Assembly (NCBI RefSeq): GCF_965363235.1
Contig: NC_134843.1
Span: forward strand, 88,631,795-88,695,794
Origin: Mytilus galloprovincialis
Lineage: Eukaryota; Mollusca; Bivalvia; Mytilida; Mytilidae
Direction: 5' to 3'
DNA length: 64,000 nt
The position numbers were made by a program, and so were the translations under genes. Positions 1 to 64,000 of the stretch are shown piece by piece. The stretch's first letter is position 1, and each line of letters starts with the position of its first letter. The notes beneath the pieces were generated by a model. It did not search any database, was not told the DNA's origin, and was given only the letters and a program-made list of their open reading frames with translations.

Positions 1-224
1 ATTTTTGTCCCACTGAAAAGTCCATTAGATCAGGGGGCAGATAGTCAAATTTTCCAATATTTAATAATAATTAATCCAACTAAAACTAGAATTGCTATAT
101 ACGTCCATGTGAAGGTTCTTTGCAAACAGTTGACATGTTGATGAACAGAAATAAGAAATGTAAAACATAATTTTGAATATTTTTATAAAGAACAAATGAA
201 GAGAAAGAAAAAAAACGTAGAAAA

Positions 225-480
225 GAGAAACACTTATGAACCACATCAACAAACAACAACCACTGAACCTAGGACAGGTGCAAACAAATGCAGCAGGTTA
301 AAACCTCCACCCAACCTGAAACAATAGTGTAACTTCACAAAATAGAAAGACAAACTATAAATATCAATTTGAATGGCTTTACTCATTCAAACGACATTAA
401 CAAAAAAAGTGAACATACACTGAACAAATAAGTTTGATCTTTGACGCAATGTAAATACAACATTAATAAAACAAGGGGGT
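225..480 (+). repeat. Mussel-type interspersed repeat A, fragment
   Basis: The segment carries phrases (an 'aacacttatgaacc' block, then 'aggacaggtgcaaac') that recur at about 18660 and, as a related tail, at 3340-3480. I take it as the 3' part of a dispersed non-coding family. It has no coding sense. Family naming is from memory only. The rest of 1-1046 is AT-rich with a (TA)n tract at 961-980, and I see nothing else in it. Confidence 0.5.
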
Positions 481-1046
481 AGATGTTAATCCATATAAGA
501 AACACAACCATAACTTTGGACAAAATGTCTCCAAAGAAAATAACTTACACAGGTAAATAAAAAAATAATTGTGTAGTAATGTAATGGAGTACAAAAATAT
601 ATATTACAAAAATACATAATTTTTTATGTTTATAGTAAGATAACAGAAGTGAAAAGAAATTTATCCTCATACAAAAAGCTTATCAAAGAATAAAAAATAT
701 TGAGAAGACATATAAATAATTAAACAGTAAATAACACAAATGCATTACAAACAGTATTAGCAGGTAAAAAAAAAACACTAAATTACGATTTGAGAGTACT
801 TGCATTATCATGCATCAGAGACTCAAATCAACTAAAACACATCCAAGGGATTTAGTGTTTTAAAGTCATGGACAGGCAAAAAAGGCATGATGCCAAAATA
901 AAAGTATTGACACATAGTAGTATAGTTTGGAGTTAACCATTTAATAAATAAGTATAATGTTATATATATATATATATATACATATAGTAATCCCTATATA
1001 GAAAATGAATGCGGATGTGTATTAAAACATAAAACAATAAACAATT

Positions 1047-3075
1047 AACTCAGCAGATAGCTATTACAGGTATCATCAACTCAGTAGGCAGGTATCATTA
1101 ACTCAGTAGCAAGTATTATCAACTCATTAGGCAGGTATCATTAACTCAGTAGCAAGTATTATCAACTCAGTAGGCAGGTATCACCAACTAAGTAAGCAGG
1201 CATCATTAACTCAGTTGGCATGTATCATTAACTCTGTAGGCAGACATCATCAACTCAGTAGGCAGGTATCATCAACGCAGTATACAAGTATCATCAATTC
1301 AGTAGACAGGTTTCATCAATTCATTAACTCAGTAGGCAGGTATCATCAACTCAGTAGGCAGGTACCATCAACTCAATAGGCAAGTATCATCAATTCAGTA
1401 GACGGGTATCATCAACTCAGTAGACGGGTATCATCAATGCAGTAGACAAGTATCATCAACTCAGTAGACGGGTATCATTAATTCGGTAGACCGGTATCAT
1501 CAACTCAGCAGATGGGTGTCATTAACTCAGTAGACAGATATCATGTACTCTGTAGACAGGTTTGTCATCAGACAGGTATTACCAACTCAGTAGACAGGTA
1601 TCATCAACTCAGTAGGCAGGTACATGTATCATCAATTCAGTAGACGGGTATCATCAACTCAGTAGACGGGTATCATCAATGCAGTAGACAAGTATCATCA
1701 ACTCAGTAGACGGGTATCATTAATTCGGTAGACTGGTATCATCAACTCAGCAGATGGGTGTCATTAACTCAGTAGACAGATATCATGTACTCTGTAGACA
1801 GGTTTGTCATCAGACAGGTATTACCAACTCAGTAGACAGGTATCATCAACTCAGTAGGCAGGTACATGTATCATCAACTCAGTAGGCAGATATCAACTCA
1901 GAAGGCAGGTATCACCAACTCAGAAGGCATGTGTCATCAACTCAGTAGACAGATATTATCAACTAAGTAGACAGGTATCATCAACTCAGTAGGCAGCTAT
2001 CATGAACTCAATAGACATGTAACATCAACTCAGTAGACAGGTATCATCAATTCATAAACGCAGTAGACAGGTACCATCAACACAGTAGACAAGTATCATC
2101 AACTCGGTAGGCAGGTTTCATTAACTCAGTAGACAGGTATCATCAATTCGTTAACTCAGTAGGCATGTATCGTCAACTCAGTAGACAGGTATCTTCAACT
2201 CTGAAGACAGGTATTATCAACAGAGTAGACAAGTATCATCAACTCAGTAGACAGGTACCATCAACTCAGTAGGCAGGTATCATCAACTCAGTAGACAGGT
2301 ACCATCAACTCAGTAGACAGGTACCATCAACTCAGAAGGCAGGTACCATCAACTCAGTAGACATGTACCATCAACTCAGTAGTCATGTATCATCAACTTT
2401 GTAGGCAGGTACCATCAACTCAGTAAGCATGTATCGTCAACTCTGTAGGCAGGTACCATCAACTCAGTAGGCAGGTACCATCAACTCAGTAGACAGATAC
2501 CATCAACTCAGTAGGCAGATATCATCAACTCAGTAGGCAGGTACTATCAACGCAGTATACAAGTATCATCAACTCAGAAGACAGGTATCATCAATTCGTA
2601 ACTCAGTAGGCAGGTATCATCAACTCAGTAGGCAGGTACCATCAACTCAATAAACAAGTATCATCGACTCAGTAGACAGGTATCATCAAAGTATACCAGT
2701 ATAATCAACTCAGTAGGCATGTATCATCAACGCAGTAGACAAGTATCATCAACTCAGTAGGCAGGTATCATTAACGCAGTAGACAGGTATCATCAACTCA
2801 GTAGGCAGGTATCATTAACGCAGGAGACAGGTATCATCAACTCAGTAGGCATGTATCATCAACTATGTAGGCAGGTACCATCAACTCAGTAGGCAGGTAT
2901 CATCAACTCAGTAGGCAGGTATCATCAACTCAGTAGGCAGGTATCATTAGTGCAGTAGACAGGTATCATTAGTGCAGTAGACAGGTATCATCAACTCAGT
3001 GGGCTTGTATCATCACCTCAGTAGACAGGTATCATCATCTCAGTAGACGGGTATCATCAACGCAGTTGACAAAGA
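1047..3075. repeat. 22-bp minisatellite, about 90 units
   Basis: A tandem array with consensus close to 'caactcagtaggcaggtat' plus 'cat' (22 bp) runs for about 2 kb. Units differ at a few positions: aggcag/agacag, tatcat/taccat, actcag/acgcag. It has no open frame of any length. A few units are interrupted or shortened (for example near 1318 and 2590). The left edge decays gradually from about 1047 and the right edge stops near 3070. Confidence 0.95.
1391..1874. repeat. 242-bp higher-order duplication in the minisatellite
   Basis: The block starting at 1391 is repeated almost base for base from 1633, an offset of 242 bp or exactly eleven 22-bp units. Irregular units (including the odd 'tttgtcatcagacagg' stretch) are shared by both blocks. 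This shows a recent segmental duplication rather than unit-by-unit convergence. Confidence 0.85.
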
Positions 3076-5400
3076 TTCGGTAAGAAATGTTTTTAAAAAA
3101 ATTGTTGATAACATTAAAATTATAATGAAGCTAAGGTTCCAAATCCCTCATGTGAAGGCGTTTGACCTTAGCTTAATTTTACTTTTTTTTTCTTTTTCAT
3201 AATACCTCTTCACGTGTTTAAGTCTTAGAAATACTTCATATATAAAAGGCTCCGAATATAAAATAATTCAATAGAGAATACTAACGGCCATAATCTACGA
3301 AAAACAAATATGAGAGACGTGGACCAACACCGAACAACCTTTGAACTATAAGCTCCTGACTTGGGACAGGTACATATGAAGAATGTGGCGGGATTATACA
3401 TGTAAGTGAGCGCCCAATCCTTCCCTAACCTGGGATAGTGGTGTAACAGCATAACATAGGAATACACTATAAAAATCAGTCGAAAAGTCTTAACTCATCA
3501 AATCGAAGGAATCGGAGGTCAAAAACTATTACTCACATAGGAAAGGTATTGCTAAACAGACAATTTCAATGACAAAAAAAATAAAGGTAGTTGGTTAAAA
3601 CCTGGTTTACTTAAATCAAGCAACTCCTAGTAAAATATTTCCAACCATAAGTGTAGGATGCGCTATCAATCTGATTATTATATTCCAATCTATCTTTACT
3701 TGCATACTCGTCAAATTTATGAGCAGAATAAAATTACATGTATTTCCAATAGATTAGATCAGGACCGCCTACATAATTTATCTCTGTAAGAGTTGTTTCA
3801 AGTATTCTTTTCCGTACAGAAATTGTATCCTGATACCCTCCCTTGAGGTATTGAATTTACGTCCCCATTTTTACAGGACGTGGCTGCATATTTATACATC
3901 CCTCTTTAGCATAGCCCCGGTTTTACTACCATACAGACAGACGAAGTCCTAGCAATTTGATAATACAAAATTGATTGACTTAAATTGCACAATACATTAC
4001 TTGACCGGTATAAGTAATATGCTCTCGATTAAATTTGGTTATTATAAGAAGAAATTCATTTTTGTTTTACACGAGTGTCCATTGTATTGCTTTTTTAGTA
4101 TAATATGACAAAGAATTAATATCTTTATTTCATCATAGTATATAATTCAGTATACGACTGATATGCTGGCGGTTATTGAAAACAAAATCTTCGATCTTCG
4201 ATTTTTTTTAAAAGATATTTTTCAAACATCAAACCAGCTATACATACATAAACAGTGATCTAAAGTTTGAAGGATTTAGTTTATAACAGAGATTAAATGC
4301 CTCAAATAATAATGAATAGAAAAAATTCTTAAATAAATTTAAGCAATAATAGGGTGCAAAGCCACGGTATAAAGAATAACTGTGGGAAATAAAAGAATTA
4401 ACGTTAGATAATATAATAGTCAGAAACCAGGGACATAATATTGACAATCACAGAAGAAATTTTATGTACAGAAAAAAGAAATTAAACATTTACAAAAACA
4501 AAAGACAAAAGACAAATATTTATTGGCTCAAAATCATAAAAACTGAATGGTTAAGATCTATTGCATTTTAATGAGTTACAGAATAAATTGACATATGATA
4601 CAATGAAAAGTTACATATCAATCTTTCTTAATATTACAATATTCCTCATAAGATATATGTTTAGACACTTGAATTATTTATATAGTAAAAATCAGTTTCG
4701 TGAGAATTTTACAGCATTATTTTTAAAAAGTAGAGAAACTTGCTCCAAATTTAAAGAATTTAGAAATTGGGGACCCAATCCAAACTCTCATAAGGATAAT
4801 GATTCACAAATTATTCAACTGTAAGCTTACACATAAAATAACAAAATTTAAAAGAAAAACAAAAAATTATTGATTGCTTGTTTGTTGTGTAATTCCCAGT
4901 GCAAATATTTCTCGCATATTTGAAAAAGAGCATGCATGTCGTCAAAATGAAATTGGATATCCTGCATTTATAATGCTTTTCAATGACGTGATAAAATCGC
5001 AAAAAGACCCCATTCCAGCATTCTGCATTGACAATAATATCTTGGTGAAGATACATCCATTCGGACTATCGCCCTCAATGTGTATCCGATATACATGTAA
5101 TCTGGAAACTAAAAAAATACATCTGACCACTTGTGCCTCTATGGTTATAAATACCGAATTACGGCCATTCCTCAACCATTCATGATCATTCAGTTTTGTT
5201 TTGCATTCGATAAGAAAATGTCTTTTACGGAAGAACATTCTGAATTGGAATTGATTAATTTGTTTAAAATTTTTTTTTAACCTATAAATCATTTCGATGG
5301 CATCTGGAATAATATGTCAGGTTGACCTGGTTACCAAAGGTCAACGTATGCTTGTTTGTAAAAATATATGAATGAAATAGTTCCGTATTTATGTATTGAT
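3076..5400. other. Non-coding region upstream of TRIM71
   Basis: AT-rich sequence. A fragment related to repeat A lies at about 3340-3480 ('ctcctgacttgggacagg', 'aacctgggatagtggtgtaac'). Overlapping short frames on both strands at 4874-5292 show no recognisable domain and are probably chance. I see no RNA gene. Confidence 0.5.
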
Positions 5401-5474
5401 TTTGATTGGTTGAATGTGGCACATTGACCGCAGAAAAATTTGTTTAAACACGCCTCCTATTGATGAGGGAGAAA

Positions 5475-5550
5475 ATGGCGTCTTGCACAGGGCGAACGGA
5501 ACTTTTACAAGATATGAAGTTATTGCGTATATTTCAAAACTGAGTCGATT
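5475..5550 (+). promoter_or_regulatory. Candidate TRIM71 5' leader exon with a 22-codon uORF
   Basis: An ATG at 5475 in a moderate context opens a 22-codon frame that stops at 5541-5543. Seven bases later, at 5551, stands a strong splice donor (GTAAGT). This is the layout expected of a 5' untranslated exon. A possible acceptor AG lies at 5677-5678, without a good pyrimidine tract. If the 128-bp intron is used, the two in-frame stops at 5673-5678 are removed and the TRIM71 frame would be open to the exon edge. Transcript evidence would decide this. Confidence 0.35.
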
Positions 5551-5747
5551 GTAAGTTTACCTTATCGCAATTATAACATAACAACATTTATTACTATAAA
5601 CTTTTACATGTAATGGGATCCGTGTGAGAATGAATGACTAAAACACATATTTGGAAGGTTACCAAGTGTCCATAATAGTCGACCTCGTTTTGTGAGCAAG
5701 ACAAATCGCCATGTAGGATCACAAACACCTCGGTTTTCCAAACCAAT

Positions 5748-5755
5748 CTACCTCA
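5748..5755 (+). promoter_or_regulatory. let-7 seed match (8-mer) upstream of the TRIM71 start
   Basis: CTACCTCA is the full 8-mer complement of the let-7 seed. It lies 26 bases before the TRIM71 ATG, in the presumed 5' UTR. The seed match is seen directly; regulation through it is inference. Confidence 0.35.
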
Positions 5756-5768
5756 TCAGGCTCATGAA

Positions 5769-5775
5769 CTACCTC
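5769..5775 (+). promoter_or_regulatory. let-7 seed match (7-mer) upstream of the TRIM71 start
   Basis: CTACCTC, the 7mer-m8 let-7 match, ends five bases before the TRIM71 ATG. It is 21 bases downstream of the 8-mer at 5748, a spacing within the range at which paired sites can cooperate. Confidence 0.3.
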
Positions 5776-5780
5776 GCCCA

Positions 5781-8099
5781 ATGGCCGCATATTCGGAGTC
5801 AGTCGGGGAGCAGTTGGCGTGCCCTGTTTGCCTCAATAGAATTGACGATCCTCGAATCTTGCCCTGCCTTCACTCATTTTGCAGGCGATGTTTGGAACAG
5901 GCTATCAATAGGGATCAAGGACAAGATCAAGGTGTACTTCAGTGCCCAACATGTCAACAAAGTGTATCACTGGGACCTGAAGGTATTGATAATCTTCCTT
6001 CAAATTTGTTTGTTTCGAATTTATTTGAGGCGATGGTACAAAACGAAGACTACGAAACTAATGGAGAGAGGCCTATCACGGGGACAAGATGGTGTAGTTC
6101 GTGTGAGGAAGGCAGTAAAGCAACAGCTGTGTGTAAAAATTGTAATGAATATTTGTGTGATAACTGTGTGATGGCACATCAACGTGTGCGATTGACTAAA
6201 GATCATTATATTGAACGTCTGTTAATGAACCGTAGTAGACCACATTATAGTTCACTTGCTGCTCCCTTAAGTTCACCTTCACTCCCACATAACATACAGC
6301 TTCCAGATTCTTTATCAAACAGTTGCCCAAGACATGAACATGAAATTCTTTGTTTTTTCTGTGATACCTGTTCAGTTGCAATATGTCGTGAATGCACCAT
6401 GGTTGATCATATTGGACATAATCGTATCTACCTCCATGATGCTGTTGAAAATTCAAAAGCCATCACTGTGCGACTTCTTACTGATGCAAAACTGAGTATT
6501 AAAGCATTGGAAGAAGGTATTGAAAATTCACAAAATATGGCTGAACATACTGAAGTAAGATCCCAGGCAGTAGCAAATGAAGTCCGTGCAACAACTCGAC
6601 GCCATATGATTGCATTGGAGGAAAGAGAACGTGATTTACTCAGACATGTAGAAAAGGTTAGACAGGTTAAGGGAAAATCATTGCATCTGCAAATTGACGA
6701 TTTAAAGCAAGGTCTTTCATCTCTTATGCAAACTGTTGATCATGTTGAAAACATGCTGAATACGGGTACTGATATGGACTCAATCAATGCAAGGGACATA
6801 ATTGTGAATGAAATGCAAAATGTGCGCAAACTCCGAGGTCATTTACAACCTCATGAGGATGATAACATTGTGTTTACACCTCCTGATGCTGCTTTATACA
6901 ACGCTATCAGCAAAATGGGAATAATAAGCAGCAGTGCATATGCACCGAACTGCATAGCAACAGGTGATGGCTTGAAAAAAGCATTAAAAGGGAAGGTTGC
7001 AATGTGCATGATTCATGCCAAAGACCACCATGGAGAGCCAAGAATGATAGGTGGAGATCCTGTTGAATGTATAATACAAAGTCCTGAAGGTGCTTTGTAT
7101 AGGACTGAAGTTCTTGATCGTCAGAATGGAACATATACCATATCGTATCGTCCACAAATGGAAGGAAAACATATCATTTCTATAACAATTCGTGGCAAGC
7201 ATATTGCAGATAGTCCCTTTGTAGTGCAAGTAAGAAGTGGTCGAAACTATATGACAGTTGGACAGCTTTTTCTTCAGTTTGGAGGAGAAGGAGAAGAGGA
7301 GGGCAAGTTTTGTCGTCCATGGGGAGTATGTTGTCATAAGGATAATTACATAATTGTTGCAGACCGAAGCAACAATAGAGTTCAGGTGTTTAACCCCGAC
7401 GGCACCTTTCATCATCGGTTTGGATCTGCAGGAACAAGGCCTGGGCAATTTGATCGACCAGCAGGTGTTGCTTGTGATTCACAGGGAAATGTTGTCGTTG
7501 CAGATAAGGACAACCATAGGATCCAAAAATTCACTATTGATGGCAATTTTCTTATAAAATTTGGTGAAAAAGGAAATAAAAATGGCCAATTCAACTATCC
7601 ATGGGATGTTGCACTAAATTCTGAAGGAAAAATATTAGTTTCAGATACACGAAACCATCGTGTACAATTATTTAGTGCCGAAGGACAATTCTTAAACAAA
7701 TATGGATTTGAAGGATCCTTATGGAAACACTTTGATTCTCCAAGAGGTGTATGCTTTAATAATGAAGGACACATGGTTGTTACTGATTTTAACAACCATC
7801 GTTTACTTGTGATACACCCTGACTTTCAAACAGCAAGATTTCTTGGAACAGAAGGTTCTGGTAATGGACAGTTCTTGCGTCCTCAGGGAGTAATTGTAGA
7901 TCAAGAAGGTAACATTATAGTCACAGATTCCAGGAATCATCGCATTCAAGTATTTCAGCCAAATGGCAACTTTATGTGCAAGTTTGGAACACCCGGTACA
8001 GGTCCAGGTCAAATGGATAGGCCTTCAGGTATTTGTTTAACCCCAGAGGGGCTTCTTGTTGTTGTTGATTTTGGAAACAATCGTGTACAGTTATTTTGA
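5781..8099 (+). CDS. TRIM71: TRIM71 / LIN-41 E3 ubiquitin ligase and mRNA repressor
   Basis: The 772-residue protein is complete. In order: RING finger (about 14-58, Cys14/Cys17/Cys29/His31/Cys34/Cys37/Cys55/Cys58), B-box 1 (about 105-145), B-box 2 (about 183-215), coiled coil (about 225-340), filamin/Ig domain (about 365-490) and six NHL repeats forming the C-terminal propeller (about 500-772). Short runs identical to vertebrate TRIM71 as I recall it (AHQRVRLTKDHYIER, KHFDSPRGV, TDFNNHRLLVIHP) set it apart from TRIM2/3 and TRIM32. Family role: cytoplasmic E3 ligase that binds hairpins in target mRNAs through the NHL propeller, represses them, and acts in developmental timing and stem-cell proliferation. 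The RING, which is degenerate in human TRIM71, is complete here, and the whole frame is one exon. The ATG at 5781 leaves a short leader before the RING. Frames at 5692-6171 and on the minus strand are shadows. Confidence 0.97.
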   Translation: MAAYSESVGEQLACPVCLNRIDDPRILPCLHSFCRRCLEQAINRDQGQDQGVLQCPTCQQSVSLGPEGIDNLPSNLFVSNLFEAMVQNEDYETNGERPITGTRWCSSCEEGSKATAVCKNCNEYLCDNCVMAHQRVRLTKDHYIERLLMNRSRPHYSSLAAPLSSPSLPHNIQLPDSLSNSCPRHEHEILCFFCDTCSVAICRECTMVDHIGHNRIYLHDAVENSKAITVRLLTDAKLSIKALEEGIENSQNMAEHTEVRSQAVANEVRATTRRHMIALEERERDLLRHVEKVRQVKGKSLHLQIDDLKQGLSSLMQTVDHVENMLNTGTDMDSINARDIIVNEMQNVRKLRGHLQPHEDDNIVFTPPDAALYNAISKMGIISSSAYAPNCIATGDGLKKALKGKVAMCMIHAKDHHGEPRMIGGDPVECIIQSPEGALYRTEVLDRQNGTYTISYRPQMEGKHIISITIRGKHIADSPFVVQVRSGRNYMTVGQLFLQFGGEGEEEGKFCRPWGVCCHKDNYIIVADRSNNRVQVFNPDGTFHHRFGSAGTRPGQFDRPAGVACDSQGNVVVADKDNHRIQKFTIDGNFLIKFGEKGNKNGQFNYPWDVALNSEGKILVSDTRNHRVQLFSAEGQFLNKYGFEGSLWKHFDSPRGVCFNNEGHMVVTDFNNHRLLVIHPDFQTARFLGTEGSGNGQFLRPQGVIVDQEGNIIVTDSRNHRIQVFQPNGNFMCKFGTPGTGPGQMDRPSGICLTPEGLLVVVDFGNNRVQLF
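6428..6434 (+). promoter_or_regulatory. let-7 seed match inside the TRIM71 CDS
   Basis: CTACCTC is a 7mer-m8 match to let-7, within the codons of B-box 2. Coding-region sites are usually weak, so this counts only as part of the local cluster. Confidence 0.2.
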
Positions 8100-8513
8100 A
8101 TATTGTTATTTCTTGCTTGCTTTTTCCCTATAAGGGTAGGCACCATTCAATGTTATTGAATAAGAGAATTATAGCAATCAAGTTCATGGTTCAGGAAAAG
8201 AAAACAGTTTCAGAAACTGCATACTTTGACTCTTGTACACTCTACCATACTCGCGCTTGATATAAAAATGCTTGGTAATAGGAATATGATGACTGGCTCG
8301 TTGTTAAATTTGCATGAATGTGAATGCTAAAAGCATTTTGCAGCACTTGTATAAGTCAGATTGTTTTGCTTTTGGTTAACTGAGTTAGCTTGAAGTCTGA
8401 ACTTGATTGTTTTATACTCAGAGTAAAGCTTTGTCTTTTTTTCTTTATTGTCATTATTATTGTCGCTAAAAGTGATAGACTCAGGTTTATTTTCACATGC
8501 CAAAGGCACAAAG

Positions 8514-8521
8514 CTCAGGGA
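8514..8521 (+). promoter_or_regulatory. miR-125/lin-4 seed match (8-mer) in the TRIM71 3' UTR
   Basis: CTCAGGGA is the full 8-mer complement of the miR-125/lin-4 seed, 415 bases after the stop codon. TRIM71/lin-41 is an established target in the let-7 and lin-4/miR-125 circuit in other animals. The site is seen; its use is inferred. Confidence 0.5.
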
Positions 8522-9221
8522 ATTAGTTGTGTTTTCAGCATTCATGCATGTTATTTTTGAGAGATTAAGGCTTATATACAGATAATCTAGGTATCAGTGT
8601 CTAGTGTCTTGGGTGTATGAAAGACCACGAAAAACCAGTACCAAAAAATTTACTACATGTAATTGTTGGAATATGACACCTACAATGTAATGTCAGATTT
8701 TAATGATTAGAAAAAATCATACAATTTTTATTTAAAGAAAAAGTTATAATTAAGAGTAGGAGATCAAGATATACATTACTTTTCCAGTTTTCTTCAATAA
8801 GTCACATAAGTGATACTAACAAGTATGTACTGCAACAAATTTAAAATGTTTTTATTTTAAGTTTTGGGTGGCTTATTTAATTGATAATTTCTTAAAAATA
8901 CACGAATCAATCTGCATTATAGATGTATTTTAAATTTCTTTAATAAATAGTCTCCAAAAAAAACTTTCATACAAATGTTGTACATGTACATGCATGTAAA
9001 AAAAAATCCCTATTAAAAAATACAACCGCTTTAACATGCAATTTAAAAACTTCTAAAATAAAATTATAAATTCTATATGGATTACAAATTGAATTAACAA
9101 AACATATATATTTTCCATTAGGTAACCAAGATATAAAACGTTTTTAAAACAATATATATCATGAAAAGACTTAAGACAAAACAAGTGGGTAATTTTATTA
9201 AAAAATAAAGGCCAGAAAAAG

Positions 9222-9228
9222 CTACCTC
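9222..9228 (+). promoter_or_regulatory. let-7 seed match (7mer-m8) in the TRIM71 3' flank
   Basis: CTACCTC lies 1.1 kb after the stop, just past a possible polyadenylation signal near 9205. Whether it is transcribed depends on how far the 3' UTR extends. It is the only 7mer-m8 let-7 match I found between the stop and the minisatellite at 13.9 kb. Confidence 0.4.
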
Positions 9229-11175
9229 TGTCAAGCATTGTGCATGATATTCCTTAAAATGAATGTTTACATTAGTTGCTAAGGGAAACATGACCATGAC
9301 TATATCTATGCTGATCAAACATTTCATGTTAATCCAAGCAGGGAACTTGGTCAGTAAATAAAAATGATATAATATATTGATATACAATCTTGCCCATAAT
9401 TCAAAACTTATAGAAAATTTGTTAATACATGTATGTACCATTCAGGAATTTTACTTTATGTATTAGATTTTTACTTGTTATCACTAGGGTATTACAAAAA
9501 CTTGCTGGTAGTTTTCTTGAGCCTTTTTTCAATAAAAAATCTGCATGATAAGGATGCAAGTTTTGAGAATGTGTTATATGTAGGTTGTATGAGAAAGAGT
9601 TTGCTATTTTTTTTAGACACTGAACTTATTATTAATTAGTATTTCAGATTTTTTTCTTTCTTGCATAAATGTATATGATTGATCGATCCTTTGGCATATA
9701 GTTTTTAGTGAAATTGCATTTCCAAATGTTGAATATTTTGTAGACTAAATGGTATTGATTTTAGTTCAGCAATATTTTTTTAAAAGGTTTATCAGTGTGT
9801 AGTGAGATTGTTTTAAGTTAAATGGGGAATTGAACTTGAATTCTAGAAATACATATAACATTTGTTAGTGCAGTCTATCCTACAAATTGTAGAAAAAAAG
9901 AAAGCTGAATATTTCCTAGTTTAGTTAGTGTTTTTTTTTCTCATATGACCATCAGATGTTTAGTCAGTAAAGGACCTACGACTTAAAGATTTTTTGGAAC
10001 ATTTTTTTGTAAAAATGAAAGGGGGTTAAATGTCTTAAACATGTATATCTTTGGGAGTGCCAGCTTAAGTAGCCATTGCAGATTTGGAATATTAAAATAT
10101 TGTTCTTTAAATACATTCTTTACATTTCTTATATTTGATTTCTATCTTAAATTAATTAATAAAATACAATACACTAATAAAAATATAATTATATAATCTA
10201 TTATTACTTATTTAAATAGAGCAATGTATTTGTTTCACCTTTAGTAACCTCAATGGCTTATTGTTAATTTTTAGGCTTGGAATTAATTAATTTCCCATGG
10301 TAATGTGGATATCCTGTTGTTTACAGTTATCTTTGCCAGATTTTTGACATAACATTTTCCTTTGCCCTCCAGCTTGAATTGGACATGCATATTAAGCTGG
10401 ACATTCCCATGTGATAGGTCATTTTGGGCCTTCTCTTGGTATTTAATGGTCATAAAAACACTCACATGACCTGGTCACTAAATGAGATCATCTGGGTCAG
10501 AGAGTTGTTTACAATGTTTGACCACATTAGATTTTGACTTTGTAGTTTTGATAAATAGAAATGTTTCTTCAATTTTTTTGGACAAAAAGAGATATATGAA
10601 ATTAAAATTAAATTAGATTTAAGGGGTTTATATAATTGAAACACAATTTAAATCATGAAATTTTATTTAAAGTCACTTAAAAAGATACATTTGAAGAGAT
10701 TTGAGTTTTTTTTAACTTGAAAACAAATATACATGTACTGTATGGTGAAGGGGTTATTTTATAAACATGCTTTTATCACTTTTATAAGTGAGAAAATTTG
10801 ATGAATGATTGATGAGAACTGTTTGATTTGTTTGAAGTATTTTATTCACTGGAAAATGTTTAAGATTTTTGTTATAAATATTAGTGTAGTATATATATAT
10901 AATAATCTAGCTTTTAGAATGGAATATGTGTTTGTTTCGTTTTTTTTTATTCGATATTGCATTTCCGGTGCTTGTTAAAAAAATATGTGCTTGTATTTGA
11001 CTATTTTTGCATGTTCTTGAAAAGCATTGTTTGTGATCATGAGAAAGATAGTATATCTTTACATTTATTGTTAGGGTATATGATATCCTTCTCCTTTCAT
11101 TGTTTGTTACTCATTTGTATGTACAAGAGTTTTACAAAAACTCTTCTTTCAATTTCGAAATAACAGCCTTTAAAG

Positions 11176-12042
11176 CAGGGTTGGCAAAAACCCGGGTTTT
11201 ATGAGTATTGCCCAGCCCAGTGGGAAATACTGGGAAAACCCGGGTTTTACTGGGTTTTAGTGGGTAATACTGGGCAATACTGGGTAATATTAAATATTTG
11301 TCTGAATTTTAAAGAGGATTCAGTGATAAACACAAATGCAATACATTTAATAAGATATTTATACCCTATTTTGTTTGTTTAGCATTTGTCTAGATTGGCA
11401 ACTGTAAATAGAAAGCAAATAAATAATTTTTTTCAAATGAATATAGCTCCTATTAACATGATTAAGAATTAACAATTACATGTATTAAAGAAACATCACA
11501 TTCAGATAATGTATATGTACTGTCACTAATTAATAAGTAATTATTCAGACATGTCAGATTAGAACATAGATTTGTTTATGTAACAATAATCAGTCCTTTC
11601 AATTTTATAAGTGGCATGACCCTGTAGGGTGTTTATTTAGCAATATGAATGTATAGCAATTAAAATTAACAATTCACTTAAACACTGCAATAAAATGCAT
11701 TTTTTCAAAGTTTGGACTATTGAAACAATACTTGGTAATTAAAAGGTATCTTTAAATGTGCAAATCTTGTATTCTGCCTACATATAAAATTAATAGAGAA
11801 GAGAATGAAATTGAATTTTCTAGAAATGACTGTCAATGGTTATCTGTATAAAAAGTATATATTTGGCTGCTATACTATGAAACTATAACAAGTCTTTACT
11901 ATTTTGTGTTAAAATAAGCTTAAAAAATCATATTGCCCAGTAATGCCCACTATTACCCATTTCTGGGAGTATTGCCCAGCCCGGGAAAACCCGGGTTTTC
12001 CCGCCCGGGAATTCCCGGGTGGGTAATACTTTGCCAACCCTG
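11176..12042. mobile_element. hAT-type non-autonomous element, 867 bp
   Basis: The ends are perfect inverted repeats, CAGGGTTGGCAAA and TTTGCCAACCCTG. They are flanked by the same 8-bp sequence CTTTAAAG (11168-11175 and 12043-12050), a target-site duplication of hAT length; the duplicated site is itself a palindrome. The subterminal regions are rich in CCCGGG and 'actgggtaata'-like motifs in opposite orientations. No transposase frame is present. Confidence 0.9.
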
Positions 12043-12050
12043 CTTTAAAG

Positions 12051-13900
12051 GTGGCATTATTTTTATCTGTACATTTATTTATAAATGTTGGCAGATTTTT
12101 AATTAACATGGACAAAAAACAAATTATGGACAGTATATCAAATGCATGCAATTTTTTAAAAAAGATTTTTTTTGTTAATTTTCTCCTTACATGGTTTTGA
12201 TAGACATTTTTGAAAAGATTTGTTTTAAATCAATAATATTTTATCCTCCTAAATACTAGCAAATCATTTCAAATATCATGAATATATTTGACCTTTTAGA
12301 TTCAGAATATTTAAAATTGATAAAATTGTTAGAGATATTCATGAAATGTAGAATGGCAATACTAGATTTAAGTAATTTTTTAATGCAATATTCATACTAC
12401 TTTTTATTACTTTTATATTTGAGGACAAAGAAATTCAGAAAAATTGTGTTTATAAAAACAAATGGGACTTTATGATTTTTTAAAAATACTTGTTGATCTG
12501 TCTGTAGAAAACTACACTACATAATATGTACAAATCAACTCACCAACTCAGTAATTCTAAAAAAAAATATCACTTTTTGATTATTATTAAGACAAATGAA
12601 TCTTTAAAAGAAATTATGTGTGCTACTTTGTGATTTTGTCTTTTGTTTGTATGATATGTATATTATTAACTGTTTATTTTTTGTCTCTGACGTTGGATAA
12701 AACGGGTATTGTATTATTATTGTAGGCTTAATAGGCAAATATGCTTAAAAGCTGGTTTTAAAACCTGATTACCTCATATGCTATGATGTATATATATATA
12801 TTAGCTTAAGTTGTTTATATTACTTTTAAGCCTTTTGAAAATTGTTTTTCAGTCTGGTCTGTAATGATAATAAGATTGATTTTACCATGTTTACACATTT
12901 AGTTTTAATTTGTTTGGAAATATTTTATGAAAGAAGTTATATTAATTCCTTATCTAAAAATAATTAACTAGATTTTTAAAATTATAGAATTATAATAGTT
13001 TGAAATATTTTATATTATCATTACAAAGATGTGAAAGACAATTTTTAAAAGGCAATTTTTTTTGTTACTTGTAGACTTTAAAGAAGTTATGTTATTTACC
13101 GGTTGTTTATTTCTGTAAATCCATATTACGTTAATTTCTCAGGCAGCATATCATTTTCATAGATTTTTGCCTAGCAAAGAATGTCCTAATGCACAACACC
13201 ATTCAAGAAAGGCAATATAGTAACACAGTTACAAATTTTTGATGTTATTTTTGTTCCAAACTATGAGTTCATAGTTTGTTATACACATATAGGTCTGTGA
13301 GACCTTAATGGTTGTTCAAAACATTTGTGTTGGGCTCGCTGAAAGCGATAAAAAAAGAAAATCTATGCTTTTGAGAACAGTCAAATTGTTTGTTGTTATA
13401 AAATGTACAGTATAGAATAAGTACCTCTTATGCTTTCAAATATTAAGTTTGGAAGTCAAGTGTTTGCATTTATTATAAATTTTAATTTACCTCCGTAGGA
13501 GTTTTTATTTCCGCACATTTTGTGAAATCAAGTGCGTCTATAGCTTCATGGACATTTTCTGTCTAGAATTTTTTCATATTCATAAAAAAACCTAGTCATA
13601 TTTTGTTTATTTTTAAACAATTAACAATAATTTTTGTAATCACTGACAAATATATATTTAGATATACATAAACATTAAAATGGAAAAAAGGGAGAAATGA
13701 CATTTTTACGCTTTTAAAAACTATCACTATTGATCACTGCAGTTAAATTGTGAAAGATATCTATATTTATTTCTTCTGACTAAAAAGTCCATGCATTAAT
13801 TTGTGATAGAAAAATTAATAATGACCAAGTGTTGGACTACAAAGATCATCTTTACAGCTTGGTAAATGAGTAGTTGTAATTTTGTTTTGTTTGGGTTGCT
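12051..13900. other. AT-rich non-coding stretch
   Basis: I see no gene, RNA or clear repeat here. Poly-T/poly-A runs are common and a short TA repeat lies near 12789. Frames such as 12278-12475 are low-complexity. Confidence 0.5.
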
Positions 13901-13901
13901 G

Positions 13902-15430
13902 TCTCATTGGAGTATTCCCTACACCCCCTTACAATATACATGTAACTCAGAATAGATCATTAGAGTATTCCCTACACCCCCTTACACTATACATGTAACT
14001 CAGAATAGATCATTGGAGTATTCCCTACACCCCCTTACAATATACATGTAACTCAGAATAGATCATTGGAGTATTCCCTACACCCCTTACAATATACATG
14101 TAACTCGGAATAGATCATTGGAGTATTCCCTACACCCCCTTACAATATACATGTAACTCGGAATAGATCATTGGAGTATTCCCTACACCCCCTTACAATA
14201 TACATGTAACTCGGAATAGATCATTGGAGTATTCCCTACACCCCCTTACACTATACATGTAAGTCAGAATAGATCATTGGAGTATTCCCTACACCCCCTT
14301 ACAATATACATGTAACTCAGACTAGATCATTGGAGTATTCCCTACACCCCCTTACACTATACATGTAACTCAGAATAGATCATTGGAGTATTCCCTACAC
14401 CCCCTTACAATATACATGTAACTCAGACTAGATCATTGGAGTATTCCCTACACCCCCTTACACTATACATGTAACTTAGAATAGATCATTGGAGTATTCC
14501 CTACACCCCCTTACACTATACATGTAAGTCAGAATAGATCATTGGAGTATTCCCTACACCCCCTTACACTATACATGTAACTCAGAATAGATCATTGGAG
14601 TATTCCCTACACCCCCTTACACTATACATGTAACTTAGAATAGATCATTGGAGTATTCCCTACACCCCTTACAATATACATGTAACTCAGACTAGATCAT
14701 TGGAGTATTCCCTACACCCCCTTACACTATACATGTAACTCGGAATAGATCATTGGAGTATTCCCTACACCCCCTTACACTATACATGTAACTTAGAATA
14801 GATCATTGGAGTATTCCCTACACCCCTTACAATATACATGTAACTCAGACTAGATCATTGGAGTATTCCCTACACCCCCTTACAATATACATGTAACTTA
14901 GAATAGATCATTGGAGTATTCCTTACACTATACATGTAACTCGGAATAGATCATTGGAGTATTCCCTACACTCCCTTACAATATACATGTAACTCAGAAT
15001 AGATCATTGGAGTATTCCCTACACCCCCTTACACTATACATGTAACTCAGAATAGATCATTGGAGTATTCCCTACACCCCCTTACAATATACATGTAACT
15101 CAGAATAGATCATTGGAGTATTCCCTACACCCCCTAACAATATACATGTAACTCAGAATAGATCATTGGAGTATTCCCTACACCCCCTTACAATATACAT
15201 GTAAGTCAGAATAGATCATTGGAGTATTCCCTACACCCCCTTACACTATACATGTAACTCGGAATAGATCATTGGAGTATTCCCTACACCCCCTTACAAT
15301 ATACATGTAACTCAGAATAGATCATTGGAGTATTCCCTACACCCCCTTACAATATACATGTAAGTCAGAATAGATCATTGGAGTATTACCTACACCCCCT
15401 TACAATATACATGTAACTCAGAATAGATCA
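13902..15430. repeat. 53-bp minisatellite, about 29 units
   Basis: The unit begins 'ggagtattccctacaccccc' and ends 'agatcatt'; it includes 'tacatgtaa'. Units are very similar and differ mainly at 'acaatatac'/'acactatac' and at 'aactcag', 'aactcgg', 'aagtcag' or 'aacttag'. Some units have one C fewer, and one near 14910 has lost about nine bases. The array is bounded by unique AT-rich sequence on both sides. Confidence 0.97.
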
Positions 15431-15807
15431 TGGATAAACATAACATATTGAATAAAACCCTCCACCTCCTCTGTAAGTTATAAACTATATAAATCAGGTA
15501 ATAGCATATCCGTACCTCATTTGATGTGTCTCAGGAATAACAGTAAATCTTTTAACATCACTTCTTTGAAACATTTGTACCTCATTTTAGCTTATATATT
15601 ATATACATACAGTTATATATACAATTGTACATTATCTTATGTTTTAAGTAATATTACACAAGATAACAATCAGTAGAAATACCTCTAATATTGTACTCTC
15701 ATATGTCATCCTAACCCTTTTGTTATAAAAACCCCAAACATGCTTTATTTATCTCTTTCTCCTAAATGATCATCAAAAGTTCTGTCATTAAATGGTTCAG
15801 ATAATGG

Positions 15808-16014
15808 TTATCGTAATACTTTGGTTCCATCTCTTCTATAATTATAAAGATGTACTTCATAATCCAAGATTATTTTACTGAAAGTAGTTTTTCTAACCCC
15901 CATGGAATAAGTAAATGTTTTTCCACTAGGAAGATTTAGTATGCAGTATGGATTTTTTGAATATGGGTCATTAATTTTAAAATATTCATTTATAAAATTG
16001 AGTTCTTTCTTCAT
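15808..16014 (-). CDS. Unrecognised 68-codon frame
   Basis: This short frame has better amino-acid balance than most chance frames here, with a stretch GKTFTYSMGVRKTTFSK. The in-frame codon just upstream region holds a stop, so it would start at its own ATG unless it is an internal exon. No domain is recognised, there are no clear splice sites, and it sits between a minisatellite and a transposon. It may be a remnant of a gene or element, or chance. Confidence 0.15.
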   Translation of the reverse strand: MKKELNFINEYFKINDPYSKNPYCILNLPSGKTFTYSMGVRKTTFSKIILDYEVHLYNYRRDGTKVLR

Positions 16015-16099
16015 CTGTTATCACATTATTATCTATTTTTTATAATTGACTGTCCTCACCATCATAGATTTTCTTGTTTATCTGTGTTACTATGGAAAC

Positions 16100-17314
16100 C
16101 AGTGTTCTCCCCAGGATTTTTGGATAGCGCTGTGGTAAGCGTGTAATTTTCGACGATTCTCAGTAACTTTATCGCGGCGCGCGGTTTGTTTGTAATTTAT
16201 TTGTTATGTGTTTTTATTATATCATGCTGTTGATTTTTCCTCTTGTTATGATGTCCTTGTCATGCTCATGGAAGTTACAGTGTACCCATTAATGAGGCTT
16301 TGTTTGTTAACGACATGTTATTGTCTGGATATATAGAAGAAGAGGTTTTTTTTCTCCATGGCCTTGTAATTTCATATATTAAATCCTCATACTATCTATG
16401 TATACAACTGAAGGAGAAGTCTTTTTCCATGATGGATCTACACCAGACTGCCTGTGCCAAGATTTCTTAGCACCATCAGGTAATGTTGCAGAACATGTAG
16501 GACTAACAATTAAGTCATTATCAGTTTCTGTTTGGTTTTGTAACCAACTGTAGCAGTGTACTGTCAACCTTACGACGTTTGACAGGAATTTACATTTTTT
16601 TGCATAAAGATTTCTCATTTTTATGACCTAAACGTTTTATAATATTTAAATGGCTTCATCCAAGCTGGACATCGAGAAAGTAAATTTCTCAAGTCGTATC
16701 AGCTTGGGGTTTGTTTTTCTAATCATATCCTCTCAAAATTGTTATCAAATGGTAGAATTTCTGACTAAAAAATTATAATTTCGAATAGGAAATAAATAAA
16801 ACCTAACAGACTTGCTCATTTTCGGGGTTTGTATGGATAGTAAACCCGGCAAATAACTTGGAACAAACCCCTGTGTTTGATCGTTTTTAAAATCATCGTT
16901 TATTCAAAGTTCGTAAAACAAGTTTGTGAGTGACGTCGACAAATGCGGCCAATTCATTTCATCTCATTTCATTCATATATGCCTCTATATTTTCTTTAAA
17001 TTATAAAAATAGATGTCAATGTTGAAATCTTTGTTTATTTTGATCTGTCAAAACATCCATTTTGTAAAATTTATTAGACTGGTACCGCGGAGTTACTTTA
17101 ACACAACGGAAATAATTCATTCGAAAATTGTAAACCAGTCGATCACGTGATCCGAAGTGAAAAATAAGCGGGAAATTTGAAAAATTTGAAAAATACGAAA
17201 AAAAATATAGCGACGCGGTTGCGTTGGATAGCGACGCGGTCAGTGTAATAGGACAGCGGGGAATTGCAATAGCGCTGAAAAGCGCTGTGCTAAAACGGCC
17301 TGGGGAGAACACTG
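16100..17314. mobile_element. Inverted-repeat element (CAGTGTTCTCCCC ends), 1215 bp
   Basis: The left end CAGTGTTCTCCCCAGG is matched in inverted form at 17299-17314. Inside both ends are 'agcgct' motifs and 'gatagcg' repeats. A 5-bp direct repeat GAAAC flanks it (16095-16099, 17315-17319). There is no transposase frame; the short frames at 16379-16618 and 17016-17321 (-) have no recognisable domain. The end sequence and short duplication suggest a non-autonomous hAT-like element, but the superfamily is uncertain. Confidence 0.8.
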
Positions 17315-17319
17315 GAAAC

Positions 17320-18440
17320 ATAAATTAGTAGCCAATTTCTTATATTTGTACTGAATTGTGCTGAATTATATTTTTGCATATAATGCACAGATTTGTCAAA
17401 CAAATGGTCGTTTAACTTTTTTGACAGACGTTCTTTTGAATTTAATGTCATCCCAGTTTATTCATCAAATGAAGAAAAACCTAGTTGGAGTGCTTGCTTT
17501 TTTGCTAATTGTTTGTTTATATTAAAATACATGTAATGTGGAGTAGACATATTGATCAAGATGATTTAAATACTGGTTTGTTTTAACTCTGGTTTATTTT
17601 AATTCTACTAACTAAAATAATTTTATCAATTTTAGTAAATTTTACACATCTACTCTATGCTGTTTTTCTGATGAAATTTTTTCATACTCAAACATTGGGC
17701 ATTTCTTTAAAAAAAAAAAAGCATTATTATATTTAATATTTAATTAAATGTAGAGGTTACACGCATTGATGAAACTATTTTTCCACATATACATGTAACT
17801 TCCAACACATTTGTACATGAGGTAAACTTTGTGTTCTTTTAATTTTTATTCATTGTTTGAAAGATTTGTTATTGATAACATAAGAAATAAATCTGTAGTT
17901 TTATTACTCTCCTCACATCAAATTCTGTACACTTTTTATTTAAGTACAATTTAATGTATGAATTTATTTTGCCTTTTGAAGTTTAAAATGTTTCCTACGT
18001 TTTGTTCACTTCTTGAGACTTATCTGTTTCTTGTTCTTTTTTTATCCTCCTAAAGTATAAAAGAAATATAAATATATATATAAAAGTCTATGTATATGAT
18101 ATATACTTGTTTAATTTTAAGCTATTTGTTTTAAAAATGAAAACACTCTGTGCTTTTAACACTTTTTCTCATCTTGTGCCAGTAAACTTTGTCAACCAGT
18201 GCAATTGCCACATTAAAGTAGTACTTTGAAAAACGACTTTATTTTTATACACAAAAAAAGTATGTTGATAAATATTATATATTGATGTGTTTTGTATGCA
18301 TCATTGAGACAAAAAACTAAAATCCAAAGAGGAAAAATCAATACCGAAAATCCCCTCAGCCTGACCCACTGTTGTTCAATGAAGTAAGCTAACAATATAT
18401 GGAACATACAAATGGAAGATGAATATTTGTTGATTCTATA
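17320..18440. other. AT-rich non-coding stretch
   Basis: I see nothing beyond homopolymer runs and a TA-rich patch near 18070. Confidence 0.45.
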
Positions 18441-18444
18441 CAAT

Positions 18445-18705
18445 AGATATATAAGAAGATGTGGTATGAGTGCCAATGAGACAACTCTCAATCGAAGTCA
18501 CAAAGTCAATTTGTAAAAGTAAACCTTTATAGGTCAAAGTCCGGTCTTCAACACAGAGCTTTGGATCACATTCAACAGCAAGTTATATAGAGCCCCAAAA
18601 ATGACTTGTGTGAAACCATTCAAACAGGAAAACCAACGGTCTAATCTATTTAAAAAAAAAACAAGAAACACTTATGAACCACATTAACAAACGACAAAAC
18701 TGAAC
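18445..18705 (+). repeat. Mussel-type interspersed repeat A
   Basis: The copy opens with 'gaagatgtggtatgagtgcc' and includes 'aatgagacaactctcaatc' and 'aaccaacggtctaatc'. The same order of phrases is seen in the copy at 23803-24056. It is non-coding. Family identity is from memory of bivalve sequence. Confidence 0.65.
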
Positions 18706-19174
18706 GATGTTTGTATAGATAGTTATTTGCAGTTTCATAAAGATGCACTACAATTTTTATAAAGAAATGATGGCTTTGCCCATTATAAGTTTAATTATGT
18801 AAGAAATACATGTATAATTCACATATTTCCAAGAACTCAGACATAGTAACAAATACAAATGTGGACAAACGAAAAATTTCTGTAAGCAAAAAACCTGGGA
18901 ACTAATTGAAAAAAACCCGCAAGTTTGGACAGTCAATTACTTTTCATTAACATCATGAAAATGAAGCTGATACACGACACAATCAACATGATCATCGACA
19001 ATAAACTGACATATTGAGCAACACTTACCCGAGAAAACAATAACATGAACATGCAGTAAACAGTTTAATTTCTATCTCAGGACGGCAATGGCAATCTTTG
19101 GTCGTTATACTGGAAATATACAGGTATTTCATGTGGAAACACAAATATATCTCATACATGGGTGCAAAATGTTG

Positions 19175-19347
19175 GGGAGCTACCATTTGATTTTTATGGG
19201 GGGCTAGGATGAAATTTGAAAAAAATAGGCAGGACAGGAGTTTTGAGTAAAAAAAAAGGCAGGACAGAGATTACAGCTAAAAAAAAATGCAGGACAAAAT
19301 TTTTCATCCTAGCCCCCCCCCCCCATAAAAATCAAATGGTAGCTCCC
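19175..19347. mobile_element. Fold-back element, 173 bp
   Basis: Arms of about 38 bp are inverted copies. The left starts GGGAGCTACCATTTGA and the right ends with its complement; both continue through a G-run/C-run and 'aggatga'. The centre holds three near-repeats of 'ggcaggaca' separated by A-runs. No clear target duplication. The frame at 19216-19425 is an accident of this repeat. Confidence 0.8.
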
Positions 19348-19813
19348 TTAGTTGCTGATGTTTCATGTTCTCTTTTCTTCATGAAAAAAATTACCTGTGA
19401 TAATTGTAGTACCCATCATCTATGAGACAGGGTCCGTGTTATCTTTAACATACCGCATATGTTTGTTCCTCTGCAAGTCTAAAAAGATAATCTATAAGTC
19501 GTTTCATTGAATCTAAAGGAAAATTACACGGTTTGGTTCGATTTTCGTTATTGGTCGATTTGTCTTTCAAGTCTTTTGGTCCATGATTTTTTCAATACGT
19601 AAATATTTAGTGGTTTCAAACGAAGGGAAAACCTCTCATCTAAACGTAAATCTTAGATTGACAACATTTCCTCTAATGGATATCTTCGGCAAACGATTAT
19701 TATTCTTTGTTGTATGTGATCCAGTGGCAAATATTTCATGTATTTTCATGACGAAAACAAATTTACAATACTTGCATAAGTATGGTCCTGTAATACAGTA
19801 ATAGGGCCCACCT

Positions 19814-19950
19814 CAGTGGCGGATCCAGGGGGAGGGTGTGGGGTTGGAATCCCCTTTTTAGGACATTAATTTTGAATGTGAGCACATAGTTGAAACTCCC
19901 CTTTTTGGGGGTTGGGACACCCTTTTTTAAATTGGCTGGATCCGCCCCTG
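19814..19950. mobile_element. Short inverted-repeat element (CAGTGGCGGATCC family), 137 bp
   Basis: The left end CAGTGGCGGATCCAG faces the right end CTGGATCCGCCCCTG. Direct flanks CACCT/CGCCT match at 4 of 5 bases. Related copies lie at 46357-46478 and 59802-59944, all with 'ttggaa' and 'gttgggac' blocks in the interior. It is a non-autonomous DNA element. Confidence 0.8.
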
Positions 19951-19959
19951 CGCCTGGGG

Positions 19960-21420
19960 AATGAGGCTATTCTGGATAGGGTCAGAGATTTTGCTTTGTA
20001 AGCGACTGATCCCTAAGAGGATTGTTCGAAGAGTTCTAAAAGTTCAGAGAGCGTTACACGAGGCGTTGGATTTAACATCTACATTCTGACCGGACGTTGC
20101 TGTGTACTTGCACATCCCACACAGACGAAGGCAAATCCTACAACTACTAACTTTTAAATTCAGATAAAATTACCATCCGCTATAACTAGTGTATAAGACA
20201 ATAATACATATTCATATACATGTATATTAATCGCCGACGAACATCACAATTCAACAATCAATTATATTTATACGTTAATTCCTAGGCTAATTCAATACTT
20301 CAAAATATAACTACACTTTAGTCTGTTCACATGGCACTCAGTTTGACCTTCAAGTTCCATGTCTTTGCCTATCCTTAATCGATAAAACAAAGGACAAATC
20401 TTTTCATTTATTCGGAACCTGCTATTCTTTAGATTCAGATTTTAGATAATAACCATGATGTAACTTTGCTTTAATGTCCATACGGAGATAAAATTCCTTC
20501 AAGTGTCTTAGCGGGTATAGATACCCTTATTAGATCGACCACACGGACACTCCATGAGTATGACTGAGTAAGAAGTATTTGTTGAATTTTAAAAAAAAAT
20601 TGAAGTAAAAAATTAACATGTAATTCTACATGTTAGAATGCCTTTTATTTCCGACATGAGATGTACAGAAATCGAAAAATACTCATACGGCGGACATCAT
20701 GATGATTTGAATTTTAATGATTTTTACAACATCGATCATCGATCAATGCAGTTAATTTGTCATAATTTGAATGAAAATCTGACCTGAGCGTCCATATTTC
20801 ATTAAAAGCAGACACCAAATAAAGTTTTTAACCAAAAAAAAAAAAATGATAAATGATAAAAGTTCCTGGGATTTTATTTTCTTGTTGTTTTTTTAATATT
20901 TAACACTAGTTTGTGGGTATATGGCTATTTTACAGCATATTTAAGTACAGCCATTTTAAGAAAGATTGAGAATTATAGATTAAGATACATTCTTCCCCAA
21001 TACTAACGGCGTCCCCCGTTATGCAATAGATAAAACGACCATGCGCACAGCAAGGCGTAGTAATACAGAGTTAATATCTTCGCTAACCAATGGTATATTT
21101 CTGTTACGTAACATTTACACGCCCATTGTTACATAATGACATAGAAAATTTATTCGCCCGTAAATTATAATGTACAAACATTGACGTATAAAACCAAATT
21201 ACTCAGTACACATGGACTTGTATAATCGCTTTCTGAAATTAAAAGACAATTTCAATGTTATATTCTTAAATGTTCACAGCAGTATACATAGATAAAGTAA
21301 TTAAATTAAACGTTATATAATTAACTTAAACATTTGATTTCTTGTTTATCCTTATATTTATTTCGGTTTGGTATTTTAAAAGTAAGTCCTCAAAATCCAA
21401 GTATAAAAACATAATATATT
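19960..21420. other. Non-coding stretch
   Basis: No gene recognised. A small inverted repeat ('aacatgtaattctacatgtt') lies near 20616. Confidence 0.4.
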
Positions 21421-21424
21421 TACC

Positions 21425-21885
21425 ATGTCACTAATAAAATTGAGAATGGAAATGGGGAATGTGTCGAAGAGACAACAACCCGACCATAGAGAAGACAACA
21501 ACAGAAGGTCACCAACAGGTTTTCAATGCAGCGAGAAATTCCCGCACCCGAAGGCGTCCTTCAGCTGGCCCCCAAACAAATATATATATACTAGTTCAGT
21601 GATAATGAACGCCATACTAAACTCCAAATTGTACACAAGAAACTAAAATTAAAAATAATACAAGACTAACAAAGGCCAGAGGATCCTGACTTGGGACAGG
21701 CGCAAAAATGCGGCGGGGTTAAACATGTTTATGAGATCTCAACCCTCCCCCTATACATCTAGCCAAACTATATATCTACTAAGGACACAAAGAAGCCAGG
21801 TGCATGTGATATAATGGAAAAAAAACCTGATGAGATCTGGGAAACAGAAGAAAAACAAAGTGGAGAAAATCTCAAATAGCGGGAT
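21425..21885 (+). repeat. Mussel-type interspersed repeat B, split by a hAT-like insertion
   Basis: The segment starts 'ctaataaaattgagaatgg' and contains 'ggaatgtgtcgaagagacaa' and 'ctcaaccctccccctata'. Two inverted copies of the family lie at 50725-50865 and 57290-57612. The sequence resumes at 23129 beyond the insertion at 21886-23128. Its frames (21425-21646) encode nothing recognisable. Confidence 0.7.
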
Positions 21886-23128
21886 TAGTGTTGTTCCGAT
21901 GATCGGAATAAGTCGGAAATCAGTTGGTTGGGCCTAGCGATGTCGATAATCGATTGGGATTTTGTTCAATCGATTGTCGTTATTGTTTCCGGACTTTTAG
22001 CTTATCAACTTCCGGTCCGTTTGAGGTTTGCATTTTACATGCGCTGTCAAACAAATAATAACAAAAAATATCAGTCGATGACAATAACAATGTCAAACAT
22101 TCTATAATTAAAGACATAACCAATTTCCGTCTTTATAAACATGACAAAAGCATTGACTATTAATATATACAGATTGATGGAATGTTATTTAAAATAAATA
22201 ACTTTGTATGAAATACTTTTTCAATACCCGTACTTGTTACTTGAGAGCGTACATAAAATCATTCCGATTTTAGACAAAATAATTTCCTTGCTTCATTATA
22301 ACGTGTTGCAAATTGCCTTTTATTAATGTTTGATCCATTTGTAGCATCAACACGTCATATTTATTTCCAAATTGCTTGTCAAACATCGTTTATTTTTGTA
22401 AATTTTCCGAAATTTGTCCGCCATTTTAAAATATAAGAATCACGAATCGGATACGGTTCAACTATGTAATAATTCCGCATTCTTGCAATTATAAGTTCAG
22501 ACGTACAAATGACACAATTGACAGAAAAATAATGATCACAAAAGTGAAAAAAACGCATTCTACACGAATTAACAGACATTGGCTTAATCCCCTGTGTTAA
22601 CTGTATATAATTCAATGCAAATGCATTGTTTTATTTTTTTCTGTTAATTTTGAATTTCTTAAAGTTAAAAAGTTTAAATATCTTTTCTTAACTACAATCA
22701 TTCAAATGTTTAAACAGCTATGTTATTGAAATTTTAATGTGAGTTACACCATTGGACTTTAGAAATGTTAGTGTGACTGTTGGTAATTAATGTTGTAATT
22801 ATGAGATACAATATGTTCAATCTGAATCTGGATTCTAATTAATTCATTGTTTTAATTGCTAAATAAATAGTTATCAAAGGTACCAGGATTATAATTTAGT
22901 ATGCTAGAATATGAAAAGGAAACAAAAGATCAAATATGAATATATAAACTCTGCAATGATATGGAATATACACATTAGACATGTACAATGAGACTAAATG
23001 CATGATTTCATTTAAAAAAAAAAAGGGGCAATGTATTATGATGCGATTATAACCGATAGTCAGTTGGTTGCTGTCAACCGATTGTAATAGATAATCGGTT
23101 GGTAATTTCAACCGATTATCCAACACTA
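21886..23128. mobile_element. hAT-like non-autonomous element, 1243 bp
   Basis: The element begins TAGTGTTG and ends CAACACTA, with an exact 8-bp target duplication AGCGGGAT (21878-21885 and 23129-23136). Both subterminal regions are packed with short motifs such as 'aatcgatt', 'accgatta' and 'cagttggttg'. The interior has no transposase frame. It is inserted into repeat B. Confidence 0.9.
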
Positions 23129-23802
23129 AGCGGGATTTGGGAAATGAACACCGCGTAGTGTCACCCCCTTTTCACACACACATGAATACCGTCACATGAA
23201 TAACATATAATGACTGATACTCAAAGTTATTTTATAGACGTAATAATTTGGTACTTATAATTTTCTACGGAAGGGTATACAAGATCACTTCTTTCGTGAT
23301 TTCCGATACAAGGGATATAATGTACTAGGCCAGACAGGAAATTTCGACCGTGAATGTTATTAATCAATTAGGGTATACATATACACATGTTTTCCTAAAA
23401 TTGACTTCCTCTGTCATTTTCAAACAGTTTGAACTCCATAAAATTGTCAATATGTCTAATTCATAATCATTGTTTATAATATTACATATTAATATATGTA
23501 TAGTCATTATTTGCAATACTTATTATGTTTGACCAACTATGTCATTGATATACCATGAGCCTTAACCATTTATTTACCATTTATTGTTGATGAGTTTGTG
23601 CTAATAAAATATTTATTTGTATTTTTGTATACTCTTTAAAAAAACACACACATCTGAAGCGATGCTCTTTTGGTAGTGTACTCGAAGGTCCAAATCAAGC
23701 ACGGTTAACTTTTGACTTAAGACATAACAATGGCATTTTAAGCTTTTCGATATCAAAATGCTTTATTTTTATGCGACATGGGCTCCTACCACCTTATCAT
23801 AT

Positions 23803-24056
23803 ATAGATATAGGAAGATGTGGTTTAATAAACTGGTCCGCCGTTCTATCTATAGCTTCGCACCGTGTAGCGATAAGTGAACACAACAGGGGTCCAGTTTA
23901 GTTTAAGTGCTAATGAGACAACTCTCTATCCAAGTAACATTTTATAAAAGTAAAGTAAACCATTATAGGTCAATTGTGGCATCGCTGGACTACGCACATA
24001 TATCTTTTAATCAAATTCGAGTAGTAAAGTGAAAAGCTGAAACATACGACTAAAAC
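23803..24056 (+). repeat. Mussel-type interspersed repeat A with an internal insertion
   Basis: The copy shares 'ataggaagatgtgg', 'aatgagacaactctctatcc' and 'aaaccattataggtca' with the family. About 80 bp inside it (roughly 23824-23905) is not part of the copy at 18445 and is bounded by 'aaactggtcc' and 'ggtccagttta', which suggests a small secondary insertion. Confidence 0.5.
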
Positions 24057-24065
24057 ACGTTAAAC

Positions 24066-24121
24066 CAATCTAATTAAAATGTAGTATAACAAAATCAGAG
24101 ATCTATATTTTAATTAGATTG
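24066..24121. mobile_element. 56-bp palindromic mini-element (CAATCTAATTAAAA ends)
   Basis: The ends CAATCTAATTAAAAT and its complement enclose about 26 bp. The flanks ACGTTAAAC (24057-24065) and GCTTTAAAC (24122-24130) match at 7 of 9 bases, as expected for an aged 9-bp target duplication. The same 14-base end occurs in the perfect palindrome at 50539-50638. Confidence 0.65.
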
Positions 24122-24364
24122 GCTTTAAACCATTGTGGAATATGTAACTACCAGGAGAGGAATATATGAAGATATTCCCGGGTTACGCTTCCCCATGTAA
24201 TGAACTTAGACAGATACAATTTACAAAGTCCCACAGAGCGTAAACAAGTTATCACTGTAAGAATGCCCCCCGCCCCTAACAAAAAAACCCATAAAACAAT
24301 TGTAAAATCAACAACTCCTGCAAAGAGAATCACGTGACGAAAGTATCAAACAAATCAGAGAGGA

Positions 24365-24705
24365 TGCGGATTTAGGGTTGGACAGGGTTGTCCTGTACCT
24401 GGATTTAGGGTTGAACAGGGTTGTCCTGTACCTGGATTTAGGGTTGGACAGGGTTGTCCTGTACCTTGATTTAGGGTTGGACAGGGTTGTCCTGTACCTG
24501 GATTTAGGATTGGACAGGATTGTCCTGTACCTGGATTTAGAGATCTTGGACAGGGTTGTCCTGTACCTGGATTTAGGGTTGGAGAGGGTTGTCCTGTACC
24601 TGGATTTAGGGTTGGACAGGGTTGTCCTGTACCTGGATTTAGGGTTGGACAGGGTTGTCCTGTACCTGGATTTAGGGTTGGACAGGGTTGTCCTGTACCT
24701 CCTTT
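24365..24705. repeat. 33-bp minisatellite, about 10 units
   Basis: The unit is 'ggatttagggttggacaggg' followed by 'ttgtcctgtacct'. Because the unit is a multiple of three, it leaves open frames on both strands (11-residue repeats LDRVVLYLDLG and SRYRTTLSNPK). Each unit can fold: ACAGG pairs with CCTGT across GTTGT. One unit (near 24540) has a 3-bp insertion. It is not supported as coding. Confidence 0.95.
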
Positions 24706-24835
24706 TCAGACTACATTTACGGTTAATGCAAATTTTCATCTCAAAATGTTGTTTAACTTGGCGCCACCCTATTTAAAAACCCTGTATTGGCATCTAAAGC
24801 TTTATGTCAAAGGGAGTCTGAGTATTGGTGTGTTT

Positions 24836-25310
24836 CAGACAGTGTACATGCACGCTAAAATGTCTCGCCTTTTTTACTAACCATTGATATTATGTTGATA
24901 GTACTAAATATAAAGCTTTAATACAACTATAACATAAACTTAACTTGATCCAAGAAATTGAGGTCAAGGTAATATAAACCAAACGAGAAATACGTCTACA
25001 CCTAACAATCATTCAATACATGTACTTACTAGTAATATAGGTGACATATTGCTTAGTTTGTAACATAGAGACTTAACCAAGAAAACTAAACATTGCCGGA
25101 CCAATTAACCATAAAAATGAGGCCAAGGTCAGGTGAACCATGCCAGTTAAACGTATGAAGCTTACAATCCTTCCATACACTGACAAATATAGTTAACATA
25201 TTGCTTGTAGTTTAAGAATCAAAGAGCTGAAAGCTCTGAAGAAAAATGACGCCACTGTCTCTAATATTGGGATAGTTTTTATGCAAGTCTTGATTTTCAC
25301 ATACCGTAAT
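24836..25310 (+). repeat. Bivalve repeat C, partial copy
   Basis: The text 'aaaatgtctcgcctttttta' and 'aaccataaaaatgaggccaa' matches the larger copy at 29790-31860. It is diverged and non-coding. Confidence 0.6.
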
Positions 25311-25497
25311 TAGTTTAACAATGCAACATGTCTCGTATGCATATAATTGATATTCGTATATGTGTGTGTGTGAAGTGAAGGTGCCAACTGGCTGGGTTTT
25401 TTTTTAAGACAAATGAATAGGTCAAGACTACCTGAATTGTACAAATAAATCCCGTGGAAAGGCTTCTATATTTCTCACTGGTACATAGGCTGAATCC

Positions 25498-26205
25498 GGG
25501 TCCATTCGCGCCCATTCACGTTTGCGCCAACTCATGTTCGCCCCCTTTCACTTTCACACCCTAAATGTTCGCAACTAATCTTAATTGGTTTTGTGTTTAA
25601 TAACTCTGTAAGCAAGTGTTTTCTTATAAGTATAATTGTTGTCATTGTCTCAAAATAAAGTGAGACAGCATTTTTTTTTGTGTTGAATAAATCTTAATCA
25701 TGTTTTGGATAGCGTATTGTTAAAGATAATAATAATCCTTTCTAAATAAAGTGGTATTTTGTCAACGTTTTATTTAGCGTTGAATAACTCTTAATCATGT
25801 TTTGGTTAGTGTATTGCTATACTTTGTTTCATTGACCTCTTTCATAATGAAGTGAGATTCTGACTATTTTTTTTTCTGTGTGTTGAATAAATTTTATCAT
25901 GTTTTGGTTATAATAGTGGATTGCTATATTTTGGTTCCTATATTTTATTGTTTCGTTGTTTCAGATCAAAGGGCTTAAAAACAATTATCTTTTGTGTTTT
26001 TCCTTTAAAATCTTCAATGTTTTACTCATACCAAGCTATAAATACATTCAGTATTTACACCAAAGCAATTTAAAACAACAATCATGATTTTCCAATTATT
26101 CAACTTGAATTTGAATTAAAATTGGGCGTGAATGAGTAGAGTGCGAACGGACCTTGGGTGTGAACGTGCGAGGTGCGAAAGTGTATTGGGCGCAAACAGA
26201 TCTGA
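25498..26205. mobile_element. Probable inverted-repeat element with internal tandem repeats
   Basis: Both ends consist of degenerate repeats of a 'TTCGCGCCCA'/'TTTGCGCC' type motif in opposite orientation (25500-25575 and 26125-26200). Between them about three copies of a ~100-bp unit containing 'ttaatcatgttttgg' run from 25660 to 25935. The exact ends and target duplication are not clear. Confidence 0.5.
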
Positions 26206-26339
26206 TACCACATAGTCTGAACCCCCTTCTCCCACAAAATATGAAGTAAATCAAAAACAAATTGTTCAGAGAACAATTGAAGTCTTTCCACTAGAAAAGA
26301 TCTATTTTTATATTGAAATATGAAAAATCAGTTTAAAAT

Positions 26340-26940
26340 GTTAGTTCCTATGGCTTTATGACGTCCTATTAACCTATGACCTTGACCTCAATTTCAAGGT
26401 CACAAACCATGGACCTTGAATCAAAATATCCTAGGTCTTTAATATGTTTGGTTAATGAGTACTACCACTTGACGCGTAATTTTAAATGTAAGATGGACAA
26501 AAACTCCCTTTTATTGTATGCGCAGCCTTTCAACCAAAATATACAAGTAAGGACATGTCGCAACTAATAATTTATGAAAAATTATTTGTCAAAATGTCAT
26601 ACAGTATTTGAAAAGAAGTGAAAATAAGCCAAAATCAAAATTTATAATATGACCTTGACCTTTGACATTGACCTCATTTTCATTTTTAGTACCAATGACC
26701 TCATGAAGACCCTAGGTCTCTATCAGTTATGGTTTACCAGTTGAAAATGCATATCGCTTGAATCAAATGAAAAAGGGGGAATAACTCTCATATGGAGTCC
26801 CCATAGAGCTATGGTTCAAACGAATATTCTTATCCTAAATATGTAACGAGCAATTTGGTAAAATAAAATCTTTTACGGTTACGAAGGAGAGGTGGCCACA
26901 AGAAAAACAGTGTTTGGGGAGATAACTCTTACAACGTAAT
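26340..26940. repeat. Decayed dispersed repeats
   Basis: Repeated 'tgaccttgacct'-type phrases (26375-26710) and 'gggagataactctta' (26918) are typical of old bivalve repeats as I remember them. No gene. Confidence 0.4.
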
Positions 26941-27182
26941 GTATTTTGTTATATATGTTTCATTATAATACTTTATTCTGATTGGCTAACTGCACATCAC
27001 ATGTTATTCCTCAAGCAATTGCATCACTCAATAAAACTTTTCATTCATGATAACACGTGGTCCCACATAAAGTGCACAGATGAATTGAATAAAAAAGTTA
27101 TAAAATTCGTGTTTTCATGATCCTAGCTAAAAAAAGTAATTATAAGTATTGAATGTTTCTTTTTGTAACCTCATAGGCTTGC

Positions 27183-27267
27183 AAAAGCGTTGACCGTGTG
27201 CACATTTTTAGAATGAAGCGCTTACGCTTACGCGCTTCATACAAAAAGTACTTCGGTCAACGCTTTT
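27183..27267. repeat. 85-bp imperfect hairpin
   Basis: AAAAGCGTTGACCG pairs with CGGTCAACGCTTTT. Further in, ATGAAGCGC pairs with GCGCTTCAT across a 10-base loop. I see no target duplication. It is probably a fold-back element remnant. Confidence 0.7.
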
Positions 27268-27444
27268 ACACCTCAATGAATTTACAAAAAAAACAGCATT
27301 CAATACTTAAATGCAGTTGTAAATTTTTAAAGCAAAAAGAGTTAATACTAACTTTCACTTTTTTGGATGTTCATGTACATTTTGTATGTATTTATTTTTC
27401 TCAACTACATGAATTTTTTGGTGTATTTTTAATGATATATATGA

Positions 27445-27634
27445 GTAGTCCAAATAATTATTACGTCTGGCAAGGCTTTTTAAAATTTATTCTGGGACAC
27501 CTTCCTATGACCACAAGGCTATGTTAATTTTTTTCTGGGACGCCTTCTTAGGAGGCCTTCCTACGAACGTCTTAGGAAGGCGTCCCAGAAAAAAATAAAA
27601 TAGCCTTGTCAGACGTCATTATTATTTGGACTAA
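27445..27634. mobile_element. Fold-back element, about 190 bp
   Basis: The left arm TAGTCCAAATAATTATTACG matches the inverted right arm, and the arms continue through 'caaggct' and 'ctgggacgccttc' almost to the centre. Both ends abut TA, so a TA target duplication (Tc1/mariner-like) is possible. Confidence 0.75.
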
Positions 27635-27639
27635 TACAT

Positions 27640-29780
27640 GAGATATTGGATATTTTTATGCATTATTTAACCAGTTGAGTCTTTTACAGGATTGTTTGTT
27701 TAATGCTGTTTAAACATTACTGAAAAAAAACCCACCTTAAATTTGCTAATTATTTGGCATGAAAGTTTGATTTATTGAAAGGGACTCATAGTTTTCCATT
27801 TAATTTTAATAATTGTCTAATGGTTAAAACAATAGCTTCGTTGTTTACTTTTATACACAACAACATATATGTAACGGTTTATTTCTTCCTCTGTGATATT
27901 TTATCCTGAGGATAATTTGTCCCGGTAAGTTTTTTCCAGGCATGGTATTTCACAGGTTCATTTTTTCCAGAGGAGTGAAAATCTATCTGTGTTATGCGGA
28001 TAGTATGTACCGGTATATATTGCCGTACTATATTTCACAGAACCGTGGGAAATAGAGTCCCATTAACTACTATGTAAGTTACTCACAATCAATATATACC
28101 TGACCATAATTATAAAATGTTTCACAAAGGTAGACCAAATTTGCATAATTTATCAAAGGGAGGTAATTATGAGCAATTTATATTTTAAAAATATTAATAT
28201 AATATATTTCTGAATCTATTTTATAGTGAATTTTTTCCTTGAATCTTATTTCTTATATATTTATTTATATAAAAAGATGACTTACAACTTGATTTAATAA
28301 GACAGATAACATTTCACAGGTAAAAACTATCCAGCTGTTAAACATGCTTTTGTTCCAATATATTGTTATGATTTATCTGATTTCCATATAATCAACAACT
28401 ACATCTCTGTCCCCAGACAAAACTATTTATATAGCTAAACATATCATCATAATCAAATTCTTCTATTACTGTTAAAAGTAGTAATGCAACTATATTTCTA
28501 CCTTACTTTTAAATTTATATTTGTACTGAGATCTGAAAACAACTCACTTTTACATGTATTACACTAACCTTATTTAATCATGATATTATTTTCACAATTA
28601 CGATCTTTGAAATTACTTCTGGTTTTCTTCTCTATGTTTCATGATAATTTTCTTTTTAAAAGGATGATATTGACTAGAAAATTTCAGGACATTTTTTCAA
28701 GGATAATTTGTGAAATTATTTCCCATTATAATACATTTTTTTTAACAATTTCGCTTTATTTCAAATACACTATTGTTATTTCATAGTATTTTTAAATAAT
28801 AAGTTTTTTCTAATAACTATTTAATAAGTTAACTACCAAGATAGAATTTCACGGCAAAGGAAAAAATACCCCAGGGAAATGTTTTCCTCCGGATAAAAAA
28901 ATAACAACAACTACTGTGACATTTTTTCCTCCGGATCAAATTTCACCCGGATATAATTTTGCTTTACATATTCACTTTGGTTTCGTTGTTTACCTAATAT
29001 TCACTATGTACTTGGTAACAGTTATTAATTAATTGAATAGAAAATATTATAATAAATATTATTGGAAGCCGAATTGACGTCAAATAGGTGCCGATTTGAC
29101 TAGATGCCAATTTAACCAGGTGCCGACTTGACTTGTACGTTTCAATTCCTCTGCGATCGTTTGCGGTATTTTCTTGAGAAAACCTATTTTCCATCATCAA
29201 AGAGAAGAAGAAACTGCTTGAAATGATTCCCGAACGCTTCGTGATTGTTAAAATAAGTTTAATTCACTCAAAAAACAATTTTAAAACTTGCGATGTTTAA
29301 ACAGGAAGTTTCAAAAGCACGTGTAAAAGAAGAAATTAACCGGTGAGAGTGGAAATCCGTACATAACATATATCACTATAGTACGACTTTTAAAGCAAAA
29401 CAGTTTCATCCTTTTGTAAAACAGTCTTTAATATACCTATCACATTAATGTTTGAAGGGTCTTAAGCTTATTCAAACCATATAAGTCGGTATGAAACACC
29501 AAAACGGAATGATAATAACCGATTACGTTTTGTAGTTTACAAAATTCTGGACTGGTTCCTGTCAAACTACAACACTTTGTTCGACTGTAGTGGAATACAA
29601 ACAGAAACCAGTTAGTTTGTAAACTGGTTCCTGGCTGATTACTACACAATGCTCATGCATAATGAAAAAAACACAAGCACATTCCAGTTTGTATTGAAAT
29701 TAGTAAATACGAAACCAAGCGCGGTAGGCAGAGAAATCAGGTCGGCAGTTATGGAACAATGACTGCGTCATTTTCCAAAA
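27640..29780. other. Non-coding stretch with a short 16-bp repeat
   Basis: No gene seen. At about 29065-29134 four degenerate 16-bp units ('gtgccgatttgactag' type) stand in tandem. Motifs of 'ttttcctccggat' type near 28880-28945 and 'tttatcctgaggata' near 27900 could be ends of one old element, but I could not align them convincingly. Confidence 0.4.
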
Positions 29781-29789
29781 ACAGACAAA

Positions 29790-31860
29790 AAACACAAAAA
29801 CTTAACACTAAGCAATGAACCGTGAAAATGAGGTCACGGTCAAATAAAACCTGTGAGACTGACATGTACACCATAAAATATTTCCATACACCAAATATAG
29901 TAGACTAAAATCACAACTATACAGAGAAACCTAGCAGCCCGAGTGTATATCGGGCATGCAAATGACGAATACAAATTATAACCAAGCAATACAAATTCTG
30001 CACGAGAGATTTGGCCAACAACACAAAACAGTAAACGCATTCATGCAAAACATGCTAAATTTGCCTGTCAAAACGCCCGGAATTAGGGGACTGAACTCGT
30101 TCAGCGACACAATAGAAAGTAACATACGTGAACTAGAAGGAATGGGTCGAAATCAGGAATCGTAGATAATCGTAGATAATTGAAAAGACGGAAACTCAAA
30201 AACTTAACTTGTCCACTTAACCATGAAATTGACGTAAACTTCGGGTCAGATGACACCTGCCAGTTGTACATTTACACGTTACCATTATTCCCATACACCA
30301 AATATAGAAGACATATTGCTTAAAGTATCTGAGATATAGACTTGACAACCAAAACTTAACCTTGTTCACTGACCCATGAAATGAGGTCGAGTTCAAGTGA
30401 AAACTGTCTGACAGGCATCAGGACATTGTAAGGTACGCACATACCAAATATAGTTATCTTTTTACTCATAATAAGAGAGAATTTTACATTACAAAAATGT
30501 TGACTTTTTTTCAAGTAGTCCCTGAACCATGAAAATAAGGTCAAGGACAATGGACATATGACTGACGGAAACTTCGTTACATAAGGCATCTACAAAAATG
30601 TATATACAAAGTATGAAGCATCCATGTCTTCTAGCTTCTAAAATATAAAGCTTTTAAGAAGTTAGCTGCGCCGTCGCCGCCGCCGCCGGATCACTATCCC
30701 TATGCCATAACTGTTTTCAAGTAGTCACAGTGAAAATAAGGCCAAAGACAAGGGTCACGTGTCAGACGGAAACTAAGTAACATAAGGCATCTACTATATA
30801 CAAAGTATGAAGCATCCAGGTCTTCCACCTTCTATTATACAAGAGTGTACACGCTGAAATGTCTCGCCTTCTTTACTAATCATTGATATTAGGTCGGTAG
30901 TCCTAAATAGAAAGCTTTATCACAACTGTCACATAAACTTAAAATTAACAAAGAAAACTAAACATTGACCAATGAACCATGAAAATTAGGTCAAGGTTAG
31001 ATGAACCATGCCATGCAGGCATGTACAGCTAACAATTCTTCCATACAACAAATATAGTTGACATATTGCTTAAAGTTTAAGAAAAACAGACCAAAAATAC
31101 AAAAATTTAACACTGAGCATTGAACCGTGAAAATGAGGTCAAGGTCAAATAAAACCTGAGCGACTGATATATAGATCATAAAATATTTCCATACACCAAA
31201 TATTGTAGACCTATTGAATATAATATTAGAAAAAAAAAGACCAAAACTCAGAAACTTAACTTTGACAACTGAACCATGAAAATGAGGTCAAGGTCAGAGG
31301 ACACCTGCCAGCTAGACATGTACACCTTACAGTCATCCATACACCAAATATAGTAGACCTATTGCATATAGTATAAGAAAAACAGATCAAAACACAAAAA
31401 AATAACTATAACCACTGAAACATGAAAATAAGGTCAAGGTCAGATGACACCTAGCAATTAGACATGTACACCTTACAGTCCTTCCATACACCGAATATAC
31501 TAGACCTATTGCTTATAGTATCTGATATATGGATTTGACCAACAAAACTTAACCTTGTTCACTGATCAATGAAATGAGGTCGTGTCTGACGGGCATGAGG
31601 ACATAATTTTGTAAGGCACTACCCCTATGTCGAGCTTTCTGCGACAAAAGTCGCAGGTTCGACAATAAAACTTTTAAGAAGTTAGCTAACGCCACCGCCG
31701 ACGTTGGATCACTACTCCTATGTCGAGCTTTCTGCGACAAAAGTCATCATAAACTGCACTTGTACAAAAATGTATGATATACTCTAAAAACAAAAACTTA
31801 ATCTGATCTGGAACGGCCAGACGAACGGACGGAAGGACTCACGGAACGCATCCATTCACT
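29790..31860 (+). repeat. Bivalve repeat C, large composite copy
   Basis: Successive diverged units carry 'ccatgaaaatgaggtcaagg', 'catacaccaaatatag' and 'agacatgtacacct', spaced about 150-160 bp apart. The right part has 'aagttagctgcgccgtcgcc' and 'gtcgagctttctgcgacaaa'. It is non-coding in all frames beyond short chance frames. A fossil fragment interrupts it near 29950-30165. Confidence 0.7.
29950..30165 (+). mobile_element. BEL/Pao-type LTR retrotransposon fossil, Gag-region fragment
   Basis: About 70 codons resemble the Gag/DUF1759 region of BEL/Pao elements. No LTRs, protease, polymerase or integrase region is recognisable nearby, so it is a small broken relic. It lies within repeat C. 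Family assignment rests on remembered motif style; age cannot be set beyond 'old'. Confidence 0.55.
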
Positions 31861-32880
31861 TGTATCGTAGACGGGGCCTGCTAAAAATTCGGCGTTGTTT
31901 ACTTTGCAGCGAGGCAATGCAATGCAAAGGAAATATACTCAATTTTGCATAGCATACATCCCTGAATTGCACTTTGATGGATGGTGCCCATTAATATTTC
32001 AAAAAATTGACAGCAATCAACACAAAACGGAAATGCTATAACCATAGATGCAATACCCATGCTATAACCATAGATGTTATACTCATGCTATAACAATGGA
32101 AGTGTTATATTTATTTTACTTCCATGATATAACTTTATACTTTCTGCATGTTATAATATAAACAGAAAAAAACAAAATGTGTAGAAGAGGTCCTCAACCT
32201 GACCACTCTACTAGGGCGAAATGCTACTGTTCAAAAATAAATATAAATATTTTATGAAGTAACGAAGGATCCCATTTAAAAACAAAATCTAATTTTAACA
32301 ATTATAAAGTTGACACTGGCAAAATTTAAAATTATTGAGAGAAAGTATGCACATGCCCAATGATATAGCTCAACTTAAAACAATATAGAGATTTAATCCA
32401 CCTTTAAAAAAAATGGCAGTGTTTTGTGGGGGCTGGGGAAATTGAAATTGCTTATACTGATATTTTTAAAGCCATATTTCAAGAGACCTACAAAGATTCT
32501 GATGGAATGTCAACCTATATATAATACAGAGCTGTATTATAAATGCTTCCTCCTATTATATGTTTTCTCTCTATTTCAATCTTTATCAGTTTAAAAAAAA
32601 AAGGAAAAGAAAGGAAACTCAGTCCAAGTTTGATCGTTTATCGGCTGGACATGAACCTTTTTCAGAACTATGGTTATTCTATTACAACAACGACCTAAAA
32701 TACAAGAACCTTGACCTGTTTTACGAGATTTTCACTGATTAAATGTATGTTGACCTGCTGCATATTCACATTTGATACTTTATTAATCGAAAACGCGAAC
32801 GGGTTTTGCAATTTAAGGTTAATTGTAGCGTGTATAATATCTATTAACATATTCTATATCAGATTAAACGTTACAATAAA
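31860..32880. other. Non-coding stretch with a 26-bp triplicate
   Basis: Three near copies of 'atgctataaccatagatg' with their following bases (26-bp period) lie at about 32033-32105. Otherwise I see nothing. Confidence 0.5.
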
Positions 32881-32884
32881 CTCA

Positions 32885-33360
32885 TCATAGGTACCAGCCA
32901 GGAACAAATTTAGTATATACGCCAGACGCGCGTTTCGTCTACAAAAGACTCATCAGTGACGCTCCGGCGAATCCAAAAAAGTACGAAGTTGAAGAGCATT
33001 GAGGACCAAAATTCCTAAAAGTTTTGCCAAATGCAGCTAAGGTAATCTATGCCTGAGGTAGAAAAGCCTTAGTATTTCAAAAAATTCAAAATTTTGTAAA
33101 CAGTTAGTTTATAAATATAACCATATCAATGATAATTCATGTCAGCACAAAAAGTGCTGACTACTGGGCTTGTGATACCCTCGGGGAAATAAATCTCCAC
33201 CAGCAGTGGCATCGACCCAGTGGTTGTAAATAAAATCATCAGATACCAGGACCAAATTTAGTATATAAGCCAGACGCGCGTTTCGTCTACAAAAGACTCA
33301 TCAGTGACGCTCGAATCCAAAAAAGTTAAAAGGCCAAATAAAGTACGAAGTTGAAGAGCA
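32885..33360 (+). repeat. Bivalve repeat D, two partial copies
   Basis: The phrase 'cagacgcgcgtttcgtctac' followed by 'aaaagactcatcagtgacgc' occurs at about 32925 and again at 33270. The unit between includes 'agtgctgactactgggct'. A decayed third copy lies at 44245-44400. It is non-coding. Confidence 0.75.
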
Positions 33361-33479
33361 TTTAATGAAAACATTTCTATTCCAAGCGTTCAAAATTCTA
33401 TGACATAAATACTTGGATGGACAAATAAACATTTTTCACCTAAATAACTGATCAATTCATACATGTCTAGGATACCGTT

Positions 33480-35880
33480 CTGATGTCAATAACTTTTTTG
33501 TAACGGTGACCTTAAAATTAAAAGCACTGCATTGGCTTTTGCTCATTACCTTTAGAATTCTCATTCCAACCAAACTCGAGCTATCCTCCGGAAAATATTG
33601 TTTCCTAAAATATTATTTTCATCTTAGAACTTCGGAGACATACACCTTTGACCTATTGAACCCTCTCAAAAAAATAAGCATTTACCCCTTCTCCATTTTA
33701 CCACCTGAACAAGTTTCATTCCAATCCAGCTAGTAAAAATCAATATTCCATCCAGAAACCATTTTTCTAAATATTTACATATTTCAGTAGTGTTCAGTGA
33801 CCTTGACTTGATCACAAAATATTGTCTTGCTTGTCGATTTTGCTGTTCACAGTTTCTATTCAACATATTAGGTTGTTGCCCAAAACGTAAAACAAACGCG
33901 GGGTAAAATCGTCTACTCCTATCTGACAATTTGCAACCATATGAATTATTTTTTTTTTTAGTATTTGCTAATTGTTATGTGATTGAAGTACATTTTTTTT
34001 CTACTGATGTTAATATGATAAAATGCAAAAATAAATTAAAATTAAAAAAAAGAGGCAACAAATCATAGTTGGACAATTTCTCCAATAACTAGCCGTCAGT
34101 CACGGTATCCCTACGTTTCTATTTTGACAACTTGTCAAGTCTGCAATCTATACAATATCGCTTGGCAAGCGAGAGATCATTGGACTAATTTTTAAACTAG
34201 ATTTTGGCCTAGTAGTTTAAGAGGACATTTTGTTTTAAGTTAACGGACACACATTATCGACAAAAGCTCACACTGTCCCTTTGACCAGGTGAGCTCAAAT
34301 GTGATCTTTTTTTAAATATGTATATGCACAGCACATCACGAATTGGACAAAAAAAAAACATCTCTTATAACTAACAATACTCACCTTCAGATGTCAAATG
34401 ATCTTTTAAAATTTCTTGAAACGAAATATTAAACTGGTTTATAAGTGCAAGGACTTGAGAACTTATCACACTTGTCAATGCCTTGGATATAAAATGTAGT
34501 CTCCGGAATTTGGTTGTACTGCTGCTCGAGTAGTGATGTTCCGATATGAAACAGATATTGACCCAGTGTCCCTTTCTACGCTACCGGATTGGTTTCACAT
34601 TTAAACTTGTTTTGAACTAAAATTGAAGGAACCTGATAGTTCAAGATAGCTCATCCTTTGCCAAGTATTAATTATCTACCCCAAAGTTGACCTAGGTATA
34701 CAATTAAAATATGGTCACCTTAATAAAGCCTGGCCAAAATGGGTCATACAACATCATTAGATGACGTCACCATTAACTGTTGACGTGACGCCATAATCCG
34801 TTATGAAGTTTACTCACCCCCTAAGGATCCATCCCCCTCGTTGCAATATAATATTTTAAAGATGCAGTCAAAATGTCCTGCCCTTTATCCTTGTCGTGCC
34901 ACCATGCAGAACCTATCTCATGTAGTTAAAAATAATGACTAGTTTCTCGTCCCAAATATTCATGTAATATTTGCTACTGGACATAACTCAATCGGCAACT
35001 TATCGGTCAAGTACCTATCAAACCCCTCATATCAAAAGCATAATCATATTGAAGTTCAACTTTCATAAATATGTACATTTTTTAAGGCAATAGATGACGT
35101 ATGAAAGGTTGGATTATATAATTTTATATTTTAAAGAGATGCACAGACGAAATAGTCATGGACTTGTAAATCACATGTCTTTAACTTATCAAAAGGGGTT
35201 CCTGTAAATAAGACAAAATCACTTCAAATTTATAAATCGTGCAGGATTTCAGAGTAATTTACCGGGAATAAAGGGAGAAGTTCTAAATGATTTCGTTTGA
35301 AATGGACACGAAAAATCACAACCTTACCACAAGGGGGTCCCATGTTTAAGTGACCTTCTCATAGTATGGTCTATCATAAATTTAAGAACTGTTCAGGTTG
35401 ACTTCTAAACTTATAAAACAAAATAAAAAATACAAACTAGAGAAAGTGGTGCCCCTACACTCCAATCTGAAACAATTATATAATTATAACAAAGTCAATG
35501 AGGGTCTTCTTTCAGCTATTATTGTGTCTGTATGACACGATTGATGCCTCCACAGATCCAAAGTATTATTATTATTTTTTTAAATACACAAAGTTGAGAA
35601 ACGAAGCACATAGGTCTATGGTTTTCTGTAGGGGGAGTTATCAGGTAACACTATGCACCTCTTATGCAAAAATATCCTCCAAAAATGACCAGGTTCAACT
35701 ATCTCCCAAAAGAGCAAATATTAACAAAAATCAAAACCCTGACAACATGCACATCTTCAATATATGTACAAACAGCTAGCAAAATGAGCATTCAAACTGT
35801 AGGATGAGGTATCAGATGGATGGACAGAAGAAAAATATGCCCCTCCTCCTAACTTTCAGTTTTGGGGTATAAAAAGCAAT
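33480..35880. repeat. Decayed repeats, no gene
   Basis: Phrases such as 'acacctttgacctattgaac' (33630) and 'tgaccaggttcaactatctc' (35687) read like old bivalve dispersed repeats. Frames at 33506-33929 on both strands overlap each other and show no domain. Confidence 0.35.
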
Positions 35881-37160
35881 TTAACACAAAAAGTATATGT
35901 GGATATTGCATATTAAACTGAATCAGTGAATGTGTATAATGGTGTAGAAAAGAAGACAATGTTTGTCAATGTCTACAGCATGTACAGTATTACTTGATGT
36001 TCTTGAGTCTAAAATATGCCTGAACATAAAGTTATATGCAGGCAGTAGCTCCATTCCTTTTCAAAATGGCTGCATTCATAAAACACAATTAAATCTTATG
36101 TTTAATGTTATAAATAAAGTGTAATGTGGTATACTGTTCAATCAGATTTTCATTAAATTTTGCACCAACCATTCATGCTTTGTTCATGGGACAATTATTT
36201 CTTTCAACTAAATTTACATCCACTTTTTTTCGGTATAAATACATATTTCTAAAACTCAATACGGCTTTCACTTTTTCAATGTTTGATAGAAACTCACTTT
36301 CTTCTTTCACTTCCCTTTCGAAAATAAATGTAATTTTTCTCAAGAAATTTAGAATTAATTAATTTTATGATGAAACATATGCTCCTGTTTCAACAAAAAA
36401 TGAATGGTTAGTGTCTTAGTAAAGGTATATAACAAACCAATGAAATGAATCAATAAAAAGTTGGTTTTATCTAACATGTATTGTAGTCATGGTAGTTACA
36501 TCAGACAGCAGGCAAATATTATTGTCAGGAGTTGATTGACAGTTTGAATTGTATGTTTCAGAATTAACACATTCTGGATTATTTTTTAAAAAGTGTACAC
36601 CAAAACAACTGTTTGTAATAGGTAAGAAATGTCCATAAAATTGGAATTTACCCTAACAAATGATGTGAGGTTATTTTTATTTTAGGGCACATTACGCCTT
36701 TAGATTCTGTAACTGTATTTTATGATGTTCAATCTTACAACATGTACTAATACTAATGTATTGAGAAGCTGTCAATGAAATTCTATATGCAATGTTAAAT
36801 ATCTCTTTGCCATTTATTTCAATTGGACACTTGAAAACACTGCTGCCTGAATGCTATTATAAAACATAAAGATGTCTCAGTTTAAATTACATATACAAAA
36901 ACTTAGTCGTCTCATATTGAAAATTAAATAAGTTCTGTACAAATGACAAAGCACATTATATATTGTGATCTGTTTACAAAAACATATTATTTAAGAACTG
37001 ATCTATCAGTATGTATTAATTTGAGTATATATACCCACAGTACAGGTTTAATAGATATTAACCCCTTTCCATGAATAATCTCCCTTTTTGAGTTCGATAG
37101 TATCTCTGATTTTTTTAAATGTTACTGATAGATTTGAATTGGTATTTAAAATTGGTAATT
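35881..37160. other. AT-rich non-coding stretch
   Basis: No gene, RNA or clear repeat recognised. Confidence 0.4.
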
Positions 37161-37325
37161 CAGAGGCGTATTTAGAGGTGACACGGCTGTCCAGCTCCCC
37201 CTTTATGTTTGATAATATAGGATATTACTGTAGCATGACTGGAGCGAGCCCTCTTACCTCTTAGACAATCAGTGGTCATCCCTCCCCCCACCCCTTATGA
37301 AATTTTTGGATTTGCCACAGCAGTG
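37161..37325 (-). mobile_element. Short element, inverted copy of the 50931-51072 family
   Basis: It starts CAGAGGCG and, read on the minus strand, contains 'gctcgctccagtcatg' and 'atcctatattatcaa', matching 'gcccgctccagtcatg' and 'tccctatataatcaa' in the other copy. It is non-autonomous and diverged. Confidence 0.65.
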
Positions 37326-37470
37326 TTATGTTTTAAAATACCAAGAATAGTTTGATAACCTATATATATATATATATATATATATAGCTAATATGATACA
37401 TGTATATCAAAGCTACTGGAAATTAAGTAAATTTATTTATAGTGTTAAAAGAACAACATATGTTTCCAAG

Positions 37471-37679
37471 GGGGTCTCATTGGGGGGTTCTGATCCCGGA
37501 TCCCGCTTATTGTTTTGTCAGATTCCTCTATCCTGCTTACACTATGTACGTAATTTTTTTGTAATTTCCTGTGTCCTGCTTGACTTAATCATGTTAATTT
37601 ACCGTTTTCACGGCACAATAATTTGACTTTCAAGTGTCACACAGCAATCCCGTGTCACGCTTAGACCCCAATGAGACCC
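37471..37679. mobile_element. Inverted-repeat element (GGGTCTCATTGGGG ends), about 209 bp
   Basis: GGGTCTCATTGGGG at 37472 is matched by CCCCAATGAGACCC ending at 37679. The interior has repeated 'atcccg'/'tcctgctt' phrases. No convincing target duplication was found. A (TA)n tract precedes it at about 37362-37386. Confidence 0.65.
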
Positions 37680-37689
37680 ACTTTCAATG

Positions 37690-39720
37690 CATCATTTACA
37701 TGTAGCTGTCAAAGTTAAATGATTAAAGGACACCTATAATCCAAAATATTAGCTTAAATGTTAAATTTTAAGGAAGTCAATAAAGTGTTAAATGTAGGTC
37801 AGTGTAACCTATGCTTTTAAAAGATTTATAATCCTCTAAACACATTAAATTGCAATGACCTAATTATGTGAGATATGTAACAAATTAACACCAAAAATAA
37901 TTACCTTACAAAAAAAAATCATCCCTGAAGACCTTTCAAAATAAGTTCCAACTTTTCTAAGGGAGATAACTCCATGTATTTTCAATTTATCTTAACTGAC
38001 TGTTTATGACACAGACAGAAGTGAAAATGTGGAGATGTGATAAAATGAATCTGCCATATAATATTAAATGTCATGAGTATAACTTTGATATTCAGATCTA
38101 CATCAATAAATAAACTATTAAAAAAGGATAACAAATATAATAAATAAACTAACAATTAATATACATATTGAAATATCCTTCTACATGTGTATTCTAAGAC
38201 AAAAATCAAATTAAAAAATTTCTGATATGGTAGTTAATAATTGTTATGATAAACTGCTCTCTTTGATTAATGTACATGCATTCAAATAATCCTCTACTTT
38301 CCAATTTCTCTGTAAACACATAGAGAATAAATGTCAATGAGACTGCAACCCACAATTAAGATATATACATGTATATATATGTGCGATATAAATGACATCT
38401 AGAGACGTAGAGTTCACAAATAACATAGATTTTAAAACATATGACCATTGATCCTAGAAATCAACAATTTTTGTCAGACTGTTGAGGTAAATGACTAGAG
38501 ACAAGCATACAAGTGTATTCTTATTAAATCATTTTATAAGTCTTCAACCTCTTTTTTTATTGACTAGTTAGGAAAAAAGGATAATATACTTATAACTTAA
38601 GTCCATACTGTAAACCCGGCGCCGGGGAGGAAGTTACAAATCAAATATACTCTAACATCGTTAGATTGATTTTCTAGGCACTTATATACATGTTGTATAT
38701 ATATATATATATGTACATTATCGGAAAATCTAGATTGATTCAACAAATGATCAAAATATTTTCAAATGGTCCCAATATGTTTATAATAGTATAACTCTAC
38801 ATGAATGTGTACATGCATATTAGCATCATTAAACCAATAATTTATGTCTTAGAAAAATATTGACCAAAACCCTTCTTGTTCATTTCACTGATTACACTGA
38901 TTTGGGAATGTTTATATGATTTAGACAGATGGTCCCCTAAATGCCCTTCATTGAATGGTTTACAAAATAGAAGATAATGGGTTAATATATATGATATATA
39001 CTGCAAGTAAAAAAATAAAGAAAAGAAAATAATAGGCAAAAAGGACAATGAAGAAAAAGGGATCTTAATCAAAAAACGAAGAAAAAAAGGGGCAAAATCT
39101 ATAATGAATAAAACAAATGGCTGATATATTTAACGAATACAGAATTGAAGGACCCCCTCCCCATCCAGGCTCTCATAGAAAGCATATCTACATTTTTTCA
39201 CTTCCCAGAAAAGTTTTCCATTAATGATTAAAAATATGAATTCTAGATTTGAAACAAAATGACTCAATGCACCTGATGCACAGGACTTAATATGGTATTA
39301 TTTTGGCTTATACATTTATAGGTTAGATATTTTCACTTTTTTGTATTTTTTTTATCCAATCTAAATAGAACATACATGTAGACCAATTATATATCATCAT
39401 CATCATAATGTACATTAATATTTATCAGTTAATAAGATGATTTTTGTGAGAATACATGTACAAGTAACATTTTTATAATATCATTTATTAAATAACATTG
39501 TCAATGATTGTAGGACAAGGTCACACCAGTGTGCATACAAAAAAATGCACATATATGTTATTATGGTAATGGTAACTGTTATGATTGCAAATTTATGAAA
39601 AGTGTTTGGGGAACTGTGTTTACTCCACTTTAACATGTTTAAAAGAAAACACCAAATCAATTGTAATGTTTTCTTTGACCATTTTGCAATCAGAACTTAA
39701 TCTACATACAGTTACCACAG
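37690..39720. other. Non-coding flank 3' of the GFOD gene
   Basis: No gene seen. It contains (TA)n near 38695 and a perfect 12-bp palindrome CCCGGCGCCGGG at 38615-38626, a GC island in AT-rich sequence that may be an element end. Confidence 0.4.
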
Positions 39721-39722
39721 TT

Positions 39723-39728
39723 TTTATT
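39723..39728 (-). terminator. Polyadenylation signal of the GFOD gene
   Basis: AATAAA on the minus strand lies about 40 bases after the stop codon. Position and orientation fit, but other AATAAA copies exist further on. Confidence 0.45.
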
Positions 39729-39767
39729 TTTTCTTATACATACATTTTGTATATACAGTCATGTATG

Positions 39768-40955
39768 TTAATGTAATGTAAGGGTGCTCTTTCTTATTGT
39801 TGTAGATAAAAATGGATTTGGATCAGGCTCTTCTTTCATTATGTCAATTTTGATCCACTCTTTTGATTTGTTTGACTTTCTTATTGCATCAACTACTGTT
39901 TGAACATATAAAGAATCTTCAAAGTTAGCTGCAACTTTAACAGGGTCTTGACAATAGCTTTGTCTTTCCTCTTCTTTTTCAAAAGCATCCTTGACTGACT
40001 CAATTAATCTGATGATTCCCTTTAGATATGGTGTTGGAATTTCAGCTCTAGTTTTGTCTGATACGCCATAACGTTGTTCCTCCTTGAAATTAACTGGATC
40101 AAAGTGCAGAAGTTCCTCCTTCAAAGAGTCATTTTTCTGACCATAGAGATCTGCTCCTCGGATTGTAAGTCTACCTTTGCTTCCTACTAGCATTATTTCC
40201 TGGTTAAAAGGTCCATGGATGTGACTATTAATTGTTAAGGTAGCACAGGATCCATTTTCCAACTCTAGTTGCGCAGAACAGAAATCATCACTGGTGATTT
40301 CCCGGATCCCTTTAATCTTGTCAGTTTGTTTTGTGTATGTTTTCAGCATACCATGTACTCGGACAGCTTTCTGACCCGTAAGGTGTGTTATTAAATCGAT
40401 GATATTACTTCCAATCGTGTTCAGAACACCTCCTCCCATGGTTTCATCACACATCCAATCAAAATGTTCTTTTGGTTTCTTTTCATAATGAATACGAATT
40501 TCACAAATTGATATGTCTCCTATATAATCTTTGTCAATATACTGTTTCAGTTTAGCAATCGTAGGTAAGAATCGAAGTCCAAAGACTACAAGAGACATTA
40601 GCTTTGGATAATAACTGGCTGCATTCACCATTTTTAATGCATCTAGTTGACTAGGTCCTGCAGGTGTACCACATAAAACATGCTTTCCTATTCCTAAGGC
40701 TTTGATTGTAATTGCTGACTGGAGATGAGGAGGACAGCTAATTACCACTACATCAACATTTCTGTTTAAAAGAATTTCATCAACTTTGACTGCACAAAAA
40801 GGAATATCAAGTTCGGCAGAAAGTCCAGTGGCTTCTTCTTTAGTTCTACCCCATAATGCAACTACTTGGAAGCCACATGATTTAAGAAGAGGGACATACG
40901 AACGGACAGATGCTGGAGTTCCAATGACGCCTATACCTGGGAGCATTTTCCTCAT
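39768..40955 (-). CDS. GFOD1/2: GFOD1/GFOD2-like NAD(P)-dependent oxidoreductase
   Basis: The 395-residue protein belongs to the GFO/IDH/MocA family. It has an N-terminal Rossmann fold with a GxGxxG-type loop at the very start (GIGVIG) and a C-terminal alpha/beta domain. Runs shared with human GFOD1/2 as I recall them are LPGxGVxGT, ALWGRTxEEA, YYPKLMS, TGQKAVxVHG, IKGIRxITSDDFC and EEP near the end. Length matches the family (about 385-390). The usual EKP catalytic motif of the superfamily is not present at the expected place (CGTPAG), as in other GFODs, so enzymatic activity is unproven. Vertebrate GFOD2 is reported to act in extracellular-matrix assembly. The frame is intronless here. An in-frame stop lies seven codons upstream of the first ATG (40955); the second ATG (40946, MLPG) matches the family start better and may be the true one. 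Confidence 0.95.
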   Translation of the reverse strand: MRKMLPGIGVIGTPASVRSYVPLLKSCGFQVVALWGRTKEEATGLSAELDIPFCAVKVDEILLNRNVDVVVISCPPHLQSAITIKALGIGKHVLCGTPAGPSQLDALKMVNAASYYPKLMSLVVFGLRFLPTIAKLKQYIDKDYIGDISICEIRIHYEKKPKEHFDWMCDETMGGGVLNTIGSNIIDLITHLTGQKAVRVHGMLKTYTKQTDKIKGIREITSDDFCSAQLELENGSCATLTINSHIHGPFNQEIMLVGSKGRLTIRGADLYGQKNDSLKEELLHFDPVNFKEEQRYGVSDKTRAEIPTPYLKGIIRLIESVKDAFEKEEERQSYCQDPVKVAANFEDSLYVQTVVDAIRKSNKSKEWIKIDIMKEEPDPNPFLSTTIRKSTLTLH

Positions 40956-40977
40956 GTCTGGTTTAATGAATGTCTAA

Positions 40978-41381
40978 CGGCTGAGATGGAAACTTAAACT
41001 TTGCTTGAATTATGTTTATTCATCATACTATTCTTTCTATTTGACTAAATAAGTTTTAAATAATAGGAAACATCAGAAATTCAGCAGTGCTAAATTGCAG
41101 GAAATCCGTTCAAAATATCCATTCAAAGTTACTATTCAGCTTCGATTAGCGTTTTGACAATAGTGATTCAAAGCACTTTGAAGACTTGCTGAATAAATTA
41201 AAACTCGATGACGGTGAAATTTCCGGAAAAAATCATAGCGAAAAAAAAAATCTGTATATAATCGTATATTATTATACAAAATTTTATTTTTTTATATTTT
41301 GTCTTTTAACGCCACTATTAAGCACCGTTTTTTTGGGCTATTTCGTGTCGGCCAGTTTTTCTTGGTGGAGGAAGCCAAAGT
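40978..41381. other. 5' flank of the GFOD gene
   Basis: AT-rich, with no recognisable TATA box or further exon. It presumably holds the promoter, which would read on the minus strand. Confidence 0.3.
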
Positions 41382-41908
41382 CAAGGCCGTAACTACCTAT
41401 TAAGACAGGGGAGGCATCCCTCCCCTGAATTTTCTACACCAAAATGTTTTTTTTTTTGAAGTAAAAAAATTAAATATTGACAATATGTACACGAAGAACT
41501 TGAATTTATATTATAAACAACACAAGTTAACAGTTTTAACAGTGTTATCATGATACGTGATATGTCTGTCATTTTTCGGATTTTTGATCGAAAGTAAACC
41601 GTTTCAGTATTTGTTTTTTTCTTTTTTTTTTCGTGTGGCCGTCCGTATGTTATTTAGTATTGAGGGGGTCAGCATTCGTATGAGAATACATATGAAACTT
41701 TGCTTTCGATAATTTTGAATAAAAACTTAACTATTCACATTTATTTGGAGGCTCAATTATTTAAGCAGAGGAAGTTCCTTTTGTATAGTGAATCTTTTAA
41801 GATATCGTAAATTTGTTACCGGCTGAATCAGCTGTTGAATCGTTTTCCCGATCGTACGAGAACATTATGGTCAATGCCTTAGTAGGTAAACACTCCCATT
41901 CGTTGTAG

Positions 41909-41958
41909 CAGGGACTTTCTATACTAAGTATATACTAAACTAGTATAGAAAGTCCCTG
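41909..41958. mobile_element. 50-bp palindromic mini-element with a 7-bp target duplication
   Basis: CAGGGACTTTCTATACTA and its exact complement enclose only 14 bases. The flanks are identical 7-bp repeats GTTGTAG (41902-41908, 41959-41965). The end sequence resembles CAGAGACATATAATACAA of the 42373-49038 element at 12 of 18 positions, and the duplication length is the same. Confidence 0.85.
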
Positions 41959-42664
41959 GTTGTAGTTATATACATGTCTGTTCAGCTTTCAACAATATTG
42001 AAATTCAAGATCCTCGATAAAAACAAAATATCTTGCGTTTTATAATCTTGCTTTATATGTTTTTTGAACTTACCAGTTTCTAAAAAAATATCTTTGAATA
42101 CAGAAAATACAGATAATAATTGTTTGCATGAAAATTGCTCCAAGGATGGGCCAGCAAAACTGATCTTTCTGAAAGTAAGGAAATCGAAGAAAACGGGTAA
42201 TTTTAGCCATATCATTTGAGAAAAAAATCCACGGTCACACAATGTATTTAATGTTAACAATTCATATAGATAAAAAAAACAGCCTTCAAGACGGAACTAG
42301 CCTTGGCTCACCCCGAACAGCAATCTCAGCTTGTTTTTGTCCAGGTTCAAGCAATACTGATTGTTCTTAAAGCAGAGACATATAATACAACTCTAGTAGA
42401 GTCTATATAACGGCCAATGAAATCACTTGGCTACCGAAAGTACTTGGGATTATGATGTGACCTGGGATGAAGGAGGATCGAGATGAGAAAATTCCGCCAT
42501 TGTTGTTAAGAGATACGATACGCTTACAGATTTGTTTTCTCGTTTATGTCGATTGTTTTCACAGCTAAAGCATGTAAGTATATTCAAAAGATACATCTAA
42601 CTAGTTCTACCAATTTGTTTATACTATAATGTGCTGAGATGATGATAATAATCAAATGCAGACC

Positions 42665-43160
42665 AATTTAAATTCGGTCCATTCAGCTTCCCCACTTTAT
42701 TGCTGTAGAACCGGTGTGGCCCACCATTTTTTTTCATAAAACTTAGAAATTTATGATTATATATACAATTTTATAGTGTTATTCTACTCCCAATTGTTAT
42801 CCTGTTAAAATGATACTATTTTCGTATATTTTGTCCAAATAGTGTTTTCATAAAATACCATCAAAGGTGAATTATTTTTTTCACATTGATACCCAAATCC
42901 AGCTATGCGAGAACTACCTTTTTTTCATAAAACATAGAAATTTACGATTATATATACAATTTTATAGTTTTATTCTACTCCCGATTGTTGTCCTGTTAAA
43001 ATGATACTATTTTCGTATATTTTGATCAAATAGTGTTTTCATAAAATACCATCAAAGGTGATTTATTTTTTTCACATTGATACCCAAATCCAGCTTTGCG
43101 AGAATTACCTTTTTTTTCATAAAACTTAAGAATTATCGAATAAATATGCAATTTAATGAG
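42665..43160. repeat. Tandem repeat of about 191 bp, 2.3 copies
   Basis: 'cataaaac' anchors recur at 42735, 42926 and 43118. The first two copies share 'tatagtgttattctactccc'-like text almost throughout, and the third is truncated. It lies inside the 6.7-kb element. Confidence 0.9.
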
Positions 43161-44244
43161 CCTGTATTAATTCCAAATGTTATCTTGTCAAAATAAGATC
43201 AGCAGGTATTTGTTTACCATGGACATGAACATGTACACATTCCAAATATATTCCTCTTTTCTTTATAAATTTTGTCCATTATTCTCTATTCTTTATTTAT
43301 TTTAGCACTCCATCATTCTCCAATCTTCATATTTTGATCAATTGTTTCCTCTTGTCTTTACTTTTTATGATTTCAATTCATGCAGTTATTTCAATACTCT
43401 TATTGTATGAATGTAGGACAGTGTCAGAAAGTCACAGGACAAAAAGTCACAATTCATTTTTTCTGATTATTTACTTTTAACAAAAAACGCTTATTTCTAT
43501 TCTTGAACTATTGTATATAAACCAACTTTGTAAACAAAAAATATCAAAAACATATCAAAAATGATCCAATAATTGTTAAAACAAGTTGCTTTCTTTAAAA
43601 AAAAGAAAAGCAATACATGAACCTAAGACCGCTGACTGCCGGGTCACCAAAAGATTGTTGCTGAATTTGTGTTTGCTTTTGAATTGAAATAGTTGACTGT
43701 GAATATAAGAAGCCAGTTGAAAGTATATATTTACAGCTTCTATTTGAATAGTTATTTTAAAGCTCGACTATTTTATTTATTACTTGGGAATGTACATAAT
43801 TTTTCCGATTATAAACCTTTGGCAAATACTAATTTCTACTAACCGGATGACTTATGCAAATTGCACAAACCTACTCAGTTTGCTTTATAATGTGAAATTC
43901 TGGATGCATTTATTTTATCTATCATATCTTTATATTTCGTTTCCTACATGAATGCCTTTATATTCTCAACACGTATTTGAAGCTGTCTTTACTCGCGGTA
44001 GATGTTGTATGCGGTGAAACCTGTGGCATGCAATTCATTGGGACCTCTTATGAAGAGACTTATTTTGGTCTCATAAAACATCTCAAATTCTAAGGATTTC
44101 CTGATTTTACTTAAATCAATTCAAACATTCTACAGGGAAACTTAGTTTTGCCGAAAAATTTCTTAATTCAGAAGTTTATGAATACCTGTACACACTTTCA
44201 AAATAACCAATTTATATAAAAAGGTATGTAGATATAAAAAGATA

Positions 44245-44400
44245 CCAGAATTAAGATAATGTACGCCAGACACGAGTTCAGTAGATACAAAAAAGCATCA
44301 GTGACGCTCGAATGAAAAAAGTTAAAAGGCTAAATACATTACAAAGTTAAGGAATCTATTCCTTGGGTAGACAATCCTTAGCTTTTCGAAAAGGTCAAAG
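44245..44400 (+). repeat. Decayed fragment of bivalve repeat D
   Basis: It keeps 'catcagtgacgctcgaatg' and 'aaaagttaaaaggc', as in the copies at 32.9-33.4 kb, but is more diverged. Confidence 0.65.
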
Positions 44401-46044
44401 TTTAAAATAGGACAGTGACTCAAAAAAGAAACAAAAGAGAAACAACTCGAGGTCAGAATACCGTTAGAAATGATGACCGTGCTTGAAAGTCACATGTGAA
44501 GCTCTTTCTGCCGTGTCCTGAATTTAGATAACAAAAACGAAAATAAGCTTTCACGAGTGAATTTGATAGTATTGCATGCAAGTAGTATCTTAGCGCACGA
44601 AATAGTAAATAGAAAGCATCTCACTGATACTCAGGAAAAGAGTACGCATTTGCATCATCACATATCTTGATCTAATAGTTGAATTCGAATGTCAAACGGC
44701 CTACATTAAATGTTTTGACTCCGGATTCATTGACATTTTATCCGGAATTTTTGAGAACGCAAACCGATAGTGTGCTTTTGAAATGTGATCTATAATGTAA
44801 ATGAATCAAGAGGTGTAGGATAGTTGGTCAACACAATGAATACAATTTTCAAAACCGTACCATATAGCACAAACATGTAGATGCTATACGGTTAAACTAT
44901 TAAAACAAACAAACAAAAATTGAATTTAAATTTTATAAAAAACTAACGTTCCTGTTAGTATTTTTTTTCAAATTCTTTTGAATATATATAATATCAATAA
45001 ACACGAACGTCAAGTATTTACGGATGGACAGTTTATTTATCGAATGAATCTACTTTTAAATTCTAACATTCCACTATGTGAATATATTACTATACAAAAT
45101 ATAAGCAAAGACTTCTAAATCCATACTAAAACGGTATAAAATAATCAACATTATGGTTGTAATTAAATTTTGTTGTGATTATTGTAAATTATTTTTACAG
45201 TTTTTGTGAGTTGCAAAGATTTAAAATCATGCTTTAAGAATTGAAAACACACAAGTACTTTTATTCACGATCGTTTAAAATTTAAATATTTACTAAATGT
45301 ATCTTACTTTCCGTCAGTTAATGGATATATTACAATACAAAAAAAAATAAATAATAATTACTCATAAAACCTAAATACTAAAATGGTATGAAATAATTAA
45401 CGTAGAAATATAATGATAACTGTTTATAAACATTTTTTTTGTAGGATGCAAGAATTTATTTAGATTTAATTTTTATGTTTCCTTTACAAATGAATATTTA
45501 AAAATACCAAAGCAGACTATCTTGTAATATAAAATACTTATTTCTTAATTAATTATTCTTAAAATATTCTGATTTCAACCATTGTTAGTTTCTTCAAAAA
45601 CATAAATACAGTATATATTTTGTATATATTTCTTTGATTCCGATTGAATTAAATACTTTTGATAAGAATATTATCTTTCTGTTTTCCGATCTAATATTAA
45701 TATTTTAACCAGAATCTTCTCCCTCGTAAGTCTATGATGAAATACACACTCAGTATCCCGTGGTTAAATCTTCAAACATAAGTAGTTCACATGTTATCGA
45801 GACAACATACAATACCACGTTATAATTGACCCAGATACACACAGTGTACAGTGGTCGTTTGAAAACAAATATAATTGCGTCGTCAAGGGCCATCAAGGGA
45901 CCATATCAAAGACGTAGATAACAACCTGTTAAGACCTGTATAAATGACCGAAAACTTTCGAGACGTTCCGAGAATTTTATTCTGACTTCCGGCCGAGAGA
46001 TATCGAGTGGCCCATAGACACATGCAAAACTCGCCAATATATAA

Positions 46045-46070
46045 GCATGAACCCCTCAGGGGGTTCATGC
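46045..46070. repeat. Perfect 11-bp hairpin with TCAG loop
   Basis: GCATGAACCCC, TCAG, GGGGTTCATGC. It stands alone inside the nested element near its right end. Confidence 0.85.
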
Positions 46071-46356
46071 AAAAAACAAAATGTCAAACTGGTTTGGCAC
46101 TTAAATGGCTTCATGGTGCCAAGAAATCTTTCTTTTGCATGATTAAAATTAAATAAATCTTTATTTTTTAAAATAAAATGACACATTTATTAAACTTCAA
46201 TATGAGTATATGTATTAAAAAGTAAATATTCAAAAGACATTTCTCTTATATATACAAACAGTTGTCAACAGATTTATTTGTGACTTTTTGTCCTACCAAA
46301 TGTGTGACTTTATGTCCTGTGACTTTCTGTCCGTTTACCTTTTGTAAACTCCTTCC

Positions 46357-46478
46357 CATTGGCGGATCCAGCCTCTTTTTTTTTTGAAGATCAATGAATT
46401 TGAATGGGTACATGTGGTTGGAACCCCCCTTTATCCTGGGTTGGGACCCCCTTTTTTAAAATGGCTGATCCGCCCATG
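46357..46478. mobile_element. Short inverted-repeat element (CATTGGCGGATCC family), 122 bp
   Basis: It begins CATTGGCGGATCCAG and ends GATCCGCCCATG, with a 5-bp direct repeat CTTCC at both flanks (46352-46356, 46479-46483). It is related to the copies at 19814 and 59802 and is inserted within the 6.7-kb element. Confidence 0.8.
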
Positions 46479-46810
46479 CTTCCAGACCCTCATTGTAAAC
46501 CCCTTCCAGACCCTCATGAGATAGAAGCAGAGACTAAATAAATGTCAGCAACTTACATTGTATGTTTACTGTACGATGTTTAACAATTGAAAAACATATC
46601 AAATAGTTGTACCTAATAGCAAGCTTGAAAGGCCTATACATGACAAAATGAAATTTTAAATAAGATTTAGCGTAATAAAAACCTGCAGAATGTTGTATGA
46701 CATACATATAGGAAGTAAAGTTTAAAAGTAAGACAAATAGATGTTGTATAATAGGCTCTACAAATTCAAATTTCTTTTCAACTCTAAAATATTATTTTTT
46801 TTTAATTTAG

Positions 46811-47261
46811 AATGCCAAAAGAGGAAAAGATGTAGTATGTTAACAAAAGGAGTTAAAAAGAAAGGTAATCCTCTACCATGGACGACTGTTGGTACCATTA
46901 TGGAGGAGATATCTGTTGCCGTTTCAATCCACACTGAAGATGAAAAGGATCATCCAACTATGACACATCTCTGGTCGAGTTTGTTCGTTCTGAGGAAATT
47001 TCTATTACTTCAGAAGAAGACAAAGGAGAAGTCTTGTTAGATGAACACTCAGACCACACTTATGCAGCAAAAGAACAGCCATTTGAGAATGAAAAAATAT
47101 GTACGCTTGAATTTGATCGTCATGCTGATGTTTTTCTTGCACCACTGGAAGGCACAGAGCAACTGATTACACAAGAAATTGAGATATTTGCAGTGAATGA
47201 GACATACAATGAACATGAAGAACCTTGCCTTTCTCCCTTTCAGACTTTATGCAATTTATAA
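46811..47261 (+). CDS. Unrecognised coding-like segment, possible last exon
   Basis: A pyrimidine-rich tract and AG at 46809-46810 could be a splice acceptor. One frame stays open from 46812 to 47040 (CQKRKRCSMLTKGVKKK..., basic). A second frame runs from about 46945 to the stop at 47259-47261 (…EEDKGEVLLDEHSDHTYA…, acidic). An AATAAA follows near 47409. Codon use is more balanced than in surrounding AT-rich sequence, so this may be the 3' end of a gene carried by, or trapped in, the element. The two overlapping frames imply either decay or an unseen splice. No domain recognised. Confidence 0.3.
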
Positions 47262-47497
47262 AAGTAATCATCAATGATACATACATATATCCCTAGCTGT
47301 ACAGATACCGAAATTTGCATATAGTTGAACTGTACCAGATCAGTTGCAGGGAAATTAGCATGAAGCTCTCAGTTATCATTGACAGTAACATTATAAGTGA
47401 ATGTTTGATAATAAAAATATTATTTATACCTGGAATGATTTTTGTTCACTTATATCTTGGTTTAATTATTGAAAAAGGATGGAATCATATGTAGTGA

Positions 47498-47563
47498 TAG
47501 TCTAGATATCTTGAATACATAAATACATGTTAGTCTAGATATCTTGTATACATAAATACATGT
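47498..47563. repeat. 33-bp direct repeat, two copies
   Basis: 'tagtctagatatcttg' and the following bases are repeated once with a single difference. Confidence 0.85.
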
Positions 47564-49173
47564 TCTGATTTTCAATCTGACTGGTCTTTTTCATTTCAGA
47601 ATAATGGGATGCATGTCGGTGTTTCTTTACAGATGTAATTTGGTTTATCCAAAAGCCACACCAAATTAATTGGTTTATAGGTTTTATAGATGTGCTTACT
47701 GTGGGAAAAAAAATAACAAAAAAAAAAAAAAAAACAAACAAGAATATAAAATTGTACGGCTTGTGATAATGGTGAAATCTTTTATCATGGCTTTATATTA
47801 TGCTTGTGTCTTTCCTAAGTAAGAAGCCTGTAATTCACTTGTGGTTTGTTTGCTGTATATCATATTTGGATTTTTTGGTACATAAATCGGGTTGTTACTT
47901 TTCTTGTTTGAATTGTTAAACATTTTTCATAAATATACCTTGTGTAGTTGACAATGCAGTATGAATTTTACACTTTGCTAAGAGCCTTATGGTTACCTAA
48001 AGTTGTTAATGTCTGTGTCATTTGGTTTCTTGAGGAGAGTTAAATATTATATTGCATATACTGTACAGAAAAGAAATGTTATACACTCGCACATCAATAT
48101 ATAAAAAATATGAAATACTTTTCACTGGACGTTAGGCAACCATCAATTAAATCAGCCTGATCAACAACAAAGGTAGACACATTTTCGTGCAGTTTGTATA
48201 AAGTAAAAGAAAAAGGTTTTAACTTACAAATCAAGTCAAATAGTTGTAAAAGTATTTACACATGTGCATGTCTGTTTCAAAACTAAAAGGAGATTTTAAC
48301 TTGTCCAAAAGTTAAAAAAAAAAGAAGGGAAACATGTACATTTCGAAACATTTAGATATCAATATGGCATTAAAACTGGTGTATGCTTTGAAGTTAACTT
48401 GCCAAGTTAGCAGAAGTATATTGTATATTATGACAATCATAAAAAAAAAATTAATACAAGCCCAATTAATAATGAACTAACATTTTTGTTTTCTACACAT
48501 TTATTAATTTTATATTTGGTAAATAGTATTTTTAGAAAGAGTGTGGACACCTGTGGTGTAACAACTTCTTGTGTACCAGGTGTCAAATAAAACTCTTTTT
48601 TAACAGGTTGTGATTTACCTGACCATCGAATAATTCAAGTCTAATATACATGTCACACTGTGAATTTATGTCTCAGAGACAGGTGTATATTTAATAGAAA
48701 ATAAACTCTGAATTTATTAAGTGCTAATTATTTAATATCGATTTTATTTTAATTCAATATCAAATTATGTCTCTTTTTCAATAATACAAATAATACAAAT
48801 CAAAATTAAAATGACATTGAAATAAATAATTATGTATGAACTCAAATTATTTAATTAATTATGTTAAATTTAACACTGAAACAGTTAATTTATGATTAAA
48901 CATTCACCCTTACTTCGAGTACTTTTAATACTTTGATAATGACTCTATTACCCAAAGAGATCTCGCGAGGTTTAAATCTGGCCGTGTGATATTACGGGAT
49001 TTCGCCGAGTTGCCAATCTCTTGTATTATATGTCTCTGCTTAAAGTAAGGAAATCGAAGGGAAACGGGTAATTTTTAGCCAATGACTGAGAGCTAAAAAA
49101 AAATCAAAGGGGGCTCAATCGGCGACCCCCAAACCCCTGCCTCCCCTGAATTCGAACCCTAGTTACGGCCCTG

Positions 49174-50529
49174 AATTATACAAGATAATAAAATGAAAAT
49201 TACGAAAAATGATTATTTTATTAGTAAGTTGACCTCAAAGTTTTTTTGTTGGTTATCCAGCATAGAAAAAAACCCAGATTTTTTTGGCAAACAATGTCAA
49301 TGATGAATGTCAAAGAGAGAGAGAGAATTTCTATCCGAGTTAAATTTTTCACATAAGAAAATGGATTTCTTTTTCAGCACAGCTAGAGGAGCAATTCTTT
49401 CATTTCATAATATGTCTTGAATCATGATTGATTTTATTTGGAACCCTTAAAATGAAATTTACACCCCCCCCCCCCAAAAAAAAAAAACAACGTGAAAAGG
49501 GGAAAACGTGTATAGGTTTAATATATATTGTTGGTATGTGAGAGATGAAGATCTGTTTTGTCTCATTATTCCATACAGCGTTATCGTTGGTGTCATACTT
49601 CCCTTTCTCTATTAAAGAAGCGTAGCATAATGTTACCACTGTTTCGGGGTTTGTCTGTGCCAAAATCCCGATTAGGCTAAGCCCATTACAAGCAGCAAGA
49701 GTGCACTTTCTGAAATGTTTCGCCAGGATTGATTTTGTATTTTATTATGTCTATAAGGTAAATATTTAACAAATAACACATAAACTTAAAAGAGAGGCGA
49801 GATATACCCTGAAAGGGATATTCAGACTCATAAGTAGAAAACAAACCAACAATGTTATATATTTATTAAAAACGACAAATAGACAAACAACAGGTCACAA
49901 AACACAACACACACAACTAAAAACCGAATAACATGAATCCCACCAAAAAATAGGGGCATCAGATGAGTTAATATAGTACAATACCATGATCCACTTGTGG
50001 CGCCGTCGTGGTTACGACAATTGGAACATAACCGTCAGGCGAAATCTGTAAAGAAATATTCCATAACTGTCAACCAGCTCGTGATGCATGGGACCAGATT
50101 TTTTTCTCGAAAAAACGATTTTAACATCACCACTTTTGAAATATAGGTTCAATGTAGCTTCCTTGTAAGCAGCAACCCTCGGCAAGGAAAACTTGATTGA
50201 AATGCAAGCTCTGAAATATCGTTTCAACGGGAAGATATATATACTCCATATGCAGTCGTTGTTGGAATGTTGCTACATAGAAATGGAAAATCGCAAAAGT
50301 GAAGCTGCAATAATCTCTTTTTAACTGTATCTATTGCATCCTATATTTCCAGTTCGATGATATGTGTTCAACACTCTGAGAATCGAGAAAGCGAAATCGA
50401 GAAATTGAGGGATTTCCCGATTTCGCGTTTGCAAAGTGAAAGGAGAAAACACGAAAAAGCGAAAAGGCGAAATGGCCGCATCCGGCCACTATAGCATACA
50501 GAAATCCGAGATATCTATACTTTTATCAG
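49174..50529. other. Non-coding stretch
   Basis: No gene seen. A C-run directly followed by an A-run lies at about 49466-49488, and short repeats of 'cgaaatcgag'/'gcgaaa' occur at 50380-50470. Confidence 0.4.
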
Positions 50530-50538
50530 ATTCAATCA

Positions 50539-50638
50539 CAATCTAATTAAAAACCGATCTCTCATCGCTCCTGTTTCTGATATGTCGCGCGACATATCAG
50601 AAACAGGAGCGATGAGAGATCGGTTTTTAATTAGATTG
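50539..50638. mobile_element. 100-bp perfect palindrome with a 9-bp target duplication
   Basis: Fifty bases beginning CAATCTAATTAAAAACCGAT are followed immediately by their exact complement (centre GTCGC|GCGAC), with no spacer. Both flanks carry ATTCAATCA (50530-50538, 50639-50647). The first 14 bases of the end are those of the 56-bp mini-element at 24066-24121, which also has a 9-bp duplication. A 9-bp duplication is typical of Mutator-like elements, but the family is not assigned. Confidence 0.9.
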
Positions 50639-50724
50639 ATTCAATCACTTATTGCTAGAAACCTACTTTTTATGACCAACAATCAATTTTTGAGGTCTAA
50701 AAATGTTAATTCCAGGTATTTGCC

Positions 50725-50865
50725 ATTAACACAGACCTCCGGGTGCGGGAATTTCTCGCTACATTGAAGACCTGTTGGTGACCTTCTGCTGTTGTTTTTT
50801 CTATGGTCGGGTTGTTGTCTCTTTGGCACATTCCCCATTTCCATTCTCAATTTTAGAGATGTACG
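50725..50865 (-). repeat. Mussel-type interspersed repeat B, partial inverted copy
   Basis: Contains 'ttgttgtctctttggcacat' and 'ggtgaccttctgctg', the complement of the 5' part of the copy at 21425. Confidence 0.75.
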
Positions 50866-50930
50866 TACGATATCAGAGACCAACCATCAATGCATGTCTT
50901 ATCGAAATAAGGTAACGAAAATACAGCAGT

Positions 50931-51072
50931 CAGTGGCGGATCTAGAAATTTCCATAAGTGGGAACCCACTGTCTGCCTAAGAGGGGGCCCGCTCCAGTCA
51001 TGATTCAGTTATTCCCTATATAATCAACCATTTTTTTTCCACAATGATGACACTCCTTTAAATCCGGCTCTG
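50931..51072 (+). mobile_element. Short inverted-end element, 142 bp
   Basis: It starts CAGTGGCGGATCTAG and ends 'aatccggctctg', and contains 'gagggggcccgctccagtca'. It is the same family as the inverted copy at 37161-37325. No clear target duplication. Confidence 0.65.
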
Positions 51073-51317
51073 ATAAGTACCAAAATAAATGAGAAAACCT
51101 TACAGTGACAAATCACAGATTGTGTTTAATTTCAAAATATTGTGATATCATATGATTTGTGTTTCATTTCTAAATATTGTCATATGATATTACCTAATTT
51201 GATAAGATAAATATTTCACATCTATGTAAAGAGAGATACATATACTTTAAGTATAAATATATCTACAATTAACTGATATAGAAATAGAAAATATAATATA
51301 ATATTATAGTAATCGTC

Positions 51318-51354
51318 ATGGATGCTGTAGAACCACCACCATCTTATAATATAG
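51318..51354 (+). CDS. Candidate alternative first exon of PIP4P
   Basis: ATG at 51318 opens 12 codons (MDAVEPPPSYNI) plus one base, ending at a good donor (G|GTAAGC at 51355). The main first exon (60028-60106) ends in the similar GEPPPNYND plus one base and the donor G|GTAACA, so phase and the PPxY motif agree. Joined to exon 2 at 61648 the frame stays open. This start lacks the acidic dileucine ENTPLL of the main exon. It could be an alternative promoter exon, a relic of a duplicated gene, or a chance resemblance. Confidence 0.4.
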
Positions 51355-52603
51355 GTAAGCAAAACTAATATTAAAAATGTCGTTAATGTAAATATATGAT
51401 AGCAATCGTTAGTGTACTCACACACCACACCATGCACCACCACACATTCAGTCTAGGAAGACACAACAATTAATTGACCACACGTTTTTCTTGTACTATT
51501 AATGAAAATGGAGACGTGAAATATATATGAATGACAAAATATATGTAATTGTTTACATACAGATATCTCCCCTCAACCCCCCCCCCCCCCAAAAAAAAAC
51601 CCCAACAAAACAACAAAAAAAACAACAAAAAAAAAACAACAGAAAATAATATATACAATTCATCCTGTACTATATTTAAAATCGTTTCGCCGCCTATCTA
51701 TAAGAAAGACATTTTTTACACGTGAGGCTTATTTCAATGCAGCAGATGCAGTGGCAGGTTTCCATTGAACTGCTTGCCAATTTGTTACCATAAAAAAAAC
51801 ACCCAAGGGGGTTTAGTAAGATAAAGTGTATTCATTCTAAGGGGGAAAGCGCTTCATACATTTTGATTTCACTCTTTTCACACTATTGGCCATTGTCAAC
51901 TTAAAGACGAAGTAAAACAGTATTTAGTCTTTATTTCACCAAAATGAAAATTATCTGAATTTAGGCTGTAACTTTCTTAATAATGCTTGAAAATTTATAA
52001 AAGTGGTAGTTTTGGATAGCTAACAGATTACACTTTCAAATTAATGCAATGTTAGTATTATGCAACAATTATGTAACCAATTATAATTTTAACTGTGTCT
52101 AAAATATTTTTCACCAAATTTACACTTTCAAATGAAATAAGCTTCGGCATGGGTATCCCTAGAGGGTTGATTTTATTACATGTTGTTCCTATGGCCATTA
52201 TCTACAAAAGAGTGTCTCAGATTTCAGATAGAATGTATAGATCAAATTTTACACCTTATTAATGATTATCTTCTTTTATGTGGTTGTGTTTATACTAATT
52301 AGAGATTTGTGAGAGAATGGAATACCATAGGGACAATTTGAGACACCCTTTTGAAGTCAATGATGTGTTGATTAAGATTCCATTAAATTTTTCTGTATAG
52401 TTAAAGAGATGATAGAGCTAAATTCATTCAAGTGAACTGACCAAGATCACTAATTACCTAATAATTGATTACATAATGATTGCATAATAAAAATATTGCA
52501 TTCATTTAAAAGATTTATCTTTTATCTATCTATATATATATATACCTTTTTTATTATTTTTTATGCATTAATAAGAAAGTTACAGTACTTTAAAGGTTAG
52601 TGA
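51355..52603. other. Non-coding stretch (possible intron)
   Basis: No gene seen. It holds a C-run/A-run junction at about 51579-51599 followed by CAACAAAA-type repeats. Confidence 0.4.
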
Positions 52604-52624
52604 TTGGAAGTCATTCATGTCCAG

Positions 52625-52975
52625 TGCGGGATGTTTGTTCAATATTGTCGACATCGCGATATCTACAATGTTAACACGATATCGTGTCAACATTTTTTAC
52701 ATTGTTTGAACCCTTATATAATGTTTACATCGTTGACATTGTTAACTTCGCGTCGATGTATACTATTTTGAAAATGTATTGTGGTAACATTGTTTATATC
52801 GCAATGTTTGCAATGTTAAAATGATGTCGTGTCAACATCGTTAACATTGTTTGAACTCTTATATATTGTTTACATCGTTGACATCGTTAACATCGCGATG
52901 TATACAATGTTGAAACGATATCGGGTGTACATCGTTTACATATTGATATTTACAATGTCAACACAATAGCTTTTT
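52625..52975. repeat. Left subterminal repeats of the KDZ element
   Basis: About three diverged units alternate 'tgtttacatcgttgacat', 'atcgcgatgt' and 'acgatatcgtgtcaacat'. They are in inverse orientation to the right-hand array. Confidence 0.75.
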
Positions 52976-53107
52976 TGTTGTTAAAAAAACCCATATAAAT
53001 GCAAACTGTATGTTTGTAATCTACAAACTTTATTGAATAAGATTAAGGAATAAAAAAACTTTTTTTGTAGAAATGTAAAATTGATATCTTTAAAATAATT
53101 ACACTTA

Positions 53108-53479
53108 TTATTTTGTTTTAATTAAGTTGTTATGTGAAATAAAAACCTGATACTGGTAAAAATAATAAGAAGAGATAATTAGTAATTTGTAAGTATTGTC
53201 ATTTAAATAAGGTACAGGACTAACACTTAGATTTTTTTTTCTATTTCTTACAAGTCGGTCCCTATTAGACATTTCAGACAGTTTTAACATAAACAAATTA
53301 TATTTTCCATTAAACATATGCTTAGTTGCATATTTATACTTTGCAACGAATTGGAATGTTTGTTCACATGCTTTTGTGTTGATTTTTTTAAATTGTTCAT
53401 CTGTGTACGTGTTGACATTACGTTGACACCACTTGTCTACATGGTTGGCAAAATGCATTTTGTCCACAACTATGCTCAA
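53108..53479 (-). CDS. KDZ transposase, C-terminal fragment
   Basis: The 123-residue frame contains MHFANHVDKWCQRN, then NTKACEQTFQFVAKYKYATKHM and a C-terminal tail. The pattern H-x2-H-x3-WC, CEQ-x-F and K-H-M is what I remember from the C-terminal part of KDZ-type transposases in fish and invertebrates. The N-terminal zinc-binding CxC part and the catalytic core are missing: upstream sequence turns directly into the element's repeat array. It is not functional as it stands. The assignment is moderate and a profile search would settle it. Confidence 0.6.
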   Translation of the reverse strand: MSIVVDKMHFANHVDKWCQRNVNTYTDEQFKKINTKACEQTFQFVAKYKYATKHMFNGKYNLFMLKLSEMSNRDRLVRNRKKNLSVSPVPYLNDNTYKLLIISSYYFYQYQVFISHNNLIKTK

Positions 53480-53564
53480 TGCTGTTAGAAATTACGACTT
53501 CCGGCTTTTATTCACTCTAATTGGATTCATAATGAATTTCTTTAGATGGCAAGCATCATCATAT

Positions 53565-54015
53565 GTTAACATCGCGATGTATACGATGTGAACGATGTTA
53601 ACAAAAAGGGATAGACTTTATATACAATATAAACACGATGTTGACAAGATATTGTTAACATCGCGATGTATACGATGTGAACGATGTAAACAGAAAGGTA
53701 TAGACTTTATATACAATATAAACACGATGTTGACAAGATACTGTTAACATCGCGATGTATACGATGCGAACGATGTAAACAGAAAGGTATAGACTCTATA
53801 TATATATATAATATAAACACGATGTTGACACAATATTGTCAACATCGCGATGTATACGATGTGAACGATGTAAACAGAAAGGGATAGAATTTATATACAA
53901 TATAAACACGATGTTGACACGATATTGTTAACATTGCGATGTATACGATGTGAACGATGTAAACAGAAAGGTATATAACATATTGATAGGATACAATGTA
54001 AACACAATAACGACA
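53565..54015. repeat. Right subterminal array, 89-bp unit, five copies
   Basis: Units start 'gttaacatcgcgatgtatac' at 53565, 53654, 53743, 53838 and 53927. The spacing is 89 bp except one of 95 bp, due to an expanded 'ta' run. Each unit contains the perfect palindrome ACATCGCGATGT. Confidence 0.92.
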
Positions 54016-54274
54016 CTATAAAGGTGACATTGCGATGTTGACAATATCGACAAAACATCGCGCACTTGACATAGTTCTTGGAAGTAAAAAAATCTTTGTA
54101 TTGTGCTACCTTAAAGAAGAGATCAACATTGTGAAGCTGAGAAGATTCTTAACTATTTATTGACTTAATTTTATTTTTACGTCATGGGGACGTGTGCTTC
54201 GATAAAACAATTGTTACGCCTATGAGAACCAACGGTGCTTCTCTTAGCACCGTAATTTTCCCAATGCGTACGAG

Positions 54275-54310
54275 CAGAGACATATAATACAATTGTATTA
54301 TATGTCTCTG
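54275..54310. mobile_element. 36-bp perfect palindrome: two element ends head to head
   Basis: CAGAGACATATAATACAA is followed immediately by its exact complement. It is the 18-bp end of the 42373-49038 element, twice, with nothing between. The flanks GTACGAG (54268-54274) and ATACGAG (54311-54317) match at 6 of 7 bases, the same duplication length as the large element. Confidence 0.85.
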
Positions 54311-54383
54311 ATACGAGGTAGACTACATAGTTGGAATCCAGTTATCACGAATCTATCAATGCACCGTGGTGAAACACCTTAAA

Positions 54384-54647
54384 GTCGATTTCATTGAGTG
54401 TGTAGCTAAAGGTAATATCTTTGGTTAGCTTGCTTGCTAGCTGAACCGTGAAGTCATTATTAGACAAGGTATACTACCCTCCTTTCGAAGTAGCCTAGTC
54501 CTACAGACAAGATATATTGACTATCTTTAGGACTAGTCTACTCTTAAAGGAGGGTAGTTTACCTTACTTAATAATGACTTCACAGTTCAGCTAGCAAGCA
54601 AGCTAACCAAAGATATAACCTTTAGCTACACACTCACTGAAATCGGT
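54384..54647. mobile_element. 264-bp fold-back element, arms about 125 bp
   Basis: The left arm from 'gtcgatttcattgagtgtgt' and the inverted right arm ending near 54647 match over about 125 bases with scattered differences, around a loop of about 20 bases. The arms hold 'ttagcttgcttgctagctga'. No target duplication is clear. A transcript through it would form a long hairpin. Confidence 0.9.
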
Positions 54648-55040
54648 TGTAATTGTTTCAATATACCAGACATGGCTGATATTAAACTTACAACTTAATA
54701 ATATCATCGTTGTACAAGGACGTTTCTAGAGGTGATCATTTAAGACTGTATTTATTTTCAAGACCTGAATTGAACTTTTTATCCGGCATAGACAGGTAAC
54801 AATACAAAGACTTTTTTGGTGAAAGTATTTTGCTATATTATCATTTCCAAACTTCTTCTAAATAAAACTGACACATATACATATATCAGCCGCATAGACT
54901 TCTCTCATCTTGTAGGAAATATATATATTTATTTCGTTTGGCTATTAGGGGTGTATGCGGTACGTATAACTAATACGTACGTTTACTATTTTCTGACACG
55001 TGACAGAATTAAGACATTTAAACCGATGCAATATGAATCA

Positions 55041-55266
55041 GGGACGACATCAAAAGTTCAATGTAGGATAAAAAAAAACTGAATTCACATAGCTTTTTCA
55101 CTGACCCCCACCCCCTCTTAACTTAATTTGAGAAAAAATTGATTTACCTATATGGATATATGTAAAATCGATTTTGGATTAACAAAACTTGAAGCAATGT
55201 TGACCCCCCCCCCCCCCCCAAAAAAAAAAATAATGTTATCCTACATCGATCTTTTGATGTCGTCCC
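55041..55266. mobile_element. Inverted-repeat element (GGGACGACATCAAAAG ends), 226 bp
   Basis: The end GGGACGACATCAAAAG and a further 'atgtaggataa' are matched in inverted form at the right. The centre holds a C-run/A-run junction (about 55205-55229). The frames here (55152-55394) are accidental. Confidence 0.8.
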
Positions 55267-55759
55267 TTAGATTGGCAAGCTTTCTGAAATTTCAAAAACT
55301 ATTGCAACAAGTCATTATTTTAGTGTTTTGTACAAGAGTGTTGCAAGAACTTTTAAAATTGTGTCTATCATTGGATATAGCCACCTCATTATAAAGATCA
55401 CATTTTTTCGTTATTAGTGTCAATTATGCTCTTGCCCTAATTATTCATGCATGAAATAGTTGTCACTTGGTATTTAGGTTAAAAAAGGGATCAATAAAAA
55501 AATAAAACCTGTATAACTTGAAGTCGACTTTTTGCATCTATACATTTTATTACTTCGACGGTTCTTTTGAACATCCACGCGTCCTTGACCAGTCTTCACA
55601 TAGTTTTTTTTCCAACTAGAAATAAGAATTAAACACTACCGGAGATAACTATACTAGTAACACATATATAATAAGAAATGTAACACAACGATCGATATAC
55701 AAATGTTGCCAGTTTTATTCACGTCAGTAACACATCGATTTTTAAGTAAAACTCAAGAA

Positions 55760-56165
55760 TAAACTTTTCGGCAAACATTGACCGTTATGGAATATTATAA
55801 CCGTTTCACAGATGATATCGGATATGTTCCTTATGTCGTAAGTACAATCTATTTCCATTTTCACCACGAATGTGACCTACCGAATAAGACTATTTACCAG
55901 GTTTGTAATAACATGAGCAACACGACAGGTGCTACATGTGGAGCAGGATCTGTTTACCCACCCTGGGCACCTGAGATCACACCCAGTTTTTGGTGAGGTT
56001 CGTGTTGCTTAGTCTTTAGTTTTCTATGTTGTTTCTTTTACACTATTATTTGTCTGTTTTTTGTTGTTGTTGTTTTTTTTAGCCATGGCCATGATGGCGT
56101 GGTCAGTTTATTTTCGATTTATGGGTTTGACTGTCTCTCTGGTATCTGTCGCCCCTCTTTAGCAA
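55760..56165 (+). repeat. Mussel-type interspersed repeat E
   Basis: The block 'gaccgttatggaatattata' to 'tctgtcgcccctctttagca' resembles a very common mussel repeat as I remember it, including 'ttttctatgttgtttctttt' and 'gtcagtttattttcgattta'. The 72-codon frame (55778-55996) is part of the repeat and is not supported as a host gene. Confidence 0.6.
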
Positions 56166-56532
56166 CATAATGCAACTGCAACTGACATGCTACAAATTTC
56201 CAAAAACAAAATTTACTTTGAATTACGTCGGAATATAACAGCACGCAGATAATTATAAAGTATTATTTATGTAAATTATTATTTAACACCAAGTATAGCC
56301 AGTACGGAAATGGAAATTATAATATTGAATTCAGTACAGACTTGCAGATCAAAGTTCGAGTTGCAATTCTCAAACGTTAAAAAGTCGAGTTGCACTGTTG
56401 AAAATTTTAAAATTACATAGTTATATGATATCATATACATACATAAAATTAAAGAATTGCATAGTTGGAACGATGGCATCTTTTTGTTTTATGTCGTTAC
56501 GCTCACACATTCTAAGACGTGCATGTATATTC

Positions 56533-57001
56533 CGAGGAGGGTGGTAAAGGGGGGTGCTTGCACCAAAAAAAAACGTGAAATAAGACATAATTTCAAGTTG
56601 AACGTGAAATAATTTCTGTAATGAACGTTGCACGAAAAATAAAAACTTTAATTTGAATCCTTTGTGACTGAGTCACTGCCTTCTTGAATATATTAACTCT
56701 TTGTTTTACTTTATATTCCCGATTTAGTATACACATTTATGATATAATTTACGGCTTTTAAAAAAAAGTATTTCTTGACAATTCCTGCCTAGTGTTTGAA
56801 TTTTATTTGAAAAATACCGAGCACGCAAAATAAGACTTTGAAAATCACGATGCACGTAAAATTAAATAAGCAGAACACGTTGAACGAGGCACCCGTCTTG
56901 CACGACTGAACGTCAAATAAAAAAGTAAAAAACACGTTGAATGTGAAATTAAAAACGGCGATCACGTTGCACGAAAATAACCCTTTACCATCCTCTCCGA
57001 A
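56533..57001. mobile_element. Inverted-repeat element with an 8-bp duplication, 469 bp
   Basis: Ends 'gaggagggtggtaaagg' and 'cctttaccatcctctcc' are flanked by identical GTATATTC (56525-56532, 57002-57009). The interior is built of repeats around 'cacgttgcacg' and 'aacgtgaaataa'. A diverged relative lies at about 58172-58373. It is non-autonomous. Confidence 0.85.
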
Positions 57002-57289
57002 GTATATTCAGTTCGACACCTCGATATAAAACATAGGTACATACTAAACCTCTAACAGGAAGGATTGCGCCTGATATTCATATAATGAAATCATAATTTT
57101 TCAATCAGTTTAATTGAAGTCTGGAGCTGGCATGTCACTTAACTGCTAGTAGTTTGTTGTTATTTATGTATTATTGTCATTTTGTTTATTTTCTTTGGTT
57201 ACATCTTCTGACATCAGACTCGGACTTCTCTTGAACTGAATTGTAATGTACGTACTGTTATGCGTTTACTTTTCTACTGTAGTTTGGCT

Positions 57290-57612
57290 AGAGGTATTAG
57301 GGGAGGGTTGAGATCTCATAAACATGTTTTACCCCTCCGCATTTTTGCGCCTGTCCCAAATCAGGAGCCTCTGGCCTTTGTTAGTCTTGTATTATTTTAA
57401 TTTTAGTTTCATGTGTACAATTTGGAAATTATAGTATGGCGTTCATTATCACTGAACTAGTATATATTTGTTTAGGGGCCAGCTGGAGGACGCCTCCGGG
57501 TAGGGAATTTTTCGCTGCATTGAAGATCTGTTGGTGACCTTCTACTGTTGTTTTTTCTGTGGTGGAGTTGTTGTCTCTTTGACACATTCCCCATTTCCAT
57601 TCTCAATTTTAT
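57290..57612 (-). repeat. Mussel-type interspersed repeat B, inverted copy
   Basis: It is the complement of the copy at 21425-21750 over most of its length, from 'ggtgttag'-type start to 'cccatttccattctcaattt' at the right edge. Confidence 0.85.
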
Positions 57613-57739
57613 TATTTACAGTAATCTTAGATAAAAATCAATTTGCAAATCAAAATTTATTTCAATCCCTAAATAGAGAGCAGCTTTTCGTGATTAACTA
57701 TGTAGGTCACCGAGCAGACACGGTTTTATTTCTACCTAA

Positions 57740-59090
57740 ATAAAGAGTTATCAGTTACCTTTGTTGAGGGGGAGGCGAGACCATTTTCGGGAAGCCGGGA
57801 TTGGCCGATTTTAGCAACGGGAAATTGGGATTGCCTTGTTTAAAGATCGGGAATTCGGGATAGAAAAACATCGGGATACGGGAAACCCACGTTTTTAGCC
57901 ATGGGAAATATGGATTTTTATGTTGAAATATAACAGGATTGACAAAAAACTGTACCTTGGACAGATAAAACTGCCATTTTCGTTATACTTTAATCAGAAT
58001 CGCATCTAGACACAGAGTAGATCCAGATCTTATTGTTATTTTCTGCTCGTTTAGTGCCATATTTAATATCCACTGTACGCGAATGAAATGCTAACCAAAC
58101 TTGATTTATGATAAATGTCGAAGCTCCTTGGTGTAAGTGTCGGTCTGATTTAGAGTACTAGTTTATCCAAAGAGGGCGGTAAAGTTTTTTTTTCGTGCAA
58201 AGTGTTTTGCCATTTTTAATTTACAACCTTCCGTGAAAAAAAATTGTGCTTTACTGTGAAATTGGTAAAAACGGCAACGTGCAAGCAATTTATTTATTTT
58301 TCGTTCATCGTGAAATTGGAATTTTATTTCGCGTTTGTCCGTGAACATAACGCCTCTTTACAACCCTTCCCAAAAGTTAGACTTGATCTGGATATTTTTC
58401 AATAAGAGTAAGATCATGTAAGACCTAAAAGAAAACACATGTGTTTCCGTTACCCTTATATATATCTACCCTAATTTTAAGTACCTACAATCTAACTCTA
58501 CTCTTAAAAGGTTTTTTAATGTTATGTCAACAAGCACTTGTAAAGTCAGAATTTTTCTCCCATATGAACCAGTCAACATGGTCAAAAACGTTTGAAAAAA
58601 AAAACTGTTTTGCTTTCCTACCGATTCTAATTTTTTAGGGGATATGTTACCTGAAACACATGTATTTTTTCCTTGGCCTTAATACACATATAATTTCACA
58701 GACAGTCTTCTCTATAATCGAATATCATATAAAATATTTCTGGCTTTCTGCAATTTTGCAGAAAACAAATACCCCTTCTTGACGTGTTTAAAATGTACGT
58801 ACTAAATATATTGGTCAAAATGCACAAATTGAAAGCAAATAATTTTAAAAGAACAACATTACTCAAGGGCCACAGTTTAATTTTCAAAGTTTACCAGGAC
58901 GGCATCCCTTTAAAGTTGTGTCAGATGTGTCTATTCGTTATCTAAAATAGTGGAGGACCTCTTTATCAAATAAATGAGGATTTCTTGTTTATCGGGATCG
59001 GGATTTTTAACAAAATATGTCCGGGATTTCGAGATTTTCGAATATTAAAACCGGGAAATCTGGATGAGACACCCTCTAGCACCCCCCCCC
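57740..59090. repeat. Repeat-rich non-coding stretch
   Basis: Repeated 'cgggaa', 'cgggat' phrases at 57780-57895 and again at 58990-59065 may be the two ends of one old element. Between them lies a short relative of the 56533 element (58172-58373). No gene. A long C-run is at about 59083-59096. Confidence 0.4.
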
Positions 59091-59801
59091 CCCCCTTTTT
59101 CCGATTTGTTAAATCCTATGACTTGTGTAGGTTGTGTGTAGAAAGATTATTACGTTATCTTAAAATTAAAAATGATCCTTTACCATACTCTTTGGGTGTG
59201 GCCTATTGCGAAGCAGAATGTGCGTCTTTATCCAACATTCACAGAAAATAAGTTTAAATTTCCCGCCCTTCGTCGATCTTCATCCGGGCTTGTCGACCCA
59301 CATTTCAGAGCCTGTACCTGTTGTCGACATACATTGTTAATTTGTTTTCTGGCCCTTAATATCCTTAAAGACAACCGAAAGTTATGCAGACAATAATTAA
59401 TAAATCTATATAATAATGATTTACAATATTTATCAAGTGTGACTGAGTCAAGGAAGTCTGAGTACATTTAATTTGACCCTATGATTCGAGTACACCTTAA
59501 CATTTTTTAAAATTCATATAGTTAGAGTTGGAAAACAAATCATTTAGTTATTTAAGACTTCTAGAAATACAAGTTATTCTATTAATACATGATTAATAAC
59601 TAAAGTTTTGCGCATATTTTATGTGTACCTTTCATTTTCGTGAGGGTCTGGATGAGGGGGTCTGTTATTCTGTAAACATTTAATTTTCACCCCTTTTTTC
59701 TCTAATCTTCAAAAAATTAACCCCTTTTTTTCTCTAATCTTCTTTTTTTTCGTTTTAAGGGCATTATTCTTTAATCATTTAACCCCATCCAAACCCTCCT
59801 T

Positions 59802-59944
59802 CATTGGCGGATCCAAAAGGGGGGGTCTGGGGGTTGGAACCCCCTTTTTTTGGCCGATCAATGTATTTGAATGGGAGCATATAGTTGGACCCAACTTTAC
59901 TCTGGGTTGGGACCCCCTTTTCAAATGGCTTGATCCGACCCCTG
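59802..59944. mobile_element. Short inverted-repeat element (CATTGGCGGATCC family), 143 bp
   Basis: It begins CATTGGCGGATCCA and ends 'tgatccgacccctg'. The interior shares 'atttgaatggg' and 'ctgggttgggaccccc' with the 46357 copy. It lies about 80 bases before the PIP4P start codon, so it may overlap the promoter or 5' UTR. Confidence 0.75.
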
Positions 59945-60027
59945 ATCTTGATATCAACTGTATGATTAAGAGGTCACATGGTTTCATTTCATATCACATG
60001 ATCGGTTGATCCGTTTATAATAACAAA

Positions 60028-63000
60028 ATGGCAGAAGTCGGAGATGAAAACACACCACTGTTAAAAAACGATACTCCTGGTGAACCACCACCAAATTATA
60101 ATGATGGTAACACATTTTAGATAAATTCAGTTTTATTGATAACTAATATTTTATATTTCTTAACATGACAACGCCTGAAAGCTTTTTTATCACAATAAAT
60201 TTTAATTTTTAAAAACGTAAAATGTTATACAAGAGATATATTTGACCAAATTGATAAATGTAAAGCAATGAAAACATATAGTTATAAATTTCTTTTAGCT
60301 ATGTTAAGGTTTGGAATAATTATGCTTCAATCTTTAACTTGAATTTCACTGATTAGTTCTGTATTTATAAAGGAACTTTTATTAAGTATTTGATCAGGAA
60401 GTAATTTTAGTAAAAAAAAAAACCCTGTACTCATGTGTGATGTATGCTAAAAGATTTTTTATATGTACCATATGTTTGTATCTGTATCTCTATGTCAAAA
60501 ATACTAGTTTTGGCTTTACCTCAACTTGAAATAGCACATATTGATTGGAGAGCTGTTTTAAAGCTCCCGACTGACTTCTTCTCCCTGTTTGTTCTAATGA
60601 AACACAGTCAAAGAACGAGTTTTAATTGTTCAGTTAAATTTATGTATCTAATAATTTTGAGTTGTTCTTAACTTAATTATCATGTATATTTGTACTTTTA
60701 AAGACTTTCAAAACGTAATAAAGCTTTTTGGTTTTGCTTCTGTATGTTTACATTTAGTTATTACTTCTGGCCTTTATTTAACAAGAGAGATAGACACCTA
60801 TTGATGATGTTGGAGAGCAGCTTTGGATCTCTCAAATCTACTTTTCGCATACAAATCTATCTTACAGTTGGTTCTAATGTTTATATAGATCTGTGTTGTA
60901 TTTATGGTTCCAATGTTTATTCTCTTGACAAAGACAGAGTGCCTATATAGATCTGTGTTGTATATATAATAGTGTTTAGTGCCTTCTTATTGTTCTTTCT
61001 TTCTTTCATTCATTTGTAATTTAATTTCACTTTCAAAAATATCAAATGTTTCAGGTTTAATTTTCCTCTTATGTTTACTTTGAACCAGAAAGTCTTCAAG
61101 ATTAATAGCTGATACCATCATACAAAACCCTCAACCCCTGCTTTACCAAAAAATTGTCTGCTTTGATAACCCTCAACCACTTTGTATAGAAACACCTACC
61201 CTTGGATAGTTCTTCTGGACTGAAGATTTTCTATTTCTTAGAACATGAAGCTAGTTATCATTTTTGTGACACATGCTTCTTTATACCTTGATTTGTAATC
61301 TCCTATGATAAATTGTGCAACTCCATATGCCTTTTTTAAATGCTGACACAGAAGATTCAATATGTATGGATGTTTTGAAACTTGTGTACTAAATACAATT
61401 TATAAAAATAATTGCAAGTAGTGCTTTAATAAGTCTTTTTTTTTTTAAATTGATGTAAAGTACAAAGGTTACAGCTTATACATTGTATTACGTAAATAAT
61501 ATCAATGAATATAACTTTATTTTATTAGTATATTGTCATTACATGTATGATTTTACTGAATTGATGAAATGAAGAATATTGAAATTATACCTATATTGAT
61601 GAGCATGTAGATATTTACCATTACGGTGAAATTTTATTGTTTTATAGCTGTATCACAGAATGTCACTGTGCCACCAATTGCACCAAATGAGTTACCTCCA
61701 CCTTACACACCACAAGGTGGCCTACCGATGATCAACTGTAAAGTTTGTCAGGCTTTAATAAATATAGAAGGCAAAACCAATCAACATGTAATTAAATGTA
61801 CTGTCTGTAATGAGGCGACGGTGAGTTTAAAACACTTGAAATATTTGTATGAGCTTTAGAATTACTTTTTGTCTGTTCTTTAACAATGTGGTAGTATTAT
61901 GATATTAGCATTGTCATCTGAGTTTTCATGTATAAATACTATAAAGAAGATAAATACATGATAACTGTTAATTATATTATATATTTAATATAAATATAAG
62001 TATGAATTTGATAGTCCATTTAAGATTGACACTAAAAAATGATAGTTCAGTGAATTTTGTATAATTAAAAACCTTTTTTTTTGTATAAACAAATGTATGT
62101 GTGAAATTTCCAAAATCAAGAATTTCAAGATTTAGTTTGAATAAAGAAAATTATTGAATTTAAAATGACCACTCCCACACACAGTGTTTTTGATAGTACA
62201 TTACACCAATACTTAGTTTTTGATAGTACATTACACCAATACTTAGTTTTTGATAGTACATTACACCAATACTTAGTATTTGATAGTACATTACACCAAT
62301 ACTTAGTTTTTAATTTAAAATTTAATTTCCACAGCCTATCAAAGCAGCGCCACCTGGTAAACAATATGTAAGATGTCCTTGTAACTGTTTACTTATCTGT
62401 CGGAGTGGAGCTGCTAAAATCGCTTGTCCTCGACAACAATGGTACGTAGTAATAAAATAGGAAATGGATGTATTCATCATTTTAGAGGTCAACATACATA
62501 ATGTTAAATACACTACAATGAACAAGTATCTTTAACAGATGGTGTAAAGTTACAAATTTTCCTAAAAAGAAAGATTATCAAAAATCCTAAAAGGTGAAAA
62601 CAAATTTTAAAGGATATTAATATTTTTAATAGGGGTCACTTACATGTAATTCAAACTAAATTTTTATTCTACTTTTATCTTTTCAAAAAGGAAACATTGA
62701 ACAACTGAATGTTTCATTCAATTTTTGGTGGTTGGTTTTCAGACAGCAAGTTTTTATGAATGTTTATGAACAATTAAACAAAGCAAAAAGATATGAGCTG
62801 TTTTTATTTGCCCCGTCCCGTCAAGGCTTGCTTGAAGTTACAACATTTTGTAATTGTATATTTTTACTTTTTACTGCTTTTTAAAAGAAATATCAGTTGT
62901 AATGTATTAGAAGATAAATGACTTATACCACTTTGTTGTTTCAATTAAAGTAAAAGAATTATCCATCTTGGAAATCCTGTTCCTATGGTAACAGTGCGAG

Positions 63001-63654
63001 CACCAGGGTCAGCAAGATTTGTTTGTGCATACTGCACTCAAGTATTTGTGGTAAGTGTTCCTTGAATAAATGATTTTTTCTCCAGATTAATTAAGTCTTT
63101 TTTTTCAAAGATCTATTGAGAAGCAAATGTGCATCACTATTATAAACATGGTTTGTTTTGCAGTGTTAAACATAAATCAGACAAGACTAGTCTTTATATG
63201 GAGATATTAAATTAAAATTTATGTTTTTTTTACAGTTCAATCAAGGAAGTGCTTTGCTAGCCAGATGTCCATATTGCAGACGGGTGTAAGTATATAGGTT
63301 AATCATTATTCTAATGTCTTTGAAAAATAAGTTACAGTCACATCTGTTCTTTCTATTGAATCTTATATTTTTTTTATATATTACAAATGTAGTCATTTAT
63401 ATGATAAAAGAGAAATAGAAAATTCTTTGTTCAGATTTATAATAAATAATTTTCATTATACCATTCAGCTAAATTGATAAAAAATCTTGAAAATTTATTG
63501 GTTCAAATATTTTTTCATACAAATTTATTCCCAATCTGTTTAAGGAAATATTATACACTTCAGGTCAACTGCTGGTAATTCCTCTGTTAGAGTAAGAGCA
63601 TGGATATATTTGATAGCTGGACTGATATTTTTGGGTGCTGGGATAGGCGTCACA
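60028..63654 (+). CDS. PIP4P: PIP4P (TMEM55) type phosphoinositide 4-phosphatase-like protein, 5' part
   Basis: Exons 60028-60106, 61648-61820, 62335-62441, 62951-63050, 63236-63285 and 63564-63654 join in phase at GT-AG sites into 200 codons. The rest lies beyond the window. The protein starts with an acidic dileucine signal (ENTPLL, 7-12) and PPxY motifs (PPNY, PPPY), then a cysteine-rich zinc-ribbon-like domain ([51 protein letters not shown]) and the first transmembrane segment (about 182-200). The order and short motifs match human PIP4P1/PIP4P2 of late endosomes and lysosomes, reported to dephosphorylate PtdIns(4,5)P2 and, for TMEM55B, to recruit JIP4. Odd point: the CX5R motif reads C106-RSGAA-K112, lysine in place of arginine. 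Human CKxxxxRI at this place has Arg. Activity is therefore doubtful. Confidence 0.95.
62186..62308. repeat. 30-bp tandem repeat, four copies, in PIP4P intron 2
   Basis: 'tgatagtacattacaccaat' recurs at 62191, 62221, 62251 and 62281, nearly identical. The array ends 26 bases before the exon 3 acceptor (62335), so it occupies the usual branch-point region. The apparent frames on both strands here come from the 30-bp period. Confidence 0.95.
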
Positions 63655-64000
63655 GTAAGTATCTTTAAATGGGCAGATATCATTTATTTAAAAGCCATTT
63701 ATTTGTGAAAAAAAACCTATAATAACCATTTCCAATTTTTGAAGAAGACGGCTTGAAACCGTCAATCCCCAATGGGGTTGACCAGAGTGACATTCCCTCA
63801 CATCATTCATTTTGTTTTTATAGTGTGAAAAACCCCCCAACAAATCTTACTGAGAATGATGAGATGGGGAGACACAAATGAATAAATTGACTTTAAACAC
63901 TTTTTTACACATTTCCCTTCTGTTTCTCTCAAAATTATCGTATATTGAGCTCTCCTTTACACTATTTACGTTTCTTTTACAATCCGGAAAAATCAGTATG
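63655..64000 (+). other. PIP4P intron 6, incomplete
   Basis: It begins with GTAAGT after exon 6. I see no further exon before the edge. The missing 3' end should encode the short loop, second membrane segment and tail. Confidence 0.6.

Follow-up and report, generated by a model that had tools for sequence, protein, structure and literature searches.

Does let-7, with miR-125, control lin-41 in a bivalve as in other animals, and from which part of the mRNA? The question is raised by a 64,000-nt stretch of Mytilus galloprovincialis DNA (hereafter, the window), for which the original prediction had placed a miR-125 8-mer and a let-7 7-mer downstream of a TRIM71/lin-41 gene and proposed that the heterochronic circuit is wired the same way in this mussel. 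In C. elegans, the key target of let-7 is lin-41, on which it acts by way of two sites in the 3' UTR (PMC6435043). The introduction of PMC4382986 states that 3' UTR sites for let-7 and miR-125 are conserved throughout bilaterians. For the mussel, we consider it likely that let-7 targets the TRIM71 mRNA directly and that miR-125 provides a second input; we infer pairing in vivo and repression of TRIM71 from the sequence.

The window encodes the mussel orthologue of TRIM71/lin-41

The coding sequence (5781..8099, forward strand) is a single, intronless open reading frame (ORF) of 772 aa, whose product comprises a RING domain, two B-boxes, a filamin domain, and six NHL repeats. TRIM71 was distinguished from other TRIM-NHL proteins by the ranking of PDB matches. 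The four top matches are all TRIM71 chains (E-values from 4.6e-190 to 1.4e-151); the best match to another protein is Thin (1e-66), and TRIM3, TRIM2, and Brat likewise fall behind TRIM71. Domain content and PDB matches thus bear out the name given in the original prediction, and the gene is the mussel orthologue of TRIM71/lin-41. The start codon is likely at 5781, given that an in-frame stop at 5676 precedes it with no in-frame ATG between the two. An out-of-frame ATG at 5764, 17 nt upstream of the TRIM71 start, begins a frame of 135 codons (5764-6171) that extends over the start.

The window lies on contig C6 (88631795-88695794) of a 1.385-Gb genome of 331 contigs. In this genome a 50-aa query built from the mussel foot-protein decapeptide matched, with identity of up to 100%, inside a 770-aa open frame, which makes a Mytilus mussel the very probable source. 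We searched the genome for further TRIM71 copies. Among the 69 genome matches listed, for which the best candidates were scored, the window's copy is the sole full-length match, and the other 68 are partial: 66 with 23-46% identity and two 44-residue fragments with 89% identity. Scans of viral_contigs and genome_contigs with the TRIM71 protein, in which the sole animal genome was the window's own, returned no relative. Stretches of ~121-124 bp of TRIM71 NHL-coding DNA, 93-94% identical, were found at L017:2930-3061 (contig C5) and L018:2983-3114 (contig C2). These sit in two copies of a repeat that are 99.4% mutually identical over 4.3 kb; the repeat carries 68-bp tandem repeats and, in L018, inverted arms of roughly 54 nt. 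To judge by this setting, a mobile element seems to have picked up a piece of the gene that is now found on C5 and C2. The window itself contains a degenerate 22-bp tandem array of ~90 copies (1067-3066), ending ~2.7 kb upstream of the TRIM71 start codon, a 53-bp tandem array (13904-15431; 29 copies, 94% matches), and a single ORF of 395 aa on the minus strand encoding a GFO/IDH/MocA family oxidoreductase (39768-40955).

A miR-125 site and a weak let-7 site in the 3' region

Both downstream matches of the original prediction are present. The exact miR-125 match CTCAGGGA (8514..8521, forward strand) is a full 8-mer that begins 415 nt past the TRIM71 stop. The let-7 match CTACCTC (9222..9228, forward strand) is likewise exact; it is followed by a T and is therefore of the 7mer-m8 type, lacking an A opposite let-7 position 1. 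Their frequency by chance was estimated from 2,000 dinucleotide shuffles of the stretch 8100-9560 (1,461 nt, 28.6% G+C), in which a let-7 7-mer occurred in 2.0%, a miR-125 8-mer in 0.45%, and the two jointly in 0 of 2,000. Genome-wide rates give an expectation of 0.038 let-7 7-mers (sense strand) and about 0.007 miR-125 8-mers (6,309 forward matches in 1.385 Gb) for this stretch.

The placement of these matches relative to candidate poly(A) signals bears on whether each is part of the mRNA. The miR-125 site at 8514 lies upstream of all AATAAA hexamers, although the rarer signals TATAAA (8261) and AGTAAA (8422) precede it. One AATAAA candidate (9204..9209, forward strand) lies just 5' of the let-7 match, at 18 nt from start to start. 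At that distance the match falls where cleavage directed by the 9204 signal is expected, so that it may be at or past the cleavage site and would belong to the mRNA only in transcripts polyadenylated farther downstream. Further AATAAA hexamers occur at 8942, 9057, 9357, 9531, and later positions; among 12 signals listed, the one at 9531 is followed by the largest number of GT/TG steps (13). A retrocopy marking the 3' end of the TRIM71 transcript was sought with the stretch 8100-11000 and rejected, since the sole match of this stretch, apart from itself, was a 56-nt stretch with 84% identity. Nor did the C5 and C2 TRIM71 fragments align with the TRIM71 3' region over more than 31 nt. The predicted let-7 duplex at 9222 is the weakest of the four at TRIM71. 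Most controls equal or better it, namely 77% of those with random flanks and 82% of those with a shuffled miRNA tail. We therefore regard the 3' let-7 site as weak, because it combines a position in the usual cleavage zone of the 9204 AATAAA with a lack of 3' pairing.

Additional matches lie upstream of the start codon and in the coding region

The two downstream sites were an incomplete inventory, as matches at 5748, 5769, 6428, 6761, and 7882, all on the forward strand, had been missed. The let-7 8-mer match CTACCTCA (5748..5755) begins 33 nt upstream of the start codon, and a let-7 7mer-m8 match (5769..5775) is separated from the start codon by five nt; the starts of these two are 21 nt apart. 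When the 381 nt upstream of the ATG were shuffled 5,000 times, at least one let-7 7-mer appeared in 0.42% of the shuffles and two in 0 of 5,000. A further let-7 7mer-m8 match lies within the coding region (6428..6434), where 1.2% of synonymous shuffles have one. The coding region also holds an 8-mer match to miR-100 (6761..6768) and one to miR-125 (7882..7889; present in 11% of synonymous shuffles), both predicted to be poorly accessible. Singly, these last two provide no evidence because they are within chance. Supplementary 3' pairing was considered as support for the let-7 matches and set aside: 0 of the 4 TRIM71 let-7 sites pair better than controls outside the seed. As a rule, miRNA sites have less effect in leaders or coding sequence than in the 3' UTR.

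With an 8-mer and a 7-mer beside the start codon, Argonaute would occupy the initiation region. This arrangement invites the reading that let-7 controls mussel lin-41 chiefly from the 5' end, its sites having moved from the 3' UTR into the leader and coding region while the ancient partners were kept, which we hold tentatively and judge unlikely. We also judge unlikely a strictly 3' arrangement, as in the original prediction, in which only the miR-125 site at 8514 and the let-7 site at 9222 act and the 5' and coding matches are incidental. Such an arrangement agrees with the conservation of 3' UTR sites across bilaterians stated in the introduction of PMC4382986, with the scarcity of both 3' motifs in shuffles (0.45% and 2.0%), and with the location of the miR-125 site upstream of every AATAAA. 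It would nonetheless leave let-7 acting through a single 7-mer in the 9204 cleavage zone, with a duplex below most controls, and would dismiss as incidental an upstream let-7 pair that arose in none of the 5,000 shuffles.

The leader could contain an intron running from a GTAAGT at 5551 to an acceptor-like CTACCTCATCAG that ends at 5759, and its removal would eliminate the match at 5748 and keep that at 5769. These elements would also suit an explanation that dispenses with targeting altogether, attributing the matches to chance, the pyrimidine tract of an intron acceptor (5748), codon choice (6428), or base composition. The 3' pairing that is no better than controls, together with the coding miR-125 and miR-100 matches that are within chance, points in the same direction. 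The pyrimidine share of the acceptor at 5759 (0.63), however, equals that of the AGs at 5696 and 5700, and because these nearby AGs have the same share, nothing singles it out.

No 7-mer of the span exceeds expectation as strongly as the let-7 seed match

The number of matches speaks against an absence of targeting. We compared the span 5400-9560 with 600 rounds of shuffling, dinucleotide outside the coding sequence and synonymous inside it. The miRNAs were named beforehand; the span was chosen by us, and the leader length in it is an assumed one. Among the 3,284 distinct 7-mers seen in the span, CTACCTC ranked first, with 4 observed and 0.041 expected (Poisson 1.1e-7; 1.7e-4 for the next-ranked 7-mer). 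The miR-125 7-mer ranked 131 of 3,284 (2 observed and 0.27 expected, P 0.030), and the miR-100 7-mer 361 of 3,284 (P 0.067). The genome-wide rate gives an expectation of 0.107 let-7 matches in the span (P 5e-6, or 1.9e-4 if three are counted), and CTACCTC is itself the rarer 7-mer genome-wide, with 35,754 forward matches versus 48,156 for its reversed control. The rest of the window (118,600 nt, both strands counted) contains two let-7 7-mers. When 40 miRNA seeds were ranked in the same span, let-7 came first, followed by miR-31 (P 0.011), miR-125, and miR-100; 31 of the 40 had no match.

Other match loci in the genome served as controls, with the caveat that they have short flanks, that several represent parts of a single gene, and that their orientation was taken as given. 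In this set, 11 loci (L004-L014) and the longer, overlapping L019 and L020 each hold at most one let-7 7-mer per strand, namely one per strand in L005 and L019 and one on the opposite strand of L011. On the given strand, miR-125 7-mers are absent throughout; the opposite strand carries one each in L006 and L009. The close spacing of the upstream pair was rejected as a genome-wide rarity: there are 660 pairs of CTACCTC within 35 nt, compared with 951 for the reversed control, and tandem repeats are among the places listed for such pairs.

Targeting by let-7 thus has good support from the sequence, in which CTACCTC exceeds its expected count more strongly than any other 7-mer of the span. An origin of the matches in chance, splice signals, codon choice, or composition is judged improbable, since it must accommodate four let-7 7-mers where 0.04-0.11 are expected, and three alone would still give P 1.9e-4. 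It also meets a let-7 8-mer in a LIN28-like gene, described below.

Genes for let-7 and miR-100, and a miR-125 candidate, in the mussel genome

A cluster of miR-100, let-7, and miR-125 is typical of bilaterians, and the mussel has the same gene order on one strand, here on contig C6. The miR-100 and let-7 genes are ~1 kb apart and exceed the Rfam cutoffs, and their mature sequences are identical to the known ones. The miR-125 candidate lies ~34 kb beyond let-7 on the same strand, and this gap sets the mussel arrangement apart from the bilaterian cluster. So does its mature sequence, which has one difference from the known form, at position 12 and thus outside the seed; it is the only genome match at up to two mismatches. 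The hairpin has a z-score of -3.0, and 2 of 200 shuffled sequences folded equally well; against Rfam, the candidate had no match at E up to 0.5. All three genes share a contig with TRIM71, ~76 Mb from it.

A LIN28-like gene on contig C10 was recognized from two matched stretches with 51% and 53% identity, the first of which runs past a stop, where the exon probably ends. A let-7 8-mer (L027:2075-2082; C10:58296074) lies 196 nt past the stop of this gene and upstream of the first AATAAA. It has strong 3' pairing, with six additional paired bases, and a predicted duplex energy of -22.1 kcal/mol; among controls, 2.9% of those with random flanks and 6.8% of those with a shuffled miRNA tail reach this value. 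This predicted site supports let-7 control of a mussel timing gene independently of TRIM71. A corresponding action of miR-125 on LIN28 was considered and discarded, as no miR-125 7-mer occurs from the stop to the first AATAAA; the sole one in the 9-kb LIN28-like stretch follows the stop at a distance of ~5.5 kb, with several AATAAA in between. The LIN28-like gene does not support the miR-125 branch.

A model for let-7 and miR-125 acting on mussel lin-41

We favor direct targeting of TRIM71 by let-7 with miR-125 as the second input. Under this model, the miR-100/let-7/miR-125 region would become active late in development, and let-7-loaded Argonaute would bind up to four TRIM71 seed matches: a pair just 5' of the AUG, a single match within the coding sequence, and one far 3' in long isoforms. 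miR-125 would bind the 3' 8-mer, and the two miRNAs would jointly lower TRIM71 protein. We would guess that the let-7 pair beside the AUG affects initiation and does not work in the customary way through the 3' UTR. A sharp increase of miR-100 following metamorphosis, with a similar trend for miR-125, is reported for a whelk (PMC5714496).

Comparison with known systems reveals both likeness and departure. As in the C. elegans let-7/lin-41 system described in PMC6435043, both partners are present in the mussel. The worm gene has two 3' UTR sites, whereas three of the four mussel let-7 matches are upstream of or inside the coding region and the lone 3' one is weak. PMC6435043 also mentions gain-of-function mutations in the first coding exon of C. 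elegans lin-41 and calls their basis unknown, which we take as a lead only. Relative to the bilaterian lin-41/TRIM71 genes with 3' UTR sites in the introduction of PMC4382986, the mussel has the same protein family, the same two miRNAs, and a good 3' miR-125 site; it differs in having one 3' let-7 match, which may lie outside short isoforms. The proposal of identical wiring is hence upheld with respect to its components, namely TRIM71, the let-7 and miR-100 genes and the miR-125 candidate, and seed matches above chance. It exceeds the evidence with respect to layout, because three of the four let-7 matches are 5' of or inside the coding sequence; the match on which it relied (9222) has the weakest predicted duplex of the four and may be beyond cleavage.

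In searches of an open-access collection, no listed title or abstract opening dealt with let-7 control of lin-41/TRIM71 in a mollusc. In worms, lin-41 is the defining let-7 target. If our reading is true, the mussel case would place the let-7/lin-41 module in a metamorphosing spiralian; if the 5' sites are active, it would represent a conserved miRNA-target pair whose sites have shifted within the mRNA.
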